This document shows positions 1-56,408 of a stretch of DNA of 56,408 bases, one piece after another (within the stretch, counting starts at the first letter, position 1; each line of letters opens with the position of its first letter). This DNA is from Acidiferrobacteraceae bacterium (lineage in GTDB: Bacteria > Pseudomonadota > Gammaproteobacteria > Acidiferrobacterales > Sulfurifustaceae). The notes beneath the pieces were generated by a model, which was given only the letters and a program-made list of their open reading frames with translations, ran no database searches and was not told the DNA's origin. The stretch is from NCBI GenBank assembly GCA_021323795.1, contig JAJPKH010000272.1:1-56408 (forward strand), in the 5' to 3' direction. The position numbers were made by a program, and so were the translations under genes.

Positions 1-2
1 CA

Positions 3-1916
3 AGCCCCCAGGCGTCCTCGGCTCCGGCATCCACCGGTATTCTGTCCGGTTACTGTCTGGCGGGACAGCGCTTGTACTACCGTGCGCTGGTCCCTATAGG
101 GCGCGCGAACGCTGGATATGCTCAAATCATTTCGGACGTGCTTCCCGCCTTGCAGGCGACCGAAGGTCTTATCGGACTGCCGCTGCGAATCATGGTTTCG
201 GACGGTTCGACCATCCATCAGTCAGACGCCTGGTCAGCCCTGCAAGCCGTGGGTAAAGAAATTTTTACCGCATCGATGCCCATCGAATTGTCCAGCGGTG
301 ACATGCTTCACTTTCAAATAGCGCGCGACGAACGCGCGCTGTACGCCCGACTGGAACAAACCCGTTCCGCGGTGTTATTCGCGGTCGCCGCCATGACGCT
401 GTTGGTCGTGCTGCTTGCGCTCGCGCTACTCGAGCGAACGGTGGTGGGGCCGGTACGTGCGCTGATGGAGCGCTTACGCAACCAACAGCGCGATCAAAGC
501 CAGCTTGGAAATCGCGTGCGTGCAAGAGGTAACGCCGAAGCCGTTCAACTTGCCGCCTGCTTCAATGACATGACCGATAAGCTCGAGGGGTTGTACAAAC
601 GCCTCGAGCAGGTAGCGTTCACGGACCCACTTACTCATTTACCGAATCGAAACTTCTTTTACGGCTGCCTGGAGCGAGCCATTGCGCAGGCGCAACAGGA
701 AAACCGTACCTTTGCGCTTTTCATTATGGATCTCGATCGGTTCAAGGAAATCAACGACACACTGAGCCATCACATTGGCGATCTGCTGTTACAGCAAGTT
801 GCGGCACGGTTGCGCGACAAACTTCGGGATTCGGACACGATTGCGCGCATGGGGGGAGATGAGTTTGCGGTGTTGTTGCCCACAGTAACAGCAAAGCAAG
901 CCGATATGGCGGCGCGCATGCTGGTTCAAAGCTTGCGTTCGCCGTTCATTATCGAGGCGCATCAGCTGGATGTCGGCACGAGTATTGGCATCGCTCTTTA
1001 CCCCGATCATGGCGTCGACGTGCACACGTTAATTCAGCGCGCCGACGTCGCTATGTATGCCGCGAAGCAAGCCGGCGGCGGGCACACCTTCTACGACGCT
1101 GAAATGGACCGACACAACCCGGCGCAGCTCACGCTGATGGGTGAATTGCGTCAGGCCGTCGAACAGGAGCAGTTCGTGCTGTATTACCAGCCAAAGATCG
1201 GGCTGAAAACGAACCGCGTCATCGGAGTCGAGGCGCTCGTACGTTGGCGCCACCCAAGCGGGCGGCTGATCATGCCTGAAACGTTTATTCCTCTGCTCGA
1301 ACAAACGGGTCTGATCCGTGGGCTCACGGGATGGGTGACGCACGAAGCATTGCGGATGGCGGGAGAGCTGCGCCTCTCGGGCTTTGACCTCCCCATCGCG
1401 GTCAACATTTCCGCTCGCGATCTCCAAAACAGCGGGCTTGCCGAAGAACTCGCCGAGCAGCTTGAGGTGCATCAGGCGGCCGCACAATGGCTGGAGCTTG
1501 AAATCACGGAAAGTGCGGTGATGTCCGACGTGACGGACGCGCACGATCTCCTCACGCGGCTCGCGGAGATGGGTTTCAAGGTCCTTATTGATGATTTCGG
1601 CACCGGCTATTCTTCTCTGGCCTACCTCAAGCGATTGCCGGTGCATGCGGTGAAGATCGACAAGTCGTTTGTGATGGGCATGGCGCGCGACGAGAACGAT
1701 GCGGCCATCGTCTTCACCAGTATCGATCTTTCCCACAATCTCGGCTTGCAAGTCGTGGCGGAGGGCGTTGATGACGAAGGCGTTCTGCTGCGATTGCGTT
1801 CCCGCGGTTGCGATGCCGTGCAAGGCATGTATCTGAGCCGCCCGCTATCCGCGGAAGAGCTCACCGACTGGCTGGAAAAGTCCACTTGGGGACTCCCCGC
1901 GCGGGTCGCCTGCTGA
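3..1916 (+). CDS. GGDEF-EAL cyclic-di-GMP turnover protein (5' end cut by window)
   Basis: The reading frame is open to the left edge of the window, so the true start and probably the first membrane segment and most of a periplasmic sensor lie outside. The visible part has a hydrophobic segment near nt 366-440, a HAMP-like linker, a GGDEF domain (GGDEF near nt 850) and an EAL domain (EAL at nt 1230-1238, DDFGTGYSS near nt 1594). The GGDEF motif is intact and is preceded at five-residue spacing by RDSD, matching the RxxD product-inhibition site. The EAL signature residues also look intact. The protein could therefore synthesise and/or degrade cyclic-di-GMP at the inner membrane; sequence alone does not say which dominates. 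It ends in TGA and is followed by a long non-coding gap. Confidence 0.93.
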   Translation, partial: SPQASSAPASTGILSGYCLAGQRLYYRALVPIGRANAGYAQIISDVLPALQATEGLIGLPLRIMVSDGSTIHQSDAWSALQAVGKEIFTASMPIELSSGDMLHFQIARDERALYARLEQTRSAVLFAVAAMTLLVVLLALALLERTVVGPVRALMERLRNQQRDQSQLGNRVRARGNAEAVQLAACFNDMTDKLEGLYKRLEQVAFTDPLTHLPNRNFFYGCLERAIAQAQQENRTFALFIMDLDRFKEINDTLSHHIGDLLLQQVAARLRDKLRDSDTIARMGGDEFAVLLPTVTAKQADMAARMLVQSLRSPFIIEAHQLDVGTSIGIALYPDHGVDVHTLIQRADVAMYAAKQAGGGHTFYDAEMDRHNPAQLTLMGELRQAVEQEQFVLYYQPKIGLKTNRVIGVEALVRWRHPSGRLIMPETFIPLLEQTGLIRGLTGWVTHEALRMAGELRLSGFDLPIAVNISARDLQNSGLAEELAEQLEVHQAAAQWLELEITESAVMSDVTDAHDLLTRLAEMGFKVLIDDFGTGYSSLAYLKRLPVHAVKIDKSFVMGMARDENDAAIVFTSIDLSHNLGLQVVAEGVDDEGVLLRLRSRGCDAVQGMYLSRPLSAEELTDWLEKSTWGLPARVAC

Positions 1917-2012
1917 GCTGTCTTTTCGATCCGGAATGGCTCGCTTATTTTCCTCGTTCCGAATATCTTTGTCCGCTGACCCACTCGTTTGGTCCCGTGG
2001 CCCTCGCTGGAT

Positions 2013-2021
2013 TTATGCACA
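2013..2021 (+). promoter_or_regulatory. DnaA-box consensus match (TTATGCACA)
   Basis: Exact match to TTATNCACA, located about 100 bp after the stop of the GGDEF-EAL gene. A single box has little meaning alone. It is listed because a second exact match lies 180 bp downstream in the same gap. Confidence 0.4.
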
Positions 2022-2200
2022 CGTGACGCAAAATGCTGCGACAAATGGCAAAAGCCAGACGGCATTTGTCCTATGACCGTTAACTTGCCGTAAGCTCATG
2101 TAATTAAGCAATTTTTTTGCCAGATTAATTTTTAATCAAGTTAGCAAAAATCGTCGCTTCTCCGTTGTTTCATCAGCAGCATGGCTGTTCATCAACAATG

Positions 2201-2209
2201 TTATCCACA
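2201..2209 (+). promoter_or_regulatory. DnaA-box consensus match (TTATCCACA)
   Basis: Exact match to the strongest E. coli DnaA-box sequence, about 110 bp before the GTG start of priA and just downstream of the AT-rich stretch. A one-mismatch copy on the opposite strand (TGTTTATAA, 2215-2223) lies 6 bp further on. Confidence 0.45.
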
Positions 2210-2322
2210 GAATCTGTTTATAACCATGCTTCTTTTACTGACAAGAGCTTAGCGATCATTGTTGCTAAACCGGTTAGCGTGAAGCATCTGTTTCACGTGT
2301 GCCCGTTTGTTAGTTCAGATTC

Positions 2323-4530
2323 GTGAAAGTACCTGGCACGACAATCCTGCAAGTGGCGGTGGCCGTTCCCATTCGCGGGCTGTTCGATTACCTCTTGCCG
2401 GACGCTCAATCGCCGCCGCGCCCCGGCGCACGCGTGCGGGTGCCTTTTGGCCGGCGGAGGATGGTGGGAATCGTTACCGGTATCGCACGCGAAACCCAGA
2501 TCACGGCGCAACGGCTCCGTTCTATCGACCGAGTTCTCGACGTTGAACCGCTCTTGCCGGAGCCGCTGTTAAAGCTGCTCGAGTGGGCGGCCGATTACTA
2601 TCATCACCCGGTCGGAGAAGTCCTTGCGGCCGCCTTACCGGTGCTGCTGCGTACGCGGGATGCGGTTGTCGACATCCGCGTACGAAGCTGGGTACTCACC
2701 GCTGACGGCGCGCACGCGAATCCTGACGAATTGAAGCGGGCGACCCTACAACGGCGCGTTTTACAGGCCCTGCGGTCGGAACCCGCGGGACTGAACGCGC
2801 GCGCACTAGCGGTGCTCTCTCGCAACTGGCGATCCGCGGTGGACGCGCTCGTCGAGCGAGGATGGGTGACGGTGCATGATCGCGATTCGCTGCAGCCAGC
2901 CGACACCGAACCGGTAAACGCCCCTTCCCTCTCGCCGGCGCAGTCCGCCGCGGTACAGGAAATCGTCGGCGCGAGCGGATTCAGTCCGTTCTTGCTCTAC
3001 GGAGTGACCGGGAGCGGCAAGACCGAGGTCTATCTGCGCGTGATTGAGCGCGTGCTTAGCAGCGGTCGGCAGGTCCTCGTGTTGGTTCCTGAGATCGGAC
3101 TTACGCCACAGCTCCTGACTCGTTTTCGTGAACGCTTACGCGAGCCGCTCGTAGTGCTGCATTCTGATCTGACCGACCAGGAGCGGGCGAGCGCCTGGCT
3201 GCTCGCACGCGCCGGAAAGGCACGTGTAGTGATCGGGACGCGTTCCGCCGTTTTCACACCGCTGCCACGCCTCGGCCTGATTATTGTCGACGAGGAACAT
3301 GATGCCTCGTACAAGCAGCAGGACGGGTTCCGCTACTCCGCACGCGACGTTGCGGTGATGCGCGCCAGTCGAGAAGCGGTTCCAATCGTTCTGGGATCCG
3401 CTACACCGTCCCTGGAGAGTCTGAACCGCGCGCGGAGCGGAGGTTACACGATGATCGTGTTGCCGAATCGCGCCGGCGGCGCCGTTGCACCGAGCATGGA
3501 GTTGCTGGACATGCGCCGACTGGCGCGGGAGGAAGGTCTTTCCCATCCGCTGCGAGCGGCGATGGCGGAAACACTGGGTAGAGGCGAGCAGGTTCTGCTA
3601 TTCCTCAATCGCCGCGGCTTCGCCCCCATCTGGATGTGCTTCGTCTGCGGCTGGGTGGCGCCCTGCCGCCGTTGTGATGCGCGCCTCACGTTTCACCGGT
3701 CGTCCGCAAGACTTTGTTGCCACCATTGCGGTGCTGATCAGGCCTTGCCCGAGATTTGTCCGCAATGCGGGGCCGCTGGTCTGCACGCGCTCGGCGAAGG
3801 AACGGAGCGCGTCGAATCCGCGCTCAAAGAGATGTTTCCGAGCGCGCGGGTCGTTCGCATCGACAGGGACAGTACGCGCGCGAAGGGTTCGCTGGTGGAG
3901 AAGCTTGAGCGCGTCCGCCGAGGCGATGCCGATATTCTGATCGGCACCCAAATGTTATCCAAAGGCCACGACTTTCCCAACGTGACTTTGGTCGGCGTGC
4001 TCAACGCCGATCAGGGATTGTATGGAAGTGATTTCCGCGCGGCCGAGCGCCTGGTGCAGCAGATTGTGCAAGTCAGCGGACGCGCCGGACGCGCGGCGAA
4101 GGCGGGGCGAGTATTGATTCAAACCTACCATCCGAATCATCCGGTACTGACCGCCTTGCAAGTGCAGGGTTATGACGAATTTGCGGACTACGCCTTAACC
4201 GAACGGCGCGAGGCCGGATATCCGCCCTTCAGCCATCTCGCGTTGTGGCGTGCAGAATCTCCGCAGCGGGAAGCGGCGCTCGCCTTTTTGCGCACCGCAC
4301 GAGCGATCGCTCGGCGCTGCGCGGAAGGATCGGGCGTGCAAGTCATGGAACCGGTACCGTCTCCGATGGAGCGACGCGCCGGCCGCTACCGGGCGCAACT
4401 TTTGATTCAGTCCGCTCAGCGCGCGCCGTTGCACACTGTTCTTACCTGCTGCCTCAAGCGGATCGGCGAGCAAAAAGCGGCGCGGCGCGTGCGCTGGTCG
4501 CTGGACGTGGATCCGGTGGACCTCTATTAA
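2323..4530 (+). CDS. priA: Primosomal protein N' (replication restart helicase PriA)
   Basis: A 735-residue protein starting at GTG. The N-terminal 3'-DNA-end-binding region (VAVPIRGLFDYLLP) is followed by a helicase core with Walker A GVTGSGKT near residue 227 and a DEEH Walker B near residue 322. A zinc-binding region has paired CxxC/CxxxC motifs (CFVCG, CRRC, CHHCG, CPQCG), and the ERVE and RIDRDST blocks typical of PriA follow. Length agrees with E. coli PriA (732). PriA recognises abandoned forks and D-loops and reloads DnaB. All catalytic and zinc residues look intact. The gene appears monocistronic, and the next gene is convergent. Confidence 0.97.
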   Translation: MKVPGTTILQVAVAVPIRGLFDYLLPDAQSPPRPGARVRVPFGRRRMVGIVTGIARETQITAQRLRSIDRVLDVEPLLPEPLLKLLEWAADYYHHPVGEVLAAALPVLLRTRDAVVDIRVRSWVLTADGAHANPDELKRATLQRRVLQALRSEPAGLNARALAVLSRNWRSAVDALVERGWVTVHDRDSLQPADTEPVNAPSLSPAQSAAVQEIVGASGFSPFLLYGVTGSGKTEVYLRVIERVLSSGRQVLVLVPEIGLTPQLLTRFRERLREPLVVLHSDLTDQERASAWLLARAGKARVVIGTRSAVFTPLPRLGLIIVDEEHDASYKQQDGFRYSARDVAVMRASREAVPIVLGSATPSLESLNRARSGGYTMIVLPNRAGGAVAPSMELLDMRRLAREEGLSHPLRAAMAETLGRGEQVLLFLNRRGFAPIWMCFVCGWVAPCRRCDARLTFHRSSARLCCHHCGADQALPEICPQCGAAGLHALGEGTERVESALKEMFPSARVVRIDRDSTRAKGSLVEKLERVRRGDADILIGTQMLSKGHDFPNVTLVGVLNADQGLYGSDFRAAERLVQQIVQVSGRAGRAAKAGRVLIQTYHPNHPVLTALQVQGYDEFADYALTERREAGYPPFSHLALWRAESPQREAALAFLRTARAIARRCAEGSGVQVMEPVPSPMERRAGRYRAQLLIQSAQRAPLHTVLTCCLKRIGEQKAARRVRWSLDVDPVDLY

Positions 4531-4606
4531 TCAGCGAGCGAAAGGGGTTCGTCGGGCAAGAAATTATCAGGTCTTCCCAGGCTGCTATGCCGAGCGAAAA
4601 CGTGAG

Positions 4607-5173
4607 TCAAGAAGCGGGTTGGGATTGCGGTCCGCGGATCGTCCCGAGATACGCCGCGACCGATTTGCGCACGCGGGTGAAATCAAGCTTGCCCGCATGT
4701 TTGAGGACGATTTCGCCGTCGGGACTGAGCAAGTAGGCGGTAGGGACGACGTTCACGTCGCCGAACGCGCGTGAAACGGTTCCGGTCACGTCTAGAGCGA
4801 CGGGATAGGGCACGCCATACTGCTGCACGAAGCGTTGTACTTGCAGCGGCGGATCATAGGGCATCGCCACTGCGTAAAGCTCCAGTCCACGCGGACCGAG
4901 GTCGTGGTATAGGCGGACAAACTCGGGTGTCTCCTCCACGCAAGGCACGCAGCTGGTGGCCCAGAAAGAGACGAGTACCGGCCGACCACGGAGCTCCGTC
5001 AACGAGACCGTGCGCCCATCGAGAAGAATAAGAGCGACGTCCGGAGCGGACCGCGGACTCCGTCCGGGCAGCAAGACCGTGACGAACGCCGCGAGCGCTG
5101 CAACAAGCGCGAACACCACCAGCGGCGACGCGCGCCGGCGCCACCGGAACCTGGGCATTTCTTGCCGGGCCAC
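4607..5173 (-). CDS. Membrane-anchored TlpA/ResA-like thioredoxin
   Basis: A 188-residue protein with a basic N-terminus, one hydrophobic segment at about residues 17-36, then a thioredoxin fold with the redox pair Cys75/Cys78 (WATSCVPC) and a conserved cis-Pro (VVPTAYLL). This matches the TlpA/ResA family, whose members are tethered to the inner membrane and reduce periplasmic disulfides, often for cytochrome maturation. No cytochrome biogenesis genes are nearby, so the client protein is unknown. It lies downstream of a small outer-membrane protein gene on the same strand and may be co-transcribed with it (21-nt gap). Confidence 0.88.
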   Translation of the reverse strand: MARQEMPRFRWRRRASPLVVFALVAALAAFVTVLLPGRSPRSAPDVALILLDGRTVSLTELRGRPVLVSFWATSCVPCVEETPEFVRLYHDLGPRGLELYAVAMPYDPPLQVQRFVQQYGVPYPVALDVTGTVSRAFGDVNVVPTAYLLSPDGEIVLKHAGKLDFTRVRKSVAAYLGTIRGPQSQPAS

Positions 5174-5194
5174 CGGCTCTCCGTTTGCGCTTAC

Positions 5195-5716
5195 TTAGAA
5201 GTGCGTGAAATAACCGATACTGAGGAAATTAAAGTCATTCTCCAGTACGGTGTACTCCAGCTCAAGGCCGGTCTTGCGATTGAAATGAAAACCAACGCCG
5301 GCCCCGTACGAGAAATCCGAATCCTTCTTGCCGCCGCCCGTACCGCTCACGTTGATGTCTTCGCTCAGCCATCCCGCTTTCGCCTTCAAGTAGACATCGC
5401 CGCCGGTTCGGTAAGCGCCGTACGCCGCCAGCGTTTCGATTTTCCAGCGACCGTTGACGCCACTCACCGAAACATCGCCTTGCGAAATGTCGTGCGTGTA
5501 CTCGCCCTCGATGGCAAAAGCGCCATTTGCGTCTCGATGAAGGTCGTAGCCCAGCAATAGTCCGAAATTGCTCGCCGGGTCGTATCCGCCCCGGCTGGAA
5601 TCGACTTGTCCGGCCTTGACCCCGAAATACATGGGATTCTCCTGAGCGGTCGCGCCTGCGCAGACGAGCAAGCATCCGACAAAAGCGCCCGTCGCCAAGC
5701 CTTGATGTTTCTTCAT
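5195..5716 (-). CDS. Small outer-membrane beta-barrel protein
   Basis: A 173-residue protein. The start is ATG at 5716, preceded by a strong GAGGAGA ribosome-binding site; a longer open frame to 5761 lacks one. Residues 1-25 are a signal peptide (MKKH, hydrophobic core, then ATAQ). The mature part alternates aromatic and polar residues in beta-strand pattern, is rich in Gly, and ends in phenylalanine (YFTHF), the usual C-terminal signal for outer-membrane barrel assembly. The size suggests an eight-stranded barrel of the OmpW/OmpX/OmpA-like porin family. Specific function is not recognisable. Confidence 0.8.
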   Translation of the reverse strand: MKKHQGLATGAFVGCLLVCAGATAQENPMYFGVKAGQVDSSRGGYDPASNFGLLLGYDLHRDANGAFAIEGEYTHDISQGDVSVSGVNGRWKIETLAAYGAYRTGGDVYLKAKAGWLSEDINVSGTGGGKKDSDFSYGAGVGFHFNRKTGLELEYTVLENDFNFLSIGYFTHF

Positions 5717-5803
5717 GTTCTCTCCTCGAAATTTATCGCGAACGTGTGGCGAAAATAACAAACGTGTCGCGCCCGCGCTATTCGTACTTTGACTTCAGGA
5801 GAT

Positions 5804-6964
5804 TTACTGGGACTGATCGGACGGCAGGAACAGGGCCACCAAATCGTTCAGGAACCGTCGCCCCAATGCCGTCGGCCGGATGACGTCGGCATCGAGCGTC
5901 AGGAGTCCCTTTCCCCGGGCGGCCCGCAGCGGTACCTCAATGTCACGGAGCCCAAGCCCCGTCCGCTGGGAAAAGAGCGCTGCCGGGAAGCCGTCATGCA
6001 GACGCAGGGCGTTCAGCATGAATTCGAAGATAAGATCGGAGCGCGAAGGGAAGCGGATGCTCGCACGAGCGGCGGCGGTGCCGGCCGTGCGGAGAAAGGC
6101 GTCCGGGTGGCGCGCCTTCGCAACGCGCATCACCCCTTCAGCGCGGGACAACTTTCCGTGCGCACCAGCTCCGATGCCGAGGTAGTCACCGAACTCCCAA
6201 TAGTTCCGATTGTGGCGGCATTGGTGCCCGTCCTGCGCGTACGCCGAAACCTCGTATTGGCGATATCCGCGTCTTTGCAGTTCGTCGACCAAGACATCTT
6301 GCATGGCGCCGATGACGTCATCGTCGGGAAGCGTGGGTGGATGTTGATGGAATAAGGTGTTGGGCTCGAGCGTGAGTTGGTAGGCCGAAATGTGCGTCGG
6401 CTGCAACGCGATCGCCGTCACGATGTCCACGCGCGCTTGCTCGACGCTTTGCCCGGGCAGCCCGTACATCAGATCCAAGTTGAAGTTGTCAAAACCCGCT
6501 GTCCGCGCTGCGCCGGCGGCGGCGAGCGCTTCCGCGCGCCCGTGAATGCGCCCGAGCGCTTTGAGTTTGTCGTCATCGAAGCTTTGGACGCCGATGGAGA
6601 GGCGATTGACGCCGGCGTCACGAAACCCCCGGAAACGCCCGAGCTCGACCGTTCCCGGGTTCGCCTCCAGCGTGATCTCGGCGCCGGAAGCGAGCGGCAC
6701 CAGCGCGCGCACGCCGTCGAGCAAGCGTGCGACGGACTCGGGACTGAAAAGACTCGGTGTGCCGCCGCCGAGAAACAGTGTTTCGACCGTGCGGCCTTCC
6801 GCCAGCGGCGCATCGAGAGCGAGATCGCGCAGCACGGCCTCGACGTAACGACGTTCCGGGACCTCGTCTTCCGCTGCATGCGAATTGAAGTCACAGTAAG
6901 GACATTTGCGTACACACCACGGAAGGTGGATGTATAGAGAAAGCGGCGGCGGTTCGATGGGCAT
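5804..6964 (-). CDS. hemW: Radical SAM heme chaperone HemW
   Basis: A 386-residue protein starting at ATG 6964 (MPIEPPPLSLYIHLPWC). The frame stays open further upstream, but that region has no family similarity. The radical-SAM cluster motif is Cys17, Cys21, Cys24 (CVRKCPYC followed by DF), with the SAM-binding GGGTPS motif after it. The YIHLPWC opening and conserved HemW segments distinguish it from HemN, the coproporphyrinogen dehydrogenase. HemW binds heme and passes it to target proteins such as respiratory cytochromes. It sits directly downstream of rdgB and rph on the same strand, a common gammaproteobacterial order. Confidence 0.94.
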   Translation of the reverse strand: MPIEPPPLSLYIHLPWCVRKCPYCDFNSHAAEDEVPERRYVEAVLRDLALDAPLAEGRTVETLFLGGGTPSLFSPESVARLLDGVRALVPLASGAEITLEANPGTVELGRFRGFRDAGVNRLSIGVQSFDDDKLKALGRIHGRAEALAAAGAARTAGFDNFNLDLMYGLPGQSVEQARVDIVTAIALQPTHISAYQLTLEPNTLFHQHPPTLPDDDVIGAMQDVLVDELQRRGYRQYEVSAYAQDGHQCRHNRNYWEFGDYLGIGAGAHGKLSRAEGVMRVAKARHPDAFLRTAGTAAARASIRFPSRSDLIFEFMLNALRLHDGFPAALFSQRTGLGLRDIEVPLRAARGKGLLTLDADVIRPTALGRRFLNDLVALFLPSDQSQ

Positions 6965-7056
6965 AGAAAAATAGTCTGCGTGGCACTTCGCCCGCGCCCG
7001 TTGCGGCAGCGAGCGAGGTGTATAAATCCTGATCGGCGTTACTTCGCTTCGCGCAA

Positions 7057-7659
7057 CTAGCGTCTGCTTTGCCGCAGCGCGGCGACCAATGCGCGCAGGG
7101 CTTGACCGCGATGGCTCAGGCGATTTTTTTCCTCGGGCGCCAGCTCGGCCGACGTGCAGTTGCGCTCCGGGACCAGAAACACCGGATCGTAGCCAAAGCC
7201 GTTGGCGCCGCGCGGAGCGAAGGCGATCACGCCTTCCCAGGTGCCGTGCGCAACGATGGGCGTGGAATCCTGCGGCTTGCGCAAATAAACCATTACGCAT
7301 TGAAAACGCGCGGTTCGTTTGGTTTCCGGCACGCCGCGCAGCGCTTCCAAAAGTTTTTCGACATTCGCGCTATCGGTCGCGTCTTTCCCCGCGTAGCGTG
7401 CCGAGTGCACGCCCGGCGCGCCGTCGAGCGCATCGACCTCGAGGCCGGAGTCATCCGCAATGGCGGGATAGCCGGTGTGTTGCGCGGCATGACGCGCCTT
7501 AAGGATGGCGTTCTCCACGAACGTCAAACCGGTCTCCTCGGCAGCGGGAACGCCGAAGTGCGACTGGGGCGTTACCGCGAGACCGAGCTCCGCGAGCACC
7601 TGGTTTATCTCGCGAACCTTGCCCGCATTGCCGCTCGCGAGGACGATCGTTCGGCTCAT
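7057..7659 (-). CDS. rdgB: dITP/XTP pyrophosphatase
   Basis: A 200-residue member of the Ham1/RdgB family, matching the usual length of 195-200. Family motifs are visible: [12 protein letters not shown] at the N-terminus, [14 protein letters not shown], the metal/substrate segment [22 protein letters not shown], and GFGYDPVF near the C-terminus. It hydrolyses deaminated purine nucleoside triphosphates (dITP, XTP) to monophosphates, keeping them out of DNA. Its ATG overlaps the stop of rph by 4 nt, so translation is probably coupled. hemW follows after about 90 nt. Confidence 0.96.
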
Positions 7660-8375
7660 CCGCCGGCAAGCGCGCGTCGTTGGTTGCCGATCAGCTGCTC
7701 GATTCCCCGACGCGCAAGTTCGGTCATGCGACTCAGTTGTTCCTGCGTAAACGTGCCGCGCTCAGCGGTGCCTTGGACCTCGATGAAGGCGAGAGTTTCA
7801 TTCATCACGAAATTCATATCGGTTTCAGCCGTTGAGTCTTCCGCGTAATCAAGATCGAGCACCGGAACGCCGTCGACAAGGCCGGCTGACACCGAGGCCA
7901 CGAAGTGCCGTACGGGATCCTGCACCAGCAGATTTTTCCCGCGCAAAGCGCTGATGGCGTCGACTAACGCGACGTACCCGCCGGTGATCGAGGCGGTGCG
8001 CGTGCCGCCGTCTGCCTGCAGCACGTCGCAGTCAACGGTGATGGTACGTTCGCCCAGTCGCGTGAGATCGGCCGCCGCGCGCAACGCCCGCCCGATCAGC
8101 CGCTGGATCTCCAAGGTGCGCCCGCCTTGTTTACCGCGCGCCGCCTCGCGTTGCGTGCGTTCGTGGGTCGCCCGCGGGAGCATGCCGTACTCGGCGGTGA
8201 TCCAACCTTGACCCTTGCCTTTGAGGAACGGCGGCACTCTTTCCTCGACGCTTGCGGTGCAAAGCACGCGCGTATCGCCAAACTCGATCAATACCGAGCC
8301 TTCCGCATGACGCGTGTAGCGGCGGGTGATGCGGATGGGACGTAGTTCATCGGGCGCACGGCCGCTCGGACGCAT
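7656..8375 (-). CDS. rph: Ribonuclease PH
   Basis: A 239-residue phosphorolytic 3'-exoribonuclease that trims tRNA 3' ends. It begins [14 protein letters not shown], carries the conserved [14 protein letters not shown] segment, the [15 protein letters not shown] block and the [14 protein letters not shown] phosphate/catalytic region. Length equals the family norm (about 238), and there is no sign of the rph-1-type frameshift. It is the first gene of an rph-rdgB-hemW run on the minus strand. The 195 bp upstream, to the PP2C gene's stop, hold no recognisable feature. Confidence 0.96.
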
Positions 8376-8570
8376 GGTGCTGTCGCAGGAAATGAAGAGG
8401 CCGCATTTTCGTCGAAGGCGAGCAACGACGCCAGCGCGAGTGCCGGCATGGAAAAGCGGGCGAGTTATGGGCCGCCCGCGTCGCGCGGCGGCTGGAGCAC
8501 CACGCAGGAACGGGTTTTCGGGAACGGCGGGATTAAGGCGCGTTAGGCGGCTGGCGCCATGGCCCGTCTA

Positions 8571-9509
8571 CTAACTCTTCGGCTCGAACTTCCGCAGGTA
8601 TTCTTCGAGCTCGTTGATTCGGTTTTCGATGTTGCCGCGCCGATCCGTCGGTTTGCGCTCGGGCTCGGCGGCGCGCTGGGCCGCGACCTTTGTCGCGGCC
8701 GCTCCCTGCCATAGCAGTTTGGCGTCGACTTGTGCCGGAGCGGGAGCACGCAGGGAGGGATGCAGCGGCGGCCGATCTTCCCAGCGCAAGCAGGCGGCGG
8801 TGACATTATCGCAGGCGTCGCCCATGCGCTTCTCGGCGGCGGAAATCATTTCCTCCATGCCGTCGTCGATCGTCGATGACGAGAGAAACCGCGCGATGTC
8901 GTCGGTGCTAAGCGCTTCCCAGAGTCCGTCGCTGCAAAGGAGCAGCGTATCGCCGGGCTTCAGCAACGTCTCTTCGCTCAGGCTGATGCTCGGGTCGCCG
9001 CTCCCGCCCAGGGAACGCAGGAGATAGCTCTTGCGCGGGTGCTGCGCCATTTCCTCCTCGCTGATCACTCCATCGCGGCGTAGCTCCTCGATGGTCGAGT
9101 GATCCTCGGTCCGCTTCAGCAGCCGCCCGCCCCGGAAATGATACAAGCGACTGTCGCCCACATGCCCCCAGTAGGCGAAACCCTCCTGTACCAGGCAGAG
9201 CACGCAGGTGGTGCGCGCTTCGAGCGGCGGCACGTGCGCCTTGGCGCGCGCGACGACCGTGTGGTGCGCCTTGAGCATTGTGAGTGCGAGGAACGCAAAC
9301 GGATCCGGGAGGCGCGGCTGCTTGATTCCCTGGAAGAGGCGTAAGACGGTCTCGACGACCGTTTGGGCGGCCAGTTCGCCGCCGGTGTGGCCGCCCAGCC
9401 CGTCTGCGACGACGAGCAAAACGGCGTTGTGCCGCTCGGCGATCCCGACCCGATCTTCGTTGGCGCTGCGCCCGCCGGTGCTCGAGAGCTGGGCAACCCG
9501 ATATTTCAT
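8571..9509 (-). CDS. PP2C-family Ser/Thr protein phosphatase
   Basis: A 312-residue protein starting at ATG 9509 (MKYRVAQLSSTGG). Metal-binding and catalytic motifs of PPM phosphatases are present in order: NEDR, VADGLGGHTGGE, GHVGDSRLY, LCSDGLWE and CDNVTA. The last ~50 residues leave the catalytic fold, pass through a basic/Ala-rich stretch and end in a short predicted coiled coil (NRINELEEYLRKFEP), possibly for dimerisation or partner binding. No membrane segment is visible. The gene starts 8 nt after the stop of a Ser/Thr kinase gene on the same strand, so the two probably form a reversible phosphorylation module. Confidence 0.93.
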   Translation of the reverse strand: MKYRVAQLSSTGGRSANEDRVGIAERHNAVLLVVADGLGGHTGGELAAQTVVETVLRLFQGIKQPRLPDPFAFLALTMLKAHHTVVARAKAHVPPLEARTTCVLCLVQEGFAYWGHVGDSRLYHFRGGRLLKRTEDHSTIEELRRDGVISEEEMAQHPRKSYLLRSLGGSGDPSISLSEETLLKPGDTLLLCSDGLWEALSTDDIARFLSSSTIDDGMEEMISAAEKRMGDACDNVTAACLRWEDRPPLHPSLRAPAPAQVDAKLLWQGAAATKVAAQRAAEPERKPTDRRGNIENRINELEEYLRKFEPKS

Positions 9510-9517
9510 CGCGTGAC

Positions 9518-10456
9518 TTATTTGGCCCAGGGCAGCTTCAGGAACCGACCGAGCACGCCGCCCTCCGGCTCCGTTTCCGGCGCCGCGGGTTGCGCGAGAA
9601 TGTCGAGCAGCTGTTGCACCGTCTGGGGTCGCTCGATCTGATCGACTTTGAGACACCAGTCCACCGCCTCCAGCAGTTGCTTCGAGTAGCGCCCGGCGTA
9701 GACCTTCATGGCCGTCTTGTACTTGTCCCGTTTGGCCCGCTCCGGAGCGGGCGGCGGCGACTTGCCGCTCATGCAGGCCCACATGGAGGCGCCGATGGCG
9801 TAGAGATCCGTCCACGGACCCAGATGGCCGCGTTTGTGCTGTTCGATCGGCGCGTAGCCGAGCGTCAGCGTGTGGGCGCTGAGCACCCGGTTTTCACGAT
9901 AGGCGGGTTGCGCCGCCCCGAAGTCGATCAGCAGCGGTTTGCCGCCCGGACGCAAGAAAATGTTCGCCGGCTTGATGTCGAGATGCAGCAGATTACTGGC
10001 GTGCAATTCGCGCAAGCCGAGCAAGAGCTGCGGGAACACCGTGCGCAGGAACTTTTCCGAAAGCCCGCCGCCGCGCTGTTTGATGTACGACCCGAGGTCC
10101 TTGCCTTCCTCGTAGCTCATGACGAGGTAGACGGTATTGTTGTCCCGGAAGAAGTCGAGCACCCGCACGATGCTCGGATGGTTGATCCGGGCGAGCGCCG
10201 CCGCTTCATCGAAGAAGCGCTTTATGCCCTGCCGAAACGTTACGTCGGTTTCGGCGGAAAGGCTCTCGACCGATTCGTCTTCGGCGCGCCGCGCCTGGCT
10301 GCTCGGGAGATACTCTTTGATGACGACGGGGCGTTGTTGTTGGCTGTCCTCCGCCAGATAAACGATGCTGAAGCCGCCGCCGCCCAGGGTACGCACGATG
10401 CGGTACTGCCGCAGCACGTAGCCGGGGGGCAGGGCGTTTTCCATTTTGGTTTTCAT
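9518..10456 (-). CDS. Hanks-type Ser/Thr protein kinase
   Basis: A 312-residue cytosolic kinase, taking ATG 10456 as start; ATG 10444 is an alternative. The Gly-rich loop LGGGGFSIVY (residues 24-33), the ATP-anchoring Lys47 (VIKEYL), the catalytic loop HLDIKPAN near residue 157, the DFG motif (LIDFGAA) and the APE-like LGYAPIEQ are all present, so it should be active. The catalytic loop has Leu instead of Arg before the Asp (a non-RD kinase), suggesting that activation-loop phosphorylation is not required. There is no transmembrane or PASTA/sensor domain. It is co-transcribed with the PP2C gene and divergent from yicC. Substrates are unknown. Confidence 0.93.
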   Translation of the reverse strand: MKTKMENALPPGYVLRQYRIVRTLGGGGFSIVYLAEDSQQQRPVVIKEYLPSSQARRAEDESVESLSAETDVTFRQGIKRFFDEAAALARINHPSIVRVLDFFRDNNTVYLVMSYEEGKDLGSYIKQRGGGLSEKFLRTVFPQLLLGLRELHASNLLHLDIKPANIFLRPGGKPLLIDFGAAQPAYRENRVLSAHTLTLGYAPIEQHKRGHLGPWTDLYAIGASMWACMSGKSPPPAPERAKRDKYKTAMKVYAGRYSKQLLEAVDWCLKVDQIERPQTVQQLLDILAQPAAPETEPEGGVLGRFLKLPWAK

Positions 10457-10565
10457 GCGGGCGGGTTTCCGCTTTAAGTATAGAAGGCCTTTCGAGCGCG
10501 GCGGTCGTTTGGCCGGCTTGGGTTTTCGGTTTACCATCGCCGCCAAGCAAGCCAGCGACACCCGT

Positions 10566-11429
10566 ATGACTCTCAGCATGACCGCTTTCGCCCGCGCCGC
10601 CGCCGATACGCCGGCGGGCGGGTTGACGTGGGAACTGCGCTCCGTCAATCACCGTTACCTGGAAATAAGCGTGCGCCTCCCCGAGGAGCTGCGCTCGATC
10701 GAAGCCGCCGTGCGCGAGGCCGTCGGGCGGCGTCTCGAACGCGGCAAGATCGACGCCACGCTCAGGCTCCAGCCGACGGAAGCGGGTGCGGCGCCGTCGC
10801 TCGACCGGGTGGCCGCGAATCAGCTGCTGGCGGCCGCGGAGGAAATCGCCGCGCTCGAGGTGGGCCTGGCGCCGCTCTCCGTGAGCGACGTATTGCGTTG
10901 GCCGGGCGTGCTGCGCTCGCCCGCCCTGGATGCGGAGTCGCTCGGAGCGCGAGCGCTCGAGCTTCTTGCCACGGCGCTCGAGGAGCTGGTTGCGACGCGC
11001 CGGCGCGAGGGCGAGCGGCTGCGGGCGCTCATCGAAGAGCGCCTGCGCGGCGTCAAAGCGCTGCTCGGCCGCTTGACGACGCTGCTGCCGGACGTCGCGC
11101 GCGACTACCGTCAACGCCTGGATGCCAGGCTCGGCGAGATACGTGCACAGCTCGATGCGACGCGCCTGGAACAGGAAATGGTACTCTTCGCGACGCGCGC
11201 GGACGTGAGCGAGGAGTTCGATCGGCTGCAGGCGCACGTCGGCGAGGTCGAGCGCGTGATCGGCCGCGAGGGCCAAGTCGGACGGCGCCTCGATTTCCTC
11301 ATGCAGGAACTGAACCGCGAAGCCAACACGCTCGCCTCGAAATCGGTCGATCTTCGGCTCACGAACATTGCGGTCGAGCTCAAAGTGCTGATCGAGCAAA
11401 TGCGCGAGCAGGTGCAGAACATCGAATGA
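10566..11429 (+). CDS. yicC: YicC/YloC-family endoribonuclease
   Basis: A 287-residue protein, the same length as E. coli YicC, starting at MTLSMTAFAR. The N-terminal YicC domain (SVNHRYLEISVRLPEELR) and the C-terminal DUF1732 domain (GRRLDFLMQELNREANTLASK) are both complete. Family members have been reported to act as endoribonucleases affecting small-RNA turnover. It overlaps gmk by 4 nt (ATGA), reproducing a conserved yicC-gmk pair. About 109 bp separate it from the divergent kinase gene, which must hold both promoters. Confidence 0.94.
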   Translation: MTLSMTAFARAAADTPAGGLTWELRSVNHRYLEISVRLPEELRSIEAAVREAVGRRLERGKIDATLRLQPTEAGAAPSLDRVAANQLLAAAEEIAALEVGLAPLSVSDVLRWPGVLRSPALDAESLGARALELLATALEELVATRRREGERLRALIEERLRGVKALLGRLTTLLPDVARDYRQRLDARLGEIRAQLDATRLEQEMVLFATRADVSEEFDRLQAHVGEVERVIGREGQVGRRLDFLMQELNREANTLASKSVDLRLTNIAVELKVLIEQMREQVQNIE

Positions 11430-12055
11430 CATCCACCGGACACGTCGCGGACCAGAAAGGGCGGCTTTATATACTCTCCGCCGCCTCGGGCACGGGGAAG
11501 ACCAGTTTGGCCGATGCGCTCGCGAAACGTTTTCCCGATGTCGCGCTTTCGGTTTCCCATACCACCCGTGCGCCGCGACCGGGGGAGCGGCATGGCGTAC
11601 ATTATTACTTCGTCACGCCGGCCGAGTTCGAGGCGATGGCACAGCGCGGCGCGTTCCTCGAGCACGCCGAAGTCTTCGGCCATCGCTACGGCACCTCGCA
11701 CGCGGCGGTCAACGATCTCCTGGCCAAGGGCAAGCGGGTGGTATTCGACATCGACTGGCAGGGCGCGCGTTCCATCAAACGCGCGCAGCCCTCGGCGGTG
11801 GCGATCTTCCTGCTGCCCCCGTCGCGCGCGGCGCTCGAGCAGCGCCTCAAAGATCGCCGGCAGGACGCGCCCGAGGTGATCGCCCGCCGCATGCAGGCGG
11901 CCATCGACGAGATGCGCCACTACAGCGAGTTCGATTACGTCGTGGTCAATGACGACTTCGAGCAGGCCCTGGCGGACGTCGGTGCGATTCTCGAGGGGAT
12001 GCCCGAGAAGCGCCGGCCGATTAGCTTGGATATCGCCGCGTTGCTGCGTAATTAG
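11426..12055 (+). CDS. gmk: Guanylate kinase
   Basis: A 209-residue enzyme that phosphorylates GMP to GDP. The P-loop ASGTGKTS is at residues 20-27. GMP-binding segments SHTTRAPRPGE and GVHYYFV, and the VVFDIDWQGA motif are present. The start ATG overlaps the yicC stop. A hairpin follows about 24 nt after the stop. GMP kinase supplies the GDP/GTP pool used by SpoT/RelA, and spoT lies just downstream in a separate or read-through unit. Confidence 0.97.
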   Translation: MTSTGHVADQKGRLYILSAASGTGKTSLADALAKRFPDVALSVSHTTRAPRPGERHGVHYYFVTPAEFEAMAQRGAFLEHAEVFGHRYGTSHAAVNDLLAKGKRVVFDIDWQGARSIKRAQPSAVAIFLLPPSRAALEQRLKDRRQDAPEVIARRMQAAIDEMRHYSEFDYVVVNDDFEQALADVGAILEGMPEKRRPISLDIAALLRN

Positions 12056-12078
12056 CCGTTTTGTCTGGAAATACCGCC

Positions 12079-12102
12079 CCGTCGTCAGTAAGATGACGGT
12101 TT
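12079..12102 (+). terminator. Possible intrinsic terminator after gmk
   Basis: CCGTCGTC and GATGACGG form an 8-bp stem (one G-U) around a 5-nt loop, followed by only three T residues. The hairpin is clear. The short T tract makes termination uncertain, so read-through into rpoZ-spoT is possible. Confidence 0.35.
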
Positions 12103-12254
12103 CCTACGAAGCCGCGCTCCCGACCCCGCCGGCTTCGATCATAATGAAGTGCTCGCGCCTTGCCTCGCTCTTTTGTCCTTCTAAGAGCAGGGATGGAGAC
12201 GAAGGTGCACGCAGCGCTTTATGCGCCATACTTTAAACTGTAAAGAGGTAACGC

Positions 12255-12551
12255 ATGGCCCGTATTACCGTCGAAGATTGTCTGGAAAACGTGGATAACC
12301 GCTTTCAGCTGGTTTTGGTCGCCGCCAAACGCACCCGCCAGCTGAGCAGCGGCGCGGAGCCCTGTGTCGCCAAAGAGAACGACAAGCCGACTGTGCTCGC
12401 GCTGCGCGAGATCGCCGCCGGCTTCGTTACCAACGCCATACTGGACGAGGAGAGCCCGCAGGCCGGACTCGAGGCAGATGAAGACGCAACCGAGCAAAAC
12501 CCGGCCGCCGACCTCGCCGCCAAGCCGGGAGACGGCCCCACCACGCACTAG
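12255..12551 (+). CDS. rpoZ: RNA polymerase omega subunit
   Basis: A 98-residue omega subunit beginning [20 protein letters not shown], the strongly conserved N-terminus that clamps the beta' subunit C-terminus. The typical ALREIAAG block follows, then a less conserved acidic tail. A GAGGT ribosome-binding site lies 8 nt before the ATG. In gammaproteobacteria omega is also part of the ppGpp binding site 1 on RNA polymerase. Here it overlaps spoT, the ppGpp enzyme gene, by 74 nt in another frame. Confidence 0.96.
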
Positions 12552-14769
12552 CGCAGGCGTAGCGGCCGAGCGCAACCCGGCGGCGGAAGCAGCGCGGCGT
12601 TCCGGCGGCGCGCCTGAGCGTTTCGAGATCGACGATCTCTGCGCGCTGCTCGGGACTTACCTCGAACCCAAAGACGTCGCCGATATCCGCGCGGCCTACC
12701 GCTTCGGCGCGGAAGCGCACGAGGGCCAGCGCCGCGTCAGCGGCGAACCGTACATCTTTCATCCGCTCGAGGTGGCGCACATTCTCGCGTCCATGCACAT
12801 GGACGCGAAAAGCATCATCGCCGCCATCCTGCACGACGTCATCGAGGACACCAAGACCGCCAAGGAGGGAATCGCCCAGGCGTTCGGCAAAGATGTCGCC
12901 GAGCTCGTCGACGGCGTCTCGAAAATCACCCGCATCGAGTTTCAGAGCCAGGAAGAAGCGCAGGCGGAGAATTTCCGCAAGATGCTGCTCGCCATGGCGA
13001 GCGACATCCGTGTCATTCTGGTCAAGCTCGCCGATCGGCTGCATAACATGCGCACGGTCTCCTTTCTGCCGCGCGAACGGCAGCGGTCGATCGCGCGCGA
13101 GACGCTCGATATCTATGCCCCGATCGGCAACCGTCTGGGTGTGCGCCAATGGGCGATCGAGCTCGAAGACCTCGCGATGGCCACGCTCTATCCGCTGCGC
13201 TATCGCATTATCGTCGAGACGATCCGCCGCCGCCGCGCGAATCGCAAGGCCATCGTCGAGAAAGTGCGTACGGCAGTGCTGCAGCAGCTCGAGCAGGAAG
13301 GCGTCGCGGCGGAAGTGACCGGGCGCGAGAAGAACGTCTACAGCATCTATAAAAAGATGCAGCAGAAGAAGCTCTCGTTCGACCAGGTGTATGACGTCTA
13401 CGGCTTTCGGATAGTGGTCGATAAAGCCGACACGTGTTACCGCGTGCTCGGCATGCTGCACAGCCTGTACAAGCCGATCCCGGGGCGTTTCAAGGACTAC
13501 ATCGCCATTCCCAAGGCGAACGGTTACCAGTCACTGCACACGGTGGTGTTCGGGCCGTTCGGCGTCTCGATCGAGCTGCAAATCCGCACCCGCGAGATGC
13601 ACCGCGTCGCCGATGCGGGCGTCGCCTCGCATTGGCTCTACAAGAGCGGCGAGGCCGGCGGCGACACCATGCGCCAGCGCGCGCTGCAGTGGCTCAAGGA
13701 TCTGCTGGAGATCCAGCAGAAGGCAGGCAATCCGCATGAGTTCCTCGAGCATCTCAAGATCGACCTCTTTCCCGACGAGGTTTACGTGTTCACGCCGAAC
13801 GGCGAGATCAAGAAGCTGCCGCGCGGCGCAACCGTCATCGACTTCGCGTATGACGTCCACACCGATATCGGCAACCGCTGCGTCGGCGCCAAGGTGAACC
13901 ATGAGCTGGTGCCGCTGCGCACGACGCTCCGAAACGGCGATCACGTGGAGATCCTTACCTCGAGCTCGGGCGCTCCGAATCCGTCTTGGCTCGATTACGT
14001 CGTGACCAGCCGCGCCCGCGCGAACATACGCAGCTTCTTGAAAAACCGGCAGATCGGCGGCGCCGTCGATCTCGGCGCCCGATTGCTCGAACGCGCACTC
14101 AAAGATCTCGGGGCCAACATGGAGGAGCTCAAGGACACCCAGCGCGACAAGTTGTTAAAGAGCCTGAAACTGGCGAGCTGGAACCAGCTCCTGAGCGATA
14201 TCGGTCTCGGCAATCGCGTGCCGGCCGTGGTGGCGCGCCAGCTGGTGCCGGCCGCCGCGCCGGAGGCCGGCGGTTTTGCGTTCACGCGGCGCTTCCGGGA
14301 ACTGCTGAGTAAAAGCAACAAGGAGACGCCGCTCGCGATCCGCGGCACCGAGGGCGTGGTGGTTACTTACGGGCGCTGTTGCCGCCCGATACCGGGCGAC
14401 CCGATCCTCGGCTTTCTTTCGTCCGGACGCGGTATCGTCATTCATACCGAAGACTGCCCCAACGTCGCGAAGTACCGCAAGCACCCGGATCAGTGGATCG
14501 ACGTGCGCTGGGAGCAGCAGATCGAAAGCGTCTTCCCGGTGACGATTCGGGTCGACGTGCGCAACAACCGCGGCGTGCTTGCCTCAGTCGCCGCCGTCAT
14601 CGCCGAGCAGGACGCGAACATCGACACGGTGTCGTTCGACGACCGCGACGGCCGCTACACCACGATGGAGTTCACCGTCGAAGTAAAAGACCGCGTCCAT
14701 CTCGCGAGCATCATGCGCCGCATCCGCGCGCTCGACACGGTCGTGCGCATCAACCGCAAGAAGGGCTGA
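12478..14769 (+). CDS. spoT: Bifunctional (p)ppGpp synthetase/hydrolase SpoT
   Basis: A 763-residue protein if translation begins at ATG 12478, the only ATG in frame before the conserved HD domain. This start lies inside rpoZ and gives a ~50-residue unconserved leader. Domains: HD hydrolase ([10 protein letters not shown]; catalytic HDVIEDT near residue 119), synthetase ([30 protein letters not shown]), TGS ([18 protein letters not shown]) and a C-terminal ACT domain. The RFKD signature, rather than RelA's EXDD, and the intact HD motif mark a hydrolase-competent Rel/SpoT-type enzyme. It makes and degrades the stringent-response alarmone. The gmk-rpoZ-spoT order is conserved in gammaproteobacteria. 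Confidence 0.96.
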
Positions 14770-14840
14770 AGCCGGAACGGGTCTTGCATTCCCAAGAATC
14801 GCCGCCGACACTCATGCGCTCGTACAGGAGCGCAACGACC

Positions 14841-15230
14841 ATGTCTTTCAAACAACCGATCGCTACCGCCAGTGCCCCGAAGGCCATCGGCACGTATTCG
14901 CAAGCCGTGCGCGCCGGGCAAACCGTTTATCTCTCCGGTCAGATCCCGTTGAATCCGCAGACGATGGAGCTCGAGGTCGATATTCGGGCGCAGATCACGC
15001 GCGTCTTCGAGAACCTGCGCGCCGTGGCGCGCGCCGCGGGCGGCGATCTCGACGACGTGGTCAAGTTAAACGTGTTTCTTACGGACCTCGGGCATTTCGC
15101 CCTCGTCAATGAAACCATGGCGCGCTATTTCTCCGAGCCCTATCCCGCGCGCGCGGCAATCGGCGTGGCGGCGTTGCCCAAAGGGGCGGCGGTCGAAATG
15201 GACGCCATCCTGGTCCTTTCCGCCGATTAA
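14841..15230 (+). CDS. ridA: Reactive intermediate/imine deaminase RidA
   Basis: A 129-residue member of the RidA (YjgF/YER057c/UK114) family. Conserved pieces include [37 protein letters not shown], the substrate-carboxylate Arg in [16 protein letters not shown] and the C-terminal VEMDAI. It hydrolyses 2-aminoacrylate and related enamines/imines released by PLP enzymes. The start chosen is MSFKQPIA; an upstream in-frame ATG at 14814 is possible. The stop codon is directly followed by the GTG of recG, suggesting coupling. Confidence 0.95.
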
Positions 15231-17339
15231 GTGCGCGCGCCGTCCGTGTCGGTCGTCGCCCGCGCGCCCGACCCGGCGCGCGCGCCGCTCACGTGCCTGA
15301 AAGGCGTCGGCCCCCGGCTGGCCGAGAAGCTGAAAACCCTGGGACTCGAGACGGTCCAGGACTTGCTGTTCCATTTGCCGTCGCGCTACCAGGATCGCAC
15401 GCGCCTCACGCCGCTCGGAAGTTTGAGACCCGGACAGGAAGCGCTGGTGGCGGGGCGGGTCGAACTGAGCGATGTCGTTTATCGAGGCCGTCGCGCGCTC
15501 GTCTGCCGCATCGCCGATGGAACCGGGCATTTGCATTTGCGTTTCTTTCACTTCAACGCCGCGCAGCAGGAACAGCTCGCGCGCGGGCGCTGGGTGCGGT
15601 GTTTCGGCGCCGTCCGTTTCGGGCCGGCCGGATTCGAAATGGCGCACCCGGAGTATTCCATCCTGCCGGCCGACGCCGCGCCGCAACCCGAGAATCATCT
15701 GACACCGGTTTATCCTTCCACCGCAGGTGTCAGCCAGACGAGCCTGCGTCGATTGGCGCAGGAGGCGCTCAACCGCCATCTCATCCACGTTACCGAGCTG
15801 CTGCCGGACAACGTGCGCGATGAATTGCGCCTGCCGAATCTTAAAGACGCGCTGGAGCTGGTGCACCGTCCGCCGCCCGGGGCCGATGTCGCCGCGCTGA
15901 TGAGCGGCAGTGCGCCGGTGCAGCAACGCCTGTCGTTCGAAGAACTGCTGGCTTACACCTTGAGCTTGCGGCGCGTGCGCGAACGGCTGCGCGCCGAGCG
16001 CGCGCCGCGGTTTGCCGGAAACGATGGGCTCATAAAGCAATTGCTGGCGCGGTTGCCGTTCGCGTTGACGCGCGCTCAGCGCCGCGTGCTGGAGGAAATC
16101 AACCGCGATCTCGCGCGCCCCGAACCGATGCAGCGTCTGGTGCAAGGCGACGTCGGCTCGGGCAAAACCATCGTCGCGGCGTGCGCCGCTCTGCGCGCGA
16201 TCGAAGCGGGCTATCAGGTCGCCTTCATGGCCCCGACCGAGCTTCTCGCGGAACAGCACTGCCGGAATCTCACCGAATGGTTGGCGCCGCTCGGTGTCTC
16301 GGTCGCGGCGCTCTCGGCGCGCGTGACCGGCCGCGCGCGCACGCAGACGCTGCTCGACATTGCGGCGGGCCAAACCGCGATCGCCGTCGGCACGCACGCA
16401 CTGTTCCAGGAGGGCGTGAAGTTCGCGCGCCTCGGTCTTATCGTCGTCGATGAACAGCATCGCTTCGGCGTGCAGCAACGGCTGCGGCTGCGCACCAAGG
16501 GGGAACACAGCGACGAGGCGCCGCACCAGCTCATCATGAGCGCCACGCCGATTCCGCGCACGCTCGCGCAAAGCGTTTACGCGGATCTCGACGTTTCCGT
16601 CATCGATGAGCTGCCGGCGGGGCGGCAACCGATCGAGACCGTGGCCGTCCCCGCCACGCGCCGCGCCGACGTCGTCGCGCGCGTGCACGAAGCCTGCGCC
16701 TCCGGTCGCCAGGCCTATTGGGTCTGTCCGCTCATTGAAGAATCCGAAGCGCTCGATCTGGAGACGGCGACGCGCACGGCGGAAATGCTGACGGAGGCTC
16801 TGCCGGACCTTACCGTAATGCTCGTGCACGGACGCCACAAGCCGAAGGAGAAGGAGCGCGTCATGGCCGAGTTCAAGCGCGGCAAGGTGAACCTGCTCGT
16901 CGCCACCACCGTCATCGAGGTCGGCGTGGATGTGCCGAACGCCTCGCTCATGATCATCGAAAACGCCGAGCGCCTGGGGTTGTCGCAATTGCATCAGTTG
17001 CGCGGGCGCGTGGGGCGGGGTTCGATCTCGAGCAGTTGCGTGCTGTTGTACCAGCCGCCGCTATCGGAAATCGCGCGCGAGCGCCTGGCGGTACTGCGCT
17101 CGACCAACGACGGTTTTGAAATTGCGCGGCGCGATCTCGAAATGCGCGGTCCGGGCGAGCTGCTCGGCACGCGGCAGACCGGCGTGGCGGCGTTCCACAT
17201 CGCCGACATTGCGCGCGATCGCGGATTGCTGCCGCGCGTGCAGCAGGCGGCCGCGCAGTTGTTGTCCGATTATCCCGAGCGAGTCGAGCCGATTATCCGG
17301 CGCTGGATGGCGCGGCGGGAAGAGTACGGCGCCGTCTGA
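15231..17339 (+). CDS. recG: ATP-dependent DNA helicase RecG
   Basis: A 702-residue branched-DNA helicase starting at GTG immediately after ridA. The N-terminal wedge/OB domain begins with LKGVGPRLAEKLKTLG and contains FHLPSRYQDRT. The helicase core shows Walker A GDVGSGKT near residue 306, DEQH near residue 407, and the late motifs TTVIEVGVDVPNA and QLRGRVGRG. The C-terminal MRGPGELLGTRQTG motif is typical of RecG. It processes stalled forks and R-loops. Length is slightly above E. coli RecG (693). Confidence 0.97.
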   Translation: MRAPSVSVVARAPDPARAPLTCLKGVGPRLAEKLKTLGLETVQDLLFHLPSRYQDRTRLTPLGSLRPGQEALVAGRVELSDVVYRGRRALVCRIADGTGHLHLRFFHFNAAQQEQLARGRWVRCFGAVRFGPAGFEMAHPEYSILPADAAPQPENHLTPVYPSTAGVSQTSLRRLAQEALNRHLIHVTELLPDNVRDELRLPNLKDALELVHRPPPGADVAALMSGSAPVQQRLSFEELLAYTLSLRRVRERLRAERAPRFAGNDGLIKQLLARLPFALTRAQRRVLEEINRDLARPEPMQRLVQGDVGSGKTIVAACAALRAIEAGYQVAFMAPTELLAEQHCRNLTEWLAPLGVSVAALSARVTGRARTQTLLDIAAGQTAIAVGTHALFQEGVKFARLGLIVVDEQHRFGVQQRLRLRTKGEHSDEAPHQLIMSATPIPRTLAQSVYADLDVSVIDELPAGRQPIETVAVPATRRADVVARVHEACASGRQAYWVCPLIEESEALDLETATRTAEMLTEALPDLTVMLVHGRHKPKEKERVMAEFKRGKVNLLVATTVIEVGVDVPNASLMIIENAERLGLSQLHQLRGRVGRGSISSSCVLLYQPPLSEIARERLAVLRSTNDGFEIARRDLEMRGPGELLGTRQTGVAAFHIADIARDRGLLPRVQQAAAQLLSDYPERVEPIIRRWMARREEYGAV

Positions 17340-17365
17340 CCGGCGGCTTTGTCGTTGGACTTTCC

Positions 17366-18235
17366 ATGACGCAGGCGATCGAACGTTTCAAGGATTACGC
17401 GGTGCTGATGCGGCTGAACCGGCCGATCGGCAGTTTGCTGCTGCTTTGGCCGACGCTGTGGGCGCTCTGGTTCAGCGCGCAAGGCCGGCCGGATTTGAAA
17501 ACGCTCGTGGTGTTTGTCGTCGGCGTATTTCTCATGCGCTCCGCCGGCTGTGTCATCAACGACTACGCCGATCGGGAGTTCGATCCCCACGTCGAACGCA
17601 CGCGCACGCGCCCGATCGCCGCGGGACGTGTACCCCCGCGCGAAGCCCTCGTTTTGTTCGGCGTGCTCTGCCTCGTGGCGTTCGTTCTCGCGCTTACGCT
17701 CAATCGCTTGACGATCCTGCTCGCTTTCGCGGGCGCCTTTCTCGCGGCCACCTATCCCTTTTTGAAGCGCTGGACGCATTTGCCGCAGTTCTATCTCGGC
17801 GTGGCGTTCGGGTGGGGAATTCCCATGGCGTTTGCCGCGCAGACCGATTCCTTACCGCCGCTCGCGTGGACGCTCCTCGCGGCGAACGTATGCTGGGCGG
17901 TCGCCTACGACACGGCGTATGCCATGGCGGACCGGCCGGACGATGTGCGCGTCGGCGTGAAGTCGACCGCCATTCTTTTCGGCCGCTACGACCGTCTCAT
18001 GGTCGGAATCTTCCACGCCGCGACGCTCGCGCTGCTCGCGGTCGCCGGATTCATGGCGGATCGCGGGATGCTGTACCATGGCGGGCTCGTCGTCGCGGCG
18101 ACCTTCGCCGTGCGCGAGCAATGGCTGATTCGAAACCGCGCCCGCGACGCTTGCTTCCACGCGTTTTTGGACAACAACCGGTTTGGGGCCGCGGTCTTTC
18201 TCGGCCTCGTGCTCGATTATCTGGTGATGCAATGA
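17366..18235 (+). CDS. ubiA: 4-hydroxybenzoate polyprenyltransferase
   Basis: A 289-residue integral membrane prenyltransferase of ubiquinone synthesis, which attaches the polyprenyl tail to 4-hydroxybenzoate. The first Asp-rich motif NDYADREFD and the second motif (YDTAYAMADRPDD) that bind prenyl-diphosphate Mg2+ are intact. So is the N-terminal MRLNRPIGSLLLLWPT. About eight to nine hydrophobic segments are visible. It lies 26 nt after recG and overlaps the next gene by 4 nt. No ubiC (chorismate lyase) is adjacent. Confidence 0.96.
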   Translation: MTQAIERFKDYAVLMRLNRPIGSLLLLWPTLWALWFSAQGRPDLKTLVVFVVGVFLMRSAGCVINDYADREFDPHVERTRTRPIAAGRVPPREALVLFGVLCLVAFVLALTLNRLTILLAFAGAFLAATYPFLKRWTHLPQFYLGVAFGWGIPMAFAAQTDSLPPLAWTLLAANVCWAVAYDTAYAMADRPDDVRVGVKSTAILFGRYDRLMVGIFHAATLALLAVAGFMADRGMLYHGGLVVAATFAVREQWLIRNRARDACFHAFLDNNRFGAAVFLGLVLDYLVMQ

Positions 18236-18834
18236 AAATATACGGATCGCTGACCTCGCCCTACGTCCGCAAGACGCGCGCGCTGATCGCCGAGAAGCAG
18301 CTCGCCTGCGAATTCATCGTTGTCGATCCGCACGCGCCGGACAGCACCGTGCCCCGCTATAACCCGCTCGGTCTCGTACCCGTGCTCGAGCGCGACGACG
18401 GCTCGACGTTATTCGATTCTCCGGTCATCACGGAGTATCTGGACAGCTTGAAGCCGCCCGCGCTGATTCCACCGGCCGGCGAAGCGCGCTGGCAAGCGCT
18501 GCGCTGGGCCGCGCTCGCCGACGGCGTACTCGAGCAAACGGTGGGCCGAACCATGGAGCTGCGTCGCCCGCTCGCGCAACAATCGGCGGACGCGAACGCG
18601 CGTCGCGAGCAAAAAATCGCGCGCGCCCTCGAATTCGCGGAGCAGCACTTGCCGCCGGGCCCGTTTCTGGTGGAGAACCGGCTGACCGTCGCCGACGTCG
18701 CCCTGACGGTCGCGCTCGAATACATCGATTTGCGCTACGCGCACGACTGGCGTCGCCGCTTTCCCCGCCTGGCCGCGTGGCACGCGCACCTCGCGACGCG
18801 ACCGGCGTTCGTTGCCACCCGTCCGCCGAAGTAG
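18232..18834 (+). CDS. Glutathione S-transferase family protein
   Basis: A 200-residue protein with an N-terminal thioredoxin-like GST domain (MKIYGSLTSPYVRKTRALI; GLVPVLERDDGSTLFDSPVI, where the D-S pair binds the glutathione gamma-glutamyl group). An all-helical C-terminal domain contains the N-capping-type motif LTVADVALTVAL. It resembles bacterial YibF-like GSTs. The substrate cannot be inferred. The start codon overlaps the ubiA stop (ATGA), so it is translationally coupled to ubiA. Confidence 0.9.
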   Translation: MKIYGSLTSPYVRKTRALIAEKQLACEFIVVDPHAPDSTVPRYNPLGLVPVLERDDGSTLFDSPVITEYLDSLKPPALIPPAGEARWQALRWAALADGVLEQTVGRTMELRRPLAQQSADANARREQKIARALEFAEQHLPPGPFLVENRLTVADVALTVALEYIDLRYAHDWRRRFPRLAAWHAHLATRPAFVATRPPK

Positions 18835-18861
18835 AAATGTGACCGCAAGAGCGAAGCGCCG

Positions 18862-19878
18862 ATGACGCTGCTACTGCTGGGCGGTGCGCTGATACTGATC
18901 CTGATCAGCGCCGAGATCTTCACCAACGCGCTCGAGCACCTGGGCGAGCGGTTTCGGATATCGGAAGGCGTGACCGGCTCGATCTTCGCGGCCGTCGGGA
19001 CGGCAATGCCCGAAACGATGGTGCCGGTGGTGGCGATACTCTCCAGCGCCGCCACCCAGGAAGTGCGTGAAGAGGTCGGTGTCGGCGCGATTCTTGGCGC
19101 GCCCCTCATGCTCTCGACGATCGCCCTCTTCCTCGTCGGTTTGGCGGCGGCGTGGCGCCGCGGCTGGTCCGGGCGGCTACAGCCGGAGCGCGGCGGTTTG
19201 CACCGTGACCTCGTCTGGTTTCTCGCCGCTTTCTCGCTGAGCGCCGTCGCCATCTTCGTCCCGCACGAGCATCGGCTGATACGCGGCGTAATTGCGCTCA
19301 TGCTCGTCGGTATTTACTTCTTGTACCTACTGCTCACGTTGCGCGCTTCGGCGAAGCTCGTGGCGAACGGTCATGCAACGGAGGCCGGCCACCCCTTAGT
19401 GCTCGCGCGGCTGTTTGGCTGGGCGGGCGTGCGTGACAATCCGGTGGTGGAGGTGCTTCAGCTTGGCCTCGGTCTAACCGGGATCGTCGCCGGCGCTCAT
19501 GGTTTCGTGGCCGGTATAGAAGACCTATCCAAGACGCTCGGCATCAGCCCGCTGGTGCTGTCGCTACTCATTATTCCCTTAGCGACCGAGCTGCCGGAGA
19601 AGGTGAACAGCGTCCTCTGGACGTTGCGGGGCAAAGATACGCTCGCGTTCGGTAACATCACCGGAGCCATGGTGTTTCAAGGCAGCCTCCTGCCGGCCCT
19701 CGGTATTCTACTGACGCCCTGGGAGCTACGCGCGGAAGTGGCGGTAGGCTTGGTGCTCACCCTGCTTGCGAGCGCGTGGGTGCTGGTGGCGCTATCCCGG
19801 GGAACGCTGCGGCCTTATCACTTCGGCGTTAACGGAGCGTGCTACGCCGTATACATCTTGAGCGTAGCGGTAAGATGA
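18862..19878 (+). CDS. Sodium/calcium exchanger family (CaCA) membrane protein
   Basis: A 338-residue polytopic membrane protein with two inverted alpha-repeats: GSIFAAVGTAMPETMVPV in the first half and LSLLIIPLATELPEKVN followed by NITGAMVFQGSLLP in the second. The paired acidic residues in TAMPE and ATELPE are the ion-binding glutamates of the CaCA superfamily. About ten hydrophobic segments are visible. It probably exchanges Ca2+ for Na+ or H+; ion specificity cannot be read from sequence. It is convergent with the UspA gene, with a 19-nt gap. Confidence 0.87.
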   Translation: MTLLLLGGALILILISAEIFTNALEHLGERFRISEGVTGSIFAAVGTAMPETMVPVVAILSSAATQEVREEVGVGAILGAPLMLSTIALFLVGLAAAWRRGWSGRLQPERGGLHRDLVWFLAAFSLSAVAIFVPHEHRLIRGVIALMLVGIYFLYLLLTLRASAKLVANGHATEAGHPLVLARLFGWAGVRDNPVVEVLQLGLGLTGIVAGAHGFVAGIEDLSKTLGISPLVLSLLIIPLATELPEKVNSVLWTLRGKDTLAFGNITGAMVFQGSLLPALGILLTPWELRAEVAVGLVLTLLASAWVLVALSRGTLRPYHFGVNGACYAVYILSVAVR

Positions 19879-19897
19879 GGGCGCGGCCCTGCGGCCG

Positions 19898-20323
19898 CTA
19901 CTTGATGAGGAGGACGGGAACGTCGCAGAGGTGAATGACCTTGGTCGTGACGGAGCCGAGCAGCATCCCCGTCACGCGCCCGAGCCCGCGCGTGCCCATG
20001 CAAATCTGATCGCAGTGCTTTTCCTTGGCGTACCGCGCGATCACCTCGGCGGGATCGCCGACAGCCACATGCGAAACGTGCCGTATCTTGGCGCCATCGA
20101 GCTTCGAAAGCGCCGGTGCCAACGCTTTCATTCCCTCTTCCTGGTGAAATTGCCTGATCTGCTCGGCACGAATGAACATCGTGACGTCCCCCGGCAGCTG
20201 AGGTTGAACATTCAGCACGTGCACCTCGGCGGTGTCCTTGCACCAGCCGAGCGTGCGCAGCACGTAATCGACGGCGCGAAGCGAATTGTCCGATCCGTCC
20301 ACGGGCACCAGCAGCCTGAGCAT
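19898..20323 (-). CDS. Universal stress protein (UspA family)
   Basis: A 141-residue single-domain Usp. It begins LRLLVPVDGSDNSLRAV and carries the ATP-binding signature GTRGLGRVTGMLLGSVT, i.e. GxxG then nine residues then G-S/T, so it belongs to the nucleotide-binding subclass. The role is general stress adaptation without a defined reaction. It lies 15 nt downstream of a TerC-family gene on the same strand, probably in the same transcript. Confidence 0.93.
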   Translation of the reverse strand: MLRLLVPVDGSDNSLRAVDYVLRTLGWCKDTAEVHVLNVQPQLPGDVTMFIRAEQIRQFHQEEGMKALAPALSKLDGAKIRHVSHVAVGDPAEVIARYAKEKHCDQICMGTRGLGRVTGMLLGSVTTKVIHLCDVPVLLIK

Positions 20324-20338
20324 CAGCGTTCCCCAGCG

Positions 20339-21061
20339 TTAAACTTGTTCGTTCGATCGGCGTTCGGCGGGCGCCGGATGCATGTCGCGCCGCCCGCGGG
20401 CGGCCCACCATTTTCCCGTCATAACCACGAGCGCCGCACCGGCGACGGGAGCGGCCGCGTGCAGCCAGCTCGCTTGTGCGTTCACTCCCTCCTGCACCAG
20501 CGGATCGGTGACGGCCATCTCGCCGGCCACCCAGCCGAGGAGTCCCGCGCCGATGGTGATGACGACGGGGAAGCGTTGCATGACGCGAAGCAGCAAGGTG
20601 CTGCCGAAGATGACCAGGGGAATGCTGATGCCGAGCCCGAGGATGAGCAGGAGCAGGCTTCCCTTGGCGGCTGCGGCGACCGCAATCACGTTATCCAGGC
20701 TCATGACGAGATCCGCGATCAGGATCGTGCGGATTGCGGCCATCATGTTCCCGCCGCTGTAGCCGTCGTCATCGTCCTCTTCTCCTTCGGGAACGAGCAA
20801 TTTGACGCCGATCCACAACAGCAACGCGGCGCCGACGATTTTTAAGTAAGGGAGGCGCAACATCTCCACCGCGAGGACGGTCAGGAGGATGCGCAAAACC
20901 ACGGCCGCTCCGCTGCCCCAGAAGATCGCCTGTTTCTGTTGTCGCGCCGGCAGCGAGCGGGCAGCGAGCGCAATGACGACCGCGTTGTCACCGGAAAGAA
21001 CAATATTGACGCCGATGATTTGCGCGAGCGCAACCCAGAAAATCGTATGGTCCAACTCCAC
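20339..21061 (-). CDS. TerC family integral membrane protein (YjbE-like)
   Basis: A 240-residue membrane protein with two related halves, each with the acidic motif typical of TerC: VNIVLSGDNAVVIALA near the N-terminus and ADLVMSLDNVIAVAA in the middle. An acidic loop (EGEEDDDDGY) separates them. Family members are linked to tellurite resistance and manganese efflux. No tellurite genes are nearby, so metal-ion (probably Mn2+) export is the better guess. I looked for a manganese riboswitch upstream, but only about 96 bp separate it from the divergent hydrolase gene and none is evident. Confidence 0.9.
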   Translation of the reverse strand: MELDHTIFWVALAQIIGVNIVLSGDNAVVIALAARSLPARQQKQAIFWGSGAAVVLRILLTVLAVEMLRLPYLKIVGAALLLWIGVKLLVPEGEEDDDDGYSGGNMMAAIRTILIADLVMSLDNVIAVAAAAKGSLLLLILGLGISIPLVIFGSTLLLRVMQRFPVVITIGAGLLGWVAGEMAVTDPLVQEGVNAQASWLHAAAPVAGAALVVMTGKWWAARGRRDMHPAPAERRSNEQV

Positions 21062-21157
21062 GATGGTCCTCCCGGCGTTCGTAGTTTAAGCGTTTTAACG
21101 CGTTTACGCAGGCGCGCCTACTTGCTTTTTGCGCGCAGCGCGGGCATACAAAGGCGG

Positions 21158-21808
21158 ATGGGCCCGTTTCCCTGCAACGCGTCGCTGCATATAGAGGGGC
21201 CGGTGGGACCGCTCGAGGCGATAACGGCCTGTCCGGCATCGAAGGCCTGTGCCACGGCGGTTGTATGTCACCCTCATCCGCTGCATGGCGGCACGATGCA
21301 GAACAAAGTCGTCCATACGCTCGCCCGCAGTTTCGGCGAACTCGGGCTGCGCACGGTACGGTTCAACTTCAGGGGCGTCGGTTCGAGCGCGGGGGCGTGG
21401 GCCCGCGGCGTCGGTGAAACCGAGGATGCCATAGCGGTGCTCCATTGGGCGCGCAAGCGACAGCCGGGCGATCAGATCTGGTTGGCCGGTTTTTCCTTCG
21501 GGGCCTATATCGCCCTGCGCGCCGCGGCGCAATTTCCGGCGTCGCAGCTCATCCTCGTCGCGCCCCCGGTGCATTTGCACGCCGAGCTCGGTCCTCCTCC
21601 CCCGCCGCGCGTGCCGACGCTCGTCCTGCAAGGCGAGGACGATGACGTGGTCTCGGCGGACGCGGTGCAGGAGTGGATCGCCAAGCTTTCTCCGCGTCCG
21701 AGACTGCGACTGTTTCCGGCGGTCGGGCATTTCTTCCATGGCCGCTTGAACGACCTGCGGCTCACCGTGGAGGAAGTGTTGCGTCCCGTCGTTCCGGTTT
21801 GCTCCTAA
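21158..21808 (+). CDS. Alpha/beta hydrolase (COG2945-like)
   Basis: A 216-residue protein starting at ATG 21158 (MGPFPCNASLHIEGP). Characteristic segments are VVCHPHPLHGGTMQNKVV, RFNFRGVGSSAG, the nucleophile elbow GFSFGA (Ser about residue 113), LQGEDDDVV with the acid residue and GHFFHG with the catalytic His. The triad therefore looks complete. It matches the short alpha/beta hydrolases of COG2945, whose substrates are unknown. There is no signal peptide. A small membrane protein gene follows after 6 nt. Confidence 0.88.
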   Translation: MGPFPCNASLHIEGPVGPLEAITACPASKACATAVVCHPHPLHGGTMQNKVVHTLARSFGELGLRTVRFNFRGVGSSAGAWARGVGETEDAIAVLHWARKRQPGDQIWLAGFSFGAYIALRAAAQFPASQLILVAPPVHLHAELGPPPPPRVPTLVLQGEDDDVVSADAVQEWIAKLSPRPRLRLFPAVGHFFHGRLNDLRLTVEEVLRPVVPVCS

Positions 21809-21814
21809 GGATTT

Positions 21815-22159
21815 ATGAAAACAATACTGCTGCTCACTTGCTCGAACGTTTTCATGACTTTCGCGTGGTACGCCCATCTAAAAGACCTGCGCGACAAACC
21901 CTGGATCATCGCCGCCCTCGTCAGTTGGGGGATCGCGTTTTTTGAATACCTATTACAGGTGCCGGCAAACCGTGCGGGTTACGGGCAATTCAATTTGGGC
22001 CAGCTCAAGGTGATCCAGGAGGTGATCACGCTCACCGTGTTCGTGCCGTTTGCGTTGTTTTACATGAAAGAGCCGCTGCGGCTCGATTTTCTATGGGCGG
22101 CATTGTGCCTCGTGGGCGCGGCTTACTTCATGTTCCGCGCGTCGCTCGGCGGCTCATAA
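21815..22159 (+). CDS. DMT-family DUF486 membrane protein
   Basis: A 114-residue protein with four hydrophobic segments. It matches the DUF486 family of small drug/metabolite-transporter-like proteins (TCSNVFMTFAWYAHLK; SWGIAFFEYLLQVPANR; LKVIQEVITLTVF). Function is unknown. It probably shares a transcript with the hydrolase upstream. Its stop lies 1 nt from the stop of convergent cysB. Confidence 0.88.
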   Translation: MKTILLLTCSNVFMTFAWYAHLKDLRDKPWIIAALVSWGIAFFEYLLQVPANRAGYGQFNLGQLKVIQEVITLTVFVPFALFYMKEPLRLDFLWAALCLVGAAYFMFRASLGGS

Positions 22160-22160
22160 T

Positions 22161-23141
22161 TCAGCGGACCGGCAGCTCCGGGAGCTTCGTTTCGAACAGC
22201 CGCTCGCGCTCCTGTTTCGTTTCCAGCCGCACGGCGGTATCGACGAGCTCGTGAGTCAAGTGTGACGCGAATAGTTGTATGAAGTCGTACATGTATTTGC
22301 GCAGCACCGCTCCGCGGCGGAAGGCGATGTGCGAGGTGCTGCTCGGGAACAGGTGCGATGCGTCGATCATGCCCAACCCGATATCGACCTGAGGGTCGAA
22401 CGCCATCTTCGCCATGATGCCGACGCCGACCCCGAGCCGCGCGTACGTTTTGAGCGTGGTCGAATCGGTGGCGGTAAAAACGACATCGGGCTTCAAACCT
22501 TTCGCCGCGAACGCCCGATCTAACGTCGAGCGTCCGGTGAACCCGTAAACGTAGGTGACGATCGGGTAGGCGGCCAGCCGTTCCAGCGTGAGCGGCGATT
22601 CCTTCAAGATGGGGTGATCGAGCGCCGCGACGACGCAACGGTTCCAGTGGTAGCAAGGAAGCGTGACCAAATCTTCCAGTAGCTCCAGGGCTTCGGTCGC
22701 GATAGCGAAATCGACTTCGCTGCGCGCCGCCATTTCGGCGATTTGCACCGGCGTGCCCATATGGATGTGGAGACTGATTTTGGGGTACTGGACGCGAAAG
22801 CGCTGGATCGTATCCGGGAGCGCGTAGCAGGCCTGCGTATGAGTGGTCGCGATCGAAAGACTGCCGTGACCCTCGTCGGCGTGTTCCTGCGCAAGTTCCT
22901 TGATGTTCCGGACTTCAAGGAGGATTTGCTCGGCGCGTTTGATGATTTCCCGACCCGCCGGAGTGATGTCGGCGAAGTGTTTGCCGCTGCGCCGAAAAAT
23001 CTGCACGCCTAATTCTTCTTCCAGCAGCCGCACCTGCTTGCTGATGCCGGGCTGCGAGGTGAACAGGTTCGCGGCCGCGTCAGATACCTTAAGTCCGGCC
23101 CGCGCGATTTCGCAGATGTAGCGAAGTTGCTGGAGCTTCAT
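22161..23141 (-). CDS. cysB: LysR-type regulator CysB
   Basis: A 326-residue regulator, close to E. coli CysB (324). The N-terminal winged helix-turn-helix (MKLQQLRYICEIA; NLFTSQPGISKQVRLLEEEL) is followed by an inducer-binding domain with TTHTQACYALP and TDSTTLKTYARLGVGVGI, the segments that contact the sulfate/acetylserine ligand. CysB with N-acetylserine activates sulfate assimilation genes. Here it is divergent from a sulfite-reductase-type hemoprotein gene, its likely target, across a 99-bp AT-rich spacer. Confidence 0.95.
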   Translation of the reverse strand: MKLQQLRYICEIARAGLKVSDAAANLFTSQPGISKQVRLLEEELGVQIFRRSGKHFADITPAGREIIKRAEQILLEVRNIKELAQEHADEGHGSLSIATTHTQACYALPDTIQRFRVQYPKISLHIHMGTPVQIAEMAARSEVDFAIATEALELLEDLVTLPCYHWNRCVVAALDHPILKESPLTLERLAAYPIVTYVYGFTGRSTLDRAFAAKGLKPDVVFTATDSTTLKTYARLGVGVGIMAKMAFDPQVDIGLGMIDASHLFPSSTSHIAFRRGAVLRKYMYDFIQLFASHLTHELVDTAVRLETKQERERLFETKLPELPVR

Positions 23142-23159
23142 GCTTATATTTGAATCGAA

Positions 23160-23188
23160 TTAAAATATCCTGTTTTATTCTTTATCAT
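23160..23188 (+). promoter_or_regulatory. Candidate promoter for the siroheme reductase gene
   Basis: TTAAAA and TATCAT are separated by 17 nt in the AT-rich cysB/reductase spacer (4/6 and 5/6 matches to sigma-70). A weak -35 element would fit activator-dependent control by CysB. CysB sites are too degenerate to place by eye. Confidence 0.35.
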
Positions 23189-23240
23189 ACCACTCGGCCT
23201 TTGCTAAAGTCCCGGAGGTTTTCGCCGAGACACCGTTTGC

Positions 23241-25340
23241 ATGAATGCGCGCTGGAATTTAACAGAGGCCGCCGAGCTCGATAAATTTGAGGAAAACGTC
23301 AACGCTTTTTTGAGCGGCGAGCTCGATGGCGACCGCTTTACGGCGTTCCGTCTCCAGCAAGGCGTTTACGGCCAGCGTCAGGCAGGCGTTCACATGGTCC
23401 GCGTTAAGCTGCCCGGCGGCCGACTCACGCCGCGCCAGCTCGTCGGTATAGCCGAAGGGGTCGAAAAATATACCGACCACCCCGTGGCGCATATTACGAC
23501 GCGCGAAGATATTCAGCTGCATCACGTACCCACCGCGAATACTCCGGCGCTGCTGCGCCATCTTGCGACTTACGGCCTCACCACCCGGGAAGCGTGCGGC
23601 AACACGGTGCGCAACATCACCACTTGCGCCCTCGCGGGCGTTTGTCCGCGCGAGCACGTCGACGTTACGACGCATCTTGAAGGCGCGGTGAAGCGCTTCC
23701 TGCGGCACCCGCTGACCCAGCACATGCCGCGCAAGTTCAAGATCAGCTTTTCCGCGTGCGAGGCGGATTGCGCCCAAGGCATGATGCACGACGTCGGGGT
23801 GGTCGCCACGCATCAGAACGGAAAGTTCGGCTTTAAGGTGATGGCCGGCGGTGGGCTCGGTCATAAACCGCACGAAGCGTTGGTGATAGAGCCGTTTCTC
23901 GAAGAGAAAGACCTGCTGCCGTGCATGGAGGCGGTAATCGCGCTGCACCATCGCTACTCCGACCGCAAGCGCCGCGCCAAGGCGCGCGTAAAGTTTCTCG
24001 TCGATCGTTTCGGCGTCGACGGCTTCATGGAAAAGTACCGCGAGGAGTACGCACGGACCAAAGCCGCGTTCATCAATCAGGAATATCCCAAGGGTGACTG
24101 GAAACTCGGCGCCGCCGGTCCGGCGCCCGGCGCCGGCGCGCCGCGGAAGATTTTTCCGATCAAGCCGGCGGGCCAAGTCGCATTTCCCATCGGGGTGCAT
24201 ATCGGCGACGTCAGTCCGACCCAACTGCGGCAGCTCGCGGCGATTCTGGAACGCGAAGGGTTGCCCGATATCCGCACGACGCAAGACCAGAACTTTATGG
24301 TTGTTGGCGTACCGGAAGCGAAGGTTCCCGTGTTGCGGGCGGCGATAGCCGCCATTGGTCTGGCGGAGCCCAAGCCCGGTGACAACGTCGTCGCATGCCC
24401 GGGCACGTCGACCTGTAAGCTCGGGATCACGTCTTCCAAGATCCTCGGCGCCATGTTGAACGGGGGGCCGGAAGACCTGCGCATCCGCGTCAGCGGCTGC
24501 CACAATAGCTGTGCCCAGCCGGACACCGGCGATATCGGACTGTACGGCGAAGGCCGGCGCCTGTTCGGCAAGCTCATTCCGCACTACGTGCTCCAGCTCG
24601 GCGGCAGCGGCATGGCGGGCGGCGCCCTCACCTTCGACGGCCCGGAAATTCCGGCGGCGCGCGCGCCCCAGGCGGTCGAGCGCATCAAAGAAGCCTATGT
24701 GTCGGATCGCAGCGACGGCGAATCCTTCTTTGCCTGGAGCCGGCGCAAGGGTGAGGAATATTTCGAGACTCTGCTGGCGGACCTCGCCAAGGTGGAGGAA
24801 GCCGACCTGGCATCCGTGATGTCCGACCATGGCGAAGCGAGCGCCTTCAAAGTGTTCCAATTCGGAGGCGGGGAGTGCGCCGGGGCTAACCAAGAACAGG
24901 CCTCGGCGCTATTTTTCGAGGCTGCGTACGAGCGCTCATGCCGCAATGCCTTCGGTTACGAGCATAACTACGAATCGGCGCTCGAGTGCCAGGAGGCGAT
25001 TACGCGCCTCACCGGCCAGGCGGTGCTCTTCGCGGCGACGCGCAAGACGCCGACGTTCGAGTTGAACGCGTTGCCGGGACTCGTGCGGGAAGCGGCGACC
25101 GAGCGCGCCGACCTCGCGGATACCGCCGAGGCGCTCATCAAGAGTATTGAAAGCTTTCGCACGCACCTCGATCACGACAGTTACCAGGCGCTCGCCGCCC
25201 AGTCGGATGAGTGGATGCGCCAGGCGGCGGCGTATTGCGAGTCGCGCGATCCGTTGCTCGACCTGTCGCAGTCGGTGCCGCACGGCGACAAACGCGTGGT
25301 GATTCCGACCGCCGCCGAGCGCGCGCGCGCCACCGCGTAA
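23241..25340 (+). CDS. Siroheme-[4Fe-4S] sulfite/nitrite reductase with extra C-terminal domain
   Basis: A 699-residue protein with both halves of the ferredoxin-like/siroheme fold (GVHMVRVKLPGGRLTPRQL; THITTREDIQLHH type segments; NTVRNITTC). Cluster ligands are Cys386 and Cys392 (CPGTSTC) and Cys420 and Cys424 (CHNSC), the Cx5C...Cx3C pattern. It reduces sulfite to sulfide or nitrite to ammonia with six electrons. Divergence from cysB favours sulfite. After about residue 500 a ~200-residue tail follows, starting around GGGECAGA, helical and HEPN-like in character, which classic CysI lacks. There is no flavoprotein CysJ nearby, so the electron donor is probably ferredoxin. Confidence 0.9.
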   Translation: MNARWNLTEAAELDKFEENVNAFLSGELDGDRFTAFRLQQGVYGQRQAGVHMVRVKLPGGRLTPRQLVGIAEGVEKYTDHPVAHITTREDIQLHHVPTANTPALLRHLATYGLTTREACGNTVRNITTCALAGVCPREHVDVTTHLEGAVKRFLRHPLTQHMPRKFKISFSACEADCAQGMMHDVGVVATHQNGKFGFKVMAGGGLGHKPHEALVIEPFLEEKDLLPCMEAVIALHHRYSDRKRRAKARVKFLVDRFGVDGFMEKYREEYARTKAAFINQEYPKGDWKLGAAGPAPGAGAPRKIFPIKPAGQVAFPIGVHIGDVSPTQLRQLAAILEREGLPDIRTTQDQNFMVVGVPEAKVPVLRAAIAAIGLAEPKPGDNVVACPGTSTCKLGITSSKILGAMLNGGPEDLRIRVSGCHNSCAQPDTGDIGLYGEGRRLFGKLIPHYVLQLGGSGMAGGALTFDGPEIPAARAPQAVERIKEAYVSDRSDGESFFAWSRRKGEEYFETLLADLAKVEEADLASVMSDHGEASAFKVFQFGGGECAGANQEQASALFFEAAYERSCRNAFGYEHNYESALECQEAITRLTGQAVLFAATRKTPTFELNALPGLVREAATERADLADTAEALIKSIESFRTHLDHDSYQALAAQSDEWMRQAAAYCESRDPLLDLSQSVPHGDKRVVIPTAAERARATA

Positions 25341-25412
25341 GCTTCTCGATCAGTTCCCTTCGCCGGCCGGATCTTCTCGCCTGCCAACGGCGTGCAGCGC
25401 TACACTAGCTGC

Positions 25413-26258
25413 ATGGCGGATCCTTTCGATTTCGAGCGACCTGATCGCTATGCCGTCATGGGTAACCCCGTCGCGCATAGCAAGTCTCCGTTCATCCATC
25501 AGCTGTTCGCTCGCCAGTTCCAGCACCGCATCGAATACTCCGCCATCCAGGTAGACCCCGGCGGTCTTCCCCAAGCGATCGCGCAATTTCGCGCCGCCGG
25601 GGGCAAGGGCCTCAATATCACGCTTCCCTTCAAGCTGGACGCCTTCCGGCTCGCCGATCACTTGAGCGATCGCGCGAAAGTTGCGGGCGCGGTCAACACC
25701 CTCAAGTTCGAGCCGGACGATCGTATTTTCGGCGACAACACCGATGGCATCGGTCTGGTTCATGACATCGAGCTGAACCTCGCCACGTCGATCAAAGGCA
25801 AGCAGGTTCTGCTCCTCGGGGCCGGCGGCGCGGCCCGCGGCGTTTTGGGTCCGCTGATCAAACATCATCCGGCGCGCGTCGTGATCGCCAATCGCACGGT
25901 CGCCAGGGCGCGCGACGTCGTGCAGCTCTTCAGCGGCCAAGTCCCGATCGAGGCGTGCAGCTTCGCCGATCTGCGCGGCAAGCACTTCGACCTCGTCATC
26001 AATGGAACAAGTGCGAGTGTGAAGGGAGAGGTGCCGTCCTTGCCGGCGACGCTCTACACGCGCGATTCGCTCGCCTACGACATGATGTACGGCGAGCGGC
26101 CGACGCCGTTTCTGGAATGGTCCGCGCTGCACGGCGCGGCTCGCGTGAGCGATGGGCTGGGTATGCTGGTGGAGCAGGCGGCGGAATCCTATTTCGTCTG
26201 GCGCGGCGTGCGGCCGGAGACGAAGTCCGTGATCGCGGCGCTCAAGAAGGAAAGCTAG
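25413..26258 (+). CDS. aroE: Shikimate dehydrogenase
   Basis: A 281-residue enzyme reducing 3-dehydroshikimate with NADPH. The substrate-binding GNPVAHSKSP (Ser23, Ser25), NITLPFK with the catalytic Lys, NTDGIGLVHD, the nucleotide loop LGAGGAARGV and NRTVARA are all present. The C-terminal helix motif DGLGMLVEQAAESY is typical. ATG 25413 (MADPFD) is used; an in-frame upstream start would add seven residues. corA follows after 9 nt and is probably co-transcribed. Confidence 0.95.
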   Translation: MADPFDFERPDRYAVMGNPVAHSKSPFIHQLFARQFQHRIEYSAIQVDPGGLPQAIAQFRAAGGKGLNITLPFKLDAFRLADHLSDRAKVAGAVNTLKFEPDDRIFGDNTDGIGLVHDIELNLATSIKGKQVLLLGAGGAARGVLGPLIKHHPARVVIANRTVARARDVVQLFSGQVPIEACSFADLRGKHFDLVINGTSASVKGEVPSLPATLYTRDSLAYDMMYGERPTPFLEWSALHGAARVSDGLGMLVEQAAESYFVWRGVRPETKSVIAALKKES

Positions 26259-26267
26259 AGGCCTTGC

Positions 26268-27233
26268 ATGCTGGTTAATTGCGTCGTCTATCAGGAAGGT
26301 CGCGTGCTCGCCGAGATCGGTCCGAGCCAGATTTCAACGTATGTGAGCCGCCCGGAATGTTTCGTTTGGGTCGCGCTGCGCGACGCCACCGACGACGAGC
26401 TGAGAGAAATGCAGGAGGAGTTCGGCCTGCATGAGCTCGCCGTCGAAGACGCGCGCCATGGTCACCAGCGGCCGAAGATCGAAGAGTACGGAGATTCATT
26501 GTTCGTTGTGCTGCAAACCGTCGAAGTGAATGCCGAAGCCATCCACACCGGCGAGTTGCACATCTTTGTCGGGCGAAACTACGTGCTGTCGGTGCGTAAC
26601 CGCACCGAACGAGGATTACAGGACGTGCGTAAGCGCACCGAGCGCGAACCGGAGCTGCTGCGCCACGGTTCGAGCTACGTGCTGTACGCGCTCATGGACG
26701 CGGTGGTGGACCGCTATTTCCCGGTGCTTGATGCATTGGAGACCGAGCTCGAAACCATCGAGCGCAAGATCTTTGCGGAAACCTCGCCGCGCGCGAACAT
26801 CGAGGCGCTCTATAGCCTCAAACAGCAGCTCATGACGCTCAAGCACGCGGTCGGTCCGCTGCTCGAGGCGGTCGGCCGGCTCTTCGGCGGACGCGTGCCT
26901 TCGGTCTGCGCGGGCATGGGTGATTACTTTCGCGACATCTACGACCACCTGGTGCGACTCAATCAGGGCATCGACTCCAATCGGGAAATGCTGACGACCG
27001 CGATCTCGGTGAATCTTTCGCTCATTACGCTCCAGGAAGGCGAAGTGACCAAACGTCTCGCCGCCTACGGTGCATTGGTCGCGGTGCCGACCATGATCGG
27101 CGGTATCTATGGAATGAACTTTCAATACATGCCCGAGCTGCACTGGGAGTTCGGCTACCCGCTCGCGCTTGCGCTCATGTTCGGCATCGACGCATTCTTG
27201 TTCTGGCGCTTCCGCCGCGCTCGCTGGCTGTAG
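26268..27233 (+). CDS. corA: CorA family Mg2+/Co2+ transporter
   Basis: A 321-residue protein with a large soluble N-terminal domain, a long helix and two C-terminal membrane segments. The selectivity signature YGMNF (Gly282-Met283-Asn284) sits at the end of the first segment, followed by the short MPELHWEFGYP periplasmic loop and a basic C-terminus. It forms a pentameric channel for Mg2+ (also Co2+/Ni2+). The stop codon directly abuts the stop of the convergent gene, with no room for a terminator. Confidence 0.94.
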   Translation: MLVNCVVYQEGRVLAEIGPSQISTYVSRPECFVWVALRDATDDELREMQEEFGLHELAVEDARHGHQRPKIEEYGDSLFVVLQTVEVNAEAIHTGELHIFVGRNYVLSVRNRTERGLQDVRKRTEREPELLRHGSSYVLYALMDAVVDRYFPVLDALETELETIERKIFAETSPRANIEALYSLKQQLMTLKHAVGPLLEAVGRLFGGRVPSVCAGMGDYFRDIYDHLVRLNQGIDSNREMLTTAISVNLSLITLQEGEVTKRLAAYGALVAVPTMIGGIYGMNFQYMPELHWEFGYPLALALMFGIDAFLFWRFRRARWL

Positions 27234-27758
27234 TTATTTGTAATGTTCCTTGAGCTTGGCGTAGTGCTCGGCAAAACGAGCGAACGCCACTTTCTCCTCC
27301 CGCGTTAGCGGGCGCACTTTCTTGGCCGGGCGGCCGGCCCAAAGGTAACCGCCCTCGAGCTCCTTGCCTTCGGTCACGAGACTGCCGGCGGCGAGCAGCA
27401 CGCCCTCGCGCAGCACCGCGCCGTCCAACACCGTCGAACCCATGCCGATCAGGCAGCCGTCCTCGATCGTGCAGCCGTGCAAGGTGCATCGATGTCCGAC
27501 CGTGACATCGTTGCCGATGATTGTCGGCATTCCTTTCGGAGCGTCCGGACGCGAGCGGGTCACGTGGATCACGCAACCGTCCTGGATGTTCGTGCGCGCG
27601 CCGATGCGGATGTAATTGACGTCGCCACGCACCGAGCACATGGGCCAGACGGAACTGTCGGCGCCGAGCACCACGTCGCCAATGACCACGGCCGTCTCGT
27701 CGATGTAAGCCGACGCATCGACGATGGGCGTCTTGTTCTGAAAAGCGCGTACGGGCAT
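27234..27758 (-). CDS. Gamma-carbonic-anhydrase-like hexapeptide protein (YrdA-like)
   Basis: A 174-residue left-handed beta-helix protein with repeating hexapeptides (VVIGDVVLGADSSVWPMCSV, GNDVTVGHRCTLHGC) and a C-terminal helix. The His residues expected to hold zinc are present in VIHVT and GHRCTLHG, and a conserved RGDVNYIRIG loop is seen. YrdA-type proteins fall in the gamma-carbonic anhydrase superfamily, but carbonic anhydrase activity is often weak or untested. It is upstream of, and on the same strand as, nothing obvious; the gor gene ends 28 nt before its start. Confidence 0.9.
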   Translation of the reverse strand: MPVRAFQNKTPIVDASAYIDETAVVIGDVVLGADSSVWPMCSVRGDVNYIRIGARTNIQDGCVIHVTRSRPDAPKGMPTIIGNDVTVGHRCTLHGCTIEDGCLIGMGSTVLDGAVLREGVLLAAGSLVTEGKELEGGYLWAGRPAKKVRPLTREEKVAFARFAEHYAKLKEHYK

Positions 27759-27786
27759 AAGAGTGAGTGTCCGGCGAAACGCCGTA

Positions 27787-29139
27787 TCAGCGCATCGTGA
27801 CCAACTCTTCGGCGCTGGTCGGGTGGATCGCGACGGTGTTGTCGAGATCCGCTTTCGTCGCGCCCATTTTCAGCGCCACCGCGAAACCTTGGACGATTTC
27901 ATCGACGCCGCGGCCGATGAGGTGGCAGCCGACGATCTTCTCGCGCTCGCCGACCGTCACGAGCTTCATCAGCGTCGGCTGGCGGCGCGCCGGGATCGCG
28001 TAATACATGGAGGTGAAGCGCGTCTGATATACCTTCACTTCATCGACGCCATAGAGCGAGCGCGCTTCCTGTTCGGTAAGGCCGACGGTGCCGATCGGTG
28101 GATGACTGAAGATCACCGTCGGCACGTTGGTGTAGTCGAGCCGAGCTTGCGGTTGCCCGCCGAACAGCCGATCGGCGAGGCGCCGGCCGGCCGCTATCGC
28201 CACGGGCGTGAGCGCAAGGCGCGCCGTGACGTCCCCGATGGCGTAAATTCCGCGCACGCTCGTGCTTTGAAACTCATCGGTGTCAACAAAGCCGTCGCGG
28301 TCCAACGCGACGCCGGTCCGTTCCAGACCGAGGTCCGTGGTGTTCGCGCGACGGCCGACGGCCCAGATAAGCGTCTCGACGCCGGCCAAGCGCTGGCCGT
28401 GCTCCAAGTTGACGGTTAGACCCGACGCCTCGCGCTCGATGCCCGCAACGCGGGTCGAGGTCATGACGTTGATTCCATCTTTTTGCATTTCCTCGAGCAA
28501 GACGTCGCGCAAGGAGGCATCGAAGCGCGCCAGCAGGGTCTCGCCTCGCAGTAGTAGCGTGACGTCGGTGCCGAGGCGGTTCAGCACCCCCGCCAACTCG
28601 ACCGCTACATATCCGCTGCCGACGATGACCGCCGAGCGCGGTTGCGTTTCCAATTCGAAGAATCCGTCGCTGGTGATACCAAGCTCGGCGCCGGGGATCG
28701 GCGGCACGACTCGGCGCGCTCCCGTCGCAATGAGCACGTGGTCGGCGCGCAGCCGGGCACCGCCGACCTCGACCGTATGGGGGTCGATAAAGCGCGCTGC
28801 TCCCGAAATTTCAGCCACGCCTTCGGCGAGGAGGCCGCGTCGGTAGATGTCGTTCAGCCGCCGGATCGCGGCGTCGCGCGCCCGTTTCAGCGTTGGCCAG
28901 TTGAAGGCGTGCGCCGTGATATCGAAGCCGTAATCGCGCGCGTCATGCAATGCGTCGGCGATGGAAGCGGCATTGAACATGATTTTCTTCGGCACGCAAC
29001 CGCGGTTGACGCACGTGCCGCCCAAGCGGTCGCGCTCGATGACGACCGCCTTCGCACCATGCCCCGACGCGCGTTTGGCCGCCGCCAAGCCGCCACTGCC
29101 GCCGCCGATGACGATAAAGTCGTAATCGCTCGAGCTCAT
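27787..29139 (-). CDS. gor: Glutathione reductase
   Basis: A 450-residue flavoprotein, the same length as E. coli Gor. It starts at ATG 29139 (MSSSDYDF), with the FAD motif GGGSGG and the redox-active Cys43/Cys48 in GGTCVNRGC. The NADPH-binding glycine motif is [13 protein letters not shown], followed by LLRGE, with FAD motif YAIGDV and the C-terminal active-site [12 protein letters not shown]. It keeps glutathione reduced using NADPH. It overlaps the srkA stop by 4 nt, so the two are coupled. Glutaredoxin and GST genes elsewhere in the window may use its product. Confidence 0.95.
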
Positions 29140-30128
29140 GGGGCGATTGTGTAATGGGGTGGATCGAGGAGCAACAGCTGTTGGGTCCGCAACGCCGCGA
29201 CTTGCTCCTGCCAATAATGCGGCGAGCTGAACCACGGGAAACTGCGCGGGAACGCGGGATCGTCCCAGCGCGCCGCGATCCAGGCGTTGTAACGCAGCAG
29301 CCGCAACGTCCGTAGCGGCTCGATCAGTTGCAGTTCGGCGGCGTCGAAAGGCGCGAACTGACGATAGCCGGCGAGGAGATGCGACAGTTGCCGCTCCACT
29401 TCCGCTTGATCGCCGGAGAGCACCATCCAGAGATCTTGAACGGCGGGCCCGCTCACGCAGTCATCGAAGTCGACCAGGAACGGACCGTACTCGCTCCAGA
29501 GAATATTGCCCAAGTGAAAGTCGCCGTGCAGCCGGATAACTTTTATCGCGCCGGCCGATTCATACGCCGAGTGAAGCCGTGGAATCAATTGTTCCGCGAG
29601 CGCGCAAAACGGCGCGACCACGTCGGGCGGCAGAAACGAGCTGGCACGCAGGCGCTGAATGGACGCTTCGCCGAACTCCGCCACCGTCAAGGTTGGACGA
29701 TGACGGAACGGCTCGGCGGCGCCCAACAAATGCAGCCGGCCGAGATAGCGGCCGAGCACGTGGAAGTCCTCGGTACTGCGGATTTCCGGCGTGCGCCCGG
29801 GTTGCCAGGGAAACACCGCGAAGCGAAAGCCGCCGTACTCGTGCAAGGTGTGGCCGTCATGCACGAGCGGCGCGACCACCGGAATTTCGTGCTCGGCCGC
29901 CCGCCGGGCGAAGTCGTGCTCTTCGTGTATCGCCGCGTCGGACCACCGACCCGGGCGGTAAAACTTCGCGACCCACGGTTTCCCGTCTTCCGTGTCGATG
30001 CGATAAACACGGTTCTCGTAGCTGCTCAAGGCGAGCAGGCCGCCGGTACAGCGGACGCCGAGTTGCTCGACCGCTGCGAGAATCACATCGGGCGTCAGCG
30101 CATCGTAAGGATGACCTGTAGTCTCCAT
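29136..30128 (-). CDS. srkA: Stress response kinase A (YihE/RdoA family)
   Basis: A 330-residue aminoglycoside-phosphotransferase-fold Ser/Thr kinase. The catalytic loop [13 protein letters not shown] and the metal-binding VDFDDCV are intact. The N-terminal [10 protein letters not shown] and the Lys of [11 protein letters not shown] that anchors ATP are also conserved. In E. coli SrkA (YihE) counters reactive-oxygen-mediated death and is linked to the Cpx response. Its pairing here with gor supports an oxidative-stress role. It is divergent from prlC with a 56-bp spacer. Confidence 0.93.
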
Positions 30129-30184
30129 CGTTGGTTCGGCGTGTTAAATTACCTGTCCTGCCACATTGCAATCAGCGCTTGCTC

Positions 30185-32254
30185 ATGGAAACCGCCAACG
30201 CCCCCAATCCGTTGCTGGATTTTGCCGCGGGATCGGCCTCCAGCCTGCCGCCCTTCGGCGCGATTCGTCCCGAGCACGTCGCCCCCGCGCTCGATCGCAT
30301 TCTGACGGAAAATCGAAGCGAGCGGGAACGTTTGCTCGCGGCGACGGCATCCCACTCCTGGGACAATTTGGTCGATCCCATGGAAGACATGCAGGAACGC
30401 CTGCATCGCGCATGGTCTCCGGTCGCGCATCTCAATGCGGTCATGAATAGCGAGCCCCTGCGGGCGGCTTATAACGCCGGCGTGCCACGCGTGGCCGATT
30501 ATTCGACCGAGCTCGGGCAGGACGAACGCCTTTACGTGGCGTACAAGGCGATAGCCCAACGGCCGGACTATGCCGCGTTGTCCGCGGCGCAACAGCGGAT
30601 CATCCAAAACGCGCTGCGCGATTTTCGGCTGGCCGGCGCCGAACTCGCGCCTGAAGACAAACAGCGCTTTCGCGAAATTCAAAACGAGTTATCGACCCTG
30701 ACGAGCAGATTTTCGCAGAACGTGCTCGATGCGACGCAAGCCTGGGAGTTGGTGTTGACGGACCCGAAGGATCTCGCCGGCCTGCCGCCGTCCGCCCTTG
30801 CCATGGCGAAGCAAGCCGCCGAGCGCGAGGGCAAGCCGGGTTACAAGTTCGGTCTCGAGGGGCCGTTCTACATCGCCTTTATGACCTATGCGGACAATCC
30901 GGAATTGCGCCGGCGCATGTACGAGGCGTACGTCACGCGGGCGAGCGATCGGGGGCCGAATGCCGGGCGCTGGGATAACACCGAGCTGATCACGCGGATT
31001 CTCAAGTTACGTCGCGAAGCGGCCGCGCTTCTCGGTTTCAAGAATTACGCCGAGTACGCGTTGCAGACGCGCATGGCGAAGAGCGTGCCGCAGGTGCTCG
31101 ATTTTCTGTCGGGCTTGGCCGCCAAAGCGCGGCCGGCGGCGGTGCGAGACCTGGAAGAGCTGAAAGCCTATGCGCGCGAGGAGCACGGCGCCGCTTCTCT
31201 CGAAGCCTGGGACGTTGCTTATTATTCGGAAAAGTTACGCGTGCACCGCTACGCATTTTCAGAGGAGGAGTTGCGGCCGTATTTTCCCGAGAACCGTGTT
31301 CTGTCCGGCATGTTCGAAGTCGTGCAGCGTCTCTACGGAATGACTATCCAACCAGTGAAGAAGGTGGAGACCTGGCACCCGGACGTTCGCTTCTACGAAA
31401 TCCGCGACGAGAGCGGTGAAGTGCGCGGGCGTTTCTATGTCGATCTCTACGCCCGGCCGAACAAGCGCGGCGGCGCGTGGATGGACGACTGCTTGAGTCG
31501 GCGGCGACGCGGACCGGAGGCGCAGATACCCGTCGCGTATCTCGTGTGTAACTTCTCTCCGCCCATCGGCGGGCAGCCGGCGCTCTTCACGCACGATGAA
31601 GTCAACACGCTGTTTCACGAGTTCGGCCACGGTTTGCATCACATGCTGACCAAAGTGGATTATGCCGGCGTGTCTGGCATCAACGGCGTCGCGTGGGACG
31701 CCGTCGAGCTTCCGAGCCAGTTCATGGAGAACTGGTGCTGGGAGCGACCGGCGCTCGATATCATCAGCGGCCACTATCAAACCGGCGAGCATTTGCCCGA
31801 AGCGCTATTGCAAAAAATGCGCGCCGCGAAGAATTTCCAGTCGGGCATGCAGTTCGTACGCCAGCTGGAATTCGCGTTATTCGACATGCGGCTGCATGCC
31901 GACTTCGACCCGGACGGCAAGCAATCGGTGCAACAGGTGCTCGATCAAGTGCGGGGCGAAGTTGCGGTTATCGTTCCTCCCGCCTTCAATCGTTTTCAGA
32001 ACAGCTTCAGCCATATCTTTGCCGGCGGCTATGCGGCGGGCTACTACAGTTACAAATGGGCCGAAGTGCTTTCAGCCGACGCGTTCAGCAAATTCGAGGA
32101 GAACGGCGTGTTCGATCGGCACACGGGGCGCGAATTCCTGCACAACATTCTCGAGCAGGGCGGCGTGCACGAGCCGATGGAGCTGTTCGTGCGTTTTCGC
32201 GGGCGCGCGCCGTCGATCGAGCCGTTGTTACGCCACTCCGGGCTAGCCGCATGA
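30185..32254 (+). CDS. prlC: Oligopeptidase A (M3 metallopeptidase)
   Basis: A 689-residue cytosolic zinc peptidase, starting at ATG 30185 (METANAPNPLLDF). The zinc motif is HEFGH (His478, His482), with a conserved downstream Glu in ENWCWE. The YVDLYARPNKRGGAWMDDC and YYSYKWAEVLSADAF segments are typical of PrlC/OpdA. It degrades peptides, including cleaved signal peptides. Its stop overlaps the start of the next gene (ATGA). Confidence 0.95.
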   Translation: METANAPNPLLDFAAGSASSLPPFGAIRPEHVAPALDRILTENRSERERLLAATASHSWDNLVDPMEDMQERLHRAWSPVAHLNAVMNSEPLRAAYNAGVPRVADYSTELGQDERLYVAYKAIAQRPDYAALSAAQQRIIQNALRDFRLAGAELAPEDKQRFREIQNELSTLTSRFSQNVLDATQAWELVLTDPKDLAGLPPSALAMAKQAAEREGKPGYKFGLEGPFYIAFMTYADNPELRRRMYEAYVTRASDRGPNAGRWDNTELITRILKLRREAAALLGFKNYAEYALQTRMAKSVPQVLDFLSGLAAKARPAAVRDLEELKAYAREEHGAASLEAWDVAYYSEKLRVHRYAFSEEELRPYFPENRVLSGMFEVVQRLYGMTIQPVKKVETWHPDVRFYEIRDESGEVRGRFYVDLYARPNKRGGAWMDDCLSRRRRGPEAQIPVAYLVCNFSPPIGGQPALFTHDEVNTLFHEFGHGLHHMLTKVDYAGVSGINGVAWDAVELPSQFMENWCWERPALDIISGHYQTGEHLPEALLQKMRAAKNFQSGMQFVRQLEFALFDMRLHADFDPDGKQSVQQVLDQVRGEVAVIVPPAFNRFQNSFSHIFAGGYAAGYYSYKWAEVLSADAFSKFEENGVFDRHTGREFLHNILEQGGVHEPMELFVRFRGRAPSIEPLLRHSGLAA

Positions 32255-32901
32255 AGCGCACGTATCTCTGTTTGGTTATCTGGGCCATGAGCGCGGCTTA
32301 TGCGATAGCCGTGGAAACCGTCTATGTAACGGACCAAGTGACGGTCGCGTTGCGTGCGGACGTTACGCCGGGGTCGCCGGTCGTGAAGACAGTTACGACG
32401 GGAACCGCGCTCGAGGTTCTGGAGCAAGACGCGGGGCTGGCGCGGGTGCGCGACGCCCAGGGCGCGGAAGGCTGGGTTGAGACGAGCGCGTTGTCCGCGC
32501 ATCCGCCCGCAGGTACCCAGGTGAAGGCTTTGCGCGCGGAGCTCGAGCGTACCCGGGCTCAACTGGTACAGGTTCAAACTCAGCTCGATAAAAGCCGCGC
32601 GGCCGCATCGACTGCTCCGGCTACGGAACAATTACAGGCGGAGCTCGCGGCCGCACGCGCGCAGCTCGCTCGCGCACAAGCGGAGCTTCAGAGCAACGAA
32701 CAAGCTGCGTCATCCCGGCAGCAGTCTACGGCCCCCGCGGCCGGCAGCTCAGGGGTCCCCACCGGCTTGGGCGAGACCGGGTTCGGCTGGCTTTGGCTGG
32801 CAATCGCCTTTGCTATGCTTGTACTGGGCTTTATCGGCGGCGTCGTGTGGGTACGGGAATCGATTCGCCGGCGCATGGGAGGCCTGTACTTGAGGATCTG
32901 A
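32251..32901 (+). CDS. Exported SH3-domain protein with C-terminal membrane anchor (TIGR04211-like)
   Basis: A 216-residue protein: signal peptide at residues 1-20, a bacterial SH3-like domain (VTVALRADVTPGSPVVKTVTTG; GWVETSAL), a long Ala/Gln-rich coiled coil (about 85-155) and one C-terminal membrane segment followed by a basic tail (RESIRRRMGG). This is the architecture of the YgiM/TIGR04211 family. Function is not established; an envelope or cell-wall role is plausible. It overlaps prlC by 4 nt and is followed after 2 nt by an exported glutaredoxin. Confidence 0.87.
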   Translation: MKRTYLCLVIWAMSAAYAIAVETVYVTDQVTVALRADVTPGSPVVKTVTTGTALEVLEQDAGLARVRDAQGAEGWVETSALSAHPPAGTQVKALRAELERTRAQLVQVQTQLDKSRAAASTAPATEQLQAELAAARAQLARAQAELQSNEQAASSRQQSTAPAAGSSGVPTGLGETGFGWLWLAIAFAMLVLGFIGGVVWVRESIRRRMGGLYLRI

Positions 32902-32903
32902 AT

Positions 32904-33395
32904 ATGGCGTTGCGACTGCAACTGTTCTTGGCGATGATGCTGGTCAGCGTGCCGCTGGCGCATGCGGGCAAGCTTTACAAGTGGACCGATAAGGACGGCA
33001 ATGTTTCCTACCACGACCAACCCCCGGCCGATGGGGGGTACCGCGTCGAGGAAAAAAACATAGGCACAAGAGTGGAAGCACGGGCTTCCGATGAGGCCGC
33101 GCAGAAGTACCCCGTGGTTCTCTACAGCGCGTCGAAGTGCGGCGCGTGCGACACCGCGCGCGTTTACCTCAAGAGCCGTGGCGTGCCTTTCATCGAGAAG
33201 AATGTGGAAGGTGATCGCAAGTTGCAGGATGAGCTCATAAAACAAGCGGGCGGCCTTGCTGTTCCGACGATCATGGTGGGACCCAAGGTGATGAAGGGGT
33301 ACATGGAGTCTTTGCTTGAGGGCGAGCTCGATCAAGCCGGCTATAACAAACCGAAAGCGGAGGAGCCGGAGAAAGCCGAGTCGCCTGATTCATAG
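32904..33395 (+). CDS. Exported DUF4124-glutaredoxin fusion
   Basis: A 163-residue protein: a signal peptide (about residues 1-21, ending AHA), a DUF4124 segment (KLYKWTDKDGNVSYHDQPP), then a glutaredoxin fold with the redox pair Cys79/Cys82 (SKCGACDTA) and the GSH/cis-Pro region LAVPTIMVG. The C-terminus is Glu/Lys/Pro-rich. The export signal places a glutaredoxin-type oxidoreductase outside the cytoplasm, where glutathione is limited, so its reductant is an open question. It is co-transcribed with the SH3 protein. Confidence 0.87.
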   Translation: MALRLQLFLAMMLVSVPLAHAGKLYKWTDKDGNVSYHDQPPADGGYRVEEKNIGTRVEARASDEAAQKYPVVLYSASKCGACDTARVYLKSRGVPFIEKNVEGDRKLQDELIKQAGGLAVPTIMVGPKVMKGYMESLLEGELDQAGYNKPKAEEPEKAESPDS

Positions 33396-33431
33396 CCGTT
33401 TTCGGTCCTACCTTGCGGGTATCATCGGCCC

Positions 33432-34211
33432 GTGAAGCTTGCCACCTGGAACGTCAACTCGATCCGCGCCCGTTTATCCCACGTTCTTGACTGGATTTCG
33501 TCGAACCAGCCGGATGTGCTTTGCCTGCAGGAGACCAAGGTCGTGGACACGGATTTCCCTTATGAATCGCTGCGGACCGCGGGGTACCACGTCGCGCACG
33601 TGGGGCAGAAGGGCTACAACGGCGTGGCCACACTCACCCGCGTCGCGGCAACGGAAGTCGTCGGCGCACCGCCGGGCCTCGATGGGGACCAGAAGCGAGC
33701 GCTGATTGTGAGCGTGAAGGGCGTGCGTATTATCAACGTGTACGTGCCGAACGGGGAGCGCGTCGGATCCGAGAAGTATGAATTCAAGCTCAGGTGGCTC
33801 GCGGCTCTGCGTACTTACGTCGAGGCGGAACTCGCGCGCCACCCTCGGCTTGCCGTGGTCGGCGACTTTAACGTGGCCCCCGAAGACCGCGACGTGTACG
33901 ACCCGAAGCTATGGCAGAACCAAGTGCTCTTCAGCGAACCCGAGAGATCGGCGTTAAAGCGACTTATCGACACGGGCCTCGTCGATGTGTTCCGGCGCTT
34001 CGAACAGCCGCCCCGTAGTTATACCTGGTGGGACTATCGGCAGGGTGGTTTTCGTAGGAATCTCGGTTTGCGTATAGATCACATTTTTTGCAGCCCGGCG
34101 CTAGCGGCAGCTTGCAAAGGGTGCGTTATCGACAAAACGCCTCGTGCCCGCGAGCGTCCCTCCGATCATGCACCCGTGGTTGCCAATTTCGATACAGCCA
34201 GAATTGCTTAG
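33432..34211 (+). CDS. xthA: Exodeoxyribonuclease III (AP endonuclease)
   Basis: A 259-residue member of the ExoIII/APE1 family starting at GTG. Catalytic residues lie in the usual places: TWNVNSIRARL, CLQETK, GYNGVATL, VYVPNG, VVGDFNVAPED, LRIDHIF and the final RPSDHAPV with the Asp-His pair. It cleaves at abasic sites and removes 3' blocks. Length fits the family (about 255-268). It lies 36 nt after the glutaredoxin gene, and whether it shares that transcript is unclear. Confidence 0.95.
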   Translation: MKLATWNVNSIRARLSHVLDWISSNQPDVLCLQETKVVDTDFPYESLRTAGYHVAHVGQKGYNGVATLTRVAATEVVGAPPGLDGDQKRALIVSVKGVRIINVYVPNGERVGSEKYEFKLRWLAALRTYVEAELARHPRLAVVGDFNVAPEDRDVYDPKLWQNQVLFSEPERSALKRLIDTGLVDVFRRFEQPPRSYTWWDYRQGGFRRNLGLRIDHIFCSPALAAACKGCVIDKTPRARERPSDHAPVVANFDTARIA

Positions 34212-34250
34212 TCCGCAGCTTTAGGTTTTCGTCGGGGGATGCGGCAATGT

Positions 34251-34269
34251 AAATGAGAATGATTTGCAT
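34251..34269 (+). promoter_or_regulatory. Fur-box-like operator
   Basis: AAATGAGAATGATTTGCAT lies 58 bp before the cupredoxin GTG. The 7-1-7 core TGAGAAT-G-ATTTGCA resembles the Fur consensus TGATAAT-N-ATTATCA with three mismatches, and the outer AAT/CATT flanks also fit. Its position suits iron-dependent repression of the cupredoxin-FTR1-hemP genes downstream. Confidence 0.65.
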
Positions 34270-34326
34270 TTTGAAAAAGGATGGGCATAATTAGCACATA
34301 GGCAGTCATTAATTGAAGGAGAGGCT

Positions 34327-34680
34327 GTGTTTATAAGAATCCCAAAGTTCCGGCAGGCATGTGTTGCCGTTCTGTTGTTTGTCTCTACCGCCGGCGTTGT
34401 AGCTGCCCCCGACGAGATGCCCGTCTTCCAACTCACCGCGAAGGACGGGCGCTTTATCCCGGAAACGGTTGAGGTTCCCGCGGGCAAGAAATTCAAGCTG
34501 GTGGTGAATAACGAGGGTCCCGGACCCGAGGAGTTCGAAAGCCATGAACTCAACCGGGAGAAGGTGATACCGGCAGGCAAGAAAGCCGATATCCTCCTCG
34601 GCCCTCTTAAGCCGGGTACTTACTCTTTCTTCGGCGAATTCCACCCCAAGACGGCTAAAGGACAGATCGTCGCTAAATAA
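34327..34680 (+). CDS. Periplasmic cupredoxin-domain protein of FTR1 iron-uptake type
   Basis: A 117-residue protein starting at GTG with GAAGGAGAGG just upstream. The signal peptide runs to about residue 26 (GVVAA). The rest is one cupredoxin fold (FIPETVEVPAGKKFKLVV; FESHELNREKVIPAG; GTYSFFGEFHPKTAKG). The conserved Glu/His residues of FESHE and GEFH are those seen in EfeO-type and FTR1-associated cupredoxins, which bind metal and deliver iron to the permease. The FTR1 permease follows after 23 nt. A Fur-like site lies upstream. Confidence 0.85.
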   Translation: MFIRIPKFRQACVAVLLFVSTAGVVAAPDEMPVFQLTAKDGRFIPETVEVPAGKKFKLVVNNEGPGPEEFESHELNREKVIPAGKKADILLGPLKPGTYSFFGEFHPKTAKGQIVAK

Positions 34681-34703
34681 AGCACTCCAGTCGAGTAGAG
34701 ACC

Positions 34704-35588
34704 ATGTTTGCAACCGGGATTATTGTTTGGCGGGAAGTGTTGGAAGCGGCGATGGTGGTCGGCTTAGTCCTTGCGGCGGCGAGGGGCTTACCCCGTCGGG
34801 GACTTTGGGTGGGCTCGGGAGTGGCAGCAGGCTTAGTGGGTGCGGTGATCGTGGCCGCTTTCGCCGGCGCCATTGCCTCCGCCGCTCAAGGAATGGGCCA
34901 GGAAATCTTCAATGCGTCCGTGTTGTTCGCCGCCGTAGCCATGCTCGGCTGGCATAACGTGTGGATGGCGCGTCATGGAGCAGGCCTTGCGCGCGAGATC
35001 AACTCGGTCGGCCGCGACGTCGCGGCTGGGCGGCGTCCGCACTACTTGTTGGCCAGCATCGTCGGTATTGCCGTCTTGCGCGAAGGATCCGAAACGGTGC
35101 TGTTTCTGTACGGCATTGCCATAGCCCAGCAGGATGAAGCGTCGGCCATGTGGGCTGGAGCGTTGCTGGGATTATTGTTCGGGGCCGGCATGGGATTCTT
35201 GCTGTACATCGGCCTGATGCGGCTTGCGGCGCGCCATCTCTTCAGGGTCACCGGCTGGTTGATTGCGCTTCTCGCCGCCGGCATGGCGGCGCAGGGTGCC
35301 GGCTTTCTGGTGCAGGCAGACTTCCTTCCCGCGTGGGGTCAGCCGGTCTGGGATACGTCGGGACTGCTGTCGCAGCAGAGCTTGATCGGACATGTCCTCC
35401 AGATATTGATCGGCTATATGGATCGTCCGTCCGGTATGCAGGTGCTGTTCTACGTTCTTACGCTCAGCACGATCCTCATTTTGGGTCGGCTTTACGGCTC
35501 TCTGCAACGACGGCCGGCCGCATCGAAGACGCTTGCGCGCGCCGAGTTGGGCAAGATGAAGCTCGCCGATCAGGTCGGTACCAAGTAA
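34704..35588 (+). CDS. FTR1 family iron permease
   Basis: A 294-residue polytopic protein with seven hydrophobic segments and the two iron-binding REXXE motifs of FTR1/EfeU permeases: R10-E11...E14 (WREVLEA) and R126-E127...E130 (LREGSE). It moves ferric (or oxidised ferrous) iron across the inner membrane. No EfeB peroxidase or full EfeO is nearby; the small cupredoxin upstream probably takes the periplasmic role. hemP follows after 16 nt. Confidence 0.92.
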   Translation: MFATGIIVWREVLEAAMVVGLVLAAARGLPRRGLWVGSGVAAGLVGAVIVAAFAGAIASAAQGMGQEIFNASVLFAAVAMLGWHNVWMARHGAGLAREINSVGRDVAAGRRPHYLLASIVGIAVLREGSETVLFLYGIAIAQQDEASAMWAGALLGLLFGAGMGFLLYIGLMRLAARHLFRVTGWLIALLAAGMAAQGAGFLVQADFLPAWGQPVWDTSGLLSQQSLIGHVLQILIGYMDRPSGMQVLFYVLTLSTILILGRLYGSLQRRPAASKTLARAELGKMKLADQVGTK

Positions 35589-35604
35589 GGGGCATTCACG
35601 TCAA

Positions 35605-35805
35605 ATGAGCGCGGACAAGAATCGAGTTGCGTTAGCGCCAACGGGTATCGCGCCGCGGAGCACGGAACGAATGCGTACCCGCGTCGTACCCCGTGTGCCG
35701 AGCAAGGCGCTGCTCGGCGAACACGGAGAGCTCGTGATCGAGCACGCCGGCCGGGAGTATCGGCTGCGGCAAACGAGCACCGGCAAATTAATCCTGACCG
35801 CATAA
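35605..35805 (+). CDS. hemP: HemP family protein (hemin uptake)
   Basis: A 66-residue protein with the HemP core: SKALLGEHGELVIEHAGREY, then RLRQTSTGKLILT. Small HemP proteins are found at Fur-controlled heme/iron loci; some have been reported to act as regulators of heme uptake genes. No heme receptor or ABC transporter is adjacent, so its role here is inferred only from the iron genes upstream. Confidence 0.85.
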   Translation: MSADKNRVALAPTGIAPRSTERMRTRVVPRVPSKALLGEHGELVIEHAGREYRLRQTSTGKLILTA

Positions 35806-35863
35806 GCATGGAGTAGGTCGTCTGCAAGTTAGCGCATAACCAAAACCCTTTTAGCCAGCCATG

Positions 35864-35904
35864 CCCCGAGAGGGGACGCCAGCCAATAACTTTTTTTCGG
35901 GGAG
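35864..35904 (+). promoter_or_regulatory. Possible SD-sequestering leader structure
   Basis: CCCCGA (35864-35869) is complementary to TCGGGG (35897-35902), which overlaps the ribosome-binding site GGGGAG of the barrel gene. The same CCCC can instead pair with GGGG at 35872-35875 across a GAGA loop. Two exclusive pairings suggest, but do not show, translational control. Confidence 0.25.
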
Positions 35905-35905
35905 C

Positions 35906-36778
35906 ATGGCAATGCAATCAGCCCAAGTGTCGCCCGCGACAGGGCGTCGTCGACATTCCTTCATACCATTCTCGCGAGTGCCAGCGCGCCGCAGGCTTGC
36001 CAAGTTCTGCTCGCACGGCTTTCTTTACGGATTGGCAGCTTTCGCACTACTGGTGAGCAGTAAAGCGATGGCGCTTAATTATTTTGAGCTTGAGGTCTAT
36101 CCCTACAAAACCGCGAGCAAGGGCGAGTTCGAATTGGAGAACTTCACCACGCACACGAGCCGCGGAACAAAAGATTTGCCGGCGCCGGACAATAACAAGG
36201 GGCTCACGCGCAGCACTTTCGAATTCACCTATGGCGTCACGGACAAGACCGAACTCGCTTATTACCGCGACTATGCACGGGCGCGCGGCGACAACTTCGA
36301 ATACGCCGCGAGTCGTTATCGAGTGCGCACCCGGTTTTTCGAGAAGGGCGAGCTTCCGGTTGATTTAGGCGCATACGCGGAGCTCGAATATCCGCGCCAC
36401 GAGAATGGTGAAGAGCGGGAAGTGGAAGGAGAGTTGCGCTTGATTCTGGAGAAAGATTTCGGCCGCTGGACCTTGGACTTTAACCCCATTTTTGAGCGTG
36501 CCCTGCGCGGCCCCGATCGCGCGGACGGATGGGAGCTGCAATACGCCGCTGGACTCATTTACCGCCCGAGCGAATATTGGCAGCCGCGGGTCGATCTCTT
36601 CGGCGACTTCGGGCCGATCAGCAACTTCGAATCGCACAATGAGCAGAAACATCTGATCTCCCCGGCGATCGATCTGCGTCTTGGTCGCAGCTTCTTTGCC
36701 ACGTTCGGAGTCGGATTCGGACTGACGGATGCGACCGAGCGCCGTCTGCTGCGGGCGCGCCTGGAGTGGGAATTTTGA
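35906..36778 (+). CDS. Uncharacterised outer-membrane beta-barrel protein
   Basis: A 290-residue protein starting at ATG 35906 with GGGGAG four to five bases before it; an ATG at 35861 in the same frame has no ribosome-binding site. A long, positively charged N-terminal region precedes a hydrophobic core and AMA cleavage-like site (about residue 55). The mature part is a run of amphipathic beta strands with many Tyr, Glu and Arg (FEFTYGVTDKTELAYYRDY; YRVRTRFFEKGE) and ends LEWEF, the terminal Phe of barrel proteins. I do not recognise the family beyond this. It follows the FTR1/hemP genes by 100 nt, so an iron-related or general porin role is possible. Confidence 0.75.
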   Translation: MAMQSAQVSPATGRRRHSFIPFSRVPARRRLAKFCSHGFLYGLAAFALLVSSKAMALNYFELEVYPYKTASKGEFELENFTTHTSRGTKDLPAPDNNKGLTRSTFEFTYGVTDKTELAYYRDYARARGDNFEYAASRYRVRTRFFEKGELPVDLGAYAELEYPRHENGEEREVEGELRLILEKDFGRWTLDFNPIFERALRGPDRADGWELQYAAGLIYRPSEYWQPRVDLFGDFGPISNFESHNEQKHLISPAIDLRLGRSFFATFGVGFGLTDATERRLLRARLEWEF

Positions 36779-36857
36779 ACGGACGCCGAGTTGGATCGCT
36801 CGGACGCCCGGAAATCACGGTTAATCGTCCCAGGCCCGCGGGTTCGGAGGCCGCCGC

Positions 36858-36887
36858 TTGGCTTGCCATGCAGCGCTGCGATATAGT
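36858..36887 (+). promoter_or_regulatory. Candidate sigma-70 promoter of the gcv operon
   Basis: TTGGCT and TATAGT separated by 18 nt, placing the transcription start about 15-20 nt before the glycine riboswitch. The rest of the 36779-36907 spacer shows nothing else. Confidence 0.45.
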
Positions 36888-36907
36888 GCGCCCCTCGCTG
36901 AAGCCAG

Positions 36908-37072
36908 TGGGAGAGATCACGCGCTAAAAAGAGGGGCGTGACGCCGAAGGCGCAACCGCCCGGAATCGCTCAGGCAAAAGGACCGCTGGTTTAAAAAGCG
37001 ACTCTGGAGAGCGGTGGCCGAGCGGCCACCCACCGAAGGGGCTTAGACTCTCAGGTTACCGGACAGAGGGGC
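36908..37072 (+). ncRNA. Tandem glycine riboswitch
   Basis: Two consecutive glycine aptamers with the conserved signatures. Aptamer 1 has GAGAGA, CGCCGAAGGCGCAA (36942-36955) and CTCAGGCAAAAGGAC (36969-36983). Aptamer 2 has ACTCTGGAGAG (37001-37011), CACCGAAGGGG (37031-37041) and CTCAGGTTACCGGACAGAGG (from 37050). It lies between a candidate promoter and gcvT. The 3' strand of the second aptamer's P1 stem abuts the 5' arm of an intrinsic terminator, so glycine binding would be expected to prevent termination and switch the operon on, as in other gcv riboswitches. Confidence 0.95.
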
Positions 37073-37102
37073 GATGGCGGATTTGCCATCGTCCCTTTTT
37101 TT
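37068..37102 (+). terminator. Riboswitch-controlled intrinsic terminator
   Basis: An 11-bp stem (GGGGCGATGGC pairing with GCCATCGTCCC, one G-U) around a 6-nt loop, followed by seven T residues. Its first bases overlap the end of aptamer 2, which makes it the natural expression platform for attenuation before gcvT. Confidence 0.9.
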
Positions 37103-37146
37103 ATTGGGCCGCGATTTCCGGACAACCGATGATTACCACGACGACG

Positions 37147-38247
37147 ATGGCGCATCGCACACCGCTATACGAAACGCACCTGGCCCTGAAGGCCAAAATG
37201 GTGGATTTCGGAGGCTGGGACATGCCGTTGCATTACGGCTCGCAGCTCGAGGAGCATCACCGCGTGCGCAAGGACGCCGGCATGTTCGACGTTTCGCACA
37301 TGAACGTGTTCGACGTGAAGGGCCGCGAGGTGCGCGATTTTCTGCGCCTGCTGCTCGCGAACGACGTCGCCAAGCTGCAAACGCCCGGGCGGGCGCTCTA
37401 CTCGTGCATGCTGAACACGCAGGGCGGCGTGCTCGACGACGTCATCGTGTATTTTCTCGACGAATCCATGTTCCGCGTGGTCGCGAACGCCGCGACGCGC
37501 GAGAAGGATCTCGCGTGGATTCGCAATTCGGCGGAGCTCTTCGGGGGGGTGCAGATTATCGAGCGCGACGACCTCGCCATGATTGCCGTGCAAGGACCGA
37601 ACGCCAAGGAAAAAGTCTATCGGGCGCTCGGAGAGCCCGTGCGCGCGGCGACGTCCCACCTAAAGCCCTTTCACTCCGCCACCGTCGGCGATTTTTTTAT
37701 CGCCACCACCGGGTATACCGGCGAAGACGGTTTCGAGATTATTCTCCCGAGCACCACGGCGCGGGATATTTGGGAAGCCTTGCGGGAAGTCGATGTCGCG
37801 CCCATCGGTCTGGGCGCGCGCGACACGCTGCGCCTCGAGGCCGGTATGAATCTCTACGGCCAGGACATGGACGAGACGACGACGCCGCTCGAGTCCGGCC
37901 TCGCCTGGACCGTCGCCTTCGATCCGCCGGATCGCAAGTTCATCGGGCGCGAGGCGCTCGACAAGCAGCGTAAAAGCGGCGCACCGCGCCAGCTGGTCGG
38001 GCTCGTGCTCGAAGGCAAGGGCGGCGTGCTGCGCAGTCATCAGAAGGTTCATAGCGAGGGTCTCGGCGACGGCGAGATCACGAGCGGCGGCTTCTCGCCG
38101 ACGCTCAATCGCTCGATCGCGCTCGCGCGCGTGCCGGCCGGTTTACCTCGCGGCAGCCGTTGCCAAGTTGATATCCGCGGCAAGCTGCTCGAGGCGCGGA
38201 TCGTGAAGTATCCGTTTGTTCGAAACGGCAAGAGCTGTCTTGCCTGA
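37147..38247 (+). CDS. gcvT: Aminomethyltransferase (glycine cleavage T-protein)
   Basis: A 366-residue protein from ATG 37147 ([11 protein letters not shown]), which aligns with the usual GcvT start; ATG 37129 would add six residues. Family segments include [37 protein letters not shown] and [20 protein letters not shown], the last containing the folate/catalytic Asp region. It transfers the aminomethyl carbon from lipoyl-GcvH to tetrahydrofolate, releasing ammonia. It is the first gene after the glycine riboswitch; gcvH follows after 10 nt. Confidence 0.96.
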
Positions 38248-38257
38248 GGAGAAGCCG

Positions 38258-38653
38258 ATGAGCAATACGCCCCCCAATCTCAAATACACCAAATCCCATG
38301 AGTGGGTTCGGCGCGAGTCCGATGGAACCGTTACCGTCGGCATCACCGATCATGCCCAGGATCTCATGGGCGACTTGGTGTACGTCGAGTTGCCCGAAGC
38401 GGGGCGCAAGCTCGCGGCGGGAAAGGAATGCGCCGTCGTCGAATCGGTGAAAGCGGCGTCCGATGTATACGCGCCGATCAGCGGGGAGATCACCGCGGCT
38501 AACGCGGCGCTTGCCGACAGTCCAGAAACGATCAACAAAGATCCGTACGGCGAGGGGTGGATGTTCAAGATCAAACCGTCGAACCCCGCCGAATTAAATG
38601 CGTTACTCGACGCCGGGGCCTACGACGCCCAGGTGGCGGCGGAGAAACATTAA
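38258..38653 (+). CDS. gcvH: Glycine cleavage system H protein
   Basis: A 131-residue lipoyl carrier with a GAGGAG ribosome-binding site. The lipoylated residue is Lys65 in [12 protein letters not shown]. The [10 protein letters not shown] opening and [16 protein letters not shown]-terminal motif are conserved. It shuttles the aminomethyl group between the P-, T- and L-proteins. It is followed after 3 nt by gcvPA. No L-protein (lpd) gene is in the operon, so it presumably uses the one from 2-oxoacid dehydrogenases. Confidence 0.97.
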
Positions 38654-38656
38654 TCC

Positions 38657-40057
38657 ATGCCGTTCATTCCGCATACCGATGCCGACATAAAGGCGATGCT
38701 CGCCGCGATCGGCGTCGACAGCATCGAGACGCTGTTCGAGGAAATTCCCGAGCGGCTTCGCAGCGGCAAGCTCACGCGCGTGCCCGAGGGCCTGAACGAG
38801 ATGCAGATCACGCGCTTGATGCAGGAGCGCGCGCAGCAGGACGGCCTGTATCTCAACTTCATCGGCGCCGGCGCCTACGAGCACCACATTCCGGCGGCGG
38901 TTTGGGAAATCGCCACGCGCGGCGAATTTTATTCGGCGTATACGCCGTACCAGGCCGAGGCGAGCCAGGGCACGCTGCAGCTGCTCTACGAATACCAGAC
39001 GATGATGGCGAGCCTGACGGGCATGGACGTGTCAAACGCCTCGCTCTACGAGGGCGCCTCCGCTCTCGCCGAGGCGGTGTTGATGGCGGTGCGCGCGCAC
39101 AAGAAAGCGCGCCGGGTTCTGATGCCGCTCACCGTGCACCCGGTTTACCGCGAGGTGGTGCGTACGATTGTGCGCAACCAGCAGATCGAGCTGATCGAGC
39201 TGCCGTACTGCACGGAGGGCGGCAATATCATCCCGGCATCGCTGAAACGCTTCGAAAACGAGGAAGCGGCCGCACTCGTCATTCCGCAGCCGAACTTCTT
39301 CGGCGCGCTCGAAGAAGTGGACGAGCTGACCGATTGGGCGCAGGCGCACGGCATGTACGCCATCGCGCTGGTCAATCCCACGTCGCTCGCGATCCTGAAG
39401 GCCCCGGGCGAATGGGGCGCCAAGGGCGCCGACATCGCCGTCGGCGAAGGGCAGCCGCTCGGCGCGCCGCTCTCCTCGGGCGGTCCGTATTTTGGCTTTC
39501 TGGCCTGCAAGGAATCTTTGGTGCGCCAAATGCCGGGGCGCATTATCGGGCGCACCGTGGACGTCGACGGGAAGCCCGGCTTTACGCTGACGCTGCAGGC
39601 GCGCGAGCAGCATATCCGCCGCTCCAAGGCGACGTCGAACATCTGCACCAATCAGGGTCTGGTGGTGACGGCCGCGACCATTTACATGAGCCTGCTCGGG
39701 CCTGACGGTCTGGAGCGAGTGGCGCAAGCGTGTCACGCCAACACCAACGCGTTGATCGAACGGCTGACCGCGATCCGCGGCGTCGAGCGCGTCTTCAATC
39801 GGCCGGTGTTTCATGAAGCGGTGCTTCGACTCGATGCGCCGGTTGCGGATACGTTGCGGGCGCTCGAAGACGAAAAAATCATCGGCGGCTTCGATCTGAG
39901 CGGGCATTATCCGGAGCTCGGGCAGGCGCTGCTCGTCTGCGCCACCGAAACGCGCACGGCCGCGGATATCGAAGACTACGGACGAGCGCTCGAAGGGATT
40001 CTCGGCCGCGGAACGCGCCCCTCTAAACGTGCGGCAAAAACTCGATCCACCGTCTAA
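38657..40057 (+). CDS. gcvPA: Glycine dehydrogenase (decarboxylating) subunit 1
   Basis: A 466-residue protein, equivalent to the N-terminal half of the fused GcvP. It opens [19 protein letters not shown] and contains [32 protein letters not shown] and [12 protein letters not shown]. Subunit 1 lacks the PLP lysine but forms the heterotetramer with subunit 2 that decarboxylates glycine. Two-subunit P-proteins are widespread in bacteria; E. coli instead has one fused chain. A thiol peroxidase gene separates it from its partner subunit. Confidence 0.95.
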
Positions 40058-40071
40058 TCCAAGGAGCAGCC

Positions 40072-40572
40072 ATGGCGCAAATCACGCAGCGCGGAAATCC
40101 GATCAACACCAACGGGGAATTGCCCAAGATCGGCGCCAAAGCGCCGGATTTCAAGTTGGTCGATGCGGACTTGAAGGACGTCGGCCTCGGCGATTTCAGG
40201 GGCAAGAAGAAGCTGCTCAATATCGTCCCGAGCCTCGACACCGCGGTCTGCGCGCTCAGCACCAAGAAGTTCAACGATTTCGCCAAGAGCCGCGGCGACG
40301 TCGCGACGCTCACGATTTCCGCCGACCTGCCGTTTGCGCAAAAGCGCTTCTGCAGCGCCGAGAACATCACCAACGTCAAAACCTTGTCCATGATGCGCGA
40401 CCGCAATTTCGCCAAAGATTACGGCGTGCTGATCCAGAACGGTCCGCTCGCCGGTCTGACCGCCCGCGCCGTGGTCGTGCTCGATGAGAACGACAAAGTG
40501 ATTTACGGCGAGCTGGTTCCGGAAATCGCGCAGGAGCCCAATTACCAGGCCGCCGTCGCGGCGCTCAAATAG
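40072..40572 (+). CDS. tpx: Thiol peroxidase Tpx
   Basis: A 166-residue atypical 2-Cys peroxiredoxin. The peroxidatic Cys60 ([11 protein letters not shown]) and resolving Cys94 (KRFCSAEN) are at the Tpx spacing of 34 residues. The fold segments [11 protein letters not shown] and [13 protein letters not shown] are present. It reduces peroxides with thioredoxin as donor. It is located 14 nt after gcvPA and 7 nt before gcvPB, i.e. within the glycine cleavage operon and presumably under the same riboswitch. Confidence 0.95.
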
Positions 40573-40579
40573 CACGCGC

Positions 40580-42031
40580 ATGCTGATCTTCGAACATTCG
40601 CAACCCGGGCGGCGCAACCCGACGCAAGCGCCGCCAGCCAAGGCGAACATCAAAGACATTCCGGGGAGATTTCTCCGCCGACGTCGTCCGCTCCTGCCGG
40701 AAGTCTCCGAAATGCAAGTCGTGCGGCATTACACGCGCCTTTCTCAGAAGAACTTCTCGATCGATACCCAGTTCTATCCGCTCGGTTCCTGCACCATGAA
40801 ATACAACCCGCGCGCGAGCAACAAGCTCGCGATGCTGCCGCCGTTTCTGGGGCGGCATCCGCGCGGTCCGGAGTCGAGCGGGCAGGGCTTCCTCGCGTGC
40901 ATGTACGAGCTGCAGGAGATGCTGAAGGACGTTACCGGCATGCAGGCGGTGTCGCTCACGCCGCTCGCCGGCGCGCAGGGCGAATTCGCCGGTGTCGCGA
41001 TGATCCACGCCTATCACGACTCGCGCGGGGACAAACATCGCACGGAAATGCTCGTCCCCGACGCCGCGCACGGCACCAATCCGGCGACGGCCGTGATGTG
41101 CGGCTACGCCGTGCGCGAAATTCCGACCGATGCCAACGGCGACGTCGATCTCGCCGCGCTGAAAGCGGCGGTCGGCCCACGCACGGCCGGTCTCATGCTG
41201 ACCAATCCGTCGACGCTCGGCGTCTTCGAGCGGCGTATTACCGAGATCGCGAAAATCGTGCACGAGGCCGGCGGCTTGCTGTATTACGACGGCGCCAATC
41301 TGAATGCGATTCTCGGACGCGTGAAGCCGGGCGACATGGGCTTCGACGTCATCCATATGAACCTGCACAAGACCTTCTCGACGCCGCACGGCGGCGGCGG
41401 GCCGGGCGCGGGGCCGGTGGCGGCGAATGCGCGGCTCGAACCGTTCCTGCCGATCCCGATGGTGGGATTACGCGACGGCAAGTACCACTGGCTGATGGAA
41501 AAACATCGACCGCAATCCATCGGGCGCTTGTCGGCGAGCATGGGGAACGCCGGCGTGCTGCTGCGCGCCTACGTGTACGCGCGGCTGCTCGGGCGCGAAG
41601 GCATGCATCGCGTGGCCGAGTTCTCGACGCTCAACGCCAATTACTTGCTCGCGCAATTGACCAAAGCCGGTTTCGACGCGGCGTTTCCGAAGCGGCGCGC
41701 GACGCACGAGTTTATTCTGACGCTGAAGAAGCTGAAGGAAACCAAGGGCGTGATCGCGATGGATGTGGCGAAGCGGCTGCTCGACAAAGGCTTCCACGCG
41801 CCGACCACGTACTTCCCGCTGCTCGTGCCGGAGTGTTTTCTCATCGAGCCGACGGAGACCGAAGCCAAAGAGGAGCTCGATCGTTTCGTCGCGGCGTTGG
41901 CGGAGATTCTGCGCGAGATCGACGGCAATCCGGAGCTCGTGAAGACCGCGCCGCACACGACGCCCGTGCGCCGTCTCGACGACGTGCGCGCGGCGCGGGA
42001 GCCGGACCTTACGTGGACTCCGGCGACCTGA
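40580..42031 (+). CDS. gcvPB: Glycine dehydrogenase (decarboxylating) subunit 2
   Basis: A 483-residue protein, equivalent to the C-terminal half of fused GcvP. The PLP Schiff-base lysine is Lys264 in [16 protein letters not shown]. Conserved segments are [38 protein letters not shown] and [11 protein letters not shown]. It carries the decarboxylase active site and partners with gcvPA. It is the last gene of the riboswitch operon, and its stop is 3 bp from the stop of a convergent gene. Confidence 0.96.
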
Positions 42032-42034
42032 GCG

Positions 42035-42373
42035 TCAGCCGCACGGATTCGCCTCGCTCACCGCCATGGCTTGTTGCGCGTCGCGGCGGTCGAGCCACCA
42101 TGCCAATAACGGCAGCGTGAGCGTCGTGCCGGGAAATATCATCGTCGTGAGGTAAAGCCCGAGCCGCCCCATTCCGCGCCAGCGCCGCCGCAAGGTTTCG
42201 CGTTCCGCACGGTTCCAGGCGCGACCCGTCCCGGCCTTCGCGAGCAACAGCACGAAAGCAGGAATCTGCGCGAGCTCGGCACGTACGCGCCGGCGCTCGC
42301 GCGCATGAAGATCGCGCAGCGCCCGTAATGCGGTGCGCGCCCACGGAAGGAATCTGGCCGGTTGCGAGTTCAT
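42035..42373 (-). CDS. Small uncharacterised membrane protein
   Basis: A 112-residue protein with a basic N-terminal half (many Arg), one or two hydrophobic segments (IPAFVLLLAKAG; LYLTTMIFPGTTLTLPLLAWWL) and a polar C-terminus. The WxxxERETLRRRWRG...FPG...LPLLAWWLDRR pattern recalls LETM1-like small membrane proteins, but I cannot confirm this. It is convergent with gcvPB and lies 79 bp downstream of the thioredoxin-domain gene on the same strand. Confidence 0.6.
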   Translation of the reverse strand: MNSQPARFLPWARTALRALRDLHARERRRVRAELAQIPAFVLLLAKAGTGRAWNRAERETLRRRWRGMGRLGLYLTTMIFPGTTLTLPLLAWWLDRRDAQQAMAVSEANPCG

Positions 42374-42452
42374 GACCGATAACCAGCAGCTTTCATGCCA
42401 GTCACGGAAGTACCGCGTCGCCGGGGCTAACCCGGTCTTCTCGTCGCGCGAT

Positions 42453-44525
42453 TTACGCGCGTTCCTGAAGCAACTTCAGCAGCTCATCTTTGTCGGTGAC
42501 GGGTGGCCGACATGCGTGGCCCGTGCACACATAAGCGGTGGTCGCCGCCAGCGCCTTCCGCTCCATCAGTACGCCGGGCAGCCGCTCGGCCGCCGAAGGA
42601 ATCGCGAACGTCATGCGCTGAGGGGCATACACGGCGAGCAGTCGCGCCTGCCATGCAGGGAACGCTTCCGCCGCACCGCGCAATACCACGGTTTGGGGCG
42701 GGTCGAGATAATCTTCGAGCGCAATGAGCAGCGAACAATGCGCGGAAGGATATTGCGCGATTTTCGTGCTCAGCGCTTTCAGCGTGCGCTCCGCCGCATG
42801 GAGAAAGTCCGCCTCGCCGAGCAAATAGCCGAGGCGCAGGCACACTTGCGCGGCAATACCGTTGCCCGACGGCAGCGCCTCGTCGGCCGTGGGCTTCGGG
42901 CGATGCACGAGCTTTTCGTGGTCGTCCGACGTGAAATAGAACCCGCCTTCGTTGTTGTCCTCGAAGCGTTGCAGCGCCGCCCGCGCCAACGCCAGCGCGA
43001 ATTCCAAATGCTCGGTGCGCCAGTTCGCCTGCAACAACTCGAGCGCGCCGTCGACTAAGAACACATAGTCGTCGAGGTAGGCGTTGAGATGCGCGCGGCC
43101 GTCCTTGGCGGTGGCGAGGAGCCTTCCGTCCCGCCACAGCTCGCGGCGCGCGAAGTCGAGCGCGCGCGCAGCGGAGGCGATGAATTCGGGACGTCCGAGC
43201 AGGCGCCCGGCGCGCGCCATGCCTTTGATCATGAGCCCGTTCCAGCTGGCGAGGATTTTTTCGTCGCGTCCCGGGCGCACGCGCTCTTCGCGTGCCGCGT
43301 AGAGCTTGGCGCGCGCCGACGCGAGCCGCGCGACGACCTCGGCTTCGGCCAGATTCAGTTCGCCGGCGATCTCGGTCGTGTCGGCATGCACGTTCAAATG
43401 CCAACGCCCTTCGAAGTTCGGCCCGCGTTGCAGCCCGAAGCGCAGCGCCACGACCGCAAATTCCTCCGCGCTCAGCCGCGCGCGAATCTCATCGGGCGTC
43501 CACACGTAGTACTTGCCTTCATGGCCCTCGGAGTCCGCGTCGAGCGTCGAGTAGTACCCGCCCGCCGGCGCTTGCATCTCGCGTATCACCCAGGCGCCGG
43601 TCTCCCCTGCGATGCGGCGGAACAGCGGATCGCCGGTGACAACGGCGGCGTCCGCATAGAGCGGCAGCAATTGCGCGTTGTCATAAAGCATTTTTTCGAA
43701 ATGCGGTATGGCCCAGTACTGATCGACCGAGTAACGGCAAAAGCCGCCGCCGACCTGGTCGTAGATCCCGCCGTAAGCCATGGCGCGCAGCGTCCCACGC
43801 AGCATGCCGAGCGCCTCGGCGTCGGGGCGGCCGGCGGCGCTCGAGCGCGCGTAGCGGTGTAAAAGAAACTGGAGCGAGGTCGGATGCGGAAACTTGGGCG
43901 CGGCTCCAAAACCGCCGTATTCGGGATCGTACTGCGATTGCAGTTCGTTGCGCGCCAGATCGAGCACGCGCCGGTCCGGCTCTGCGGCCTGCTTTTCTTC
44001 GCCCGCGTCGAGGCTGGCAAAGATACCGCGCAGCTGTTCGTTCTGCGCGCGAATGGAATCGCGTTGTTCGCGATACGCGGCCGCGACGCGCTGCAATAGA
44101 TCGATGAAGCCCGGCATGCCGTAGCGGGCGGTCTTCGGAAAATAAGTCCCGGCGAAGAACGGCATGAGGTCGTCCGGCGTCAAAAATACCGTCAGCGGCC
44201 AGCCGCCCGCTCGCTGCGCGAGCAGCTGATGCGCCGTCTGGTAAATCTTGTCGAGATCGGGCCGCTCCTCGCGGTCGACCTTGATGCAAACGAAATTTTC
44301 GTTCATGACGCGCGCCACCTCTTCGTCTTCGAACGACTCATGCTCCATGACGTGGCACCAGTGGCACGCGGAATAGCCGATGGACAGCAGAATCGGCTGG
44401 TCTTGCCGCCCGGCGCGCTCGAGCGCCTCGGCGCCCCACGGATACCAGTCGACCGGGTTGTGCGCATGCTGCAGCAAATAGGGGCTGGTTTCGCCGATCA
44501 GACGGTTGGTGTGAGCGAAGGCCAT
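42453..44525 (-). CDS. YyaL/DUF255 thioredoxin-domain protein
   Basis: A 690-residue protein starting at ATG 44525 ([20 protein letters not shown]). The N-terminal DUF255 thioredoxin-like domain has the invariant CHWCHVM motif and [12 protein letters not shown]. The large C-terminal part is an (alpha/alpha)6-barrel like those of N-acylglucosamine epimerases/cellulases ([43 protein letters not shown]). Relatives are named spermatogenesis-associated protein 20 or YyaL. No confirmed activity is known to me. There is no signal peptide. It is divergent from the arn operon with a 161-bp spacer. Confidence 0.9.
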
Positions 44526-44686
44526 CGGAGGTTTCCGCGGGGTTCGTTGGACTATACCGAAGCGAGGCGGACTTGTCCTATAGTGCGCCTGGAAGGGCGT
44601 CTTGCGCCACCCAACGCGTGCGGCCGTCGCCGCATGCCACGGAGCCAGCAATTTCCATCCACCGCATCAAAGTTGAAACGGATCGA

Positions 44687-46399
44687 ATGCCGCGCGCGGC
44701 GCGCGTGATAGCCGCGCTGCGTGAGCTGTACGCTCGGCCTTGGTTCGAGCCGCTAGTGCTCACGTTGTTGCTCGCCGTCTGGTTCGGCTACGAGCTCGGC
44801 GGCCGCGCCTTGTGGTCGCCGGACGAGGGCCGCTACGCCGAGATTCCGCGCGAGATGGTCGCGAGCGGGGATTACCTGACACCGCGGCTGAACGGCGTCA
44901 AGTATTTCGAAAAACCGCCGCTCGTGTACTGGCTCGAAGCGGGCGCGATCCGGCTCTTCGGCGTGAATGAATGGGCGCTGCGCGCGTGGCCGGCGCTGTT
45001 CGCGCTTTTCGGTTGCCTCGCCGTTTATTTCACCGGCCGCAAGCTCTACGGGCGTCGCGCGGGTTTATTCGCGGCCGGGGTTCTGGCGATCAGCCCGCTC
45101 TATGATTTCATGGGCGGCATTCTCACCCTCGACATGCCGCTCACCGCTTTTCTCACGGCGGCCATGTGCGCGTTTTTGCTCGGTATCCGCGCGCCTCCCG
45201 GCGCCATGCGCCGTACCCTGCTGTACGGCTTCTATATTTGCGTGGCGTTGGCGGTCCTTACCAAGGGTCTGGTCGGCATCGTCATTCCCGGAATGGTGAT
45301 CGCGGTCTGGATTCTGCTTCTCGGGGAATGGCGCGTGTTGCGCGAGATGCAGCTGCCGAGCGGTTTTATCGTCTTCCTCGCGATCGCGGCGCCCTGGCAT
45401 GTGCTCGTCGCGCGCGCGAATCCGGAATTCGCGCAGTTCTATTTCATTCACGAGCATTTCCAGCGCTACCTGACCACCGTACACCATCGTTACCAACCGG
45501 TCTGGTTTTTCGTACCCATCCTGCTCGCGGGTTTCTATCCTTTCACCGCGTTACTGCCGTATGCGCTGCGCGATGTGATGCGTGGTCTTTGGGTGCGGCG
45601 TCGCGAGCACGGCGACTCGTGGTTTTTGTTGCTGTGGGCGCTGTTGCCGTTCGTGTTCTTCTCGCTGTCCGATTCGAAGCTCGTGCCGTACATATTGCCG
45701 ATTTGGCCGCCGCTCGCATTGCTGGTAGGCCGGTGGCTTGCAAAGAAATGGGAGGGAGACACGCCCTTCGCTCGGACCGGCCTCTGGTTCTTGCTGGTGT
45801 TGGGCGTGGTATTCGCCTCGGTCCTGGTCGCGGCGCCGCGAGTCCTGTCGCCCGAGACGAATGCGGCTCGCATCCTCGAGCAGCTCGGGTTTGGGCGCTA
45901 CGCGGTGGCCGGCGGCGTGCTCGCGGCCGGGCTGCTGCCGTTTATAGGTTGGCGCGGCGCCAACCGGCGCCTGACGGTGCTGGCGCTCTTCCTCGGCGGC
46001 GTGATTCTGGTCGGATCGTTGGATCTCAACTTCGCGCGCCTCGACGTCGGTCGCTCGGTCAAGACGCTCGCGCTTGTCGTTGAACGCGACCTCAAGCCCC
46101 ACGACGAGGTCATGACGTACGAGACGTATTACCAGGATCTTCCGGTTTATCTCGGCCGGCGCATCACGATCGTCGACTGGCAGGGCGAGCTCGAATTCGG
46201 CATGACCGTCGAGGACACGCGCGGGTGGATGATCGATGACGCCGAGTTCCGCCGCCGCTGGAACGAGCCGCGCTCGGTGTATCTGCTGACCGGGCGATCG
46301 AACTACGATAAGCTGCGCGCCAATCCGCCGGGGCCGATGCGGTTGCTCGCGCAAACCGAGTACGCGGTGCTGGTGGTGAACCGCGAGGCGAGCCCATGA
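44687..46399 (+). CDS. arnT: Undecaprenyl phosphate-L-Ara4N:lipid A transferase (ArnT-type)
   Basis: A 570-residue GT83/GT39-fold inner-membrane glycosyltransferase with about 12-13 membrane segments. The first periplasmic loop carries WSPDEGRYAEIPREM, containing the catalytic-type acidic residue of ArnT/PMT enzymes, followed by YFEKPPLVYWLEA. The C-terminal periplasmic domain is present (TYETYYQDLPVYLGRR). Start is ATG 44687 (MPRAARV). It transfers L-Ara4N from the lipid carrier onto lipid A phosphates, lowering negative charge. It leads an operon with the remaining arn genes, which supports the substrate assignment. Overlaps the next gene by 4 nt. Confidence 0.92.
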   Translation: MPRAARVIAALRELYARPWFEPLVLTLLLAVWFGYELGGRALWSPDEGRYAEIPREMVASGDYLTPRLNGVKYFEKPPLVYWLEAGAIRLFGVNEWALRAWPALFALFGCLAVYFTGRKLYGRRAGLFAAGVLAISPLYDFMGGILTLDMPLTAFLTAAMCAFLLGIRAPPGAMRRTLLYGFYICVALAVLTKGLVGIVIPGMVIAVWILLLGEWRVLREMQLPSGFIVFLAIAAPWHVLVARANPEFAQFYFIHEHFQRYLTTVHHRYQPVWFFVPILLAGFYPFTALLPYALRDVMRGLWVRRREHGDSWFLLLWALLPFVFFSLSDSKLVPYILPIWPPLALLVGRWLAKKWEGDTPFARTGLWFLLVLGVVFASVLVAAPRVLSPETNAARILEQLGFGRYAVAGGVLAAGLLPFIGWRGANRRLTVLALFLGGVILVGSLDLNFARLDVGRSVKTLALVVERDLKPHDEVMTYETYYQDLPVYLGRRITIVDWQGELEFGMTVEDTRGWMIDDAEFRRRWNEPRSVYLLTGRSNYDKLRANPPGPMRLLAQTEYAVLVVNREASP

Positions 46400-46761
46400 A
46401 TTATCTGCCGTTGATACTGCTCGGCGTGCTGCTCAACGCCGGCGCACAGTTGTTGCTCAAGGAGGGCATGCGCCGCGTCGGTTACTTCGAGTTCGCCTGG
46501 GCCAACGCCATCCCCGTCGGCATGCAGGTCGCCGCCAATCCCTTCGTGCTGCTCGGGCTCCTCGCTTACGTGGTGAGCGTCGGCGTTTGGCTGCTCGTGT
46601 TGTCGCGCGTCGAAGTGAGCTTCGCCTATCCGCTCCTGAGCGTCGGGTACATCGTCAACGCCGTCGCCGGTTACTACCTGTTTCAGGAAAACCTCTCGCT
46701 GACGCGCATCACCGGAATCCTCATCATCGTGGCCGGCGTTTATTTGGTCACACGGAGCTGA
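46396..46761 (+). CDS. ArnE/ArnF-like small flippase subunit
   Basis: A 121-residue EmrE/EamA-like protein with four membrane segments (LLGVLLNAGAQLLLKEGM; VEVSFAYPLLSVGYIVNA). E. coli uses an ArnE-ArnF heterodimer to flip undecaprenyl-phosphate-Ara4N. Only one such gene is present here, so it may act as a homodimer or with a partner elsewhere. Its ATG overlaps the arnT stop. Confidence 0.88.
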   Translation: MNYLPLILLGVLLNAGAQLLLKEGMRRVGYFEFAWANAIPVGMQVAANPFVLLGLLAYVVSVGVWLLVLSRVEVSFAYPLLSVGYIVNAVAGYYLFQENLSLTRITGILIIVAGVYLVTRS

Positions 46762-46762
46762 G

Positions 46763-47917
46763 GTGAGCGAAGAGTTTTTGCCGTTTGCGCGTCCGTCCAT
46801 CAGCCGCGAAGCGATCGAGGAAGTGGTCGCGTGTCTGGAATCCGGCTGGATCACCACCGGTCCGCGCGTCCAGAAATTCGAACAGGCGCTGAAAGCGTAC
46901 TTGGGCGCGCCGCACGCGCTTGCCTTATCGTCGGCGACCGCCGGGTTGCATTTGGCGCTGCTTGCGCTCGACCTCAAGCCCGGCGACGAAGTCATCACGA
47001 CGCCGATGACCTTTGCCGCGACGCTCAACACGATCGTGCTTGCCGGCGGTACGCCGGCGCTCATCGACGTCGAGCTCGACACGTACAATATGGACGTGCG
47101 CCGGCTCGAGGATGCGATTACTCCGCGCACCCGCGCGGTCATTCCGGTGCACTTCGCCGGCCTCCCGGTGGATCTCGATCCCCTCTATGCGGCGGCCGCG
47201 AAGCACGGCCTGCGCGTGATCGAAGACGCGGCGCATGCCATCGGCGCGGAGTACAAAGGCAAGCGCATCGGGGCGTTCGGCGACACCCAGGTGTTCAGCT
47301 TCCACCCGAACAAGAACATCACGACGGGCGAGGGCGGCGCGATCACCACGCGTGACGACAAGTACGCCGAGCGCCTGGCGCTGCTGCGGTTTCACGGGAT
47401 GGATCGCGAGGCGTGGAATCGCTTCGGCAAAACCGGCAATCAGCACTACGAAATCGTCGAGCCCGGTTTCAAATACAACATGATGGACATTCAGGCCGCG
47501 CTCGGGCTGCATCAACTCCCGGCGCTGGACGGTTTCATCGCCCGCCGAACCGCGCTCGCGCAGCGGTATCAGAAACTATTGGCCGGCTGGCCGCAATGGA
47601 CCTTGCCGCACGCTCCCGCGTACCCGCATCGGCACGCCTGGCACCTCTATACGCCGCTGATCAATCCCGAGGCGGCCGGCATCGATCGCGACGCGTTCAT
47701 GCAGGCGCTGAAGGAGCGTAATATCGGCACCGGGCTGCACTACCGGGCGGCGCATCTGTATCCGTATTACCGCGACAAGTTCGGCTTCCGCCGCGGCGAT
47801 TTCCCGAACGCCGAAGCGATCGGCGATCGCATCGTGAGCCTGCCGCTGTTTCCGTCCATGACCGACGTCGATCAGGATCGTGTGGTCGCCGCCATGGGCG
47901 AGGCGTTCCACCGGTGA
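46763..47917 (+). CDS. arnB: UDP-4-amino-4-deoxy-L-arabinose aminotransferase
   Basis: A 384-residue PLP enzyme of the DegT/DnrJ/EryC1/StrS family starting at GTG. The PLP lysine is Lys184 (FHPNKNITTGEGG). ESGWITTGPRVQKFE, SSATAGLHLALLAL, and EDAAHAIGAEYKGKRIG are conserved. It converts UDP-4-keto-arabinose to UDP-Ara4N using glutamate. The high similarity of motifs to ArnB and the operon context support this over other sugar aminotransferases. Gap to arnT/arnE-like genes is 1 nt. Confidence 0.94.
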   Translation: MSEEFLPFARPSISREAIEEVVACLESGWITTGPRVQKFEQALKAYLGAPHALALSSATAGLHLALLALDLKPGDEVITTPMTFAATLNTIVLAGGTPALIDVELDTYNMDVRRLEDAITPRTRAVIPVHFAGLPVDLDPLYAAAAKHGLRVIEDAAHAIGAEYKGKRIGAFGDTQVFSFHPNKNITTGEGGAITTRDDKYAERLALLRFHGMDREAWNRFGKTGNQHYEIVEPGFKYNMMDIQAALGLHQLPALDGFIARRTALAQRYQKLLAGWPQWTLPHAPAYPHRHAWHLYTPLINPEAAGIDRDAFMQALKERNIGTGLHYRAAHLYPYYRDKFGFRRGDFPNAEAIGDRIVSLPLFPSMTDVDQDRVVAAMGEAFHR

Positions 47918-47920
47918 CCG

Positions 47921-48883
47921 ATGAGTAAACCCTACGTCAGCGTCGTCATTCCCGTGTACAACGAGGCGGAGAACCTCGAGGCACTGTTCATGCGCCTGAC
48001 CGCCGTGCTCGATCGCGTCGGTAAACCGTACGAGATTGTTTTCACCAACGACGGTTCGCGCGACAACTCGCTGCCGTTGCTGCGCGACTTCCACCGCCGC
48101 CGGCCGCACCAGGTGCGCGTCATCGACTTCAACGGCAACTTCGGCCAGCACATGGCCATCATGGCGGCGTTCGAGCGCGTGCGCGGCGACGTGGTCGTGA
48201 CGCTCGACGCCGACCTGCAAAATCCGCCGGAGGAGATACCCAAGCTCCTGACCGCGATCGAAGCGGGACACGACGTCGTCGGCAGCTACCGCAGGAACCG
48301 GCAGGACACGTTGTTCCGCCGCTATGCCTCGCGCGTGATCAACGCCGTGCGCGAGCGGTTCACCAATATACGTATGCGCGATCAGGGCTGCATGCTGCGT
48401 GCGTACCGGCGCCTCATCGTCGAACAGATCATCGCGAGCGGCGAAACGTCGACGTTCATCCCCGCGCTCGCCATGAGCTACGCGGCGCACCCGACGGAAG
48501 TCGAAGTCGAGCACGCCGCGCGAACCGCCGGCACATCGAAGTACCGGCTGTACGATCTGGTTCGCCTCAACTTCGATTTGATGACCGGCTTTTCGGTGGT
48601 GCCGCTGCAGTTGTTCACGCTGTTCGGCATGGTCGTCGCCGCCGGCAGTCTGGCGTTCGTGGTGTACCTCTTCGTTCGCCGCTTGATCGTCGGTCCGGAA
48701 GCCGAAGGCCTGTTCACGTTATTCGCCATTCTCTATTTGCTGGTCGGCATCGGCATCTTCGGGCTGGGCGTCATCGGCGAGTATGTCGGCCGTATTTACC
48801 AGGAGGTCCGCAAGCGCCCGCGCTTCGTCATCCGGGAAGTGATCGAGCAGCCGAATCTGTCCAAGGCCGCCGGGAATGAATGA
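47921..48883 (+). CDS. arnC: Undecaprenyl-phosphate 4-deoxy-4-formamido-L-arabinose transferase
   Basis: A 320-residue GT2 glycosyltransferase with an N-terminal catalytic domain (VSVVIPVYNEAENLEAL; TNDGSRDNS; VTLDADLQNPPEEIPKL, containing the metal-binding DAD; VGSYRRNRQDT) and two C-terminal membrane segments followed by YVGRIYQEVRKRPRF. It loads formylated Ara4N onto undecaprenyl phosphate at the cytoplasmic face. The next gene begins 8 nt inside its 3' end. Confidence 0.94.
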   Translation: MSKPYVSVVIPVYNEAENLEALFMRLTAVLDRVGKPYEIVFTNDGSRDNSLPLLRDFHRRRPHQVRVIDFNGNFGQHMAIMAAFERVRGDVVVTLDADLQNPPEEIPKLLTAIEAGHDVVGSYRRNRQDTLFRRYASRVINAVRERFTNIRMRDQGCMLRAYRRLIVEQIIASGETSTFIPALAMSYAAHPTEVEVEHAARTAGTSKYRLYDLVRLNFDLMTGFSVVPLQLFTLFGMVVAAGSLAFVVYLFVRRLIVGPEAEGLFTLFAILYLLVGIGIFGLGVIGEYVGRIYQEVRKRPRFVIREVIEQPNLSKAAGNE

Positions 48884-49829
48884 GCCGCGCGTGCTCGTGT
48901 TCGCGTATCACGACGTCGGGTACGAATGCTTGGAACTGCTGCTGGACCGCGGTGTCAACGTGGTCGCCGTGTTCACGCACCCCGACAATCCGAACGAGCA
49001 TGTCTGGTTCAAATCGGTCGCCGGGCTCGCGCAAGCGCGCGGCACGCCCGTGCATACGCCGGGAAACGTGAATACGCCCGAATGGATCGCGCGGATTCGC
49101 GCGCTACGTCCCGATCTGATTTTTTCCTTCTACTACCGCAACCTCATTTCCCAGGAGATTCTCAATCTCCCGCACTTGGGCGCCTACAACATGCACGGCT
49201 CGCTGCTCCCGAAGTACCGCGGGCGCGCGCCGATCAACTGGGCCGTGCTGCGCGGCGAGACCGAGACCGGCGCGACGCTGCATGCGATGGTGCAGCGCCC
49301 GGACGCCGGCGATATCGTCGATCAGGAACGCGTGTCGATCGGCCCGGAAGAGACGGCGCGCGATGTGTTCGTCAAGGTAACAGCCGCCGCGCGCACCGTC
49401 CTGGCCCGGCAACTGGATAATCTCTTAAACGGCCGCGCGCCGCGGCGTGGGCAGGATGAATCCCAGGCGACTTACTTCGGGGGCCGCAAACCCGAAGACG
49501 GACGCATCGACTGGCGGCACGACGCGCGCCGCGTATTCAACCTGATCCGTGCGGTGACGCATCCGTACCCCGGCGCCTTCACCGACGTCGGGGGTCGGCG
49601 CTTCTATATATGGTGGGCGGCGCCGAAACCCGGCGCGCGCGGCCGGTGCGGCGAAGTGATCGCCAGTTCGCCGCTCACCGTCGGCTGCGGGAATGGCGCG
49701 CTCGAAGTGAAAGAATGGCAGTGGCAAGATGACGCGGCGCCGCGCCGCGGCGATGATCACGGTATTTCCATCGGCACGGTGCTCGGCGCGCCGGGGCCTT
49801 CTCAAGCGAAGACGGGAGCAAGTGCATGA
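48876..49829 (+). CDS. UDP-Ara4N formyltransferase (stand-alone ArnA N-domain)
   Basis: A 317-residue protein homologous to residues ~1-304 of E. coli ArnA. The formyl-tetrahydrofolate transferase active site is present: [20 protein letters not shown] with Asn/His, and the DAGDIVDQ loop. It formylates UDP-Ara4N to the formamido form used by ArnC. In E. coli this domain is fused to the decarboxylase in a single ~660-residue ArnA; here the two are separate genes in the same order, overlapping by 4 nt. Confidence 0.93.
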
Positions 49830-50866
49830 GCCTTAAAGTCCTCATTCTCGGTGTCAACGGCTTCATCGGCAGCAGCCTCACCGAGCGCATCCTGCGCGAC
49901 ACCGATTGGGAGGTGTACGGGATGGATATGGCGACGAACAAGCTCGACGGGTTGGTCGATCAATCGCGCTTCCGCTTCGTCGAGGGCGACATCACCATCA
50001 ACCGCGAGTGGATCGAATACCACGTGAAGAAGTGCGACGTCGTGCTGCCGCTGGTCGCGATCGCCACGCCGGCGACGTACGTGCAGGACCCGCTGCGCGT
50101 GTTCGAGCTCGACTTCGAGGCCAATCTCGACATCGTGCGCCAATGCGTGCGCTACAAGAAGCGCGTCGTGTTTCCGTCGACGTCGGAGGTGTACGGCATG
50201 AGCACGGACGCCGAGTTCGACGAAGACGCGAGCAATCTCGTGCTCGGCCCGATCAACAAGCAGCGCTGGATCTATTCGTGCTCCAAACAATTGCTCGACC
50301 GCGTGATCTACGCCTACGGCGTGCAGGTCGGGCTCAAGTTCACGCTGTTCCGGCCGTTCAACTGGATCGGGCCGAAGCTCGACAGCATCCTGGAGCCGAA
50401 GGAAGGCAGCTCCCGTGTATTAACTCAGTTCATCGGCAATATTCTGCGCGGCAAGGACATCCAGCTCGTCGACGGCGGCGCGCAGCGGCGCAGCTTCACC
50501 TACATCGACGACGGCGTCGACGCGCTGCTGCGTATCCTCACCAATCGCGACGGCGCGGCGGACGGCCGCATCTTCAACATCGGCAATCCGAAGAATGACG
50601 TTTCCGTGCGCGAGCTGGCCGAGCGGCTGATCGCGGCGGTCAAGCGCTACCCCAAGTACGCGCCGCTCGCGGATAAAGTCCAATTGGTGAGCGTGTCTTC
50701 CGGCGAGTATTACGGCAAGGGCTATCAGGATATTTTGACGCGCGTGCCTTCGGTGCGTAATGCGGAAACGCACCTCGGCTGGAAACCGACGACCGACCTC
50801 GACACCGCGCTCAAGAAGACGCTCGACTATCATCTCGCCCGCCCCGCGCAGGACCTGTCGAGCTAA
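49826..50866 (+). CDS. UDP-glucuronate decarboxylase (stand-alone ArnA C-domain)
   Basis: A 346-residue short-chain-dehydrogenase-fold enzyme matching the C-terminal half of ArnA (residues ~315-660). The NAD motif is GVNGFIGSS, the catalytic region is PSTSEVYG and the YSCSK (YxxxK) pair, and the [17 protein letters not shown] segment carries the Arg specific to ArnA. It oxidatively decarboxylates UDP-glucuronate to UDP-4-keto-arabinose, the first committed step. The ATG overlaps the formyltransferase stop (ATGA), so co-translation replaces the fusion. Confidence 0.94.
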
Positions 50867-50874
50867 AGGACCTC

Positions 50875-51780
50875 GTGGCCGTCGAGCTTGCGATCAAGGT
50901 GGACGTCGATACCGATCGGGGCACGCGCGTCGGCGTGCCGAACCTGTTGCGGGTGTTCGAGGAGTGCGGCGTAAAGGCGACGTTTCTGTTCTCCCTCGGT
51001 CCCGACAATACCGGCCGCGCCATCAAGCGCATTTTCCGGCCCGGGTTCTTCAAGAAAGCGAGCCGCACCAACGTCGTCGGTGTCTACGGCCTGCGCACGC
51101 TCATGAACGGCGTGCTGCTGCCCGGCCCGCACATCGGCCGGCGCAACGAAGCCGTGATGCGCGACGCGCGCGACGCCGGCCACGAGGTGGGCGTCCATTG
51201 TTACGACCACGTGCGCTGGCAGGACGGGCTGGCGCGCATGTCGCGCGAGGAAGTGTACGTGCAGTTCGGCCGGGCGTGCGCCGAGTTTCAGCGCATCTTC
51301 GGCGTTCCGGCGCGCACGGCCGGCGCCGCCGGGTGGCAGGCGAACGCGCTGAGCCTCGCCGCCTATGACGACGCGGGGCTCGAGTACGCCAGCGACGCGC
51401 GCGGCACGCATCCTTTCTTTCCGCGCGTGGGTTCGCACATTTTCCGCACCATGCAGGTTCCGACGACGCTTCCGACGCTCGATGAATTGCTTGGGCGGCC
51501 GGAGTATCCCGAGGCCGGCCTCGGGCAACGCTACCTGTCGTGGTTGCGGGAAGATCGGCCGAATGTGCTGACCGCGCACGCGGAGCTCGAAGGCATGGCG
51601 AAGCTCGATTGGTTTCGGCGCTTTCTCGCGCAGGCGCGCGAGCGCTCGGTGCGGATCCTGCGCGTCGAAGAGGTCGCCGCGCGCTGGTTACGCGGCACCC
51701 GCGCCGTTCCCGTGTGCGATCTCGTCGACGGTACCGTGGATGGCCGTTCCGGCACCCTTGCCGTGCAGCGTTGTGTCTGA
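50875..51780 (+). CDS. arnD: 4-deoxy-4-formamido-L-Ara-undecaprenyl phosphate deformylase
   Basis: A 301-residue NodB/polysaccharide-deacetylase-fold enzyme, starting at GTG 8 nt after the previous gene. Metal and catalytic segments of ArnD are visible: IKVDVDTDRGTRVGVP, FLFSLGPDNTGRAIKR, GHEVGVHCYDHVRWQ, TAGAAGWQAN and the late LTAHAELEG. It removes the formyl group so the sugar can be flipped and used by ArnT. It is the last arn gene; lgt follows after 44 nt. Confidence 0.94.
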   Translation: MAVELAIKVDVDTDRGTRVGVPNLLRVFEECGVKATFLFSLGPDNTGRAIKRIFRPGFFKKASRTNVVGVYGLRTLMNGVLLPGPHIGRRNEAVMRDARDAGHEVGVHCYDHVRWQDGLARMSREEVYVQFGRACAEFQRIFGVPARTAGAAGWQANALSLAAYDDAGLEYASDARGTHPFFPRVGSHIFRTMQVPTTLPTLDELLGRPEYPEAGLGQRYLSWLREDRPNVLTAHAELEGMAKLDWFRRFLAQARERSVRILRVEEVAARWLRGTRAVPVCDLVDGTVDGRSGTLAVQRCV

Positions 51781-51824
51781 CGGCGCTTTCCGTCGGGTGC
51801 ATGGCTGCTTCATAATGCCGCGCC

Positions 51825-52610
51825 ATGCTCGCGCCTGACATCGATCCGGTCGCCATCTCCATCGGTCCGCTCAAGGTCCATTGGTACGGGCTCATGTATC
51901 TCACCGGGTTTGCCGTCGGTTGGATACTCGGCGTGTATCGCGCCGGGCGCCCGAACTCCGGGTGGGGGCGCGAGGAAGTCGGCGATGTGCTTTTCTACAT
52001 CGCCCTCGGCGTCATTCTCGGCGGGCGCCTCGGTTACGTGCTCTTCTATAACCTCGGCTATTTCGCGCAGCATCCACTCAAGATCTTCGCGCTCTGGGAC
52101 GGCGGCATGTCGTTCCACGGCGGACTGCTCGGCGTGATCGCCGCCATGTGGTGGTACGGGCGCCGCACCCGGCGCAGTTTCTTCCAGGTCGCGGACTTCG
52201 TCACGCCGCTGACGCCGCTCGGGCTCGGCGCCGGACGCATCGGCAATTTCATCAACCAGGAACTGTGGGGCCGCGTGACCGACGTTCCCTGGGGCATGGT
52301 GTTCGCCCGCACCGGCGGTCCCGCGCCCCGGCACCCGTCGCAACTTTACGAGTTCGCGCTCGAAGGCGTGGCGCTCTTCCTTATTCTCTGGTTCTACTCC
52401 GCACGCTCGCGTCCGGCCGGCGCCGTGTCCGGCTTGTTTCTGATTTGCTACGGCATGTTTCGCTTCATTGTGGAGTTCTTCCGCGTCCCCGACGCGCAAC
52501 TCGGTTATCTTGCGCTCGGCTGGGTGACGATGGGCCAATTGCTGAGCCTTCCGATGGTCGTTGCCGGTATCGCTCTGTTCGTGTGGTCGCATCGCCGCCG
52601 TCCCGTTTAA
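51825..52610 (+). CDS. lgt: Prolipoprotein diacylglyceryl transferase
   Basis: A 261-residue inner-membrane enzyme with seven membrane segments. It transfers diacylglycerol from phosphatidylglycerol to the lipobox Cys of prolipoproteins. Conserved motifs are present: the [11 protein letters not shown] start, [19 protein letters not shown] with the catalytic-region His, [14 protein letters not shown] (Lgt signature) and HPSQLYE. Its 44-nt distance from arnD allows read-through. In E. coli it is linked to thyA, which is not seen here. Confidence 0.97.
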
Positions 52611-52777
52611 GGAAACCCTGATTAATTCGACGTAGGGTGCGTGGACGAAGTGCGCGATGGCGCCCTTTACTCCCGCGCATGACAGAAGCGCTGCGACTGG
52701 CATAAACTCCCGCTGCAGCCCGCGCCACCGGCGCTGCTCCTACATGAACGGACGCTTCCTATCCGGGAGGGAAACCC

Positions 52778-53599
52778 ATGCATCCGACTCTTCGCTCCGC
52801 CGTCCTGGCGATCCTGCTTGTCATCATGTCCGCCGCCGCGCGCGCGGAGATCACGCTCTGCACGACGATTGCCGCGCTGCCCCATACCATCACCGCGCCG
52901 GGTATCTATTGCCTCAAGAATTCCCTGAACGCCGCGGGCAATGCCATCACCGTCAACGCCGACGACGTGGTGCTCGATCTGAACGGTCACGCGCTGAACG
53001 GCAACGGGACGGGGGTCGGCGTAGGCGCCGCGGACCGCTCACGCGTCACGGTGCGCAACGGCACGATCCGCGGATTCGTCTCGGGTGTGCAGCTGACGAC
53101 CACGGGGAAGTCCGAAGGCCACGTCGTCGAGGATCTGCGGCTGGAGGCGAACCGCTCGGTCGGAGTCGAGGCGGACGGCCGCGGTGTGGTCGTGCGCAAC
53201 AATCTGATCATCGGCACGGGAACGGGCGCCGGCTCCGGCGTGTTCACCATCGGCATATTCGTCAACGGCGGCTCCGGCGCGCATGTGCACGACAACCAGA
53301 TCGTGGACATGAGCGCGGCGAACGACGGCGAAGCCGATGCGATCCGCGTGTTCAAGTCGCCCGGGACGAGCGTGCAGCGCAACGTCGTCAGCAATTCGTT
53401 CTCGGCGGGACCGATCTCGTACGGCATCACCTTCGTCGCCTCGGCCGGCAACACGGCGGTCGGCAACCGTGTCTACAACATGGCCCACGGCATCGCGTTC
53501 TCGCTGGGCGGCGGATTGTACATGGACAATACGGTCGGCGGCGCGGCATCACCCTACGCCGGCGGCACCGCGGCCGGCGGGACCAACTTCGTTTTTTAG
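52778..53599 (+). CDS. Secreted right-handed beta-helix protein
   Basis: A 273-residue protein with a GGGAGGG ribosome-binding site. Residues 1-23 form a signal peptide ending ARA. The mature part is a series of ~22-25-residue coils (NADDVVLDLNGHALNG; SRVTVRNGTIRGF; VVVRNNLIIGTG; AHVHDNQIVDM; SVQRNVVSNSFS; NTAVGNRVYNM) typical of parallel beta-helix/NosD-PbH1 repeats. Such folds occur in polysaccharide lyases, epimerases and adhesins. No catalytic signature is evident. It is flanked by 167- and 174-bp spacers and appears monocistronic. Confidence 0.82.
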   Translation: MHPTLRSAVLAILLVIMSAAARAEITLCTTIAALPHTITAPGIYCLKNSLNAAGNAITVNADDVVLDLNGHALNGNGTGVGVGAADRSRVTVRNGTIRGFVSGVQLTTTGKSEGHVVEDLRLEANRSVGVEADGRGVVVRNNLIIGTGTGAGSGVFTIGIFVNGGSGAHVHDNQIVDMSAANDGEADAIRVFKSPGTSVQRNVVSNSFSAGPISYGITFVASAGNTAVGNRVYNMAHGIAFSLGGGLYMDNTVGGAASPYAGGTAAGGTNFVF

Positions 53600-53773
53600 C
53601 CCCGCCGGCTTCGCCGGCAATCATGATGGTACTGCTCATGTTTCCGGTCGCGGGATTGATTCCATAACGCTGTCTCGGCTGAATGGGTGATCGCGTAGCG
53701 CTCGTCCGCGTCCCTGGTGTCAGCGCGCCAATCGTTGATGGGATAGCGAGGTAATCGGCTATCATTTACTTCT

Positions 53774-55717
53774 ATGAAGCTGCGGATCCTGTTCGGTTGG
53801 ATGTTGCTTTTGCTCGTAGCCGCGACCTGGGCGGACGTGTCTGCGCCGGAGCCTGAGCTGCAACGGCAAAATTACACGGCGGCGATTGCAGCGATACGCG
53901 CGAACGATGAAGCCCGCTATCTGAAGTACTTCAAGCAGCTGGACGGTTACGTCCTGCGTGGTTATGCGCAGTACGAATTCCTCAAGGATCGCGTGGAGAA
54001 AACGTCCGCCCCGGCGATCCGCCAATTCATGCGGGAGAATGCGCATACGCCCTTGCCGGAGCTCCTGCGCCAGAAGTGGTTGCACGCGCTCGCCGACCGC
54101 GGCGATTGGTCCACCTTCATGCGGGAATACGCCGATATCCCGGGCGACGCCGAGCTCACCTGCCTCCATTTGGGCCGGCAGCTGAAGAACGGCGAGCGGA
54201 CCGCCGCGGTGATGCAACGCATCGAACAACTGTGGGCGGCGGGCCGCCGCACGCCGCCGGCGTGTGAACCGCTGTTCGCCGCCTGGAGCAAGGCGGGACA
54301 CATGACGAGCGAGAAGGTTTGGGACCGCATCCGCAGCGCGATGGAGGCGCGCGACTTGAGCCTGGCGCGCGACGTGGGGACGTATCTGCCGGCCAAGGAG
54401 CAGGTGTGGGTGGAGCGCTGGCAGGCGATGCATCGCAATCCGGTGCGGGAGCTCGAAAGCCTCGATTACCCCGTCGAAACGCCGGTGGCGCGCATGATCG
54501 TGAAGCACGGCGTGGTGCGCCTCGCGTCTCGGGACCCCGAAGAGGCCATGCGCCAGTGGGAGCGGCTCAAAGAGCGGCATCAGTTCTTCGGCGAGGACGA
54601 CGACTACGTGCTCCGCAACGTGGGCATACTGGCCGCGCAGAACCGCTCCCCGTCCGCGCTCAAGTGGCTGTCCGCCGTATCGGCGCGCGAAGACGACGTG
54701 ACGCTCAAGATCTGGCGGATCTATGCCGCGCTCTGGGCGGGCGAGTGGGAGACGGCGCGACGTTTCATCGCGGCCTTGCCGGAGGAAGAGCAGCGCAGCC
54801 CGCGCTGGCGTTACTGGAACGCGCGCCTGCTGGAGCGCAAGGGCGAAAAGACGCAGGCGCGCGAGCTGTACGAGGCGCTCGCGCGCGAGCGCGATTATTA
54901 CGGCTTTCTCGCCGCCGATCACGTCGGCGCCGAATATTCGATGCAGCATGTATCGGTTGAGGCGAGCCCGGACGAGGTGTCCGCGCTGCTGGCGCGTCCA
55001 GCGTTCGCAGCCGCGCGCGAGCTCTATACGCTCGGCCAGATTCCGGATGCGCGGCGCCAATGGCAATGGGCCATCCGCAACCTCAATAATCGCGAGCTGC
55101 AAGTCGCCGCTGTCGTCGCTCGCCAGTGGGGCTGGTATGACCGCGCCATCCAGACCGTCGCGTTGAGCGGCCACCCGGACGATCTCGATTTGCGCTTCCC
55201 GGTGATTTATCGCGGCGTCATCGAAGCGAGCGCCGCGGAGTACAACGTCGATCCGGGCTGGGTGTACGGCGTGGTGCGTCAGGAGAGCGCGTTCGTGGTC
55301 GACGCGCGCTCGGAAGCCGGTGCGCTCGGCCTCATGCAGCTCATGCCGGCGACCGGGCGCGCCGGTCTGCGGCGGCTCAAACTCGGGAACCGCGTCGATG
55401 ACGCCTTGCTCACGGTCGAGCACAACGTGCGGCTCGGCGTCGGCTATCTCAAGGAGGTTCTGGAGCGCTATGCCGGCCACCAAGTGCTGGCGACCGCCGC
55501 CTACAACGCCGGTCCGAACCGGGTCAGCAGCTGGCTCCCCGCGGAAGCGCGCGACGCCGACATTTGGGTGGAGACGATTCCCTATAACGAAACCCGCGGA
55601 TACGTGAAGAACGTGCTCGCCTTCGCCGCCGTGTACGAGCATCGTCTCGGCAAGCGCCCGACGCGGTTGACCGAGCGCATGCCGTCGGTCGCGCCGCGCG
55701 CGAACGGGCGTTCGTAG
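53774..55717 (+). CDS. slt: Soluble lytic murein transglycosylase (Slt70-like)
   Basis: A 647-residue periplasmic enzyme with a signal peptide (residues 1-20, ending TWA), a long alpha-superhelical doughnut-like region and a C-terminal lysozyme-like domain. The catalytic Glu is Glu504 (VRQESAF), followed by SEAGALGLMQLMPATG, NVRLGVGYL and ATAAYNAGPNRV, all standard family-1 transglycosylase motifs. It cleaves peptidoglycan forming 1,6-anhydro ends. No ribosome-binding site precedes the ATG. TATCAT at 53760-53765 could be a -10 giving a nearly leaderless mRNA. Confidence 0.95.
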   Translation: MKLRILFGWMLLLLVAATWADVSAPEPELQRQNYTAAIAAIRANDEARYLKYFKQLDGYVLRGYAQYEFLKDRVEKTSAPAIRQFMRENAHTPLPELLRQKWLHALADRGDWSTFMREYADIPGDAELTCLHLGRQLKNGERTAAVMQRIEQLWAAGRRTPPACEPLFAAWSKAGHMTSEKVWDRIRSAMEARDLSLARDVGTYLPAKEQVWVERWQAMHRNPVRELESLDYPVETPVARMIVKHGVVRLASRDPEEAMRQWERLKERHQFFGEDDDYVLRNVGILAAQNRSPSALKWLSAVSAREDDVTLKIWRIYAALWAGEWETARRFIAALPEEEQRSPRWRYWNARLLERKGEKTQARELYEALARERDYYGFLAADHVGAEYSMQHVSVEASPDEVSALLARPAFAAARELYTLGQIPDARRQWQWAIRNLNNRELQVAAVVARQWGWYDRAIQTVALSGHPDDLDLRFPVIYRGVIEASAAEYNVDPGWVYGVVRQESAFVVDARSEAGALGLMQLMPATGRAGLRRLKLGNRVDDALLTVEHNVRLGVGYLKEVLERYAGHQVLATAAYNAGPNRVSSWLPAEARDADIWVETIPYNETRGYVKNVLAFAAVYEHRLGKRPTRLTERMPSVAPRANGRS

Positions 55718-55738
55718 CCGGTTCTTTTCCCTCGTTCC

Positions 55739-56408
55739 ATGTCCGTACGCACAATCTGCATGCTCGGTGGCACCGGCTTCGTCGGCCGGACGGTGGCGGC
55801 ACGGCTGTCACGCGCCGGGCACAAGATTAGCGTGCTGACGCGCGCGAGCGCCTCGCATCGCGACCTCCTGGTGCTGCCCGGCGTCGTGTTGATCGAAGGC
55901 GACGTGCACGACCCCGCGTTCCTGCGACAGCAGTTCAAGGGGGCGGATGTCGTGATCAATCTCGTCGGTATTCTCAACGAGCGCGGTCACTCCGGCGCCG
56001 GCTTCCGTCGGATCCATGCGGAATTGCCGGCCAAGGTGGCGAGTGCGTGCCGCGAAGAAGGTGTGCCGCGGCTCTTGCACATGAGCGCGCTCAACGCGTC
56101 TCCCGATGCCCCGAGCCATTATCTGCGCACCAAGGCGGTGGGCGAGGACGCCGCGCATGCCGCCGCGCCTGACGTGCGCGTCACGAGCTTTCGCCCCTCG
56201 GTGATTTTCGGTCCGCGCGACAGCTTCACCAATCGTTTTGCGCGGCTGTTGCGCTACGCTCCCGGATTCTTCCCGCTCGCCTGCCCGGACGCGCGCTTTC
56301 AACCGATTTACGTGGAAGATGTGGCGCGCGCCTTCGTGGACGCCATGGAGGAATACCGCACGCACGGGCAGCGTTACGATCTGTGCGGTCCCCGGGTGTA
56401 TCGGCTCC
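55739..56408 (+). CDS. NDUFA9-like NAD(P)-binding epimerase-fold protein (3' end cut by window)
   Basis: The frame from ATG 55739 is open to the window end (223 codons visible). It begins MSVRTICMLGGTGFVGRTVA, the NAD(P)-binding Rossmann motif. GADVVINLVGILNE, LHMSALNASPDAPSHYLRTK (a degenerate YxxxK active site) and SFRPSVIFGPRDSFTNRF follow, matching the complex I NDUFA9 subunit/atypical SDR family common in proteobacteria. Bacterial members are often annotated as NADH dehydrogenase-associated, but they are not shown to be part of complex I. It starts 21 nt after slt. Confidence 0.88.
   Translation, partial: MSVRTICMLGGTGFVGRTVAARLSRAGHKISVLTRASASHRDLLVLPGVVLIEGDVHDPAFLRQQFKGADVVINLVGILNERGHSGAGFRRIHAELPAKVASACREEGVPRLLHMSALNASPDAPSHYLRTKAVGEDAAHAAAPDVRVTSFRPSVIFGPRDSFTNRFARLLRYAPGFFPLACPDARFQPIYVEDVARAFVDAMEEYRTHGQRYDLCGPRVYRL

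Follow-up and report, generated by a model that had tools for sequence, protein, structure and literature searches.

I found that a 56,408-nucleotide stretch of DNA from an Acidiferrobacteraceae bacterium (contig JAJPKH010000272.1 of assembly GCA_021323795.1; hereafter, the window) carries genes for a cupredoxin, an FTR1-type iron permease, HemP, and an outer-membrane beta-barrel in one row. On balance, the locus is likely to encode a Fur-repressed cupredoxin/FTR1 iron importer that has an outer-membrane channel of its own, independent of TonB; the permease and the channel would sometimes be made as one FTR1-barrel polyprotein. The barrel is probably the importer's own outer-membrane door, as far as sequences and predicted structures can tell. 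This partnership is well supported by the conserved adjacency of the genes, by in-frame fusions, by an alternative pairing with FbpA, and by Fur-like sites.

On the plus strand of the window, 115 nt separate xth (33432-34211) from a row of genes for a secreted EfeO/FtrB-type cupredoxin (34327-34680; 117 residues, GTG start; PF13473, 104 bits against a cut-off of 27), an FTR1/EfeU-type iron permease (34704-35588; 294 residues; PF03239, 117 bits against a cut-off of 25.3), HemP (35605-35805; PF10636, 58 bits), and a 12-strand outer-membrane beta-barrel with a signal peptide (35906-36778; 290 residues, C-terminal Phe). The intergenic gaps are 23, 16, and 100 nt. A glycine riboswitch (36898-36995; RF00504, 69 bits) lies 3′ of the barrel gene and directly 5′ of gcvT. 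Pfam, ORF, and motif scans thus confirmed every part named in the initial annotation: the Fur-like site, the cupredoxin, FTR1, hemP, and the Phe-ending barrel 100 nt on. Its statement that EfeB and full-length EfeO are absent was also borne out, since there is no Dyp_perox_N or M75 match in the genome (317 contigs, 89.8% complete). Between xth and gcvT there is no FtrA or FtrD ORF, judging from the ORFs and the Pfam names of six proteins. The genome has two Fur-family matches, one of them strong, and no close FbpA (best match 25% identity). With four TonB plug matches as well, it may have other iron routes besides the barrel.

Overlapping Fur-like matches (13-14 of 19 consensus positions; no strand assigned) lie at 34249-34273, upstream of the cupredoxin gene. 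The match at 34255 (14/19 to the 19-bp consensus) is the top match of the window, in which a few unrelated places reach 13/19; the exact stretch 34249-34273 occurs once. It is overlapped by a sigma-70-like promoter pattern on the plus strand (34263-34291; TTTGCA-17-CATAAT, 9/12), the only such pattern upstream of the cupredoxin gene, although the 3-kb region has two such patterns against 1.1 expected. A sequence scan found no promoter-like pattern between hemP and the barrel gene. A hairpin around the ribosome site of the barrel gene was considered and rejected, as its folding energy is no better than that of shuffles (z 0.29).

Fur-like sites were found at the equivalent position, upstream of the cupredoxin gene, in other loci. 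When 155 loci totalling 1.55 Mb were scanned with the 19-bp consensus (overlapping matches merged; strong sites defined as at least 15/19; some loci being duplicates), there were 29 strong sites: 17 at the 5′ ends of cupredoxin genes, 11 at the 5′ ends of barrel genes, and one elsewhere. These two target zones make up 8-10% of the scanned DNA, yet hold 28 of the 29 sites, and such a positional enrichment is independent of the origin of the consensus. The whole-locus scan supersedes an earlier, weaker count, in which 14% of 44 unfused barrels had an upstream site of at least 13/19, versus 4.1% of 585 random windows; the weakness is perhaps due to profile hits beginning upstream of the true barrel start. 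Six barrels that stand alone (L204, L206, L208, L209, L210, and L223) have sites of 16-18/19 at their start. Solitary barrels with Fur-like sites support an iron role, though they weaken the argument from adjacency.

The window cupredoxin matches the "EfeO-type cupredoxin-like" PDB entry 8vuk (E 2e-17). According to the available excerpt of a study on Brucella FtrB, the Glu residues E84, E86, and E93 are assigned to iron, and D118 and H121 are predicted copper ligands (PMC11966278). In the numbering of that excerpt (PMC11966278), the window protein keeps the whole EfeO/FtrB-type Glu triad as well as H121, while D118 is replaced by Gly, so that one of the two predicted copper ligands is missing. 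The Glu residues are near-invariant across 102 cupredoxins. Asn takes the place of H121 in 30 of the 57 cupredoxins that adjoin a barrel and in 7 of the 45 without one, as raw counts that ignore kinship. These counts make it possible that the cupredoxin of many barrel loci binds iron instead of serving as a copper oxidase.

The profile match and two REXXE motifs place the window permease in the FTR1/EfeU family (PF03239); both motifs are invariant in 21 aligned FTR1 sequences. A family of nine loci, f145 (L195-L201, L224, and L225), also has a cupredoxin, an FTR1-like protein, and a barrel together. Its FTR1-like proteins are without REXXE, score 44-67 bits, and have no Pfam match in the two that were scanned. 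Upstream of the f145 cupredoxin genes, Fur-like matches do not exceed 12/19, and a two-component pair (a response regulator and a kinase) lies upstream in the f145 loci that were read. The f145 family is perhaps an iron-sensing offshoot.

The initial annotation did not recognise the family of the barrel, and the search brought up no curated one: the nearest Pfam match is PF13557 (Phenol_MetA_deg), below threshold (17.5 bits against a cut-off of 22), and there is no NCBIfam match. With E values up to 0.1 allowed, seven of 38 members of the barrel family match Phenol_MetA_deg. A profile of the 38 barrels had no true match among PDB sequences, and no match was found in 72,556 plasmid records. In the AlphaFold2 model (38 alignment rows; pLDDT 84.5; numbering from codon 35909), a signal helix at 28-48 is followed by 12 strands predicted with high confidence. 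TonB-dependent receptors have a plug domain and a 22-strand barrel; the window barrel has 12 strands and no Plug match. No FupA/FslE family is found among the barrel's Pfam matches listed, a comparison by family name only. The closest solved fold is FapF (Z 21.5, rmsd 2.7, 211 residues aligned), next to the COG4313 channel 4rl8 (Z 21.2, rmsd 3.4, 225 aligned); the identity to both is 11-13%, and further barrels score Z 19 or lower. A shared fold by itself shows no function. Across 68 positions assigned to the lumen by hydrophobic alternation and not from coordinates, the summed acidic fraction is 17.5 and the basic one 8.9; these sums cover this barrel family alone, in the 34 rows left of the 38 after four distant ones were dropped. 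Near-invariant lumen-facing acids are E75, D/E229, E286, and E288. Two barrel copies of one genome (L066 and G162:C2:151381-152100) have one in-frame TAG each.

Is the barrel a regular neighbour of iron importers? For the order, 57 genomes were searched with a barrel profile from 11 loci picked by the window's barrel, not by their neighbours, and the barrel was found in 15 of them (17 hits). One hit is a distant paralogue in the window's own genome (L023, G000:C144:1240-1776; 51 bits, 25% identity), with no query iron genes adjoining. All 16 strong barrels lie beside an iron importer; 13 adjoin FTR1 and cupredoxin genes (three as in-frame fusions; in one, L235, FTR1 is truncated), and three adjoin FbpA without FTR1. 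One barrel locus of the order, L014, has both FTR1 and FbpA, the gene order being cupredoxin, FTR1, barrel, FbpA, FbpB. Its FbpA was identified by a PDB hit to an Fe(3+) ABC substrate-binding protein (E 1e-128), and FbpB is a BPD_transp_1 protein (two stretches). The xth-gcvT slot is common to L014, L015, and the window. The four FbpA loci L014-L017 also have a phosphonate-binding-type periplasmic protein near the barrel (PF12974 in L015), divergent in L015-L017.

Of 274 genomes drawn from the class, 33 carry the barrel (35 hits) and 63 carry FTR1. The surroundings of 32 hits were examined (G300, G289, and a second copy in G162 were left out): cupredoxin and FTR1 genes are adjacent in 22, a cupredoxin gene only in one, and neither in nine. 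In the phylum draw (398 genomes; 64 with the barrel, at least 155 with FTR1), 52 hits reached 100 bits, of which 27 lie beside FTR1, four beside a cupredoxin gene only (one divergent), and 21 beside neither (19 read and 2 not fetched). At least 12 of the 27 are fused, 11 by equal open-frame length and L228 by sequence. When similarity to FTR1 was the sole criterion for picking 80 loci, a barrel lay within 1.5 kb in 28 of them (fused in eight) and in 52 it did not. The orders cupredoxin-FTR1-barrel, cupredoxin-barrel-FTR1, and barrel-cupredoxin-FTR1 were all seen. Duplicates were kept in these counts, namely the same FTR1 in L061/L108, L019/L090, L013/L087, and L119/L120 and four Gallionella loci. 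The latter (L141, L142, L143, and L145), which are among the 28, are identical, and their barrel match is broken across two frames 3′ of an intact FTR1 gene. L084, from Candidatus Muproteobacteria, has cupredoxin and FTR1 genes, a second cupredoxin gene, and FbpA, with no barrel in the stretch examined.

It had been asked at the outset whether the barrel co-occurs with FTR1 and hemP. Adjacency and fusions in many proteobacteria answer this positively for FTR1. In contrast, HemP was rejected as a conserved part of the module, since only one other of 120 scanned loci has hemP, and that locus is without a barrel. The prospect of unrelated neighbours and iron-independent expression does not seem to apply to most barrels, yet 21 of the 52 phylum hits are solitary.

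It was revealed that FTR1, a linker, and the barrel are encoded in one frame in 17 ORFs, 16 of them distinct, of about 515-528 residues. In each, the seven helices of FTR1 lead through a linker into a hydrophobic stretch with an Ala-X-Ala-like end, and the barrel comes last. Inspected by eye, the junction of every fused ORF has a short, mostly basic linker after TM7, followed by the hydrophobic stretch. All have Ala at position -1 of the cut position expected from the separate barrels, and position -3 is mostly Ala, but also Leu, Val, Thr, or Gly. In the model of the fused L020 protein (pLDDT 77, pTM 0.47), the seven FTR1 helices are followed by a helix at 270-290 and by 12 strands from residue 311. 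The C-terminus of FTR1 is cytoplasmic; thus, the helix at 270-290 is oriented rightly for a signal peptide. From these sequences, the fused product is probably a polyprotein cut by signal peptidase, and internal translation starts could also yield a free barrel. The hosts are Alphaproteobacteria (Rhodospirillales, Sphingomonadales, and Hyphomicrobiaceae), Betaproteobacteria, and Gammaproteobacteria MAGs, a spread that one assembly error could not credibly explain. In a quick FTR1 tree, the fused and unfused labels change 12 times, and at least two changes are forced by well supported branches. A separate 371-residue ORF (L235:4057-5172) has an FTR1 of which only about 127 residues remain, apparently after a deletion, fused with the barrel. 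The cytochrome b/c1 polyprotein is a precedent, but it carries no weight here. Among the open-licence papers that the searches brought up, none mentions in its title or first abstract lines that FTR1 is fused to a barrel or has one as its partner.

Like FtrABCD of Brucella and Bordetella, which is iron-responsive according to the available excerpt (PMC11966278), the window locus has a Glu-triad cupredoxin (FtrB) and an FTR1-family permease (FtrC). Unlike FtrABCD, it is without FtrA and FtrD, adds an outer-membrane barrel, and has Gly at D118. It shares an FTR1-family permease and an EfeO-type cupredoxin fold with EfeUOB, while its genome, 89.8% complete, has the barrel instead of an M75 domain and EfeB. 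The COG4313/Phenol_MetA_deg channels and FapF are 12-strand barrels too (Z 21), but they differ by low identity (11-13%), and the window barrel stays below the family cut-off and has iron-linked neighbours. Francisella FupA, which goes with FeoB, is a precedent of a dedicated outer-membrane ferrous iron protein working with an inner-membrane transporter, as described in the part of the source at hand (PMC4905997). For FupA, however, a plug domain is predicted and the partner is FeoB, whereas the barrel has no plug match.

The initial annotation proposed a minimal importer with an outer-membrane barrel partner. Adjacency, fusions, the FbpA alternative, and the Fur-like sites upstream of barrels speak for this proposal, while hemP has dropped out; I infer the passage of iron through the barrel, its substrate and direction, and the cleavage of the fused chain. 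Fur would repress a locus of three working parts: the barrel, the cupredoxin, and FTR1. The barrel, a putative TonB-independent channel with an acidic lumen, would admit iron, most likely Fe2+, to the periplasm. The cupredoxin would bind the iron by its conserved Glu triad and pass it, possibly after oxidation, to FTR1, which would take it inward via the two REXXE motifs. The fused form would enter the membrane as FTR1 with one more helix, the eighth, serving as signal peptide of the barrel; a cut by signal peptidase would then free the barrel for BAM. Several findings count against this model: the 21 solitary barrels of the phylum draw, the f145 loci, the 52 FTR1-picked loci with no barrel within 1.5 kb, and the judgement on Pput2725, the closest solved structure for which transport was studied, that hydrophilic molecules are unlikely to cross it (PMC4493636). 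There is about an even chance of a broader reading, that of a whole-envelope importer made as one FTR1-barrel polyprotein that is split at the internal signal peptide and keeps its gates at 1:1, with the barrel founding a Fur-controlled iron-channel family used with FTR1, with FbpABC, or alone.

The barrel may instead take part in iron uptake but pass something other than free iron, such as chelated iron or some other small compound, hydrophobic or organic. Its nearest folds, FapF and the COG4313 channel, and the Phenol_MetA_deg matches of some members point this way. So does the choice of partner, since FTR1 and FbpA deal with distinct iron forms. This reading is unlikely, however, in view of the low identity to those folds, the score of the window protein under the PF13557 cut-off, and the conserved acidic lumen. 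In addition, siderophore or aromatic-degradation genes were not recognised by eye in the shared-neighbour clusters, part of which were scanned.

It is still less probable that the barrel is an iron-responsive accessory outside the iron path, which holds the permease near the outer membrane or serves two-component iron sensing. The regulator and kinase genes of f145 and its FTR1-like partner lacking REXXE would fit such a role, but the signal-peptidase-like site in all 16 distinct fused ORFs would part the two halves, and many loci have intact REXXE motifs and Fur-like sites. That the barrel gene merely lies nearby under Fur control and shares no function with the importer is hardly credible and already disfavoured. 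Stand-alone barrels do exist, but in-frame fusions occur across many genera, all 16 strong barrels of the order adjoin an importer, and the adjacency is kept in several gene orders.

For FTR1-type importers, the outer-membrane step of unchelated iron is usually left to general porins. The available part of one source ascribes the crossing of soluble metal ions to such porins (PMC4905997), and the FtrB excerpt names no outer-membrane part of FtrABCD (PMC11966278). If the dedicated-channel reading is true, a conserved, Fur-linked partner barrel gives this step a testable gene. To fuse a permease of the inner membrane with an outer-membrane barrel is uncommon as an architecture, and such fusions argue directly that the two share a function. 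If true, the single-chain FTR1-barrel would fix the supply of the gates of both membranes one to one.
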